Source: Acidobacteriota bacterium
GTDB taxonomy: Bacteria > Acidobacteriota > Vicinamibacteria > Vicinamibacterales > CAVVIG01
Assembly (NCBI GenBank): GCA_023265175.1
Contig: JAHFUI010000019.1
Location: 1 to 43,755, forward strand
Reading direction: 5' to 3'
DNA: 43,755 bases
Shown here: piece after piece, positions 1 to 43,755 of the stretch
How positions within the stretch are numbered: position 1 is the first letter of the stretch
Layout of the letters: the number at the start of each line of letters is the position of its first letter
Made by a program: the position numbers and the translations under genes
The notes under the pieces: generated by a model
Told to the model about the DNA's origin: nothing
Databases searched by the model: none
Seen by the model: only the letters and a program-made list of their open reading frames with translations

Positions 1-81
1 GTAGACGCCGGCGAGCCGTGCCGCTTCTGCGAGGCTCGCCCGGGCAGGTGCGGCAACAACGAGCACGGCCAGAAGGGCCAC
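1..81 (-). CDS. N-terminus of a secreted protein, cut by window start
   Basis: Read on the minus strand from a GTG at 81, the 27 visible codons give a short hydrophobic stretch (ALLAVLVVAAPARA) followed by SLAEAARLAGVY. This looks like a signal peptide with an A-x-A cleavage site and the start of a mature chain. The rest lies outside the window, so no function can be given. It runs in the same direction as ddl and is separated from it by the repeat array at 82-280, which directly touches the proposed start codon. No ribosome binding site is visible; the heptamer repeat occupies its place. The opposite strand is also open here in two frames, but its product is low complexity. The start is inferred from the signal-peptide pattern alone. 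Confidence 0.5.
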   Translation of the reverse strand, partial: MALLAVLVVAAPARASLAEAARLAGVY

Positions 82-280
82 GGTCGTCAGTCGCCAGTCG
101 TCAGTCGCCAGTCGAAAAGCGGTCGCCAGTCGAAAAGCGGTCGCCAGTCGAAAAGCGGTCGCCAGTCGAACAACAGTCGCCGATCGAACAGCAGTCGCCG
201 ATCGGAAACACCACGGACGCCCATTCGACGGACGACTAACGACTGGCGACTGACGACGGACGACTGGCGACTGACGACTG
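82..280. repeat. Inverted heptamer arrays enclosing an 18-base tandem repeat
   Basis: Positions 82-119 repeat a seven-base word (CAGTCGC/CAGTCGT). Positions 238-280 carry the reverse complement (GACTGGC/GACTGAC), so the two sides can pair as a long stem; the right arm has one extra heptamer. Between them lie about three exact copies of an 18-base unit (GTCGCCAGTCGAAAAGCG, 108-170) and two to three diverged copies. The GACTGAC word also makes up the array at 39632-39820. Confidence 0.9.
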
Positions 281-285
281 ATGGG

Positions 286-306
286 GCTCACAGGCTTGTC
301 CTGAGC
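286..306. repeat. Small palindromic repeat overlapping the ddl stop
   Basis: On the minus strand the sequence reads GCTCAGGACAAGCCTGTGAGC, with arms GCTCA/TGAGC. It contains the ddl stop codon, so the last residues of Ddl (LRTSL) are translated from it. It resembles the palindromes at 27347-27384 and 27031-27070 inside ileS. Confidence 0.5.
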
Positions 307-1415
307 TGCTGCTTCTCCGCGTGCCGTTCCAGCGCGAGCGCGATTAATCGATCGAGCAACGCGGGATAGTCAAGCCCGGTGACGGCCCACATCTTCGCGT
401 ACATGCTGATCGTCGTGAAGCCGGGGATGGTATTGAGCTCGTTGACGTACACGACACCCGTCTCGCCCGCCAGCAGGAAATCGACGCGAGCCATGCCGGC
501 GCAGTCAACCGCCTTGAATGCGTTGATCGCGAGCCTGCGCACCTCGCCGGCTTGTGCTTCGGTGAGCGGCGCCGGGATCAACGTCTTGGAGTCGTCATCG
601 ATGTATTTGGCCTGGTAGTCGTAGAACTCGCGTGACGGCACGATTTCCCCTGGCACCGACGCCTCGGGTTCGTCGTTGCCGAGCACGGCCACTTCGATTT
701 CGCGGGCGTGCGGCACCGCCGCCTCGACCACGATCTTGCGATCGAAGCTGGCGGCGAGCTCGATCGCCGCGCGCAGTTCGGTCGCGTGCTTCGCCTTCGA
801 AATCCCGACGCTCGATCCCAGGTTTGCCGGCTTGACGAACACCGGAAGCCCGAGCCGATTGACCACGGTCGTCACGACCGCGCGTTCGTCGCGTCTCCAG
901 TCGCGTGTGAGCACCACTTCGTAGTCGCAGACCGGCAGGCCGCGCGCCGCGAACACCAGCTTCATCGTCGCCTTGTCCATGCCGACAGCAGACGCGAGGA
1001 CGCCCGCCCCGACGTACGGAACGTTGGCGAGCTCCAACAGTCCCTGCACCGTGCCGTCCTCGCCGTATGGTCCATGTAGCACGGGAAATACGACATCGAG
1101 CGTCAGACCGGACACGACCGAGACGGACGATGAGCGGTCGATGCTGAGGAGTGTCTCGCCACAAGGATGTGCCACCAGATGCGCCTCGCGGGCGACGTCC
1201 GTGGGCGCCGCTTTCGTGGCAATGACGTCAGCGGCCGATACGAGCATCGGCGGCCGCTCGGGCAGCGCCCATCGGCCGTCCTTCTCGATTCGAATCGCCA
1301 CCGCTTCGTAGCGATCAGGATCCAGGTTCTTGAAGACGGCGGCCGCCGAAGCGAGCGACACTTCGTGCTCGCCCGATCGGCCGCCGTAGATGACACCGAT
1401 GCGTAGCTTCTTCAC
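288..1415 (-). CDS. ddl: D-alanine--D-alanine ligase
   Basis: Joins two D-alanines with ATP to make the dipeptide that ends the peptidoglycan stem; cytoplasmic. The 375 residues show the N-terminal GGRSGEHEVS (11-20), HGPYGEDG (114-121), the ATP-grasp lysine/glycine loop KPANLGSSVGIS (195-206), the omega-loop region EFYDYQAKY (263-271) and the Mg-binding NELNTIPGF (325-333). Length and the tyrosine-containing omega loop match the longer DdlA-type enzymes; no lactate-ligase signature was seen. The start is GTG at 1415, preceded by GAGG. It is divergent from tgt, with a 104-base region carrying a nine-base repeat between them. The last residues come from a palindromic repeat. Confidence 0.96.
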   Translation of the reverse strand: MKKLRIGVIYGGRSGEHEVSLASAAAVFKNLDPDRYEAVAIRIEKDGRWALPERPPMLVSAADVIATKAAPTDVAREAHLVAHPCGETLLSIDRSSSVSVVSGLTLDVVFPVLHGPYGEDGTVQGLLELANVPYVGAGVLASAVGMDKATMKLVFAARGLPVCDYEVVLTRDWRRDERAVVTTVVNRLGLPVFVKPANLGSSVGISKAKHATELRAAIELAASFDRKIVVEAAVPHAREIEVAVLGNDEPEASVPGEIVPSREFYDYQAKYIDDDSKTLIPAPLTEAQAGEVRRLAINAFKAVDCAGMARVDFLLAGETGVVYVNELNTIPGFTTISMYAKMWAVTGLDYPALLDRLIALALERHAEKQQLRTSL

Positions 1416-1450
1416 GTCCTCAGGCTTTTTCCAACGTTAATCAAAATGAA

Positions 1451-1477
1451 CCTTCGTGTCCTTTGTGTCCGTTGTGG
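1451..1477. repeat. Nine-base tandem repeat in the ddl/tgt divergent region
   Basis: Three units, CCTTCGTGT, CCTTTGTGT and CCGTTGTGG, follow each other in register between the divergent ddl and tgt starts. In reverse complement one frame reads HKGHEG-like peptides, a pattern I recall from many spurious database ORFs, so this may belong to a widespread intergenic repeat. Confidence 0.75.
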
Positions 1478-1504
1478 TGAATCAGCGCCCAACCCAGATT
1501 GTAA

Positions 1505-3036
<1,532 letters not shown>

Positions 3037-3069
3037 CACGAGGCCGAGCTCGTACAGCCCGGAGAGCAC

Positions 3070-4665
3070 ATGCCGAATCTTCGCTGGAAATTGATCTCCA
3101 TCATCTCGGTCCTCGTGATCTTCGCGAGCGTCGGCGTCTACCCGATCGTGGCCTCACGATACGGGATCCACTCGCCGTCGTGGCTGATGGAGAAGCAACT
3201 GAGGCTGGGTCTTGATCTCAAGGGCGGCGTTCATCTCGTGCTGCGCGTGAAGACCAACGAGGCGCTGCAGTTGCAGACCGACCAGGACATGGAGCGGCTG
3301 CGTGAATCGCTGTCGAAGCTCGGGATCAACCCCACGCTCACGTCTCCGGATCCGACGCATTTTCGCGTGGAAGGCGTTCCGCCGGCGCAGGACGCGGCGT
3401 TTCGGCGGGCGGCCGATGACGTGAAGACGGACTTCGATCGCAGCTCCGGCACCGCCGGGGCCTACACGTTCGCCATGAAGCAGAGCCGCCAGGTCGACCT
3501 CCGCGAGGAAGCGGTGGTGCAGGGCCGGCAGACGATTGAGCGGCGCGTCAACGAGCTCGGCGTCACCGAGCCGAGCATCGCGCAGCAGGGGCAGAACAGC
3601 GATCAGATTCTCGTGCAGCTGCCCGGCATCACAGACGTGGATCGGGCGAAGGAGATCATCCGCGCGACCGGTCTCCTCGAACTGAAGATCGTCGAGCAGG
3701 GGCCGGCGGCCACGCGCGAGGCGCTGCTGGTGAACGGTCAGGTCCAGGGGGGGATGGATATCGTGCCCGGCGTCGCGTCGGCGGGCGATCCCGCCGCCGG
3801 AACGGTGTACTACCTGGTACGCAAGGCCGCCGCGGTTTCCGGCAAGGACCTGCGCAACGCGCGGCCCACCATCGACGAGAACAATCAGCCGGCGGTCAGC
3901 TTCACGCTGAGCAACGACGGCGCGAAGCGGTTCGGGACGGTGACGAGCGAAAACATCGGGCGCCAGCTCGCCATCATTCTCGACGGGCACGTGCAGTCGG
4001 CGCCCCGGATCGAGACACGGATCGGCGCCGACGGCCGGATCACCGGCAGCTTCACCCAGGAAGAAGTGCAGAACCTGTCGCTCATCCTGCGGTCGGGCGC
4101 GCTGCCCGCGTCGATGGACTACCTCGAGGAGCAGACGATCGGCCCGAGCCTCGGCGCCGATTCGATTCGCTCCGGCTTGATCGCGTCGACCGTCGGACTC
4201 GTCCTCGTCATCGCGTTCATGCTCGTCTACTACAGACTGTCCGGCGTGAACGCCGTGATTGCGCTCATCTTCAACCTCGTCATCCTGCTCGGGCTGATGG
4301 CGTACATCGGCGCAGTCATGACGCTGCCCGGCATCGCCGGCTTCGTGCTCACCATGGGCATCGGCGTCGACTCGAACGTCCTGATTTTCGAGCGCATCAA
4401 GGAGGAGCTCGAGGCGCAGCGTGGCGTCCGGGCTTCCATCAACGCGGGGTTCGCCCGCGTGATCTGGACGCTGTTCGACACGCACGTCGCGGCGCTCATC
4501 TCGTGCGCGTTTCTGTTTCAGTTCGGGACCGGCGCCATCCGCGGTTTTGCCGTGACGCTCTTCGTCGGTCTGATCTCGAATCTTTTCACGTCGATTTTCG
4601 TATCGAAGACACTGTTTGAGCTGGCTCTGGCGCGCCGGCATCAAGTCGCCGCACTCTCAATCTAG
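3070..4665 (+). CDS. secD: Protein translocase subunit SecD
   Basis: Membrane part of the SecDF motor, which uses the ion gradient to pull exported proteins into the periplasm. The 531 residues begin with a transmembrane helix (about 7-27), then the LGLDLKGGVHLVL motif (about 46-58) and a large periplasmic P1 domain. Near the C-terminus come five more membrane helices, including the conserved GIAGFVLTMGIGVDSNVLIFERIKEE (about 420-445). An AGAG-type ribosome site precedes ATG 3070. secF starts two bases after the stop, so the two are almost certainly co-transcribed and coupled. Length is normal for a separate, unfused SecD. Confidence 0.97.
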   Translation: MPNLRWKLISIISVLVIFASVGVYPIVASRYGIHSPSWLMEKQLRLGLDLKGGVHLVLRVKTNEALQLQTDQDMERLRESLSKLGINPTLTSPDPTHFRVEGVPPAQDAAFRRAADDVKTDFDRSSGTAGAYTFAMKQSRQVDLREEAVVQGRQTIERRVNELGVTEPSIAQQGQNSDQILVQLPGITDVDRAKEIIRATGLLELKIVEQGPAATREALLVNGQVQGGMDIVPGVASAGDPAAGTVYYLVRKAAAVSGKDLRNARPTIDENNQPAVSFTLSNDGAKRFGTVTSENIGRQLAIILDGHVQSAPRIETRIGADGRITGSFTQEEVQNLSLILRSGALPASMDYLEEQTIGPSLGADSIRSGLIASTVGLVLVIAFMLVYYRLSGVNAVIALIFNLVILLGLMAYIGAVMTLPGIAGFVLTMGIGVDSNVLIFERIKEELEAQRGVRASINAGFARVIWTLFDTHVAALISCAFLFQFGTGAIRGFAVTLFVGLISNLFTSIFVSKTLFELALARRHQVAALSI

Positions 4666-4667
4666 TC

Positions 4668-5672
4668 ATGCAACTCTTCACACACACGCACTTCGATTTT
4701 CTCCGCTGGCGCTGGCACGCCGTCGCGCTCTCCTGGGTCGTCATCATCGCGGGGATCGTGACGATTTGGACGAAGGGCATCCCCAAAGGCGTCGAGTTCG
4801 CGGGCGGCACCGTGCTCATCGAGCAATTCGATCAGGCGGTCTCCGTGGATCAAGTACGGATGGTGCTCGATCGCAACTACCCGGGCGGCGGGCAAAACGC
4901 GCTCGTGCAGTCGTATGGAAACGACCCGCGGCTGCACCTCGTGATGATTCGCGTCCCGGAAGTGGGCGCTGAATCGGGCGCGTCGCTCAGCACCACCGCG
5001 CAGCAGGTCGAGGACGCGCTGAAGAAGGGCAACCTCGGCGTTCCCCATCGCCAGGGGGCGTCGATCGTCAGCGCGACGGTCGGGCGCGAGCTCGAAGGCA
5101 AGGGGCTGTGGGCGACCGCGCTGTCCCTCATCGGCATCCTGGCCTATCTCGCGTTCCGTTTTCAATTCAGCTTCGGCGTCGGCGCGGTCGTCGCGACGAT
5201 CCACGATCTGCTCATCACCTTCGCCTTCCTCGCGTTCTTCCGGTACGACCTGACGTTGAACGTCATCGCCGCGATCCTGACGATGACCGGCTATTCGACC
5301 AACGACACGATCGTCATCTTCGACCGGATCCGCGAGAACCTGCGCTCGATGCGCCGCGACTCGATGCGGGACGTGATCAATATCTCGGTGAACCAGACGC
5401 TGAACCGGACGATCATCACCTCGGGCACCGCCCTGCTGACCGCGCTCGCGCTGTTCTTCTTCGGCGGCGAGGTGCTGCACGGCTTCGCGTTCACGATGGT
5501 GGTCGGCATCATCACCGGGACGTACTCGAGCGTGTTCATCGCCGCGGCGATCGTGAGCTTGTGGCGCGGCACCGGACCGACGCGCGCGGCCGCCCACGCG
5601 CCGGCACCCGCCACGGCGCCGGCGCAGCCTGCCCGCCGCTCGAAGCCGCAGCGCAAGGCCAGAGCCTCGTAA
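4668..5672 (+). CDS. secF: Protein translocase subunit SecF
   Basis: Partner of SecD in the SecDF export motor. It has 334 residues: an N-terminal helix (about 16-36), the KGVEFAGGT motif (about 42-50), a short periplasmic domain, then five helices. The conserved GYSTNDTIVIFDRIRENLRS segment (about 205-224) holds the aspartates associated with ion movement. The C-terminus is an alanine/proline and basic tail (about 305-334) unlikely to be membrane embedded. The gene lies two bases after secD and five before uppP. Confidence 0.97.
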   Translation: MQLFTHTHFDFLRWRWHAVALSWVVIIAGIVTIWTKGIPKGVEFAGGTVLIEQFDQAVSVDQVRMVLDRNYPGGGQNALVQSYGNDPRLHLVMIRVPEVGAESGASLSTTAQQVEDALKKGNLGVPHRQGASIVSATVGRELEGKGLWATALSLIGILAYLAFRFQFSFGVGAVVATIHDLLITFAFLAFFRYDLTLNVIAAILTMTGYSTNDTIVIFDRIRENLRSMRRDSMRDVINISVNQTLNRTIITSGTALLTALALFFFGGEVLHGFAFTMVVGIITGTYSSVFIAAAIVSLWRGTGPTRAAAHAPAPATAPAQPARRSKPQRKARAS

Positions 5673-5676
5673 GGGT

Positions 5677-6492
5677 TTGCCGGATCTCGCTCTCGCTAAC
5701 CTCACCAAGGCGGCCCTGCTCGGCATCGTCCAGGGCGTGGCGGAGTTTCTGCCGGTCTCATCGACCGCGCACCTGCTGGTCGGCGCGCGTCTGATCGGCT
5801 ACGACGACCCGGGCGGGGTCTTCACGGTGATGATTCAGCTCGGCTCGATCTTCGCCATCATGTGGCTGTATCGCGAAAAGATCCTCAACGTGCTGGCGGG
5901 CTTCTCGTCGGATCCCGAGGCGCGCCACTTCGCGCTGATGATCGTCGTGGCCACCGTCCCCGCGCTCCTCGCCGGCGCGTTGCTGTCCGGTTTCGTCAAG
6001 CGCGTGCTCTACGCCAGCTTCAGCGTCATCGGCGCGGCATTCGTCGCCGGCGGGATCATCATCCTGATCGTCGAGCGCTACCGGCCGGCGCCGGCAATTC
6101 TCGACGCGGATCGCACACCAATCGGTCGCGCGCTGGCGATCGGCGCCGCGCAGATGTTGGCGCTCATCCCGGGTGTCTCCCGATCCGGCGCCACCATCGT
6201 CGGGGGCATGGCGGCCGGACTCGATCGGCCGGCCGCGGCGGAGTTTTCGTTCTTTCTCGCCATGCCGACGATGGCCGCGGCGTTCGGGCACGATCTGCTC
6301 GAGGTGCGACATCATCTGGGACGCGAGCGCGGACTGGAGATCGCCGTCGGTTTCGTCATGGCCTTCATCGCGTCGGCCCTCGTCGTCCGTCCCTTCTTGA
6401 GCGTCGTCAGACGATCTGGATTCGCGCCGTTTGCGTGGTATCGCATCGTCATCGGCGTCGCGCTGCTCGCGTGGGTGTTCGCCGGGGTGTGA
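5677..6492 (+). CDS. uppP: Undecaprenyl-diphosphatase UppP (BacA family)
   Basis: Dephosphorylates undecaprenyl diphosphate to recycle the lipid carrier for cell wall synthesis, and can give some bacitracin tolerance. The 271 residues form a multi-span membrane protein with both signature regions: GIVQGVAEFLPVSSTAH (about 16-32) and LIPGVSRSGATIVGG (about 164-178). The start is a TTG a few bases after the secF stop; no ATG lies upstream in frame. Tight spacing to secF and to the DUF502 gene points to one transcript. Confidence 0.95.
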   Translation: MPDLALANLTKAALLGIVQGVAEFLPVSSTAHLLVGARLIGYDDPGGVFTVMIQLGSIFAIMWLYREKILNVLAGFSSDPEARHFALMIVVATVPALLAGALLSGFVKRVLYASFSVIGAAFVAGGIIILIVERYRPAPAILDADRTPIGRALAIGAAQMLALIPGVSRSGATIVGGMAAGLDRPAAAEFSFFLAMPTMAAAFGHDLLEVRHHLGRERGLEIAVGFVMAFIASALVVRPFLSVVRRSGFAPFAWYRIVIGVALLAWVFAGV

Positions 6493-6495
6493 GAG

Positions 6496-7125
6496 ATGCA
6501 CTGGTTGCGGCGCAGCTTCATCGCCGGCTTCTTCGTCACCGTTCCGCTGTTCATCAGCGTGGCCGCGTTCATCTGGATCTTCAACGTGGTCGACGGCCTG
6601 ACGACTCCTCTCTACGATCGGCTGCTCGGCCGCCGCATTCCCGGCCTGGGGACGTTCTCGACGGCCGTCGCGATCGTGCTCGTCGGCGCGCTGGCGACCA
6701 ACGTCATAGGCAAACGGCTGCTGCAGCGCGCGGAGGGCTATCTGCTGCGCGTGCCCGTGTTCCGCACGATCTACGCGCCGGTCAAGCAGCTCGTCGTCGC
6801 CTTTTCGCCCGACAACGAGTACGGCTTCAAGCGGGTGGCTCTGATTGAGGACGGCAGGGGCGGCTTCGCGTTGGGATTCCTGACCCGCGAGTTCACGGTC
6901 GATCGCGGCCGGGGACCGGAGTCGTTCATGGCGGTCTACGTGCCGACCAACCATCTGTATCTGGGCGATATCGTCATCTGCGAGCGCGAGCGCGCGACGT
7001 TTCCGGACATTTCGGTCGAAGAGGGGATTCGCATTTTCCTGACCGGCGGCATGGCGCTGCCTGCGCGGGTGCGCGGCGGCGGGCAAAGCGATTCCGCCGA
7101 TGGCGGTGGGGACTTGCGAGTATAA
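6496..7125 (+). CDS. DUF502 family membrane protein
   Basis: A 209-residue protein of the DUF502 family, of unknown biochemical role. Two hydrophobic helices (about 8-28 and 52-70) are followed by a soluble domain with the recurring VPVFRTIYAPVKQLV segment and the VPTNHLYLGDIVIC region. The C-terminal tail (about 188-209) is glycine rich. It begins three bases after uppP, so it is the last gene of the tgt-sec-uppP run. Family members are widespread in proteobacteria, acidobacteria and plants; a link to envelope function is only suggested by the context. Confidence 0.85.
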   Translation: MHWLRRSFIAGFFVTVPLFISVAAFIWIFNVVDGLTTPLYDRLLGRRIPGLGTFSTAVAIVLVGALATNVIGKRLLQRAEGYLLRVPVFRTIYAPVKQLVVAFSPDNEYGFKRVALIEDGRGGFALGFLTREFTVDRGRGPESFMAVYVPTNHLYLGDIVICERERATFPDISVEEGIRIFLTGGMALPARVRGGGQSDSADGGGDLRV

Positions 7126-7126
7126 T
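7121..7126 (+). promoter_or_regulatory. Candidate -10 box upstream of the pyrophosphatase gene
   Basis: A perfect TATAAT overlaps the DUF502 stop codon, 139 bases before the hppA ATG. No convincing -35 box lies 16-18 bases upstream. If used, it would give a leader of about 130 bases; nothing recognisable was seen in that leader. Confidence 0.4.
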
Positions 7127-7264
7127 CAGAATTTTGTGTTTTCAACGTCGTTCCGGCTTCCCACCTTCGCGCCGCCGCGAAGCGACTTGCGCTTTGGCGG
7201 TCCGCTGAAACTCGTGGTTGCTGGCAAGTGACGGCGGTCGTCCGGACCGTCTGCGAGAGGTGAG

Positions 7265-9823
<2,559 letters not shown>

Positions 9824-9876
9824 TTCGTAGGCCATTTGGCGGGTTCTGGTGTCTAACAGAGGGACAGAAACGCTCA

Positions 9877-9906
9877 TTGACACTCAATTTTTAGTCTGAC
9901 TATAAT
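9877..9906 (+). promoter_or_regulatory. Near-consensus sigma-70 promoter of the tonB operon
   Basis: A perfect TTGACA (9877-9882) and a perfect TATAAT (9901-9906) are separated by 18 bases. The predicted transcript would start near 9913, leaving a 40-base leader with a strong AGGAGG before the GTG at 9953. No iron-box-like palindrome was recognised around it. Confidence 0.85.
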
Positions 9907-9952
9907 CGGCGCTCTTTACCCGTGGGACCAGGTGCCGTGAGGAGGAATTCCC

Positions 9953-10681
9953 GTGCCGCGTGACATGTTCGGCGATATCGTCGAGCCGTCGATCAAGGTG
10001 GGCAGTAAGAAGTGGTATACGGTCCCGCTGTCGATCCTCGTGCACACCATAATCATCGCGTTGCTGATCATCATCCCGTTGATGGCCTTCGACGCGCTCC
10101 CGACCCCGCCGACGATGATGGCGTTCGCTGCGGCGCCGCCACCCCCGCCGCCCCCGCCGCCGCCACCTCCTCCTCCGGCCCAAGCCACCGCGCCCAAACC
10201 GGTCGAGACGGTGAATCCAACTGCGGCGCCTGTGGAAGCGCCGCGCGAGATCAAACCGGAAACCGGCGTGGAATCGCAGGTGAAGGGCGCGGTCGGTGGC
10301 GTTGAAGGCGGCGTCGTCGGTGGCAGCGTCGGCGGCGTCATCGGTGGCCTTGTCGAGGCACCGCCGCCCCCGCCCCCGCCTCCACCGGTTGCGGCGCCCG
10401 TCCGGGTTGGCGGCGCCATCAAGAACCCCAACAAGATCAAGGACGTCAAACCGATTTACCCGCCCATCGCGCAGTCAGCGCGCGTCCAGGGCATCGTCAT
10501 CATCGAGGCGACAATCGGGACCGACGGAAGGGTCCAGGATGCCAAGGTACTGCGCTCGATTGCGTTGCTCGACCAAGCCGCGCTCGACGCCGTGAAGCAG
10601 TGGGTCTTCACGCCGACAACACTCAACGGCCAGCCCGTCCCGGTCATCATGACCGTCACGGTCAACTTCACACTGCAGTAG
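9953..10681 (+). CDS. tonB: TonB energy transducer
   Basis: Links the proton motive force, through ExbB-ExbD, to outer-membrane receptors. The 242 residues show a cytoplasmic N-terminus, one membrane anchor (about 24-46), a long proline tract (about 57-75), a glycine/valine linker (about 110-133), a second proline tract (about 136-145) and a TonB C-terminal domain (about 160-242) with the typical IYPPIAQSARVQGIVIIEATI and LDAVKQWVFTPTTLNGQPV segments. The start is GTG behind AGGAGG. exbB and two exbD genes follow. Confidence 0.93.
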   Translation: MPRDMFGDIVEPSIKVGSKKWYTVPLSILVHTIIIALLIIIPLMAFDALPTPPTMMAFAAAPPPPPPPPPPPPPPAQATAPKPVETVNPTAAPVEAPREIKPETGVESQVKGAVGGVEGGVVGGSVGGVIGGLVEAPPPPPPPPPVAAPVRVGGAIKNPNKIKDVKPIYPPIAQSARVQGIVIIEATIGTDGRVQDAKVLRSIALLDQAALDAVKQWVFTPTTLNGQPVPVIMTVTVNFTLQ

Positions 10682-10774
10682 GAATGCAATGGTGCGGTCC
10701 GCGGACCGTGCCCGACTCGTGACTCGTGGGGTCAGGCTCCAGCCGGACCAACGCAATTCGATGGAGGATGCACC

Positions 10775-11449
10775 GTGGATTTAATGGCAATGTGGGCGCA
10801 GATGGGATACGTGGCCAAGGCAGTGGCTTTCGTGCTCTTTATCATGTCGATGTGGTCGTTCGGCGTGGCGATCGAGCGCATCTTCACTTTTACGCAAGCG
10901 CGAAACCAGTCGAAGATGTACGCGCCCCAGGTGGCCAAGCACTTGAAAGACGGACGGCTCAAGGACGCGATCGCGATTTCCCAGTCGAAGAACTATCGCT
11001 ACAGCCATCTCGCGAAGGTCGTGCTCGCGGGGCTGCAGGAATATCAGTTCCAGCAGGAAAGCGGCGGCGGCCTGAGCCGCGAGGACCTCATGGACACGGT
11101 GCGCCGTTCGATTCAGCGCGCCTCGGCGTTGACCGCCTCGGACCTCAAGAAGGGCGTGTCGGCGCTCGCGACGATCGGCTCGACGGCTCCCTTCGTCGGG
11201 CTGCTTGGCACGGTGGTCGGCGTCATCACGGCGTTCCAGGGCATCGCGGCCAGCGGATCGGGTGGTATCGCGGGAGTCTCCCAGGGGATCTCTGAAGCGC
11301 TCGTCGAGACGGCGCTCGGACTCGTCGTCGCAATCCCGGCCGTCTGGTTTTACAACTACTTGACCGGCCGCATCGAGTACTTCAACGTGGAGATGGACAA
11401 CTCTTCGTCAGAGCTCGTCGACTACTTCATCAAGAAGACAGCGGCGTAA
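10775..11449 (+). CDS. exbB: MotA/TolQ/ExbB proton channel protein
   Basis: Integral membrane channel subunit that works with ExbD to energise TonB. It has 224 residues with one N-terminal helix (about 10-31) and two more (about 137-160 and 178-200). The conserved segment LATIGSTAPFVGLLGTVVGVI (about 129-149) is the ExbB/TolQ hallmark. The start is GTG behind GGAGG. The 93-base gap from tonB holds a GGTCCGCGGACC palindrome at 10696-10707. The neighbourhood favours ExbB over TolQ because tonB is present and tolA, tolB and pal are not. Confidence 0.93.
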   Translation: MDLMAMWAQMGYVAKAVAFVLFIMSMWSFGVAIERIFTFTQARNQSKMYAPQVAKHLKDGRLKDAIAISQSKNYRYSHLAKVVLAGLQEYQFQQESGGGLSREDLMDTVRRSIQRASALTASDLKKGVSALATIGSTAPFVGLLGTVVGVITAFQGIAASGSGGIAGVSQGISEALVETALGLVVAIPAVWFYNYLTGRIEYFNVEMDNSSSELVDYFIKKTAA

Positions 11450-11492
11450 ACAGACATTCCAACCCGACCTTGAGCGCGAGGAGATCGACATT

Positions 11493-11933
11493 ATGTCTAT
11501 GGATCTTGGCGGCGGGAAGGGCGGAGTCAAATCCGATATCAATGTGACCCCGCTCGTCGACGTCATGCTGGTGCTGCTGATCATCATGATGCTCGTCGCG
11601 CCGCTGCTGCAGCAGGGCGTCCAAATCAGGCTGCCGGCGGCGGAGAACGGCGGCGACCACCCGGAGACCAGTAACCAGACGGTCGTCACGATCGGGGCCA
11701 ACAAGGACCTCTATCTGGACGCCAAACCGATTCGGGAAGGCGAGATGGTCACCAAAGTCACCGAGAAGCTCGAAAACCAGAAGGAGAAGATCGTTCTGAT
11801 CAAAGCCGACGAGGAAGTCGAGTACAGCGCGGTGATGTCGGCAATGGATCAGTTGCGGCAGGCGGGCATCGAGGACATCGGGCTCATTACGGTCAAGAGA
11901 ACGTCTTCTGGCGCGGCGAAGGGAGGGCAGTAA
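11493..11933 (+). CDS. exbD: ExbD/TolR biopolymer transport protein, first copy
   Basis: A 146-residue single-span protein: short cytoplasmic start with a glycine-rich stretch, the helix DVMLVLLIIMMLVAPLL (about 23-40) carrying the critical aspartate in NVTPLVDVMLVLL, and a periplasmic ExbD domain. GAGGAG precedes the start. Its stop (TAATG) overlaps the ATG of the second exbD by one base. Two adjacent exbD genes behind one exbB are frequent in TonB systems and suggest that the copies are not simple duplicates in function. Confidence 0.92.
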   Translation: MSMDLGGGKGGVKSDINVTPLVDVMLVLLIIMMLVAPLLQQGVQIRLPAAENGGDHPETSNQTVVTIGANKDLYLDAKPIREGEMVTKVTEKLENQKEKIVLIKADEEVEYSAVMSAMDQLRQAGIEDIGLITVKRTSSGAAKGGQ

Positions 11934-12397
11934 TGGCCCATGCACACCACCACCTCGGCGCCGAAAAGGTCGTCACGGCCGAGGTCCCCCAAGCCAGCAG
12001 TGACATGAACGTGACCCCGCTCATCGACGTCCTCCTCGTGCTGCTCGTCATCTTCATGTCGACCTTGAATCTCACCCAGAAAGGTCTCGACATCAACCTG
12101 CCGGTCGAGACCAAGAAGGCGACCGACCAGGCCGTGGATGTGAGCCAGATCATGCTGGAATACTCGGCGGACAAACACATCTCGATCAACCATGCCGACG
12201 TGACGCTCCCGCAGCTCGAAGAACGACTTCGAGCCATCTACGAGGCGCGCAAGGACAAGACGATGTTCATCAGTGGCGCCGGGACGCTGCGTTACCGGGA
12301 GATCGTGGAGGTCATCGACGCGGCCAAGGGCGCTGGCGTCGAGAAAGTCGGGATCGTCACCGAAGGCATGCGCAAGGCCGGCGGCGCGGGCAATTAA
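11933..12397 (+). CDS. exbD: ExbD/TolR biopolymer transport protein, second copy
   Basis: A 154-residue protein with the same plan as the first copy: DMNVTPLIDVLLVLLVIFMS (about 23-42) with the membrane aspartate, then a periplasmic domain containing an ISGAGTLRYREIVEVIDAAKGAG segment. The N-terminus carries a histidine cluster (AHAHHHLG). Similarity to the first copy is clear but low outside the helix, so the duplication is old or the two were acquired separately. It ends the tonB operon. Confidence 0.92.
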   Translation: MAHAHHHLGAEKVVTAEVPQASSDMNVTPLIDVLLVLLVIFMSTLNLTQKGLDINLPVETKKATDQAVDVSQIMLEYSADKHISINHADVTLPQLEERLRAIYEARKDKTMFISGAGTLRYREIVEVIDAAKGAGVEKVGIVTEGMRKAGGAGN

Positions 12398-12409
12398 GCC
12401 GGGATTTCA

Positions 12410-12545
12410 GAACCGCACCCGCACGCCCCGCTGTGCCTGCCACCGCGATCTGAGGTCGTCGCGCTGGAACTGGCCCTGGTCGCTCCACTTTGACGCTGAC
12501 GGTCCAGGAGTTGCCGAGCGACGTATTGGTCAACAGCAATCTAAT
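12410..12545 (-). pseudogene. Possible remnant of an outer-membrane receptor C-terminus
   Basis: The 170-base gap between exbD and panB reads on the minus strand as LLTNTSLGNSWTVSVK in one frame, then, after one frame change, as WSDQGQFQRDD followed by LRSRWQAQRGVRVRF and a stop. Ending in aromatic-rich beta strands and a terminal Phe is typical of TonB-dependent receptors and other beta barrels. This would be a decayed fragment lying next to the TonB system. The match is by pattern only, and the fragment is short. Confidence 0.3.
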
Positions 12546-12567
12546 TTACCGTAGGCGGTGACGTGGA

Positions 12568-13440
12568 TCAGGTGCGCGAGCGCCCGAGGCTCCCCGCCGC
12601 CAGCTCGGCCTCAAACAGCTCGACCTGTTCATCGACCATCGCGTAAGTGTGCTGCTTCTCGGGAAATCGCGATTCGCGAACATCAGCGACATACGCTTTG
12701 AGGGCTGTCAGCACCGCGCCGCCGATATCCGCGTACTGCTTCACGAATCGCGGCACATGACCGTCCGTCAGTCCGAGGAGATCGTGCCACACGAGAACCT
12801 GACCGTCGCAGGAAGCACCGGCGCCGATGCCAATCGTCGGAATCCGAATCGCCTTGGTGATGTGCGTCGCAACTGGCGGCGGCACCGCCTCGAGCACCAG
12901 AGCGAAACAGCCGGCCGACTCGAGTGCGACGGCCGCAGCTTGGAGGCGCCGTGCCTCCACCGCCGTGCGCCCTTGCGGCTTGTACCCGCCGAGCATCGTG
13001 GCCGATTGCGGCGTCAGCCCGATGTGGCCCATGACCGGGATTCCCGCGTCCACGAGGGCCCGAACTCGCGAGAGGGCCGTTCCCGCTCCCTCGATCTTCA
13101 CCGCATCGGCGCCTGCCTCTTTCACGAATCGCACGGCGTTTTTGACCGCGGTCCGATTGGAGACTTGGAACGAACCGAACGGCATGTCCGCCACGATGAG
13201 GGGCCGCCGCGCGCCGCGCGCGACCGCGCGCGTCAGGACGAGCATGTCGTCGACCGTCACAGGCAGCGTCGACTCGTAGCCCAGGACCGTCATGGCCGCG
13301 GAATCGCCGACGAGCAGGATGTCGACATCGGCCGCCTCGGCGAGGCGTGCGCTCGGGGCGTCGTAGGCGGTGACCGTCACGATCTTCTCGCCCCGCTGCT
13401 TCATGGCGGCGAGATCGGTCAAGGAAACCTTGGTCTTCAT
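12568..13440 (-). CDS. panB: 3-methyl-2-oxobutanoate hydroxymethyltransferase
   Basis: First step of pantothenate synthesis: adds a hydroxymethyl group from methylene-tetrahydrofolate to ketoisovalerate to give ketopantoate. The 290 residues show the family pattern: YDAPSARLAEAADVDILLVGDSAAMTVLGYEST (about 25-57) with the metal aspartate, VADMPFGS, VKIEGAG and the EAVP catalytic region. It lies 13 bases after panC and is the last gene of the DUF2520-panC-panB run. Confidence 0.96.
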   Translation of the reverse strand: MKTKVSLTDLAAMKQRGEKIVTVTAYDAPSARLAEAADVDILLVGDSAAMTVLGYESTLPVTVDDMLVLTRAVARGARRPLIVADMPFGSFQVSNRTAVKNAVRFVKEAGADAVKIEGAGTALSRVRALVDAGIPVMGHIGLTPQSATMLGGYKPQGRTAVEARRLQAAAVALESAGCFALVLEAVPPPVATHITKAIRIPTIGIGAGASCDGQVLVWHDLLGLTDGHVPRFVKQYADIGGAVLTALKAYVADVRESRFPEKQHTYAMVDEQVELFEAELAAGSLGRSRT

Positions 13441-13453
13441 ACCCTCTGGATGA

Positions 13454-14251
13454 TTATCGTTCGTCGAGGGGAATGTTGTCGATGAGGCGGGTCCCGCCTA
13501 CGCGGGCCGCGATCGCGAGCGTCGGCCGTCCGTCGAAGTCAGCGATCGCGACGTAGTCCGGCTCGACGCCAGCGAGCGCCGCCCGGGCCGCGGCCACCGC
13601 GTCGCGTCCCAGACGATACGCTGCACGGCCTGCCCCCAGCGCGCGCGGGATCGCGAGAGCCCGTTCGCGTTCCGCGGCCGACAAGCGAACGTTTCGGGAG
13701 GACAGCGCGAGGCCGTCCTGGTCCCGAACCGTGGGCACCACGCGGATATCGAGCTCCAGATTCAGGTCGCGCACCATCTGCCGGATGACAGCGACTTGCT
13801 GGACGTCTTTCTGGCCGAAAAACGCGACCTGCGGCCGCACGATCGTGAACAGTTTGAGGCACACGGTCGCGACGCCTCGGAAATGGCCCGGTCGAAAATC
13901 TCCTTCCAGGCCAAGGGCCGCCCCTTCGACGTCAATCCACGTCGCGTGACCGCGCGGGAACATGTCGTCGATGCTCGGTGCGAACAGATAGTCGACGCCC
14001 GACTCCTCGGCGATGCGCACGTCGCGCGGCTCGTCGCGGGGATAGGCGGCCAGATCAGCGGGATCGCCGAATTGGGTCGGGTTCACGAACAGGCTCGCCA
14101 CGACCGGGTCGCATGTCGCCCGTGCCGCACGGAATAGCGCGATGTGGCCGCCGTGGAACGCACCCATTGTGGGAACCAGGCCGATTGTGGATCCGGTGCG
14201 GAAGGGCTGGAGAAGGCGGCGGAGCTCTCCAATGGTCCGAGCGGCCTTCAT
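13454..14251 (-). CDS. panC: Pantothenate synthetase
   Basis: Joins pantoate and beta-alanine with ATP. The 265 residues contain the HIGH-like VPTMGAFHGGHIALFRAA (about 26-43), the GQKDVQQVAVIRQMV segment and LSSRNVRLS, all standard for PanC. The ATG overlaps the stop of the upstream DUF2520 gene by four bases. panD and a classical panE are not in the window. Confidence 0.96.
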   Translation of the reverse strand: MKAARTIGELRRLLQPFRTGSTIGLVPTMGAFHGGHIALFRAARATCDPVVASLFVNPTQFGDPADLAAYPRDEPRDVRIAEESGVDYLFAPSIDDMFPRGHATWIDVEGAALGLEGDFRPGHFRGVATVCLKLFTIVRPQVAFFGQKDVQQVAVIRQMVRDLNLELDIRVVPTVRDQDGLALSSRNVRLSAAERERALAIPRALGAGRAAYRLGRDAVAAARAALAGVEPDYVAIADFDGRPTLAIAARVGGTRLIDNIPLDER

Positions 14252-14925
14252 CCGGCCGTCACCTCGGCCAGGGCGCGATACATCGTTTCCAGCTCCGGCG
14301 CGTGCGCGCGGAGGGCCGCCAGATGCGCGTCGACGGTGGACCGGTCGCCACGTGCGATCGGCCCAGTGAGCTCGAAGCCGTTGTCGATCGTCCGGCGCAT
14401 CAGCGGCAGCAGCGCCTCGGACGGCGCGCCCGCCGCGTCGAACAATCGCGACGCCGCGCGAAAGAGCGTCACGAGATAGTTGGAGGCGATGGCTGCGCCC
14501 GCGTGGTACAGGTTTCGCGACTCGTCTCGAATCTCAAAGGGTCGCAGACCCAGAACCTCCGCCAGCCAGATCGCCTGATTTCTGGCGGCGTCATCCTCAG
14601 CCGTGACTGCCGCCCACGCCCCGTCGAGTTGTTCGGCGCCGCGCGCGCGGGTGAACGTCTGGAGCGGGTGGACGCTGAAACGGCGGGTATGGGGATCAAG
14701 CGCTGCGAGCGGTGTCGCGCCGCTGACGTGCGCAACCCATGGACCAGGCTCGATCCCGGCGGCCACATCGCGGATGGCGGAGTCCGGGACGCACAGCAGG
14801 ACGAGATCGGCTTGGTCGTCGCGCACCGGCCCCACGGCGATGCCGCGTTCAAAAAGCCGCGCCGCGATCGCCGAGCCCACACGGCCGTGACCCACGACCT
14901 TCACGCGTTCAAACATTTGAGGCAT
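14248..14925 (-). CDS. Rossmann-like and DUF2520 domain protein, candidate ketopantoate reductase substitute
   Basis: The 225 residues open with a dinucleotide-binding start (VKVVGHGRVGSAIAARLFERG, about 8-28), followed by CVPDSAIRDVA and HVSGATPLAAL segments and an all-helical C-terminal DUF2520 domain (about 115-225). The gene is first in a run with panC (four-base overlap) and panB. A ketopantoate reductase is needed between PanB and PanC and belongs to the same broad dehydrogenase superfamily. The fold and position make that role plausible, but nothing in the sequence proves it. Confidence 0.8.
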   Translation of the reverse strand: MPQMFERVKVVGHGRVGSAIAARLFERGIAVGPVRDDQADLVLLCVPDSAIRDVAAGIEPGPWVAHVSGATPLAALDPHTRRFSVHPLQTFTRARGAEQLDGAWAAVTAEDDAARNQAIWLAEVLGLRPFEIRDESRNLYHAGAAIASNYLVTLFRAASRLFDAAGAPSEALLPLMRRTIDNGFELTGPIARGDRSTVDAHLAALRAHAPELETMYRALAEVTAG

Positions 14926-14945
14926 CTCCCCGTCATGCGAGGCTG

Positions 14946-14978
14946 AAAAAAAGGCCGCCGGAGGTCCGGCGGCCTTTT
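14946..14978 (-). terminator. Rho-independent terminator after the TPR gene
   Basis: On the minus strand a GC-rich stem (GGCCGCCGGA paired with its complement across a short loop) is followed by a run of seven to eight T. It sits just after the stop at 15005 and before the DUF2520 start at 14925. It therefore separates the TPR gene from the pan run. Confidence 0.85.
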
Positions 14979-15004
14979 CGACGCTGATCGATTCGGCGAT
15001 GCGC

Positions 15005-16000
15005 TTACTGGCCGGACGCCTTCTTCTTCCGCAGCGCGTCTGCTTTTTCCGCCAGCGCTTTCGCTTTGTTGATGAGGTCTCCCTGAACCTTCGGATCTTT
15101 CTCCGTGTTCGCCTGCAGGCGCAGGAGCAGTCCTTTGATCACGAGCGCTTCGGGGTAGTCCGGCTTGATCTGTAACGCCTTGTCGATGGCCTTGAGGCCT
15201 CTCTCAATGTAGTCCCGCTTCTCGTTCTCTTTCAGGGACGTGTCGCGGAATGCCTGGTCCCAGTAGAAGGTCCCAACGGTGTACTGCGCTTCCGGATTCT
15301 TCGGCTCCCGGTCCGCTCGTTCCTCGGTCGCCTTGATCATCTTCTCGACCTGGCCCTGACGTTTATAGTAGCCGGCCAGCGTCATGTACACCGCCGGGTC
15401 GTCGGGCTTGACCTCTTTGGCCTTCAGAAGGACGTCTTCCTCGCTTTCGTAGACGCCGGCATTATCGTAGATCGTGGCCAGCATGAAGTAGTTGCTCGCC
15501 TCGCCCGGGTCGAGCTGAATCATGCGCTGGACGACCGGTTCCGCTTTGGCCGGATCGTTCAGTTTGTCGGCGCCATAGCCGGCGACCAGGAACTCCATCG
15601 AGAGCCTGGCGAGCTTCTTGTCCATCGGGTCGCCGGACTTGGACAGTTTCTCGGCGGCGATCTGATAATTCTCAATCGCCTTGGTCAGGAAGGCGTCGTT
15701 GGCCGGCTCGCCTTTCTTGCTCGGTTTGAACTGATTGTCGTAGCTGTTCCCCAGGTAAAAGTAGGCAGCCGCGAGCTTGGGATCGTCAGGAGCGGCTTGC
15801 ACGGTCTGTTCGTAGAGCGCAGCCGCGGCCTTGTAATCCTGCTGCTGGTAGGCTTGATTGGCGGCCTTGAAGCTTTTCATGCCCTTCAACTGGCCCATCC
15901 TGCTGCACCCGACCATCGTCAGGACCAGCACCGCAACGGTTGTGAGCGATAATCCTGACGAGGAACGCATTCGGTCCCCTTTGTGCCCGTTAATCGGCAT
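15005..16000 (-). CDS. TPR-repeat lipoprotein
   Basis: A 331-residue protein with an N-terminal signal peptide ending in a lipobox-like TMVGC, so probably a lipid-anchored periplasmic or outer-membrane protein. The rest is helical tetratricopeptide repeats, for example FKAANQAYQQQDYKAAAALY and the run around IDKALQIKPDYPEALVIKGL, likely a protein-binding scaffold. Two starts have good ribosome sites: ATG 16000 (AAGGA, six bases away) and ATG 15970 (AAGGGGA). A longer reading to 16114 is excluded because its start lies upstream of the promoter's -10 box. The partner is unknown. Confidence 0.85.
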   Translation of the reverse strand: MPINGHKGDRMRSSSGLSLTTVAVLVLTMVGCSRMGQLKGMKSFKAANQAYQQQDYKAAAALYEQTVQAAPDDPKLAAAYFYLGNSYDNQFKPSKKGEPANDAFLTKAIENYQIAAEKLSKSGDPMDKKLARLSMEFLVAGYGADKLNDPAKAEPVVQRMIQLDPGEASNYFMLATIYDNAGVYESEEDVLLKAKEVKPDDPAVYMTLAGYYKRQGQVEKMIKATEERADREPKNPEAQYTVGTFYWDQAFRDTSLKENEKRDYIERGLKAIDKALQIKPDYPEALVIKGLLLRLQANTEKDPKVQGDLINKAKALAEKADALRKKKASGQ

Positions 16001-16078
16001 GTTCGATCCTTCTTGTGTTATGACGCCGTGAGCTCGTGCAGGAACCCACCGTCCGGGTCGCTCGTTCTGGTGGGAAAG

Positions 16079-16130
16079 TTGCCGTGGCTGAAACCGGGTC
16101 AGTATAGTGAACACAAAAAAGCCAAGTCAA
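16079..16130. promoter_or_regulatory. Overlapping divergent promoters for rel and the TPR lipoprotein
   Basis: On the minus strand TTGACT (16125-16130) and TATACT (16101-16106) are 18 bases apart, pointing to the TPR gene. On the plus strand TTGCCG (16079-16084) and TATAGT (16103-16108) are also 18 bases apart, pointing to rel. The two -10 boxes overlap, so only one polymerase could bind at a time. Confidence 0.65.
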
Positions 16131-16166
16131 GGACACTGCCCCGTACGTGATTAGACACCAGATTCC

Positions 16167-18326
16167 ATGATTCGCTTCGAGGATCTCCTCGACAAGGTGC
16201 GGGCGTACGCGCCTGAAGCCGACGTCGAGCTGCTCAGGCGCGCCTACGTCTTCTCGGCCTTCGAACACAAGGGACAGGTCCGTCACTCGGGCGAGCCATA
16301 CCTGATCCACCCCCTCGCGGTCGCCGATTTCCTCGCCGACATGAAGCTGGACGCGGTCGCCATCGCGGCCGGCCTGCTCCACGACGTGGTCGAAGACACG
16401 CTCACGACGATCGAGCGGATCCAGGAGCTGTTCGGCCCCGAGGTCGCCCACGTCGTCGAGGGCGTGACCAAGATCAGCGCGATCCCGTTCTCGTCGAGCG
16501 AAGAGCGGCAGGCGGAGAACTTCCGCAAGATGCTGCTCGCGATGGTCGATGACATCCGCGTCATCCTGGTCAAGCTCGCCGATCGCCTGCACAACATGCG
16601 GACGCTCAACCATCTCGCGGAAGAGCGGCGGCTCAAGATCGCCCAGGAGACGCGCGACATCTACGCGCCGATCGCCAACCGCCTCGGGATGGGCAAGGTC
16701 AGGAACGAGCTCGAGGAGCTCTCGTTCCGCTACCTCGAGCCGCAGACCTACGAGTCGCTGCGTGCGAAGGTCGATGCGAAGCGGCGCGCGACCGAAGGGC
16801 TCATCGAAACGCTCAAGACGACGATTGCGGCGAAGCTTCACGAGGCCCAGGTGCCGGTCATCGAAATCGACGGCCGCATCAAGCGCCTGTACAGCATCAG
16901 CCAGAAGCTCAAACGCCAGAAAATCGAGCTCGAGCAGGTCTACGACTTCATCGCGCTGCGTATCGTCACCGAGAGCGTGAAGGACTGTTACGGCGTGCTC
17001 GGCATCATCCATCAGACGTGGTCGCCGGTGCCCGGCCGCATCAAGGACTTCATCGCGATGCCGCGGCCCAACGGCTATCAGTCGCTGCACACATCGGTCG
17101 TCAGCGAGCACGGCATGCCGTTCGAGGTGCAGATCCGGACGATCGAGATGCACCGGATGGCCGAGGAAGGGATCGCGGCGCACTGGAAGTACAAGGAAGG
17201 GCGCGTCGGCGATCAACGCGACGAGCGCTACTTCACCTGGATGCGGCAACTGCTCGAGTATCAGCATGAGTCGCGCGATCCGCAGGAATTCATTCAGAGC
17301 CTCAAGGTCGATCTCTATCCGGAGGAGGTCTACACGTTCACGCCGAAGGGCCTCGTCAAGGCGTTTCCCCGTGGCGCGACGCCGATCGACTTTGCGTATT
17401 CCATTCACACGGACGTCGGTCATCAGTGCGTGGGCGCCCGCGTCAACGGCAAGATGATGCCCCTCCGTACCCGCCTCAAGAACGGCGACATCGTCGAGAT
17501 TATCACGCAGGCCGGGCACAAGCCGAGCCGCGACTGGCTCAACGCCGTCGTCACCTCGCACGCGCGCTACAAGATCAAGCATCTCATTCGGTCGGAGGAG
17601 AATGCGCGGTCGATCGAGCTGGGACGCAAGGTGTTCGAGAAGGATGCGCGCCGGTACGATCTGAATCCGAAAACGCTCATCGAAGGGGAGGTGTTTGCCA
17701 AAGTGATCGCGGAGTTCGGCTTCCGGAAGGCTGACGAGCTCTTTGCGGCGATCGGCTACGGCAAGGTGGCCTCGAAGCAGGTGCTGACGAAGGTCGTCCC
17801 CGCCGATCGCCTGCGGGAGAAAGCGCCCGAAGGTCCTGTCGCCGCTGCGGTCCGGCGCGTGCTCGGCACGGGCGAGGAAAAGATCAAGGTCCGCGGCTTC
17901 GATGACTTGATGGTGTTCAGGGCGCGGTGCTGCAATCCAATCCGCGGCGAGAAAATCGTCGGCTACATCACGCGAGGCAAGGGCGTATCGGTCCACTCGG
18001 CGACGTGTCCCAACGTCGTGAACCTGCTCTACGACCCGGAGCGTCGCATCGAGGTCGAATGGGACAAAGGCAGCGAGGAATCCCGCTACACCGTGAAGCT
18101 CACGATGGAAGTCGAAGACCGGAAGGGGCTGCTCGCGGCCGTCAGCGCGCGCATCGCCGACATCAACACGAACATCAAGAACATGGAAGCGCGAACCGGC
18201 GAAGAGGGTGCGCGCATCGACATGACCGTCGAGATCAGCGATCTCAAACACCTCGAAAAGGTGATCAAATCGCTCCGTTCGGTGGATGGGGTGATCGGGG
18301 TTGAAAGAGCGGGGCGGGCCGGGTAA
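16167..18326 (+). CDS. rel: Bifunctional (p)ppGpp synthetase/hydrolase, Rel/SpoT type
   Basis: Makes and breaks the stringent-response alarmone (p)ppGpp. The 719 residues comprise an HD hydrolase domain with an intact His-Asp pair (LLHDVVEDT, 71-78; upstream HP at 48), a synthetase domain with RIKDFIAMPRPNGYQSLHT (290-308) and EVQIRTIEMH, a TGS domain (about 387-447) with VYTFTPKG, a zinc/helical region with a CC pair, and a C-terminal ACT domain (about 640-719). The RxKD signature and intact HD indicate a bifunctional enzyme, unlike monofunctional RelA. Only a weak ribosome site precedes ATG 16167. A dksA-like gene lies 4 kb away. Confidence 0.96.
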   Translation: MIRFEDLLDKVRAYAPEADVELLRRAYVFSAFEHKGQVRHSGEPYLIHPLAVADFLADMKLDAVAIAAGLLHDVVEDTLTTIERIQELFGPEVAHVVEGVTKISAIPFSSSEERQAENFRKMLLAMVDDIRVILVKLADRLHNMRTLNHLAEERRLKIAQETRDIYAPIANRLGMGKVRNELEELSFRYLEPQTYESLRAKVDAKRRATEGLIETLKTTIAAKLHEAQVPVIEIDGRIKRLYSISQKLKRQKIELEQVYDFIALRIVTESVKDCYGVLGIIHQTWSPVPGRIKDFIAMPRPNGYQSLHTSVVSEHGMPFEVQIRTIEMHRMAEEGIAAHWKYKEGRVGDQRDERYFTWMRQLLEYQHESRDPQEFIQSLKVDLYPEEVYTFTPKGLVKAFPRGATPIDFAYSIHTDVGHQCVGARVNGKMMPLRTRLKNGDIVEIITQAGHKPSRDWLNAVVTSHARYKIKHLIRSEENARSIELGRKVFEKDARRYDLNPKTLIEGEVFAKVIAEFGFRKADELFAAIGYGKVASKQVLTKVVPADRLREKAPEGPVAAAVRRVLGTGEEKIKVRGFDDLMVFRARCCNPIRGEKIVGYITRGKGVSVHSATCPNVVNLLYDPERRIEVEWDKGSEESRYTVKLTMEVEDRKGLLAAVSARIADINTNIKNMEARTGEEGARIDMTVEISDLKHLEKVIKSLRSVDGVIGVERAGRAG

Positions 18327-18328
18327 GG

Positions 18329-18706
18329 CTAGTAAGCCGCGATCGCTTCGATCTCGATTCGCACGTCTCTCGGCAGCCGCGCGACCTCGACGGTCGCGCG
18401 CGCGGGATACGGCTCGGAAAAATAGGCGCCGTACACCTGATTCATCGCCGCGAGGTCGTTCATGTCGGCAAGGAACACCGTCGTGCGCACGACGTCGGCA
18501 AACGCCAGGCCGCCGGCTTTGAGGACCGCGCCGATGTTGTCGAGCACGCGGCGGGCCTGAACCGTGACGTCGCCGTCGACGAGGTTGCCCGTCGCCGGAT
18601 CGAGCGGAATTTGGCCGGCCACGAACAACAGGTCGCCGGCGCGAATGGCTTGCGAGTACGGCCCCACCGTTTTCGGCGCGGCGGGACTCGACACTGCGGT
18701 TTTCAC
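18329..18706 (-). CDS. ridA: RidA family enamine/imine deaminase
   Basis: Hydrolyses reactive enamine/imine intermediates from PLP enzymes, releasing ammonia. It has 125 residues with [19 protein letters not shown] near the start, a central [16 protein letters not shown] segment, and the C-terminal [14 protein letters not shown] with the arginine used in catalysis. Its stop lies two bases from the convergent rel stop. It follows rpmB by 15 bases and is likely on the same transcript. Confidence 0.93.
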
Positions 18707-18721
18707 GGCTGGCTGGTAGGC

Positions 18722-18913
18722 CTAGGCCGCTTTGACGACTTTGTGCGATCGGAGGCAGCGCGTGCAGACGCGAATGCGTTTGATGCCGCCGTTGATCATC
18801 GCCCGCACGGTCTGAAGATTCGGCTCGAACCGCCGCGCGCTCACGTTGTTCGCGTGGCTATGCTGACGCCCCACCACCGGACCCTTTCCACAAATCTCGC
18901 AACGCTTCGCCAT
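18722..18913 (-). CDS. rpmB: 50S ribosomal protein L28
   Basis: A 63-residue large-subunit ribosomal protein. It starts MAKRCEICGKGPVVG, has the typical HSHANNVSARRFEPN segment and a second pair CTRC near the C-terminus. The four cysteines (CxxC...CxxC) make this the zinc-binding form rather than the zinc-free one. It precedes ridA. Confidence 0.96.
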   Translation of the reverse strand: MAKRCEICGKGPVVGRQHSHANNVSARRFEPNLQTVRAMINGGIKRIRVCTRCLRSHKVVKAA

Positions 18914-18928
18914 AGGGACATTTCTCGA

Positions 18929-18962
18929 ATCTGATACTTGCGTAACAACCAGATTACCAGAT
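18929..18962. repeat. Two-unit octamer repeat upstream of rpmB
   Basis: AACCAGAT (18947-18954) is followed directly by TACCAGAT (18955-18962), with an inverted AATCTG at about 18929. The word is the same as in the large array at 36521-36611. It lies between the zinc-ribbon gene and rpmB. Confidence 0.5.
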
Positions 18963-18976
18963 TCTGCTGTGCCGGC

Positions 18977-19621
18977 CTAGGGAATGATGACCCGCCGAAT
19001 CTGGTGCGGCGCTTCCGCCTCGGTGGCTTCGTTGTCCTGTTGGCGGATCACGCGGCCAATCAGGTCGAGAAACGCGCGGCGATTGCCGGCGTCTTCCTGC
19101 GTCGCCTCACGTGCCGCCGTCTCGGCGCGGCGTAGCACGACGGCCGCATCCCGCTCGAAGCCGCCCCCTCCGTGTTGTCCCGCTTCCGCAAGCAGCGCTT
19201 TCAAGGCGTTGGCGAGCCGTTCCGCCGAGAGCGACGCTGGCCGGTGCTCGTAGATGACGCCGCGCGAGGCCGTCTCGAACGTCGAGGCGAGCGCCGCCGC
19301 CGCGTCTGCCACGTCCGCGTCGATGAGCGGCTGGAGCTCGGGCGCCTCGTAGCGGACGAGAAAGGTGACGACGAGGAAGAAGATGCGCGACTGGCGTTCG
19401 TTGAGATCGCGCATGGACCGCACGAGCGCGGCGAGGTCGTGCTGCTGCCGGCGGATGAAGGCCGCGGGAGGATGCTCGCGCGATGCGGCGAGGTAGCCAC
19501 AATCACTCGGACACGCGATCTGGACCAGCCGGTTGGTGCCGCAACAGACCGCGCAGATCTCGTGCCCGAGCGCCGGACACGCCCGGCGCGACTTTCGTGA
19601 ACCGCACAGGGGACAAACCAC
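18977..19621 (-). CDS. Cysteine-rich N-terminal zinc-ribbon protein, unknown function
   Basis: A 214-residue protein of unknown role. Within the first 40 residues there are eight cysteines and a histidine (CPLC, AC, GHEIC, AVCC, AC, SDC), spaced like a double zinc ribbon. The rest is helical and charged, with no membrane segment. The start chosen is GTG 19621, with GGAG five bases upstream. The frame is open to 19693, but no ribosome site was seen there. It lies upstream of rpmB and is divergent from another unknown gene. I recall similar N-termini in acidobacterial hypothetical proteins, without a named function. Confidence 0.7.
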   Translation of the reverse strand: MVCPLCGSRKSRRACPALGHEICAVCCGTNRLVQIACPSDCGYLAASREHPPAAFIRRQQHDLAALVRSMRDLNERQSRIFFLVVTFLVRYEAPELQPLIDADVADAAAALASTFETASRGVIYEHRPASLSAERLANALKALLAEAGQHGGGGFERDAAVVLRRAETAAREATQEDAGNRRAFLDLIGRVIRQQDNEATEAEAPHQIRRVIIP

Positions 19622-19755
19622 AGCCGCTCCATTGTATAATCGTATAATCACGCCGAAAATCACCACATTCATCGGAACGCTGCTTGCAGTCACCCGGCAG
19701 GAGCCGAGCCGGAGGCCCTGCCAAGCGCCTGCCGCTGCCCGCGAGCGAGTTGAAT

Positions 19756-20340
19756 ATGAGCGATACCGAAGCGGTGTTTCGCCGTGAGTCGGCTGTCGAG
19801 TACTTCAAGGATCTCGTCGATGGCGCGCTCGAGCACCAGCATGTCAACGCCGGCGAGCTCACGGCGTTCTACGTCGTCCACCTGCTCGCCGGGTTCTTGC
19901 AGCGTCCGGCCGACAATGACGGCGAGCCGCTGGCGCTGAAACTGGCGGCGGCGCTCGAAGCCGGCGGCCTGCGTCAGCGAACGACCCTGAAGCAGATCGG
20001 CGACCTCTCGCTGTTCATCTCCGGCTTCTTCTCGGATTCCCTGCGGCGCAAGCTTGTGGACGTGGACTACTACGTTTCGATTGGCGGGTACGCGTACAAC
20101 ACGCTCAGCCGCCATGAGAGCGATACGTTCTCCCCCGTCTTCGCCGAGCTGGCCGAAAAGTTCGCCGCCTTTGTCGACGTGCTGTCTGAAGTCAGCGAGC
20201 GCACCGCCTGCAGCTCGAACGCGGATCTCCTGCGGCTGTACGAGAAGTGGCTGAAGACCGGGAGCCGCCGAAGCGGCGAGCTGCTCGTCGCGCGCGGGAT
20301 CGTGCCGAACTCCTCGATCAAAAACAGCCGGATCCAGTAG
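19756..20340 (+). CDS. Hypothetical helical protein
   Basis: I do not recognise this gene. The 194 residues are predicted mostly helical, soluble and acidic, with no signal peptide or membrane span. Notable segments are the N-terminal VEYFKDLVDGALEHQHVNAGELTAFYVVHLLAGFL region and a central LFISGFFSDSLRRKLVDVDYYVSIGGYAYNTL. Codon usage fits the neighbours. ATG 19756 is preferred over the in-frame start at 19684, because the extra 24 residues are basic and low complexity. The gene is divergent from the zinc-ribbon gene; two TATAAT boxes (19635-19640, 19643-19648) lie between them. Confidence 0.65.
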   Translation: MSDTEAVFRRESAVEYFKDLVDGALEHQHVNAGELTAFYVVHLLAGFLQRPADNDGEPLALKLAAALEAGGLRQRTTLKQIGDLSLFISGFFSDSLRRKLVDVDYYVSIGGYAYNTLSRHESDTFSPVFAELAEKFAAFVDVLSEVSERTACSSNADLLRLYEKWLKTGSRRSGELLVARGIVPNSSIKNSRIQ

Positions 20341-20750
20341 CCCTCGCTCCCATCCTGACAACTTTTGTTGTCGCTCAGTCACAACCTGACAGTAATCCGC
20401 TACACTCGGACCGTCTCCAGCAGGTGACAGTTGTCGAGGTTCTTCAGCAGAACCGCTTGACGAGGCAAGGCGTCTAACTGATCGGTCAGTTTGAACGAAA
20501 GGCCGAATGCCGTGCGGGCTCATCAGTAAGTGCCTTGAACATTGCGGCTTACGGTATTTGATAATTCACCGACGCGACCAAACGCGCGGTGATCCTGAAC
20601 CGGTGTCAGGGGAAGAACCGAGTGGTGTGATGCGGCCAAGTATTGATTTTGACAAGACTTTAATTCGTGGTAGCATTGGCAATTCGTTTGCATAATAATC
20701 GACGCAACGATCCACGGTAGCCCGCGAACGGGCAGGGAAGGGAGGCGGTC
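20341..20750. other. 410-base gap with several palindromes, no gene
   Basis: No convincing ORF. It holds small perfect or near-perfect hairpins: GACAAC-TTTT-GTTGTC (20357-20372, just after the unknown gene's stop), GGTTCT-TCAGC-AGAACC (20438-20454), AACTGA-TCGG-TCAGTT (20476-20491, resembling TetR-type operators) and CACCGACGCG...CGCGCGGTG (20567-20591). G+C is visibly lower than in the flanks. A TTGACA at 20649-20654 with TAGCAT 16 bases on could be a sigma-70 site. The sigma-54-like site follows. Confidence 0.7.
20676..20692 (+). promoter_or_regulatory. Candidate sigma-54 promoter upstream of the DksA-like gene
   Basis: TTGGCA (20676-20681) and TTGCA (20688-20692) place GG and GC exactly ten bases apart, matching the -24/-12 pattern TTGGCA-N6-TTGCA. 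The start of the dksA-like gene is 58 bases downstream. No activator gene or enhancer site was seen in the window. Confidence 0.5.
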
Positions 20751-21206
20751 ATGAAGGGCATTCAGAACGCCGTCGGCGCCACGACGGCCCGGTCGCGATA
20801 TATCGATCTCAAGAACATGCTCGAAGAGCGTCGCCGCGAGCTTCAGGCAGAGGTCCAGGGTAAGATGCGCGACGTTCGGGCGGTAGGGGCCTGGGGCGGC
20901 AAGGTGAGCGAGGTCCTGGACGCGGTTGAGAGCTCCGAGGCCGACATTCAGGAAGACATCGAGTTCGCACTGATCCAGATGAAGTCCGAGACGCTCAACA
21001 AGGTCAACGATGCGCTCGTGCGGCTGGAGCAGGGCGACTACGGCAACTGCTTCGATTGCGGCGAGGAGATCGCGGAAAAGCGGCTGCGCGCGCTGCCGTT
21101 CGCGGTCCGCTGCAAGGACTGCGAGGAGGCCCGGGAAGCCGTCGAGCAGCGTGAGCGCCAGCTCGCACAGCGGCGCGGCACGGCGTCCCTCTTCCTCGAC
21201 ATGTAA
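20751..21206 (+). CDS. TraR/DksA family zinc-finger transcription factor
   Basis: A 151-residue protein of the DksA/TraR family, which bind RNA polymerase in the secondary channel and tune transcription, often together with (p)ppGpp. The N-terminal two thirds are coiled-coil helices (about 15-95). The C4 zinc finger is CFDCGEEIAEKRLRALPFAVRCKDC (about 101-125). GGGAGG precedes the ATG. A hairpin terminator follows, so it is probably a single-gene unit. It could be the partner of the Rel enzyme at 16167; whether it is true DksA is not settled by sequence. Confidence 0.88.
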   Translation: MKGIQNAVGATTARSRYIDLKNMLEERRRELQAEVQGKMRDVRAVGAWGGKVSEVLDAVESSEADIQEDIEFALIQMKSETLNKVNDALVRLEQGDYGNCFDCGEEIAEKRLRALPFAVRCKDCEEAREAVEQRERQLAQRRGTASLFLDM

Positions 21207-21222
21207 GCATCCGGCGTCCTTC

Positions 21223-21251
21223 GATGGGCTCCGCCGGTGGCGGAGCCCATC
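21223..21251 (+). terminator. Hairpin after the DksA-like gene
   Basis: A perfect 13-base-pair stem (GATGGGCTCCGCC and its complement) with a three-base loop lies 17 bases after the stop. The following bases are CCCTTCTCC rather than a strong T run, so efficiency is uncertain. Confidence 0.65.
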
Positions 21252-21274
21252 CCCTTCTCCACCGGCAATCCACT

Positions 21275-21309
21275 GAAGATTGTAGATTTAAGATTTCAGA
21301 TTGAAGATT
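21275..21309. repeat. Five-unit heptamer array abutting the lon start codon
   Basis: GAAGATT, GTAGATT, TAAGATT, TCAGATT and GAAGATT follow in perfect register, ending three bases before the lon ATG at 21313. The same word, with inverted copies, forms the array at 24345-24452 on the far side of lon. Confidence 0.85.
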
Positions 21310-21312
21310 GCC

Positions 21313-23793
21313 ATGAGCGATCAGGATCAGATCGAGCACCTCAAGCCTGAGGACCCCTCGAACGGCGATCGGCCGTTGACAATTCCATCCGAGCTGCCGA
21401 TCCTGCCGCTGCGGGACACGGTCCTTTTCCCGAATTCCTTCATGCCGCTCGCGGTCGCGCGGGAGAGCTCCGTACGCCTGATCGACGATGCGATTGCGAA
21501 TGGCAAATTGATCGCCGTCTTCACCCAGCGCGACGCCTCGACGGAAGAGCCGGCGCAGGACGACCTCTACGCCGTCGGCACCGCCACACACATCCACAAG
21601 ATGTTCAAGCTGCCGGACGGCAGCTTGCGGCTGATCGTGCAGGGCCTCGCTCGGCTGACCCTCGAAGAGATTGTCTCGGCGCAGCCCTACCTGCGCGGGC
21701 GCGTCCGCGCCGCGGCCGAAGATTCGAGCGAGGACGATCGACTCGAGATCGACGCGCTGGCGCGCAACATCAAGACCAATTTTCAGCAGGTGGTCTCGCT
21801 GTCACCGCTGCTGTCCGACGATTTGCAGACGCTCGCCACGAACATCACTGAACCGGGACGCCTCGCTGATTTCATTGCCTCCTCGCTGTCGACGATCAGC
21901 ACGGCCGTCAAGCAGGAGATCCTCGAGATGCTCGACATCCGGGCGCGGATGGACAACCTGAACCGCATTCTGATCAAGGAGCTTGAAGTCCTCGAGCTCG
22001 GCTCGAAGATTCAATCGCAGGTGCAGTCCGAGGTCGGCAAGAACCAGCGTGAGTATTTCCTGCGCGAGCAGATGAAGGCGATCCAGAAGGAGCTGGGCGA
22101 GGGCGACGACCAGACGAAGGAAATCGAGGAGCTCACCGAGAAGATCGAGGCGGCCGGCATGCCTGAGCTCGTGAAGAAGGAGGCGCTGCGCGAGCTGGAC
22201 CGGCTCTCGAAGATGCCGGTGGCGGCGGCCGAGTACACCGTGTCGCGCACGTATCTCGACTGGCTCGTCGCACTGCCGTGGAACAAGCGCACCGACGAAG
22301 TGATCGATCTGCCGCTCACCAAGAGCGTGCTGGACGCCGATCACTCTGGCCTCGAGAAAGTGAAGGACCGCATTCTGGAGTACCTCGCGGTCCGCAAGTT
22401 GAACCCCAGCGTCAAAGGGCCGATTCTCTGCTTCGTCGGGCCTCCTGGCGTCGGCAAGACGTCGCTGGCGCGTTCCATTGCGCAGGCGCTCGGCCGCAAG
22501 TTCGTGCGCGTCTCGCTCGGCGGCATGCGCGATGAAGCGGAAATCCGCGGCCATCGGCGCACCTACATCGGCGCCCTGCCGGGCCAGGTGATCCAGGGAC
22601 TCCGGCGCGCCGAGTCGAAGAATCCTGTGTTCATCCTGGACGAGATCGACAAGCTCGGGTCGGATTTCCGGGGCGACCCCTCGTCGGCGCTCCTCGAGGT
22701 GCTCGACCCGGAGCAGAACAACACGTTCCGGGATCACTATCTCGACGTCCCGTTCGATCTGTCGGAGGTGCTCTTCATCACCACGGCCAACGTCCTGGAT
22801 CCGGTTCCGCCGGCGCTCAAGGACCGGATGGAAGTGCTCGAAATCGCGGGATACACCGAGGAAGAGAAGCTCGAAATCGTCACCGATCACTTGGTCGACA
22901 AACAGGTGAAGAATCACGGCTTGACGCCGGAATACATCCGCTTCACGCGAGAAGCCCTGCGGCAGGTCATTCGTGGCTACACGCGCGAAGCGGGTGTGAG
23001 AAATCTCGAGCGCGAGATCGGCGCACTGTGCCGCAAGGTGGCCCGGCGCAGGGCCGAAGGCAACGAGACGCCGATCGAGATTGCGCCCGCCGTCGTCATC
23101 GAGATGCTGGGCGCGCCGAAGTTCCTCGACGAGGAGATGGAGGAGCGCACGAAAGATCCGGGCGTCGCGATTGGTCTGGCGTGGACGCCGGCCGGCGGCG
23201 AAGTGCTGTTCATCGAAGCGTCGCGCATGGCGGGAACCGGTTCCCTGACGCTGACCGGTCAGTTGGGCGACGTCATGAAGGAGTCGGCGAGGGCCGCGCT
23301 CTCCTGGCTCCGCACGCACGCGAAGGAATACGGGATCGACCCCGATTTCTTCAAGAACGCCGAGATGCACGTGCACGTGCCGTCCGGGGCGATTCCCAAG
23401 GACGGTCCGTCGGCGGGGGTGACGATGGTCGCGGCGATGGCGTCGGAGCTGACCGGCCGATCTGTTCGCGGCGACATCGCGATGACCGGCGAGATGACGC
23501 TGTCGGGCCGCGTGCTGCCCATCGGGGGCGTCAAAGAGAAGGTGCTGGCCGCGCGCCGCGTCGGCATCCGCGAAGTGATCCTGCCGAGGCAGAACGCGAA
23601 GAACGTCAACGAGGACCTGCCCCCGGAGCTTCGCGCCGAGATGACCGTGCACCTCGTCTCGACGATCGACGAGGTCCTCGCGCTGGCACTGGTTCCGGTG
23701 TCGAGCGACGTGCCGGACGTGAAAAAGAAAAAGGACGAAGGCAAGAGCGACGTCAGAAGCGGGCGAGGCTATGCACCACCATCCCCCGCATAG
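21313..23793 (+). CDS. lon: ATP-dependent Lon protease
   Basis: Cytoplasmic AAA+ serine protease that degrades misfolded and regulatory proteins. The 826 residues contain the N-terminal substrate domain ([18 protein letters not shown], about 25-42), Walker [10 protein letters not shown] (about 376-384), Walker [13 protein letters not shown], and the catalytic Ser in [10 protein letters not shown] (about 700) with Lys in GGVKEK (about 741). ATG 21313 is preferred over the TTG at 21301 because the latter lies inside the heptamer array. The only Shine-Dalgarno-like stretch is GAAG within that array. The C-terminal tail is lysine rich. Confidence 0.97.
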
Positions 23794-23794
23794 T

Positions 23795-23829
23795 TGCTAG
23801 CCTCCAGCCCCTAGTCTCCAGCCTCTAAA
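23795..23829. repeat. Five-unit heptamer array between lon and the Nudix gene
   Basis: CTAGCCT, CCAGCCC, CTAGTCT, CCAGCCT and CTAAATT follow in register between the convergent lon and Nudix stops. The word differs from those of the other arrays. Confidence 0.75.
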
Positions 23830-24327
23830 TTAGATGAGCGTCAGCCCGTAGGCGGTCTTCAGATCGATGATCTCGCCGCGGGCGGCCATCGCCTGCGCTT
23901 CCGCAATCGTGAACGCCTGTGCGTGGATGTCTTCGTCCTCGTCCGGCTTGTGAGGCGAGTCCGGCGGCGGCGCGTGCAGCTCCGAGACAAGGAAGTAGAT
24001 CAGCTCTTCATCGCAAAACCCCGGCGCGGGAAACAGGCCTCTCAGCCGCTCGAGATGTCCCGGCACCAGCCCAATCTCCTCTTCGCACTCGCGCGCCGCG
24101 GCCGATTCCGCGGTCTCGTCGGGATTCAGGCTGCCGGCCGGCAGCTCCCATGTCTCGCGGCGGATGCTGTGCCGGTACTGCCGGACCAGAACGACGTGGC
24201 CGGCATCCGCCATCGGCAGCAGCACCACCGATGGCCGATGGCGGATGGTCTCGACCTGATATTCGCGACCGTCGCGCAGCAGCCGCTCCACGTCGATTGA
24301 AAACACCCGGCCTTCAAAGACGATCAT
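23830..24327 (-). CDS. Nudix hydrolase, probable ADP-ribose pyrophosphatase
   Basis: Likely cleaves ADP-ribose or another nucleoside diphosphate sugar. The 165 residues contain a full Nudix box (Gly65 to Leu87: G-x5-E-x7-REC-x-EE-x-GL), preceded by ETWELPAGSLNPDET, the pattern of the ADP-ribose subgroup. ATG 24327 was chosen because GAGAGG precedes it. A longer open frame to 24399 only reads through the intergenic repeat. It is the last gene of the ileS-lspA-lgt-rluD direction but is separated from rluD by a 122-base array region. Confidence 0.9.
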   Translation of the reverse strand: MIVFEGRVFSIDVERLLRDGREYQVETIRHRPSVVLLPMADAGHVVLVRQYRHSIRRETWELPAGSLNPDETAESAAARECEEEIGLVPGHLERLRGLFPAPGFCDEELIYFLVSELHAPPPDSPHKPDEDEDIHAQAFTIAEAQAMAARGEIIDLKTAYGLTLI

Positions 24328-24344
24328 CGGGGGGCCTCTCGCAA

Positions 24345-24452
24345 CTTGAGATTTCAGATCGAAGATTGAAGATCGAAGATTCTCGGGTCGCCCATCCAAT
24401 CTTCAACTTGACAATCCAATCTTCAATCTCAAGTCTTCAATCTCAAATCTCA
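24345..24452. repeat. Inverted heptamer arrays between rluD and the Nudix gene
   Basis: The left side (24345-24384) repeats AAGATTG/AAGATCG; the right side (24396-24452) repeats CAATCTT/CAATCTC, the reverse complement. The two can form a long imperfect stem. The array ends at the rluD stop. The last five units, read on the plus strand, are in exact seven-base register. The word matches the array in front of lon. Confidence 0.88.
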
Positions 24453-25385
24453 CCGCTCTGCCGCCCGCAGCGCATCGAGAACCCCTTGCAAATCGGCAGG
24501 CAGCGCGCTCGTAAACTCCATGCGGCGGCCGTCTGACGGATGTTTGAAGGCGAGCCACGCAGCGTGGAGGAACGGCCGCTCCAGGCGCGTCACCGGCTTG
24601 AGGTCGCCCGGCACGCGCCGATGGACGCCGCCGTACAGCGGATCGCCGACGATCGGATGGCCGATCGCGCTGAGATGGACGCGAATCTGATGGGTGCGGC
24701 CCGTGTGAATCGCCACCCGCGCAAGCGTCAGCGCCGGATGGAGATGTTCGGCCCGCACGATGCGCGTGACCGCCTCGCGGCTGCGGCGCGCGCGCGCGGA
24801 CATTTTCTTGCGGTTCACCGGATCGCGTCCGATGGGCGCATCGATCCGTCGTCCCGCCTGCACCACGCCCCAGACGAGCGCGACGTATTCCTTTTCGACC
24901 TCGCGCTCGCGGAACTGCCGCGCGAGCTCTTCGTGCGAAGCGTCGTGCTTGGCGGCCACCATGAGGCCCGACGTGCCACGATCGAGCCGGTGGACGATGC
25001 CGGGACGTTTCTCGCCGCCGATGCCGCTGAGGTCATCGACCCAGTAGAGCAGCGCGTTCACCAGCGTGCCGCTCGCGTGGCCGGCGGCGGGATGGACGAC
25101 CATGCCCGCCGGCTTATCCACCACGATGAGATCGTGATCTTGATAGATGATGGCGAGCGGCAGCGCCTCCGGCGCCGGTTCCGCCTCGACCGGCTCGAGA
25201 AGCTGGACCGAGATCTCTTGTCCGGCCTTCACCGCCTGATTGGGTTTCGCATCACGCCCCGCGACGTGGACGTGGCCGTCCTTGATGAGTCGTTGAATCT
25301 GCGACCGGGAATGGGAGGCCAGAACGGACACGAGAAACCGATCGAGCCGCGTGCCGTCGGCATCGCCGGCAACCGTGAAGATCAC
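24450..25385 (-). CDS. rluD: 23S rRNA pseudouridine synthase, RluD type
   Basis: Converts uridines of 23S rRNA to pseudouridine. The 311 residues have an N-terminal S4 RNA-binding domain (about 13-60), the KPAGMVVHPA segment (about 91-100) and the catalytic HRLDRGTSG with Asp135. The family call to RluD over RluC rests on overall pattern and is not certain. Its ATG overlaps the lgt stop by four bases (ATGA). Confidence 0.92.
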   Translation of the reverse strand: MIFTVAGDADGTRLDRFLVSVLASHSRSQIQRLIKDGHVHVAGRDAKPNQAVKAGQEISVQLLEPVEAEPAPEALPLAIIYQDHDLIVVDKPAGMVVHPAAGHASGTLVNALLYWVDDLSGIGGEKRPGIVHRLDRGTSGLMVAAKHDASHEELARQFREREVEKEYVALVWGVVQAGRRIDAPIGRDPVNRKKMSARARRSREAVTRIVRAEHLHPALTLARVAIHTGRTHQIRVHLSAIGHPIVGDPLYGGVHRRVPGDLKPVTRLERPFLHAAWLAFKHPSDGRRMEFTSALPADLQGVLDALRAAER

Positions 25386-26185
25386 GCCGCCCGCTTGCGC
25401 GCGGACTTCGGCGCCGGCGCCTTCGCGCGCGCGAGATACACGAGCATGGCGATCGCCAGCGGCGCCAGGATGATCGAGATGAACTGGGACGTCGAGAAGA
25501 TGCCGACCGTCCCGCGTTCGTCACCGCGGAAGAACTCGATGATGTAACGCGAAATCGCGTAGAGCAGCATGTACAACCAGAACGTTCGCCCGGCGAACGG
25601 CTTGCCCTTCTTCTCCGTCAGCAGCAATACGAAGAGAATGAGCGCCTCAGCGCCCGCCTCGTACAACTGTGTGGGATGGAGATGCACGCCGAGCGGCGTG
25701 CCGACATTGGCCGCCGCGAACGGATCCGTGAACGTGATGCCCCACGGCATCGTCGTCGGCTTGCCATAACAACAGCCGGCGAAGAAGCATCCGAATCGGC
25801 CGACCACGTGGCCCAGCGCGATTCCCGGTGCGAACACGTCGCAGGTCGTCCACAACGGCAGACCGGCCCGACCGATGTACCACAGGGCGACGATGACCGC
25901 GAGGATCAGGCCTCCATAGAACACTCCGCCCGAACGGGCCAGCGTGAGCAGTTCGCGCGGATCCGCGCGAAAGGACCGGAAGTCGGTGATGAGCAGCAGC
26001 AGTTTGGCGCCGACAAGAGCGCTGATGATGATGTAGATGCCGAGGTCGAGCACGCGGACCGCGTCGAGGCCCCGGGCCTTCGCGCGGACCATCGCGAACT
26101 TGAGGCCCAGCAGGTACGCCGCGGCGAGCAGGACGCCGTACGCGTAGACGGTAATCGGGCCGAGGTCAAACAGTCTTGGATACAT
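25382..26185 (-). CDS. lgt: Prolipoprotein diacylglyceryl transferase
   Basis: First step of lipoprotein maturation: transfers diacylglycerol to the lipobox cysteine, in the inner membrane. It has 267 residues with seven or so membrane helices. The signature region is GRFGCFFAGCCYG (129-141), the Cys-containing variant of the GRxGNFxNxxxxG pattern, with the essential arginine at 130. HPTQLYE follows. Its first codons overlap the end of lspA by 20 bases, and rluD is coupled downstream. lspA and lgt side by side make a lipoprotein-processing pair. Confidence 0.94.
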   Translation of the reverse strand: MYPRLFDLGPITVYAYGVLLAAAYLLGLKFAMVRAKARGLDAVRVLDLGIYIIISALVGAKLLLLITDFRSFRADPRELLTLARSGGVFYGGLILAVIVALWYIGRAGLPLWTTCDVFAPGIALGHVVGRFGCFFAGCCYGKPTTMPWGITFTDPFAAANVGTPLGVHLHPTQLYEAGAEALILFVLLLTEKKGKPFAGRTFWLYMLLYAISRYIIEFFRGDERGTVGIFSTSQFISIILAPLAIAMLVYLARAKAPAPKSARKRAA

Positions 26186-26741
26186 GCGTCCGAACCCTCA
26201 GCATGTCGAGAATCATGATCGCCACGCCGACGGTGATCGCTGAGTCCGCGACGTTGAATGCCCAGAAGTGATGCGTCTCCCAGTACACATCGACGAAATC
26301 CACCACCGAGCCGGCGGCGATCCGATCCAGAAGATTTCCGGCGGCGCCGCCGATGATGAGCGCCAGGCCCGTTCGCGCCACGAACTGGTGAGGCGCGAGG
26401 CTGGCCGCGTACATACCGACGCCGATCAGTGCGGCGGTGGCGACGGCGGCGATAGCCACCGTCTTGAACGGGAAGTCCGAGGTATTCAGGATCCCGAACG
26501 CCGCGCCCGTGTTCAGCACGTGCGTGAAACCCATGAAGCCCGGCACGATCGTGATGCTCGAATACAGCGGGATGTTGGCACGCACGAGGGCCTTCGTGAG
26601 CTGATCGAGCGCGACGATGACGATCGGCAGCCAGATTTCGAGGCGCCGGATGCGCACGCGGTCCTCGCGTGCGATCGCCCCGATGTCCTCCGACGAGGCG
26701 CCGGCGGGTTCCGTGAGTGCCGACTCGGTGTGATCAGCCAT
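26166..26741 (-). CDS. lspA: Lipoprotein signal peptidase
   Basis: Aspartic peptidase that removes the signal peptide of diacylglyceryl prolipoproteins. With ATG 26741 it has 191 residues and four membrane helices. The catalytic aspartates are in GGAAGNLLDR (139) and FNVADSAIT (166); LDQLTKALVR and NTGAAFGIL are also family segments. The frame is open to 26900, but those residues are low complexity and partly read through a palindromic repeat. No good ribosome site marks either start, so the exact N-terminus is uncertain. Confidence 0.93.
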   Translation of the reverse strand: MADHTESALTEPAGASSEDIGAIAREDRVRIRRLEIWLPIVIVALDQLTKALVRANIPLYSSITIVPGFMGFTHVLNTGAAFGILNTSDFPFKTVAIAAVATAALIGVGMYAASLAPHQFVARTGLALIIGGAAGNLLDRIAAGSVVDFVDVYWETHHFWAFNVADSAITVGVAIMILDMLRVRTHVSKTV

Positions 26742-26755
26742 TGACGTTGCGTTAG

Positions 26756-26807
26756 GCGCGCGGGGCCCCACTTTCATTAACTCGCGCCGGGGCCCCACCC
26801 CCGGCGC
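26756..26807. repeat. Palindromic element with GGGGCCCCAC core between ileS and lspA
   Basis: A 9-base-pair hairpin GCGCCGGGG-CCCCAC-CCCCGGCGC lies at 26784-26807. A near-copy of its first half, GCGCGGGGCCCCAC, ends at 26771. The same core and loop recur at 35681-35708 upstream of prfA. Confidence 0.8.
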
Positions 26808-26871
26808 TGTTGCTCGGCGCATCCACGCCTCGCAACGGCTCAAGGCTGCCACGCGCCCTCGTCCGGCGGGA

Positions 26872-29778
26872 TCAGCGATTAACCGCCTCGGAGAGGGCAT
26901 CCTGGCAGCGCTCGCACAACCCCGCCGATTCCCGCTCGCTCGACACCTTGCCGACGTACCGCCAGCAGCGCTCGCATTTCACGCCGCCCGCCCGTTCGAT
27001 GGCGACCCCGACGCGTGCCTCGGCAGTCGCTTCGACATGGCTCGACGCACGCCCCTCGACGGGGCTCGGTGCAGGCCGTAACTCTACCTCGGAGACAATG
27101 AACAGCATCGGCAGCTGGTCGGCGTGCCGTTGCAGAAATGCCAGCTCGGTCCCAGGCGCGGAGAGTACCACTTTGGCCTGAAGCGAGCTGCCGATCCGCT
27201 TGTCTTTGCGCAGAGGCTCGATCTCGGCCAGCACCTGCTCGCGCACCTTCATCAGTCGATCCCATCGCTCGACGAGCTCGTGGTCGGCGACGGCTTCGAG
27301 CTCCGCCCGCGTCGGAAAAACGGCCATGTGGACCGACTCTTCGCGGCCTTCGACAAGCTCAGGCCGTGGTGAGCCCGTCGAACCACGCGTGCCCTTGTCG
27401 GGCAGAAATCGCCACAGCTCGTCAGCGGTGAACGACAGAATCGGCGCGGCGAGGCGGGTGAGGCCGTCGGCCATCAGGTACATCGCCGTCTGGGCCGATC
27501 GCCGTTCTGCCGAGCGCGCGGCAAACGTGTACAGCCGATCTTTCGAGACGTCGGCGTAGAACGCGCTCAAATCGAGTGTCGTGAACGCGTTGAGCGCCTG
27601 GAAGATCGTGCCGTACTCGTATTCGTCATAGGCGCCGAGGACGCGCTGCGCCATATCGGCATAGCGGGCGAGGATATATCGATCGACTTCTTCGAGGCGT
27701 CCCACGTCGACGAGATCGACACTGGGATTGAAGTCGTACAGATTCCCCAGCAGGTAGCGCAGCGTGTTGCGGATCTTGCGGTAAGCCTCGACCACCCGCG
27801 CCAGGATCTCCTTACTCAGGTGAATCTCCTGCGTGTAGTCGCTCATCGACACCCAGAGACGCAGGATGTCGGCGCCGCTCTGCTTGATGATGTCGGCCGG
27901 CTCAATCGAGTTGCCGAGCGACTTCGACATCTTCCGGCCGTCTTCGGCGACGATGAAGCCGTGCGTCAGGACCTCGCGAAATGGCGCGCGGCCGCGAGTG
28001 CCGAGGCCGACCAGCAGCGAGCTCTGGAACCATCCGCGATGCTGGTCGCTGCCTTCAAGATAGATGTCTGCCGGCCAGGTCAGGTCCGGACGCACCGACA
28101 ACACGGCTTCGTGACTCGATCCCGAGTCGAACCACACGTCGAGGATGTTCATCTCGCGGTCGAACGAGGACCCGCCGCAGGACGGACACGTCAGGCCCGG
28201 CGGGATGAATTCCTCGGTCGGCCGCTCGTACCATGCGTCTGCGCCGAACTGTTCGAACACCTTCGCCGTCTGCTCGACGAGCGCTGTCGTGACGATCGCC
28301 TCGCCGCAGCTTGTGCAATCGACGGCCGGAATCGGCACACCCCACGCCCGCTGCCGCGAAACACACCAGTCGGGCCGATTCGCGATCATGTTGTAGATGC
28401 GATCGTGTCCCCACGCCGGGATCCATGTGACGTGATGGTCGACCGCGTCGAGCGCGGCTTCACGCAGCGTGCGGCCTTGGTCCGGCTCTAGCCGGACCCC
28501 GTCCAACCGAATGAACCACTGTGACGTCGCCAGGAAGATCACCGGGTTGTGACACCGCCAGCAGTGTGGGTACTGATGCACGAAGGTCTGCCGGTGCCAC
28601 AGCCGGCCCCGCTCCTTCAGCGCACTTTCGACTTTCGGATTCGCGTCGAACACGCGCATCCCGCCAAACAGGCCGACCGAATCGAGAAAGTGACCGCCGG
28701 GTCCGACCGGCGCGTAGATCTCGAGGCCGTACTTCATTCCCGTGTTGAAATCGTCGGCACCGTGGCCGGGCGCCGTGTGGACCGCACCGGTGCCCGCTTC
28801 GAGCGTGACGTAGTCGCCGAGCACGCCGACCGAGTCGCGTTCGTACAGCGGATGGCGAAATCGGACGCCTTCCAGCTGTTCGCCCTTGATGCGAACGATC
28901 GGTCGATCGAAGGCACGCCCAACCTCCTGCGTCACGGCCGGCGCGAGCGCCTCGGCGACGATCACGGCGCGCCCGTCCACGTTGAAGGCGGCGTAGTCGA
29001 GCTCCGGATGAAAGGCGATCGCCAGATTCGACGGGATTGTCCACGGCGTCGTCGTCCAGATGAGCACCGAGACGTCGCGTCCCGCCAGCTCCGGGACGCG
29101 CGCGCCCAGATCCGCAGCGCCATCAGCGGCGAGCGGAAACTCGACGTAGATGGACGGCGACGTATGATTCTCGTATTCGACCTCTGCTTCGGCGAGTGCC
29201 GTGCGGCAATGAATGCACCAGTGAACCGGCTTCTTTCCCTTGTAGACGAGTTCCTGATCGACGAAGCGGCCGAACGCGCGCGCGATCGCCGCCTGATACT
29301 TGAAGTCCATCGTCAGGTACGGATCGTCCCAGGTGCCGAGAATGCCGAGACGCTGGAACTGCTCGCTCATCGTGCCGACGAAGCGCTCGGCGTACGCGCG
29401 GCACGCCCGGCAGAAATCGGCGACCGGCATCTGTCGTTTCTTCGGGCCGAGCTCGCGGTCGACCTGCAGCTCGATGGGCAGGCCATGGCAGTCGTAACCC
29501 ACGACGTACGGCGCGTCGTAGCCCGCCATGGATCTCGACTTGACGACGAGATCCTTCAGAATCTTGTTCAGGGCCGTGCCGATGTGAATGTTGCCGTTCG
29601 CGTACGGCGGACCGTCGTGCAGCACGAATTTCGGCGCGCCGCTGCGCCGCGCGCGGATCTTCCCGTACAGGTCCATCGCGGCCCACCGAGCGAGGGCGTC
29701 CGGCTCGGTCGCCGGCAGGCTCGCCTTCATCGGGAAGCCGGTGCGCGGAAGGTTGACGGTGTCTTTCCACTCGGGCAT
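26872..29778 (-). CDS. ileS: Isoleucyl-tRNA synthetase
   Basis: Charges tRNA-Ile. The 968 residues contain the HIGH motif in [10 protein letters not shown] (about 58-67), the editing domain, KMSKS in [13 protein letters not shown] (about 610-622), the anticodon-binding region and a C-terminal zinc knuckle CERCWRYVG...CERC. Two in-frame segments are unusual: [13 protein letters not shown] (about 799-811) and [15 protein letters not shown] (about 902-916). Both are translated from palindromic repeats and look like insertions in loops. The region between the divergent ileS and M16 starts is short (28 bases) and AT-rich. It heads the minus-strand run with lspA, lgt and rluD. Confidence 0.96.
27031..27070. 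repeat. Palindrome-related repeat inside ileS, second copy
   Basis: TTCGACATGGCTCG and CTCGACGGGGCTCG lie close together inside ileS and translate on the minus strand as [13 protein letters not shown]. The TCGAC-N3-GCTC core is shared with the palindrome at 27347-27384. Confidence 0.6.
27347..27384. repeat. Palindromic repeat inside ileS, first copy
   Basis: TTCGACAAGCTCA and TGAGCCCGTCGAA face each other around a short spacer, an imperfect palindrome. On the minus strand it is translated in frame as PRPELVEG. I recognise this TTCGAC-AAGCTCAGG motif as common in many environmental genomes, from memory only. Confidence 0.75.
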
Positions 29779-29794
29779 GGGTATCCAACAATTT

Positions 29795-29800
29795 TATAAT
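29795..29800 (+). promoter_or_regulatory. -10 box giving a likely leaderless M16 transcript
   Basis: A perfect TATAAT ends six bases before the ATG at 29807. Transcription would begin at or next to the start codon. No clear -35 box and no ribosome site were seen. Confidence 0.5.
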
Positions 29801-29806
29801 GAACCG

Positions 29807-31117
29807 ATGGCCACCCCCGCATTAGCTCGACAAGGTTGCTCGGTGCGTGTGACGACCCTCGACAACGGGTTGAAAGTGCTCGTGCAGGAAGATCACACCG
29901 CGCCGCTTGCTTCCGTGTGGTGCTGGTACAAGGTCGGATCGAAGGATGAACGGCCTGGCCTCACCGGCGTCTCGCATTGGTGCGAGCACATGAACTTCAA
30001 GGGGACGACCAACATCCCGCGCGAGCAGGTCAAAGGCATCATCGAACAGTTCGGAGGAAGCTGGAACGGCTACACGTGGATCGATCAGACGACGTACCTG
30101 GAGACCGCGACGCGCGACGCGCTGGATCGCATGCTGTTCATCGAGTCGGAGCGCATGGCGAATTGCCTGTATCACGCCGACGACTGCGAGTCCGAACGGA
30201 CGGTCATCATCTCGGAGCTCGAGGGCGGAGAAAACGATCCCGATCAGCTCCTCGATCAGGAAGTGACCGCCACCGCGTTCAAGGCGCATCCGTACCGCCA
30301 CCCGACCATCGGCTGGCTGTCCGATCTCCAGACGATGAGCCGGGACGACCTGTACGGGTACTACCGACGCTATTACATACCGAACAACGCCACGCTCGTC
30401 CTCGTCGGCGACATGGAGACTGACGACGCCTTGCGTCGTGTGGATCGCTATTTTGGCGGCATCGCGCCGGGACCGGCGCCATCGCGTCTGCGAACGGTTG
30501 AGCCGCAGCAGACAGGTGAACGGCGCCTGACCATCCGCAAAGAGGGAACGGCGGCGTACGTGAAACTCGCATTCCACGCGCCCGCCGTCACCGGGCCGGA
30601 CTTCTTTCCGCTGCTGATACTCGATGCGGTGCTGACGGGCGCCAAGGGACTCAATCTCTGGTCGAGTTTTCGGATGCCGCCGCCCCAGAGGCGCGCGCGC
30701 CTGTACCGGGCGTTGGTCGAGCGTGGCCTCGCCTCGATCGTCGGCGGCGCGTTGTTGCCGACGCAGGAACCGTTTCTGTACACGGTATCGGCGACCGCGA
30801 CTGACGGGACCCCGCTCACGTCGGTCGAGACCGTTCTGCTGGAGGAACTGGATCGGGTCGTGCGCGACGGGATCACGGATGCGGAGCTGACAAAGGCAAA
30901 GACCCAGCTCAAAGCGCGTTTGGTCTTCGACAACGACAGCATCACGAATATCGCGCATCAGTTCGGGTACTTCGAGACGATTGCCGGCCTCGACGTCTTT
31001 CTCGAGATGCCGTCCCGGATCGCCGCGGTCGTACTCGACGACGTGGTCCGCGCGGCGCACGCGATTCTCTGTCCATCGAACCGGACAATCGGCTGGTTCG
31101 ATCCCATCGCGCGATGA
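29807..31117 (+). CDS. M16 family zinc peptidase, catalytic subunit
   Basis: A 436-residue pitrilysin-type peptidase. The inverted zinc motif is HWCEH (His57, Glu60, His61), and the third ligand is probably Glu137 in IISELEGGEND, about the usual 75 residues downstream. It lacks a signal peptide with this start. A GTG at 29843, with AAGG upstream, would also leave the whole peptidase domain intact. The next gene, overlapping by four bases, is an M16 relative without the zinc motif. Such active/inactive pairs form heterodimers like the mitochondrial processing peptidase. Substrate unknown. Confidence 0.92.
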   Translation: MATPALARQGCSVRVTTLDNGLKVLVQEDHTAPLASVWCWYKVGSKDERPGLTGVSHWCEHMNFKGTTNIPREQVKGIIEQFGGSWNGYTWIDQTTYLETATRDALDRMLFIESERMANCLYHADDCESERTVIISELEGGENDPDQLLDQEVTATAFKAHPYRHPTIGWLSDLQTMSRDDLYGYYRRYYIPNNATLVLVGDMETDDALRRVDRYFGGIAPGPAPSRLRTVEPQQTGERRLTIRKEGTAAYVKLAFHAPAVTGPDFFPLLILDAVLTGAKGLNLWSSFRMPPPQRRARLYRALVERGLASIVGGALLPTQEPFLYTVSATATDGTPLTSVETVLLEELDRVVRDGITDAELTKAKTQLKARLVFDNDSITNIAHQFGYFETIAGLDVFLEMPSRIAAVVLDDVVRAAHAILCPSNRTIGWFDPIAR

Positions 31118-32403
31118 CCCTTCCCACGCCGCTCGCGTCAAGTCGGGCCGGTCTCGCGGCGACGCGTACAGCTCTTCCCAACGGCGCGGTCGTCATCGCA
31201 AAAGAGACGCGTGCGATACCGGCGGTCACGATCAACCTCGCTGTGCGTGCCGGATCGGTTTGTGATCCGAGCGCCGCGCCGGGCGCCGTCCATCTTCTGT
31301 CGCGGGTCATCGATCGTGGGACCACGACGCGATCGGCCGGCGACATCGCCGAAGATCTCGACAGCCGCGGCATCACGCTGACGGTCGGCGTCACGCGCCA
31401 CGCCCTGTCGCTCATATGCACCTGTCTGTCAGAGGACTTCGACGCGGTGTTCGCCCTGCTCGGTGACATCGTCATGTCGCCGTCTGTCCCTGATGACGAG
31501 CTCGCGATCCGCAAGGCCGAAGTCACGACGGCCATCCGACAGGACGAAGACAACCCGGCGGTCATCGCCGTCGAATCGCTGATGGGATTGTTGTATCCAG
31601 ACGGTCATCCGTACGGGCGCCGCACGAAGGGCAGCGCGGACGTCGTGGAAGCTCTGACGCGCGATCGGCTCGTGCGGCTGCACGTGGAGCGCTTCGCACC
31701 GAGCGAGCTGACAGCCGTGGTCGTCGGCGATGTTCCGACCGGCCGCGCGACCGGCGTCGCGGCGCGTGTCTTCAGTGACTGGCGCGTACCGCCGCCCGCA
31801 CCGGTGATGTTGCCCCGGGTCAAAGGGTCGACGCGTCGACAGCGCCTCGTCATTCCGATGATGAGCAAGGCGCAGGCGGATGTGGCTTACGGGTTCACGA
31901 CCATCGCCCGCGCCGATCCGGCGTACTACGCATGCTGGCTGATGAACAACGCGCTCGGCCAGTATTCGATGGGCGGACGACTGGGCGACAGCATTCGCGA
32001 GCGGCAGGGGATGGCGTATTACGCCTTCAGCAGTCTCGACGCGAACGTCGTCGAAGGTCCACTGACCATCCGCGCGGGCGTCGGTCCGGCCAACGTCGAC
32101 CGCGCGATTGCGTCCATCGACGAAGAGATCCGGCGTCTCACCCAGGAAGGCATTTCTGCGAAGGAGCTGAAGGAATCGCAGCAGTACCTGATCGGAGCGA
32201 TGCCGCGTGCGCTCGAGACGAACGCGGGGATCGCCGGCTTTCTCCAGGTGGCCGAATTTTTCGGCCTCGGCCTCGACTACGACCTGCGGCTGCCGGACTT
32301 TCTGCGGTCGGTCACGCTGGACGACGTACACGCCGCGGCAAGACGGATCCTGGATCCTGACCGTGCGACGATCGTGATCGCCGGACCTTACTCAGATCGA
32401 TGA
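31114..32403 (+). CDS. M16 family peptidase-like, non-catalytic subunit
   Basis: A 429-residue M16 relative. At the place of HxxEH it reads AVHLLSRVID, so zinc cannot be bound in the usual way and the protein is most likely a regulatory partner of the preceding gene. A glycine-rich loop region and the C-terminal half (about 250-420, with QYSMGGRLGDSIRERQGMAYYAFS) are well kept, as in known partner subunits. The ATG overlaps the previous stop (ATGA), and the stop touches the octamer array that follows. Confidence 0.9.
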   Translation: MTLPTPLASSRAGLAATRTALPNGAVVIAKETRAIPAVTINLAVRAGSVCDPSAAPGAVHLLSRVIDRGTTTRSAGDIAEDLDSRGITLTVGVTRHALSLICTCLSEDFDAVFALLGDIVMSPSVPDDELAIRKAEVTTAIRQDEDNPAVIAVESLMGLLYPDGHPYGRRTKGSADVVEALTRDRLVRLHVERFAPSELTAVVVGDVPTGRATGVAARVFSDWRVPPPAPVMLPRVKGSTRRQRLVIPMMSKAQADVAYGFTTIARADPAYYACWLMNNALGQYSMGGRLGDSIRERQGMAYYAFSSLDANVVEGPLTIRAGVGPANVDRAIASIDEEIRRLTQEGISAKELKESQQYLIGAMPRALETNAGIAGFLQVAEFFGLGLDYDLRLPDFLRSVTLDDVHAAARRILDPDRATIVIAGPYSDR

Positions 32404-32500
32404 GATTGCAGGATTGCAGAATGGCGGGATGGCAGAAAGGATCTAACGGCTTTCCTTCTTGCCCTACCTTCCTGCAATCCTGTAATCCTGCAATCCTGCC
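32403..32500. repeat. Inverted octamer arrays abutting the HAD start codon
   Basis: The left side (32403-32441) repeats GATTGCAG/GATGGCAG; the right side (32455-32500) repeats GCAATCCT/GTAATCCT, its reverse complement. The right side ends directly at the ATG of the HAD gene (32501). The two sides can pair. Confidence 0.88.
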
Positions 32501-33196
32501 ATGACGCGCGCGGTGTTCTTCGACGTCGACTTCACGCTGATCTATCCGGGCCCGATGTTTGGTGGCGAAGGGTATCGCGCGTTTTGCGAGCGATACGGGA
32601 TGAAGGTCGACGCATCGAAGTTCGACGCCGCCGTGACGAGCGCCGCATCGCTGCTCGATGGTCCGGACGACACACCGTACGACGCGGAAATCTACGTGGG
32701 GTACACGCGGCACATCATCGAGCGGATGGGCGGCGGGGGGGACAGCCTCGATGCGTGCGCGCGTGAGATCTACGCGGAATGGGCCGCCTGCCAGCATTTC
32801 GAGCTGTACGACGAGGTCCCGGCCGTCCTGGGCGAGCTCGCGGTCGCCGGCATTCGAATCGGGTTGATTTCGAACTCGCACCGCTGCCTGGCGTCATTCC
32901 AGTCGCACTTCGAGCTGCAAGGGTTGATCGCGGCGACCGTCTCATCGTCCGAGCACGGTTTCATGAAGCCGCATCCGAGCATTTTCGCGGCCGCGTTGCA
33001 GCTTGTGAACATGCCGGCGGCCGATGCCGTGATGGTGGGGGACAGTGTGCGTCAGGATGTCGACGGTGCGCTCGGTGCCGGCATGCGTGCCGTCCTGCTC
33101 CATCGAGGGTCGATGCCGGCGCCACGCGAATCGGAGCTGCGCGCGAGGGGGGTGCCGATTATCGCCTCACTTCGCCAATTGCCGGACGTCCTTTAA
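32501..33196 (+). CDS. HAD superfamily hydrolase
   Basis: A 231-residue phosphatase-like protein. The four HAD motifs are visible: FFDVDFTLIY (nucleophile Asp8 and Asp10), LISNSHR (about 123-129), the lysine in HGFMKPHPS (about 147-155) and MVGDSVRQDVDGA (about 174-186). The helical cap lies between motifs I and II (subfamily IA pattern). Substrate cannot be told. There is no ordinary ribosome site; the octamer array ends at the start codon. Confidence 0.87.
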   Translation: MTRAVFFDVDFTLIYPGPMFGGEGYRAFCERYGMKVDASKFDAAVTSAASLLDGPDDTPYDAEIYVGYTRHIIERMGGGGDSLDACAREIYAEWAACQHFELYDEVPAVLGELAVAGIRIGLISNSHRCLASFQSHFELQGLIAATVSSSEHGFMKPHPSIFAAALQLVNMPAADAVMVGDSVRQDVDGALGAGMRAVLLHRGSMPAPRESELRARGVPIIASLRQLPDVL

Positions 33197-33228
33197 TTCA
33201 CCAACTTACCAATTCACCAATTTCTTCA
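33197..33228. repeat. Octamer array between HAD and HIT genes
   Basis: TTCACCAA, CTTACCAA, TTCACCAA and TTTCTTCA follow in eight-base register between the convergent HAD and HIT stops. Confidence 0.75.
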
Positions 33229-33230
33229 TC

Positions 33231-33575
33231 TCACCCCGGTGGCCACTTCATGTTCCGGCCGCCGAGCAAGTGCAGGTGGATGTGGAAAACTGTCTGCCCG
33301 GCACCGCGGTTAGTGTTGAAGACGGTCCGAAAGCCGCCCGCCGAGATCCCGCGTTCCTTGGCGATGGCCGCGGCGCGCCGCACGAGTTCGCCCACAAGCT
33401 GATCGTCCTCGACGCGGAGATCGGTGAGCGACGTGATGTGCCGCTTCGGCACGAGCAGGACGTGCGTCGGCGCCTGCGGGTTGATGTCGTTGAACGCCAG
33501 GATACGCTCGTCTTCGTAGACGATCGATCCGGGGATTTCGTGATTGATGATCTTGCAGAAAAGACAATCGGCCAT
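33231..33575 (-). CDS. HIT family nucleotide hydrolase
   Basis: A 114-residue histidine-triad protein, usually cleaving AMP or GMP from adducts such as lysyl-AMP. It starts MADCLFCKIINHEIPG and carries the triad HIHLHLLGGR near the C-terminus. ATG 33575 is chosen because the upstream open frame to 33698 is unlike the family and arginine rich. It follows prmC by 16 bases and is the last gene of the minus-strand prfA-prmC run. Confidence 0.92.
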   Translation of the reverse strand: MADCLFCKIINHEIPGSIVYEDERILAFNDINPQAPTHVLLVPKRHITSLTDLRVEDDQLVGELVRRAAAIAKERGISAGGFRTVFNTNRGAGQTVFHIHLHLLGGRNMKWPPG

Positions 33576-33591
33576 GATGTGGTGAAATGAT

Positions 33592-34449
33592 TTAGACCCG
33601 CTGTGTGATCGCCGTTCGCGCGATTCCCTGCAGATCGCGGCGGAGGCCGACCATCGCGAGCCCGGACGTCTTCGCAACCAACTCCTCGACCGACACATCC
33701 TGGCCGAAGCCGAACTCGCACATCAAATAGCCGCCAGGCCGCAGGCGGCCGGCCGCCTGCCCCACGAACGTCGCGACCAGGTCGAATCCGGTCTCGCCGC
33801 CGAAGAGCGCGACCGACGGCTCATGCTCGCGCACTTCGAGCTGCAGCGCGGGCCGATCGCCCTGGCGGACATACGGCGGGTTCGCGACGATGAGATCGAA
33901 GGTCTGGTGGACGCCGTCGAGTACGTTCGTCCGAAGGAATCTGATCCGGTCGGCGACGCCGTGGCGTTCAGCGTTTCGCCGGGCGACATCGAGCGCAGCA
34001 TCGGAGATATCGGTCGCCACGACACACGCGCATGGAAACTCGCGCGCGAGCGCGACCGCCAGACATCCGCATCCGGTTCCCACGTCGGCGACGGCCATGC
34101 TTCGTGTCCGATCGGCGCCGAAGTGTTCCAGCGCGGCTTCGACGATCAGCTCGGTTTCGGGCCGCGGAATCAGGACCGCCGGCGAGACTTCGAACGAGAG
34201 GTCCCAGAATTCCTGCCGGCCCGTGATGTACGCGGTCGGCTCGCGCGCGGCGCGCCGGGCGATCAGCGCGTCGTAGCGTTGCGCGAATGTGGACGGTTCG
34301 GGCTCGTTCGAGGCGGTGAAATACCGGGCGGCATCCCACCCGAGGACGTGTTGGGCGAGCATGCGGGCGCTCAGCTCGGCTTCATTGGCGCCGATGCCGG
34401 CATCACGCAGGGTTTGGCGGGCGGCTGCCACGCGTTCCTGAATGGTCAA
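33592..34449 (-). CDS. prmC: Peptide chain release factor glutamine methyltransferase
   Basis: Methylates the glutamine of the GGQ motif in RF1/RF2. With a TTG start at 34449 it has 285 residues. An N-terminal helical domain recognises the release factor; the SAM loop is [14 protein letters not shown] (about 122-135) and the catalytic NPPY is at 190-193. The TTG overlaps the prfA stop (TTGA), typical of coupled translation. A much longer upstream frame overlaps prfA and is spurious. It acts on the product of the gene just before it. Confidence 0.95.
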
Positions 34450-35522
34450 GACACCGCCGTGGCGTCTTTCAGCTTTTCGGATTGGTGGTACGCGATCACG
34501 TTGTCGAGGAGCTCGGCCAGATCGCCGTTGAGCACATCGTCCAGTCGATAGGTGGTGAAGTGCGCGCGATGATCGGTCACACGTTGTTCCTTGAAATGGT
34601 ACGTGCGAATCTTTTCCGATCGATCGCCGGAGCCCACCTGGCTGCGCCGGTCCTTTGCGATCGCGTCCTGCTGCTTGCGCAGCTCCATTTCGTACAGCCG
34701 CGAGCGCAACACCTTCATGGCTTTCGCACGGTTCTTGATCTGTGACTTCTCGTCCTGCTGGGAGACCACGACGCCAGTGGGAATGTGCGTGATGCGTACA
34801 GCCGAATACGTCGTGTTGACGCTCTGGCCGCCAGGCCCGCTCGAGCAGAACGTGTCGACGCGCAGCTCCTTTTCGTTGATCTTGATGTCGACTTCTTCGG
34901 CCTCTGGCAGGACGGCGACCGTGGCCGTCGACGTATGGACCCGACCGCTCGCTTCGGTGGCCGGCTCGCGCTGCACGCGATGCACGCCGCTCTCGTACTT
35001 CAGCCGGCTGTACACGCCGCGCCCCTCGATTGTCGCAATGACTTCCTTCAGACCACCGACGCCGGTCTCGTTGCTCGACAGGATCTCCAGCCGCCATCCT
35101 TGGCGCTCGGCGTACTTGCTGTACATCCGGAACAGGTCGGCGGCGAACAGCGCCGCTTCGTCACCGCCCGCGCCCGCGCGGATTTCGAGGACGACGTTCT
35201 TCTGGTCGTTGGGATCCTTCGGCACGAGGAGCGCCTTGAGCTCGCCGAGGAGGACGTCGCGTCGCGCTGTCAGCGATTTCAGCTCCTCGTGCGCGAGCTC
35301 GCGCATGTCCGCGTCGGCGCCCGCGCTCGCGAGCTCCTCGGTTTGCGCGATGTCGCGCGCGATCGTCTTGTACTCGCGGAAGCGCTGGACGAGCGGCTCG
35401 ATCTCGGACAGCGCCTTGGCGTGCTTCCGGTACTCGGACGAATCCCCTTGCACCTCGGACGTACCGAGAATCTCCATGAGAGCGTCGTACTGCCGCTCGA
35501 CGGCTGTCAGCTTATCGAACAT
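34446..35522 (-). CDS. prfA: Peptide chain release factor 1
   Basis: Recognises UAA and UAG. It has 358 residues, with the GGQ loop SGPGGQSVN (about 228-236) and the RF1-type PAT in [10 protein letters not shown], which distinguishes it from RF2. No frameshift site is present, as expected for RF1. Only a weak ribosome site lies before ATG 35522; the stem-loop region at 35528-35708 sits directly upstream and may influence it. Confidence 0.96.
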
Positions 35523-35527
35523 ATTTT

Positions 35528-35708
35528 CTAGCGAGGCTGCGCCTCAGACCCACGAGAAACATGACGGTCCCGGCGCAGCTTCGCTAGTTCCACCTTTATC
35601 ACAGCCCCGCTTCGCGGGGGCTAGCCGTCTTGACTGAAAACTTGACCCGTGTGGTGCAAGTTTTGGGACTCAAGACGGCTAGCGCGTGGGGCCCCACCCC
35701 CACGCGCT
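35528..35708. repeat. Cluster of four inverted repeats between moaD and prfA
   Basis: Four palindromes lie in a row: CTAGCGAGGCTGCGCC with GGCGCAGCTTCGCTAG (35528-35543/35572-35587); AGCCCCGC-TTC-GCGGGGGCT (35603-35622); a long pair starting GCTAGCCGTCTTGA (35620-35644) and ending TCAAGACGGCTAGC (35658-35684); and AGCGCGTGGGG-CCCCAC-CCCCACGCGCT (35681-35708). The last shares its loop with the hairpin at 26784-26807. Function unknown: structured RNA, terminator cluster or a small mobile repeat are all possible. Confidence 0.85.
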
Positions 35709-35757
35709 ACCAGACCTTCGCCCTCGAGCGTAGACTCTCGGGCTCGGCAGACTTCCT

Positions 35758-36003
35758 TCATCCCCCGGACACCGGCGGGAGAAACGCAATCTCGTCGCCG
35801 TCGCGCAGCGGCGCGTCCATGCGCGCGTAATCGGCGTTGATCGCGGTCGAGATCGATCGCCCGTACGGTTCCAACGCGGGGTACTCCGTCGCGAGTTGCC
35901 GCCAGACGCTGCCGACGGTGGCGTCCGGGCCGACGTCGCGAGCCAGCTCGGACGCGCCCGCGACATCGCGAAGCCGCGCGAACAGCCGGACGGTCACACG
36001 CAC
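35758..36003 (-). CDS. moaD: Molybdopterin synthase small subunit
   Basis: Sulfur carrier for the molybdenum cofactor. It has 81 residues, starts VRVTVRLFARLRDVAG and ends in the required double glycine (LPPVSGG). GTG 36003 has GGAG eight bases upstream; the GTG at 35997 that overlaps the moaE stop (GTGA) is the alternative, giving 79 residues. The C-terminal thiocarboxylate is transferred to precursor Z by MoaE, which is encoded just before it. No other moa gene is in the window. Confidence 0.9.
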   Translation of the reverse strand: MRVTVRLFARLRDVAGASELARDVGPDATVGSVWRQLATEYPALEPYGRSISTAINADYARMDAPLRDGDEIAFLPPVSGG

Positions 36004-36485
36004 GCGATCCGCTCCGCTTCGGCGCGCGCCGTCTCGTTCGTCGGGTCCGCGATCGCGCCCTCGATCCAGACGTCGCCGCCGTCGAAGAACTCGCGTTTCC
36101 AGATCGGCGCGATTTGTTTCACGCGCTCGATGGCGTACCGGCACGCCGCGTAGGCATCGGCGCGATGGGCCGACGCGGCGGCGATCGCCACGCTCGCTTC
36201 GCCAATGTCCAGCCGTCCGATGCGATGGTGCAGCGCCAGCCGAGCGCCCGGCCAGCGCGCACGCGCCTCAGCGGCGATCCGCTCGAAGGTTTTCAGCGCG
36301 AGCGGTTCGTACGCTTCGTACTCGAGATATCGGACGCGTCGTCCGGCGTTGTGGTTGCGCACGAGGCCGAGAAACGTCACGACCGCGCCATCCGACCCCG
36401 CCGATTCCTCAGATCTCGCGCACGCCACCGCGACGAGGCGATCGAGCTCGATCGCCTCAGGACCGATAGCCAGGAGCGGAACCAT
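35994..36485 (-). CDS. moaE: Molybdopterin synthase large subunit
   Basis: Catalytic subunit that builds the dithiolene of molybdopterin together with MoaD. It has 163 residues; FLGLVRNHNAGRRVRYLEYEAYEPLA (about 39-64), HRIGRLDIGEASV and the active-site VKQIAPIWKREFFDGGDVWIEG near the C-terminus are clear. The start is ATG 36485, ten bases after a TATACT. Upstream in-frame residues to 36524 cannot be in such a transcript. The GGGAG touching the ATG is too near for a normal ribosome site. Confidence 0.93.
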   Translation of the reverse strand: MVPLLAIGPEAIELDRLVAVACARSEESAGSDGAVVTFLGLVRNHNAGRRVRYLEYEAYEPLALKTFERIAAEARARWPGARLALHHRIGRLDIGEASVAIAAASAHRADAYAACRYAIERVKQIAPIWKREFFDGGDVWIEGAIADPTNETARAEAERIACV

Positions 36486-36494
36486 CTCCCTTTC

Positions 36495-36500
36495 AGTATA
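36495..36500 (-). promoter_or_regulatory. -10 box close to the moaE start
   Basis: TATACT on the minus strand lies nine bases before ATG 36485, so the transcript would have almost no leader. The octamer array begins some 20 bases upstream, in the place of a -35 box. Confidence 0.45.
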
Positions 36501-36520
36501 CGAGGGGCGGGGGGATCTGG

Positions 36521-36611
36521 GCATTTGGTTATCTGGTTATCTGGTTATCTAGTCAATTGATCAATCAATAACCAGATAACCAGATAACCAGATAACCAGA
36601 TGATCAAATGT
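36521..36611. repeat. Inverted octamer arrays forming a long hairpin
   Basis: GGTTATCT is repeated three times in register on the left (about 36527-36550). Its reverse complement AACCAGAT is repeated at least four times on the right (about 36570-36602). The outer ends CATTTG/CAAATG also pair. A 24-base-pair perfect stem is possible with an AT-rich loop. It lies upstream of the moaE start and touches the thiD stop. Confidence 0.93.
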
Positions 36612-37401
36612 TGATTTTCCAAAAGTGATCCAACGGCCCGTGGCCGCGACCGATCGCCAGCGCGTGTTCGATCGCGCCGGCGACGTACCCTTGGGCGCGG
36701 ACGAAGGCGTCCACCAGCGAATGGCCGGCCGCGAGGTTCGCCGCAATGGCGGACGCGAACGTGCACCCGGTCCCGTGTGTATGCGGAGTATCGATGCGGA
36801 CCGTCTGCAGTTCGGTGAACACCTTGCCGTCGAACAGCAGGTCGACGATCTCGGCGCCTTCGCCATGCCCGCCCGTAATGATGACGGCCGAACCGCCGAT
36901 TTGATGAATCTCGTAGGCCGCCGCGCGCGCGTCTTCGATCGATCCGATGCGCCGGCCGCTCAGCACTTCCGCCTCGGGAATGTTCGGCGTCACGACCGCG
37001 CATCGCGGGACGAGCTCGGCCCGCAGCATCTGGATCCCATCATCGTCCAGGAGGCGCGCGCCGCTTTTCGAGACCATCACGGGATCCACGACGACCAGCG
37101 GTAGATCGAGCTCTTTGATCGCCGCGGCGACCGCTTCGACGATCGCCGCCGTCGCGAGCATGCCGGTCTTCGTCGCGTGCAACACGATGTCGCCGGCCAC
37201 GGCTTCAATCTGTGCCGTCACGAGATCGGCCGATAGCGGTACGATCTCCATGATCCCAACCGTATTCTGCGCGGTGACAGCCGTAATCGCACTCGTGCCG
37301 TACACGCCAAATGCGGCGAACGTCTTCAGGTCGGCTTGAATGCCCGCGCCGCCGCTGGAATCGCTCCCGGCGATCGTGAGCGCCGTCTTTGGAGGAGTCA
37401 T
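36604..37401 (-). CDS. thiD: Hydroxymethylpyrimidine (phosphate) kinase
   Basis: Phosphorylates HMP and HMP-P for thiamine synthesis. The 265 residues show TIAGSDSSGGAGIQADLKTF (about 9-28) and the catalytic HTHGTGCTFASAIAANLAAGH near the C-terminus. ATG 37401 overlaps the stop of the methyltransferase-like gene (ATGA). A longer frame to 37671 lies inside that gene and is spurious. No other thi gene or thiamine riboswitch was seen. Confidence 0.95.
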   Translation of the reverse strand: MTPPKTALTIAGSDSSGGAGIQADLKTFAAFGVYGTSAITAVTAQNTVGIMEIVPLSADLVTAQIEAVAGDIVLHATKTGMLATAAIVEAVAAAIKELDLPLVVVDPVMVSKSGARLLDDDGIQMLRAELVPRCAVVTPNIPEAEVLSGRRIGSIEDARAAAYEIHQIGGSAVIITGGHGEGAEIVDLLFDGKVFTELQTVRIDTPHTHGTGCTFASAIAANLAAGHSLVDAFVRAQGYVAGAIEHALAIGRGHGPLDHFWKINI

Positions 37402-38192
37402 TGAGAGACGTGAGAGCTCGAGGCCTTGCCGAACACCAGAAGGTACTGAAATTGAAACGGCGGGAGATTCTCGCGCCGGTCCAGCCGGAAACCAGCCGCT
37501 GAGGCGGCCTGAATGACTGCTTGTGGATCGACGCGTTCGTCGGGCGACGGTCCCGGCCCGCCTTCTCCCAGATTGAAATCGACAATGCCGAGCGAGCCTT
37601 GGGGCTTGAGCGATCGCTCGACGTTTTTCAGTAACGGCACCGGATCCTGACACGACGACCCGACCGCGCACGCCATCTCGTGGTAGGCATCGACGATGAG
37701 CACCGCGTCGATGCCATGAGGCAGCTTCGGATCGTTCGCGGTCCCGAGCAGGATCTTGACGTTGGACAGGTTCTCGCGCCGTGCGCGACGACGGATGAGC
37801 TCCGTCATCTGGGGCTGGATATCCTCCGCGTACACCACGCCTCGCGGTCCCACGCGTCGGGCAAGCTGAACGGTGAACCAGCCTCCGCCGGCCCCCACGT
37901 CGGCGACGGCGGCCCCGTCAGAGATATGCAGCGCATCCATGATCTGGTCGGGTGGCTGCCATTGATCGCGATCCGGCGGCTCGATCAGACCGAGATCCTG
38001 CGGCGGGAAGAGACGGTTCTTCGGCTCACTCTGGCCGGGTGGGTCTGGCAGGCCGGGTAGGTCTGGTGCGTTGGTCGAAGATAGAGTCGAGGATAGACGG
38101 GATGTCATCGCGCACAGCGACACGGTCGTGGCCATGAGGCACACTGCGAGTGCGAGGTGACCTGCCTGATTGACCCGACCTACAGGACCCAT
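37398..38192 (-). CDS. Exported class I SAM methyltransferase-like protein
   Basis: A 264-residue protein. The N-terminus looks like a signal peptide or anchor (LALAVCLMATTVSLC, about 13-27). A low-complexity linker PDLPGLPDPPGQ follows, translated from a nine-base repeat. Then comes a Rossmann methyltransferase domain with VADVGAGGGWFTVQLARR (about 98-115), VVYAEDIQPQM and a late VDFNLGEGG segment. Substrate unknown. Export of a SAM-dependent enzyme is odd, because SAM is cytoplasmic. The start is uncertain: ATG 38192 lies in another repeat tract 21 bases after the upstream lyase stop. thiD is coupled downstream. Confidence 0.75.
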   Translation of the reverse strand: MGPVGRVNQAGHLALAVCLMATTVSLCAMTSRLSSTLSSTNAPDLPGLPDPPGQSEPKNRLFPPQDLGLIEPPDRDQWQPPDQIMDALHISDGAAVADVGAGGGWFTVQLARRVGPRGVVYAEDIQPQMTELIRRRARRENLSNVKILLGTANDPKLPHGIDAVLIVDAYHEMACAVGSSCQDPVPLLKNVERSLKPQGSLGIVDFNLGEGGPGPSPDERVDPQAVIQAASAAGFRLDRRENLPPFQFQYLLVFGKASSSHVSQ

Positions 38193-38210
38193 CTGCCCTA
38201 CCTGACGCAC
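38031..38210. repeat. Nine- and eight-base repeats around the methyltransferase-like N-terminus
   Basis: 38031-38066 carries four nine-base units (CTGGCCGGG, TGGGTCTGG, CAGGCCGGG, TAGGTCTGG). About 38158-38205 carries six eight-base units related to GACCTACC, roughly inverse to the first. The signal-peptide codons lie between the two tracts. Confidence 0.65.
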
Positions 38211-38212
38211 GC

Positions 38213-39616
38213 CTACTCCTTGTCTCCGACGATCCCGCCGCGCGTCATCGCGTCCAGCGACAGGATGCGATCGAGACGGTCCTTGTCGAGCAGACCACGC
38301 GCGAGGACCAGCTCGCGAATGGAACGGCCGGTCTCGATCGATTCCTTCGCGAGATCGGCTGTCGCGGCGTATCCGATGTACGGGCTCAGCGCCGTCGCCA
38401 TCGCCGTGCTGCGGTCGAGCAGCTCGCGCGCGCGATCCTCGTTCGCCGTGATGCCGTCGACACACCGCGTCCGGAGGACTTTCATCGATTCACGCAGAAT
38501 CGTCGACGCGTGGAGCGCGTTCCACGCGATGACGGGCATCATCACGTTCAACTCGAGCTGGCCCGCCTCGCACGCCATCGTGATGGTGACGTCGCACCCG
38601 ATCACCTGAAAGCAGACCTGGTTCACCATCTCGGGCACCGACGGGTTCACCTTGCCCGGCATGATCGACGAACCGGGTTGGACCGCTGGCAACGTAATTT
38701 CCGAGAGCCCCGCACGGGGACCCATGCTCAGAAGCCGAAGATCGCTGGCGACTTTTCCGACTTCGACGGCGAGCCGCCGCATCGCGCTGGAGTAGGCGAG
38801 CACGTCGCCCATGCTTTGTGTCACGCGAAAGAGATTCAACGCCGGCGTGAGCGACAGCCCGGTGTAGCGCGAGAGGTTTTCGACCACGAGCCGGCGATAG
38901 TCCTCGCCGGCGTTCAGGCCGGTTCCCACCGCCGTGGCGCCAATGTTCAGCTCGCGCAGCTGTTCGGACGCTTCCGCGACATCGTCGGCGCCGCGTCTGA
39001 TGCATTCCGCGTAACCGCCGAACTCCTGACCGAGGGTGATGGGCACAGCGTCCTGAAGGTGGGTCCGGCCGGTCTTCAGGATGTCGGTGAACGCGTCCGA
39101 CTTTCGCGCCAGGCCCTCAACGAGATCCTGAGCGGCTTTCACGAGTGCGCCGGCAGTCGTCAGGAGCGCCAGGCGGGTGGCCGTCGGGAAGACGTCGTTG
39201 GTCGACTGGCCCATGTTGACGTGATCGTTTGGGTGCACGCGCGCGTAGGTTCCGCGGGGATCGCCGAGGATCTCACCCGCGCGGTTGGCGAGCACCTCGT
39301 TCGCGTTCATGTTGTGCGACGTGCCGGCGCCGGCCTGATACACGTCGACGACGAACTGATCGCGGAGGCGGCCGGCCAGGATTTCGTCCGCGGCGGACAC
39401 GATGGCGCGCGCGACAACCGCGTCGAGGCGGCCAATCGCACGGTTTGCTTCGGCGGCCGCCTTCTTGACGAGAATCGTCGCGGTCACGAGATCGGCCGGC
39501 GTGCGCAGGCCGCTGATGGGGAAGTTCTCGACGGCCCGAACCGTCTGCGCGCCGTAGTACGCGTCGGCGGGCACGTTCACCTCGCCCAGCGTGTCGCGCT
39601 CCGTGCGGAATTCCAT
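38213..39616 (-). CDS. aspA: Aspartase/fumarase superfamily lyase, probably aspartate ammonia-lyase
   Basis: Cleaves aspartate to fumarate and ammonia, or hydrates fumarate if it is a fumarase. The 467 residues show the superfamily signature GSSIMPGKVNPS and the segments VYQAGAGTSHNMNANEVLANRA (about 93-114) and GRTHLQDAVPITLGQEF. AGAGTS and LQDAVP are closer to aspartases; fumarases usually have SGTQ and LQDATP. The His in GRTH is fumarase-like. The call is therefore likely, not certain. It starts ATG 39616, 15 bases from the 27-unit array, with no ribosome site. A class I fumarase is divergent from it. Confidence 0.85.
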   Translation of the reverse strand: MEFRTERDTLGEVNVPADAYYGAQTVRAVENFPISGLRTPADLVTATILVKKAAAEANRAIGRLDAVVARAIVSAADEILAGRLRDQFVVDVYQAGAGTSHNMNANEVLANRAGEILGDPRGTYARVHPNDHVNMGQSTNDVFPTATRLALLTTAGALVKAAQDLVEGLARKSDAFTDILKTGRTHLQDAVPITLGQEFGGYAECIRRGADDVAEASEQLRELNIGATAVGTGLNAGEDYRRLVVENLSRYTGLSLTPALNLFRVTQSMGDVLAYSSAMRRLAVEVGKVASDLRLLSMGPRAGLSEITLPAVQPGSSIMPGKVNPSVPEMVNQVCFQVIGCDVTITMACEAGQLELNVMMPVIAWNALHASTILRESMKVLRTRCVDGITANEDRARELLDRSTAMATALSPYIGYAATADLAKESIETGRSIRELVLARGLLDKDRLDRILSLDAMTRGGIVGDKE

Positions 39617-39631
39617 GGCTGGTGTCTGACT

Positions 39632-39820
39632 GTCGCCTGTCGCCTGACGCCTGACGCCTGACGCCTGACGCCTGACGCCTGACGACTGACGACTGTCGCC
39701 TGTCGACTGACGACTGACGACTGTCGCCTGTCGACTGACGACTGACGACTGACGACTGACGCCTGTCGACTGACGACTGACGACTGACGACTGTCGACTG
39801 ACGACTGACGACTGACGACT
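39632..39820. repeat. Twenty-seven-unit heptamer array between the lyase and fumarase genes
   Basis: 189 bases form exactly 27 units of G(A/T)CG(A/C)CT, with no break in register and only the second and fifth positions varying. The array ends two bases before the TATACT -10 box of the fumarase gene and begins about 15 bases from the lyase start. The rotated word GACTGAC is the same as in the array at 82-280. All units are in one orientation. Confidence 0.97.
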
Positions 39821-39822
39821 AG

Positions 39823-39828
39823 TATACT
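39823..39828 (+). promoter_or_regulatory. -10 box giving a likely leaderless fumarase transcript
   Basis: TATACT lies eight bases before the ATG at 39837. The -35 region would fall within the heptamer array. No ribosome site was seen. Confidence 0.5.
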
Positions 39829-39836
39829 GGCCTCTT

Positions 39837-41354
39837 ATGTTGCCTTCATTCTTCGACAGCGTGCTTCAACTCATCGTTCGGACATCGACCGACCTGCCGC
39901 CGGATGTCCGCGCCTCGATGAGCACGACGCTTCACGCGGAGCCGGCCGACACGCGGTCCGGACAAGCGTTGACGATCATCGCGCAGAACATCGATCTGGC
40001 GGTCGATACCGAAGGCGCGATCTGTCAGGACACCGGCATGCCGACCTTCGAGGTCAAGACGCCGGTCGGCAGCAATCACATCTGGATGCGGCAGCAGATT
40101 CGCCAGGCTGTCGCGGAAGCCACCAGGCGCGGCAAGCTCCGTCCCAACTCCGTCGATTCGATCACCGGCAAGAACTCGGGCGACAACCTCGGGCCCGGCA
40201 TGCCCATCGTCCATTTCGAGCAGTGGGAACAGGACGGGATCGAGATCAAGCTGATCCTGAAGGGCGGCGGCTGTGAGAACGTCAACGCGCAGTACGCGCT
40301 GCCGGTCGAGCTGCCGCATCTGGGGCGCGCCGATCGGAATTTCGACGGCGTCAAGAAGGCCATTCTTCATGCCGTGTGGAGCGCGCAGGGCAAGGGCTGC
40401 AGCCCGGGTGCGGTCGGGGTCTGTATCGGCGGCGATCGGACGTCCGGCTACACGCACGCCAAAGAGCAACTGTTCCGAACGCTCGATGATGTGAATCCGG
40501 ATCCGCGTCTCGCCGAGCTCGAAGCGTCGATCATGGCGACCGTCAACAACCTTGAGATCGGCACGATGGGCTTCGGCGGCAACGTGACGCTCATCGGCTG
40601 CAAGATCGGCGTCATCAACCGTCTGCCGGCGTGCTATTTCGTCTCGGTCGCCTACGACTGCTGGGCCTTTCGTCGTCTCGGCGTGACGCTCAACGCGTCC
40701 ACGGGCGCGATTGATCGCTGGCTCTATCGCGATCCGTCGCATCCGATCGTGCCGATGCTGAATCAGGCCGGCTTCACGCGCACGGGCCGCGAGGTCGCGT
40801 TGCGAGCGCCGATCACCGAGGAGCAGGTGCGATCGCTCAAGGTCGGCGACGTGGTCCTCGTCTCGGGACGCATGTTTACCGGTCGTGATGCCGTCCACTC
40901 ACATTTGATGAAGCACGATCCGCCCGTCGATTTGCGGGGATCGGTCTTGTATCACTGCGGCCCTGTGGTTGTGAAGGACGGTGAGGCGTGGCGCGTGACC
41001 GCCGCGGGGCCGACGACGAGCATCCGCGAGGAGCCGTATCAGGGCGAGATCATCAAGCGGTACGGCGTCCGCGCGGTGATTGGCAAGGGCGGCATGGGGG
41101 CCAAGACGCTGGCCGCGCTGCAGGAGCACGGCGGCGTGTATCTCAATGCCATCGGCGGCGCGGCACAGTTCTACGCGCGTACCATCGAGCGTGTCGACGA
41201 TGTCTCGCTGTTGGAATTCGGCACGCCCGAGGCCATGTGGCATCTGACGGTCAAGGACTTCCCCGCCATCGTGACCATGGATGCGCACGGCAACAGCCTG
41301 CACAAGGACATCGAGCAGGAATCCGGTCAGCATCTGGAACAGATGACCGTTTGA
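39837..41354 (+). CDS. fumA: Class I fumarate hydratase (fused alpha and beta domains)
   Basis: Converts fumarate and malate with a [4Fe-4S] cluster, in the TCA cycle. The 505 residues carry the alpha part with CQDTGMP (about 62-68), KGGGCENVN (about 141-149) and IGCKIG (about 263-268) as the three cluster cysteines, then the beta part (from about 330) with KGGMGAKTLAALQEHGGVYLNAIGG. The two domains are fused, as in class I fumarases of enteric bacteria. No ribosome site precedes ATG 39837. With the divergent lyase it could take aspartate through fumarate to malate. Confidence 0.95.
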   Translation: MLPSFFDSVLQLIVRTSTDLPPDVRASMSTTLHAEPADTRSGQALTIIAQNIDLAVDTEGAICQDTGMPTFEVKTPVGSNHIWMRQQIRQAVAEATRRGKLRPNSVDSITGKNSGDNLGPGMPIVHFEQWEQDGIEIKLILKGGGCENVNAQYALPVELPHLGRADRNFDGVKKAILHAVWSAQGKGCSPGAVGVCIGGDRTSGYTHAKEQLFRTLDDVNPDPRLAELEASIMATVNNLEIGTMGFGGNVTLIGCKIGVINRLPACYFVSVAYDCWAFRRLGVTLNASTGAIDRWLYRDPSHPIVPMLNQAGFTRTGREVALRAPITEEQVRSLKVGDVVLVSGRMFTGRDAVHSHLMKHDPPVDLRGSVLYHCGPVVVKDGEAWRVTAAGPTTSIREEPYQGEIIKRYGVRAVIGKGGMGAKTLAALQEHGGVYLNAIGGAAQFYARTIERVDDVSLLEFGTPEAMWHLTVKDFPAIVTMDAHGNSLHKDIEQESGQHLEQMTV

Positions 41355-41691
41355 GGAACTGCAGAGTGCATCGCGAAGTCAGCCGTGGCGGGTCCCGTCC
41401 GCGAACGGCCCCACCGAGCCACCCCACCGCGCACAGTCCGCGCGGCGGGGACCCCGGTGGTGCTCGGCGAGCACCTGTCAGGCCCACGCCTCCGCGCCCG
41501 GCGGCGGGCGCCGCGACCCCGGTCCGTTCGCGGCCACCCGCGTGAGGCTGATTTCGCAACGTGCGTAGTGCCCGCCTTCAGGCGGACCAAGTACATCGCT
41601 GGGCTGTGCCGATAGCCATGAAAAGGAGGGCGCATTTATTGCGTTTCTGGCATCGGTTCGACAATGGTAGAGTCGTCGTGTCCGTTCCTGA
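41355..41691. other. 337-base gap after fumA, partly an inverted-repeat element
   Basis: No convincing gene. The middle is the inverted-repeat element at 41373-41558. A small CCGCC-TTCA-GGCGG hairpin lies at 41572-41585. A further open frame on the minus strand (41327-41635) is arginine/proline rich and looks like a GC shadow. After 41630 the base composition falls visibly, marking the start of the accessory segment. Confidence 0.6.
41373..41558. repeat. 186-base element with long imperfect terminal inverted repeats
   Basis: The ends GCGAAGTCAGCC (41373-41384) and GGCTGATTTCGC (41547-41558) are complementary with one mismatch. A second pair, CCGCGAACGG and CCGTTCGCGG, lies just inside (41399-41408/41524-41533). 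Between them are two GC-rich hairpins, one bounded by CCGAG/CTCGG. The whole can fold into a stem with internal arms. No target-site duplication was obvious, and there is no transposase. Confidence 0.75.
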
Positions 41692-41928
41692 ATGGCTGAA
41701 TCTCAAACGAACCGTCCCGACCAGCGGAAGATCGACTTGGCTGCGAAACAGCGAAGGCAAGAGAAGGAAGTGCTTTCTGCGCTGAGACAAAAGGTTCGCG
41801 AGCGGTTAGCGCAGCGCGTTGCTCCTCGCCAGTCGGCTGTTTCGCCCCAGCCTCGGTACGACGAGGTGTTTGTTGCCGGCACTGAGTGGCTCGATGGTCG
41901 GGCATGCGCGCCCGATCCTTGCAATTGA
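41692..41928 (+). CDS. Possible small hypothetical protein
   Basis: A 78-residue open frame starting with ATG, with a basic helical N-terminal half (RKIDLAAKQRRQEKEVLSALRQKVRERLAQ) and no recognised motif. No ribosome site was seen. Composition is like the downstream accessory genes. A competing minus-strand frame over the same DNA (41636-42085) is lower in protein-like character. Reality is uncertain. Confidence 0.35.
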   Translation: MAESQTNRPDQRKIDLAAKQRRQEKEVLSALRQKVRERLAQRVAPRQSAVSPQPRYDEVFVAGTEWLDGRACAPDPCN

Positions 41929-41946
41929 CGGCCCGCGCTTGATACG

Positions 41947-42198
41947 ATGAATTTTGTAATGCGACCTGATTTTCTGTTCGCCATGCCATCTTGGGTTTCT
42001 GGGGTGGCGCGAACCCTCGATCTTGGTGGTCAGTTCGATTCATACAACGAGAGCCCGACAGGGAAGATCGCCGACGCGAAAGCACTCTTTAGCGATTGGC
42101 GGATCGTTGGTGAAACGCTGGCCTCCACAATGAGAGAGTTCGCCAATGGGCAAGTCGCGTCGTCGAACACACACACAGAAGAGTTTGTCCGCAGATAG
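41947..42198 (+). CDS. Small hypothetical protein of a recurring accessory type
   Basis: An 83-residue protein, possibly starting at Met5 (41959). The segment RTLDLGGQFDSYNESPTGKIADAKALFSDWRIVGE resembles small accessory proteins with an FDxYNxSP and ALxxDWxxVG pattern that I recall from other genomes, without known function. Its last 53 bases overlap the start of the DUF2335 gene in another frame, which suggests joint expression. Confidence 0.6.
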   Translation: MNFVMRPDFLFAMPSWVSGVARTLDLGGQFDSYNESPTGKIADAKALFSDWRIVGETLASTMREFANGQVASSNTHTEEFVRR

Positions 42199-42676
42199 CC
42201 CGAGCACTCCGACCAACCAACCGGCTGGCCTCGATATCCAGCCTGACCAGCCAGCGCAGCGCCAGCAGTCACAAGTCAGCGTTCGCGCCCAGTCGTTTCA
42301 GGCTTTTCAGGGTCCTGTTCCGCCGCCGGGAATGCTGGCGGAGTACGAGCGCATATTTCCTGGCTGTGCTGAGCGACTGGTTGCGATGGCTGAGAGCCAG
42401 CTGTCCCATCGTCAAGGTTTGGAGAGCGCGGTTGTTCATAGCAATGTTGCGGCAGAGAAGCGCGGTCAGTGGATGGCATTCGTTCTCGCTTTCGCGGCCA
42501 TTGCCGGTGGTGTCATCCTCATTGCTCTCGGTAAAGACATCCAAGGGCTTGCTACTATCCTCACCACGCTGGTCGCCTTGGCGGGCGTCTTCGTGTACGG
42601 TCGCTACCAACAGAACAAAGAGCGTGCGGATAAACGCGAGGAGCAGCAGCAACTTCAGCTTCCCTTGGGTCAGTGA
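42146..42676 (+). CDS. DUF2335 family predicted membrane protein
   Basis: A 176-residue protein with a low-complexity polar N-terminus (1-45, rich in Gln, Ser, Pro), the family segment GPVPPPGMLAEYERIFPGCAERLVAMAE (about 56-83), then two close membrane helices (about 108-127 and 133-150) and a charged C-terminal tail. The PPPGML..YE..PG motif is the DUF2335 hallmark. The role is unknown; members often sit in mobile or defence-rich areas. The type I restriction subunit gene converges on it 15 bases away. Confidence 0.85.
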   Translation: MGKSRRRTHTQKSLSADSPSTPTNQPAGLDIQPDQPAQRQQSQVSVRAQSFQAFQGPVPPPGMLAEYERIFPGCAERLVAMAESQLSHRQGLESAVVHSNVAAEKRGQWMAFVLAFAAIAGGVILIALGKDIQGLATILTTLVALAGVFVYGRYQQNKERADKREEQQQLQLPLGQ

Positions 42677-42691
42677 ACCGGATCGTCCCCG

Positions 42692-43755
42692 TTACAACTC
42701 ACCCTTGAACGCGCGGTCGAGGATGGCGGGTAGCAGCGCGTCGATCTCGGCGGCGGTTTCAGATTGAAGATTCCTCAGATTGCCGAACTGCGACTGGAAT
42801 TTATCGAGCTTACGCACCACCTCGCCTTGCTCGATTAGAGGCGGCAACCGAAATGCGACTTGTTTCAGCGCGGCGATATTCAGGTGAGGGGAGGCCGAGC
42901 CTTTCGAGAGCGGTGCGATCTGATCTTCTTGCACCTGCGGTGAAAGAAGCTGGTAGAGGAAGAAGCGCGGAAGCACTTTAGCTGGGTCCGGTCGCAGCAT
43001 CATCACTCGCTGGCCCAGACTAAAACGCTGACCCGGTAACACGAGCGCGCATTTCCCTGTTCCCCCGCCCTCCCTGACGAAGACGACATCATCAACCTGT
43101 GGTTCCGCGCGAGCCGTCCGGCGGCTGTATTCGCGCTCATCCGTGCGACGAGCGGCATCGAGGTCGAGTGTTCCATAGCCGACGTCTGGGGAACGCACGC
43201 ACGGAACGCCGGACTCCGCATACGTTGGGTTGCTGTGCAGGTTGTCGATGATCGCCGTGCAAGCCTGTTCCAGCGGCACGGTCTCTGCCGAATATCGAGT
43301 AAACGCAGTCCGCAATGTGGCTACCAGAAATGCGTCGGCTGCCTCAGCGGCTTGCCGCCTGAGGCTGTGAGCCTGTTCGATCTTCCCGGCCAGTTCCTCG
43401 ATTCGCGCGACGATTCGCCGCTGCTCCGGCAACGAGGGTAGCGGCACCCGAACTGTTAGAAAGAGTTCTGGCCTGATGCGATTCTTCCCGCTGGTGCCTC
43501 GTGAGAGCAAGTCGCACTTCGCCCAGAATCCGCGCGTCTTGGTCTGCCAATGAATCCACCGCGGAATCACTCTCTTCGCATCGAGTTCGAACGTCGGAAA
43601 CTCACCGGAGGCCGAACAACCGTTGACATCGGAGGAGGCGATGGCAGTCGCACCATGCCTGACCCAAATCTTGTTGATAATGAGATCGCCATCGTGGACC
43701 ACAGAGAGCGTCTTGGCAGCGGTCCGCGACCCATCGATCGTTTCACGCTCGTAAG
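42692..43755 (-). CDS. hsdS: Type I restriction-modification specificity subunit, cut by window end
   Basis: DNA-recognition subunit of a type I restriction-modification complex. The visible 354 codons stay open to the window edge, so the start lies beyond 43755. They contain the end of the first target-recognition domain, a conserved central helix (PLPSLPEQRRIVARIEELAGKIEQA), a second target-recognition domain and a closing conserved helix (PPLIEQGEVVRKLDKFQSQF). This two-domain layout is standard for HsdS. hsdM and hsdR must lie outside if present. Composition is lower in G+C than the core genes. Confidence 0.93.
   Translation of the reverse strand, partial: YERETIDGSRTAAKTLSVVHDGDLIINKIWVRHGATAIASSDVNGCSASGEFPTFELDAKRVIPRWIHWQTKTRGFWAKCDLLSRGTSGKNRIRPELFLTVRVPLPSLPEQRRIVARIEELAGKIEQAHSLRRQAAEAADAFLVATLRTAFTRYSAETVPLEQACTAIIDNLHSNPTYAESGVPCVRSPDVGYGTLDLDAARRTDEREYSRRTARAEPQVDDVVFVREGGGTGKCALVLPGQRFSLGQRVMMLRPDPAKVLPRFFLYQLLSPQVQEDQIAPLSKGSASPHLNIAALKQVAFRLPPLIEQGEVVRKLDKFQSQFGNLRNLQSETAAEIDALLPAILDRAFKGEL

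Follow-up and report, generated by a model that had tools for sequence, protein, structure and literature searches.

The window, the whole stretch of 43,755 nt that was analysed, carries prfA, a ThiS-family moaD-like gene, moaE, lspA and ileS, all identified with Pfam. The moaD-like gene is probably moaD, judging from the adjoining moaE. The gap between moaD and prfA (35523-35757) was found to hold four stems within 35528-35708 and a fifth beyond them. The features of this region are:

34446-35522, minus strand: prfA (peptide chain release factor 1), from Pfam PCRF and RF-1 domains and the gene call; start codon at 35520-35522
35528-35682, no strand: element (a), 155 bp, CTAG-bounded, with three modules, defined from repeat copies in its own genome
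35528-35587, no strand: module A of (a), a palindrome with 16-bp arms (inverted repeat 35528-35543/35572-35587, 94%)
35605-35619, no strand: module B of (a), a small 6-bp stem, CCCCGC-TTC-GCGGGG, from sequence and fold
35620-35683, no strand: module C of (a), a palindrome with 14-bp arms (35620-35633/35670-35683, 100%) and inner 8-bp arms (35637-35644/35657-35664)
35680-35747, minus strand: element (b), consisting of hairpins 1 and 2
35680-35709, minus strand: hairpin 1 of (b), arms 35680-35691/35698-35709 (100%), core 35688-35701
35715-35747, minus strand: hairpin 2 of (b), from pattern search and fold; it reads CC-GA-GCCC-GA-GAG-TCTACG-CTC-GA-GGGC-GAA-GG on the coding strand, where GA forms internal loops
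35758-36003, minus strand: the moaD-like gene upstream of prfA, from the Pfam ThiS family and the gene call

A preliminary description had reported the four stems as one region ahead of prfA. The stems were present and above chance. RNA folding of 35523-35757 gave -128.9 kcal/mol, against -92.1 ± 4.6 for shuffled sequences (z -7.9), and 35520-35757 contained four perfect inverted-repeat centres whose arms measured 8 or more, whereas 300 dinucleotide shuffles gave a mean of 0.17 and a maximum of 2. On the other hand, they did not form a single unit. The first three belong to (a), a separate repeat, and the last is hairpin 1 of (b), which overlaps the final CTAG of (a) and whose partner, hairpin 2, falls outside the range first described.

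Hairpin 1 of (b) has a stem of variable sequence that encloses GGGG-CCCCAC-CCCC, which reads GGGG-GTGGGG-CCCC on the coding strand. Its core, GGGGCCCCAC, had been noticed also in a hairpin between ileS and lspA. It was confirmed there at 26789-26798 and occurred once more at 26762-26771, so that the window gave four matches, one site being scored on each strand, compared with an expectation of 0.05. The layout at this second site is:

26784-26807, minus strand: second copy of (b) hairpin 1, in the ileS-lspA gap, with the stem GCGCC/GGCGC
26755-26857, minus strand: nested layout around that inner copy, with outer arms GGCGCG (26755-26760) and CGCGCC (26852-26857) and a half core (26762-26771)

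The core GGGGCCCCACCCC was present in 52 copies in the own genome (G000), and in none in the reversed control. A constant core with a differing outer stem had been proposed to indicate a selected structure or a small dispersed element. The results supported this: the core occurred at 52 genome sites rather than at two, and the differing outer stems remained complementary in the own genome and in others.

Along the coding strand, the copies of (b) show, in order, a second hairpin of one of several kinds, a stem, GGGG-GTGGGG-CCCC, the partner of that stem, a stretch rich in A and, in many cases, ATG. The 51 contexts with the 14-base core gave 48 distinct arm pairs; counted outwards from the core, five positions were paired in 47, 47, 36, 37 and 40 cases, respectively. 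Over six positions, 223 of 288 were paired in the 48 own arm pairs, compared with 142 ± 9 (maximum 176) with shuffled arms; other genomes contributed 31 arm pairs (an own-genome pair from L196 left out), in which 146 of 186 positions were paired, against 94 ± 6. The copies are related by descent, and these counts, as well as those of orientation below, are not independent. The complementary stems may be kept either by selection or by the mode in which the element is copied.

Only 2 of 207 own stem pairs were G-U, which speaks against selection on RNA alone. A-G and G-A occurred together at positions three and four in eight own copies and five others, where they could form tandem G-A pairs.

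The frequent pattern of hairpin 2, CC-GA-NNNN-GA-GAG-TCTACG-CTC-GA-NNNN-GA-GG, gave 29 matches in the own genome (reversed control 0) and was present in 8 of 27 family genomes. The search prescribed GA, allowing no more than one mismatch, and left the NNNN arms free, so the constancy of GA is by construction. The free arms were complementary in 36 of 40 distinct contexts. Of these, 34 were the self-complementary GGCC or GCGC, and the rest were the GCCC/GGGC of the window and its reciprocal, GGGC/GCCC.

Of 51 copies of (b), 48 folded better on the coding strand than on the complement with RNA parameters, and 47 did so with DNA parameters. Part of this difference may come from G-U pairs in the folding model rather than from the G-A loops.

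The positions of 83 copies of (b), 52 in the own genome and 31 in 29 loci elsewhere, were determined with a purpose-written gene caller. Sixty copies lay outside called genes and 23 inside; two had no downstream gene, which left 58 usable. The element faced the downstream gene in 55 of these (p 2e-13 if independent). The distance to the downstream start was 12-21 nt in 16 of 33 own copies and took other values in 17, while that to the upstream stop ranged between 20 and more than 300 nt. The possibility that (b) precisely fills the interval between the stop and the start codon was rejected, as its upstream modules and the stop positions vary.

The positions ahead of core-adjacent starts were rich in A, not U. 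Of the 22 core-adjacent starts, 9 had a GTAAA, AGTAA, GTGAA or GGTRA string within the preceding 20 nt and 13 did not; among 179 other starts, 15 had one (Fisher 2e-4). Shine-Dalgarno-like strings preceded 1 of 22 core-adjacent and 35 of 179 other starts, a difference that was not significant (0.14).

The two junctions were compared among relatives. For ileS-lspA, lspA was found in 27 genomes, of which 25 loci were entered and 24 were assessable; the neighbour upstream is ileS in the window and was assumed to be ileS elsewhere. The two genes overlapped in 19 of 24. The gap was 4 nt in G014 and 95 nt, without a core, in G013, where the start was perhaps called late. Gaps with a core measured 130 nt in G000, 78 nt in G012 and 318 nt in G023. 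Compared with most relatives' matches, the called lspA in the window has about 28 additional N-terminal residues (26657-26741); many of those matches start only at residues 26-32, and a codon further downstream may be the real start of lspA.

The moaD-prfA junction was compared in 17 of 80 relatives' loci. The core was present in L057 and L059 only. Ten of the 17 had a gap of -16 to 41 nt, L071 had one of 333 nt without a core, and four had a different palindrome of the CGCAGAG type in 75-89 nt. L057 is among the closest relatives by PrfA (85% identity to the window); it and L059 appear to belong to G023 and G017, so that the two sets of relatives overlap. Hairpin 2 in L057 starts with the GCCC type as in the window, and a reversed (b) unit lies alongside, which suggests a later arrival.

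At both junctions, most relatives had overlapping genes or short gaps and no (b). This indicated that (b) had been gained.

The CGCAGAG palindrome is a third repeat (CGCAGAG...CTCTGCG). It fills the moaD-prfA gap in L058, L060, L061 and L062, and part of it in L057, and thus the same junction is occupied by differing repeats.

One (b) unit lay within the loop of another in the window (26755-26857) and in L003, L008, L011, L036 and L047; the layout in L011, L036 and L047 resembles that of the window. The nested copies had ragged edges, and no target duplication was demonstrated for (b). In L002 (G000:C80:17683-17994), (b) hairpins formed a tandem array with an 84-bp period, interrupted by an assembly gap. 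Repeats of the CACAAAGAGCACGAAGATCACAAAG type adjoined (b) copies in L054 and L056.

The core was present in 35 of 100 relatives. Within one family its copy number ranged from 0 to 328, several genomes having none. In a draw of 297 genomes from the phylum, 30 contained the 14-base core. Those outside the order had mostly 1 or 2 copies, no more than some reversed controls, except G260 with 8. The differences in copy number, together with the gains, argue for mobility of (b).

Y1_Tnp and Y2_Tnp were considered as movers of (b) and rejected, as no association was found. Y1_Tnp was absent from the own genome. In the family, it was present in 8 of 11 genomes with at least 20 core copies and 10 of 16 with fewer (Fisher 0.69); Y2_Tnp was present in 7 of 11 and 6 of 16, respectively (Fisher 0.25). 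No core lay in the flanks examined around the 10 Y1 matches in core-rich family genomes, three of these flanks being cut by contig ends.

A search of the gap against the own genome gave at least 10 other near-full copies of (a) (87-94%) and at least about 18 partial ones, many of which break at CTAG. Both figures are minima, since scoring covered 40 of the 107 candidates. The window copy has CTAG at 35528-35531, 35584-35587, 35621-35624 and 35679-35682. In 27 loci with flanks, the copies combined modules A, B and C in the forms A-B-C, B-C, A-B and C, and most of their ends and joints carried CTAG.

Among 27 family genomes, (a) was found in five: G000 (44 matches), G006 (10), G003 (4), G017 (1) and G023 (1). 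Y1_Tnp had no match in G000, G006 and G003, the three genomes richest in (a).

The ends of (a) were examined for a target site duplication in 33 copies, 25 from the own genome and 8 from G006; this set excludes G003, G017 and G023 as well as any copy truncated by a contig end or a gap. With ends sought up to 14 nt from the match, CTAG stood at the left end in 24 and at the right end in 30 of 33, and no true empty site was found. In 13 copies (a) supplied an adjacent called gene with its stop codon, at 15 ends in total, of which one was CTAA. G006 had three tandem copies of 135-136 bp each, spaced by 130-131 bp; the spacing is shorter than the unit because neighbours share a CTAG. These patterns suggest that (a) may duplicate CTAG upon insertion. 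CTAG itself occurred at 0.19 per kb in own-genome loci, overlapping loci being counted more than once, against 3.2 expected from base composition alone, or about 17-fold rarer.

We interpreted the moaD-prfA gap as colonised by two unrelated families of non-coding palindromic repeats. Element (b) would be a REP-like, lineage-specific (Vicinamibacterales), probably mobile intercistronic palindrome, and (a) a composite palindrome bounded by CTAG, MITE-like but not a MITE. The probability of this explanation as a whole was put at roughly 0.7. Dispersal, covariation, orientation bias, patchy presence at two junctions and nesting are directly supported. The two elements would move as discrete units.

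According to this explanation, (b) would have spread until it occupied dozens of junctions, most of them between co-directional genes. The coding strand is the one that folds better, an A-rich stretch separates the hairpin from the next start codon, and the element is perhaps tolerated since that unstructured stretch remains before the start. Element (a) probably entered at a CTAG adjoining (b), which would have moved (b) away from the prfA start. Once transcribed, the hairpins would part the two cistrons of the mRNA. They may act as a 3' shield for the upstream message and leave an unstructured landing site for the downstream gene.

A more tentative alternative is that (b) is a mobile leader cassette, which inserts at operon stop-start junctions in one orientation and carries its own translation initiation context in the A-rich tail. 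It would uncouple overlapping genes because it brings this tail before the start, and it would persist because the downstream gene stays translated. The G-A internal loops, by favouring the folding of one strand, would point to an intermediate of single-stranded DNA or RNA and a novel enzyme. We regard this as possible but doubtful. The absence of the tail strings from 13 of 22 starts counts against it and, slightly, against the main explanation.

For (a), a reading independent of (b) is that it is a non-autonomous derivative of a CTAG-targeting DDE insertion sequence. Such insertion sequences are of the IS5 or IS630 type. The CTAG at most left and right ends and the tandem copies with a common CTAG would be expected of it. 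However, (a) has no terminal inverted repeats, as its left and right ends differ and only the single modules are palindromic; A-B, B-C and A-B-C forms all coexist; and no transposase was evident in translations read by eye at five further loci with partial copies. We consider this origin rather unlikely.

A conserved cis-regulatory RNA leader was also weighed. Here a common factor would bind GGGG-GTGGGG-CCCC in the 5' leaders of a regulon, and the stems would drift with compensation. The invariant loop, the covarying stems, the orientation bias, the start-codon distance shared by about half of the own copies and the better folding of the coding strand are all as such a leader predicts. It does not account for the lack of conservation of (b) among relatives at the two junctions compared, the same-family genomes without a core, the nested copies and the 84-bp array, or the near absence of G-U pairs. 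No Rfam family matched at the gathering score in the window and 13 loci, and two weak matches at a permissive E-value (0.28 and 2.6) were taken as chance. This explanation was judged improbable.

Intrinsic terminators or attenuators between operon genes would also appear as strong GC hairpins between co-directional genes. But a scan of the window copy (35400-35900) gave no terminator-like site, and the stretch before core-adjacent starts is rich in A rather than U, which makes this function very unlikely. The same scan gave no sigma-70 promoter-like site. An artefact of chance or base composition in a GC-rich genome is hardly credible: the stems are indeed GC-rich and the single copies in distant genomes are equalled by reversed-control counts, but the 52 own copies against none and the shuffles for core, fold and inverted repeats stand against it.

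No earlier description of (a) or (b) was found among the open-literature papers listed. Element (a) is like MITEs in being short, non-coding and dispersed, and most of its copies have CTAG at either end, reminiscent of a target duplication. It is unlike them in that its ends are not mutual inverted repeats and no partner insertion sequence was found.

Palindromic repeats are known from organelles too, the double-hairpin elements of Allomyces among them. Those of Volvox (PMC2670323) and the LIMP/HyLIMP repeats (PMC4524435) share with (b) nesting, an invariant loop and complementary stem changes, and the text available of these papers proposes selfish DNA or processing sites. They differ in residing in organelle genomes and, as far as that text goes, in showing no start-codon bias; no sequence relation is claimed.

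The closest likeness is to bacterial REPs. In the accessible portion of PMC3733652, GTAG and CGTC REPs are, as (b) is, short, high-copy, mostly intergenic palindromes, and like the present elements they have alternative complementary stem residues and occur as dimers and clusters. The GTAG termini described there supply stop codons of neighbouring genes, as the ends of (a) do. Unlike REPs, the arms of (b) (8 nt, in 48 own and 32 further pairs) had no common tag, GTAG and CGTC being sought this far out. Unlike GTAG REPs, (b) has no flanking RAYT (Y1_Tnp) gene, a gene that CGTC REPs also lack in the same account, and few G-U pairs, whereas GT pairing is described there as frequent in GTAG REPs. 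Uni-REPs are placed by that text near the 3' end of the upstream gene, at a variable distance from the downstream ORF; (b) shows the opposite, being tied to the downstream start (16 of 33 own copies at 12-21 nt) with a varying distance to the upstream stop.

The same source, in the part available, describes TIR elements with TIRYT transposases in Acidobacteria, likewise a palindromic repeat family of this phylum. Their motif, GGGGWSAS, is incompatible with GGGGTGGG, and the 10 Y1 matches were without a core. With its palindromic, high-copy and partly compensated character but a different tag, transposase link and position, (b) is thus REP-like but not a REP.

The best-described bacterial palindromic repeats lie near the 3' ends of genes and are linked to RAYTs; (b) points at start codons instead. 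It combines a constant loop with a stem rewritten in matched pairs, has no expected transposase nearby, and sits where the genes of relatives overlap. This makes it a natural test of how repeats spread and of how an inserted hairpin affects translational coupling.
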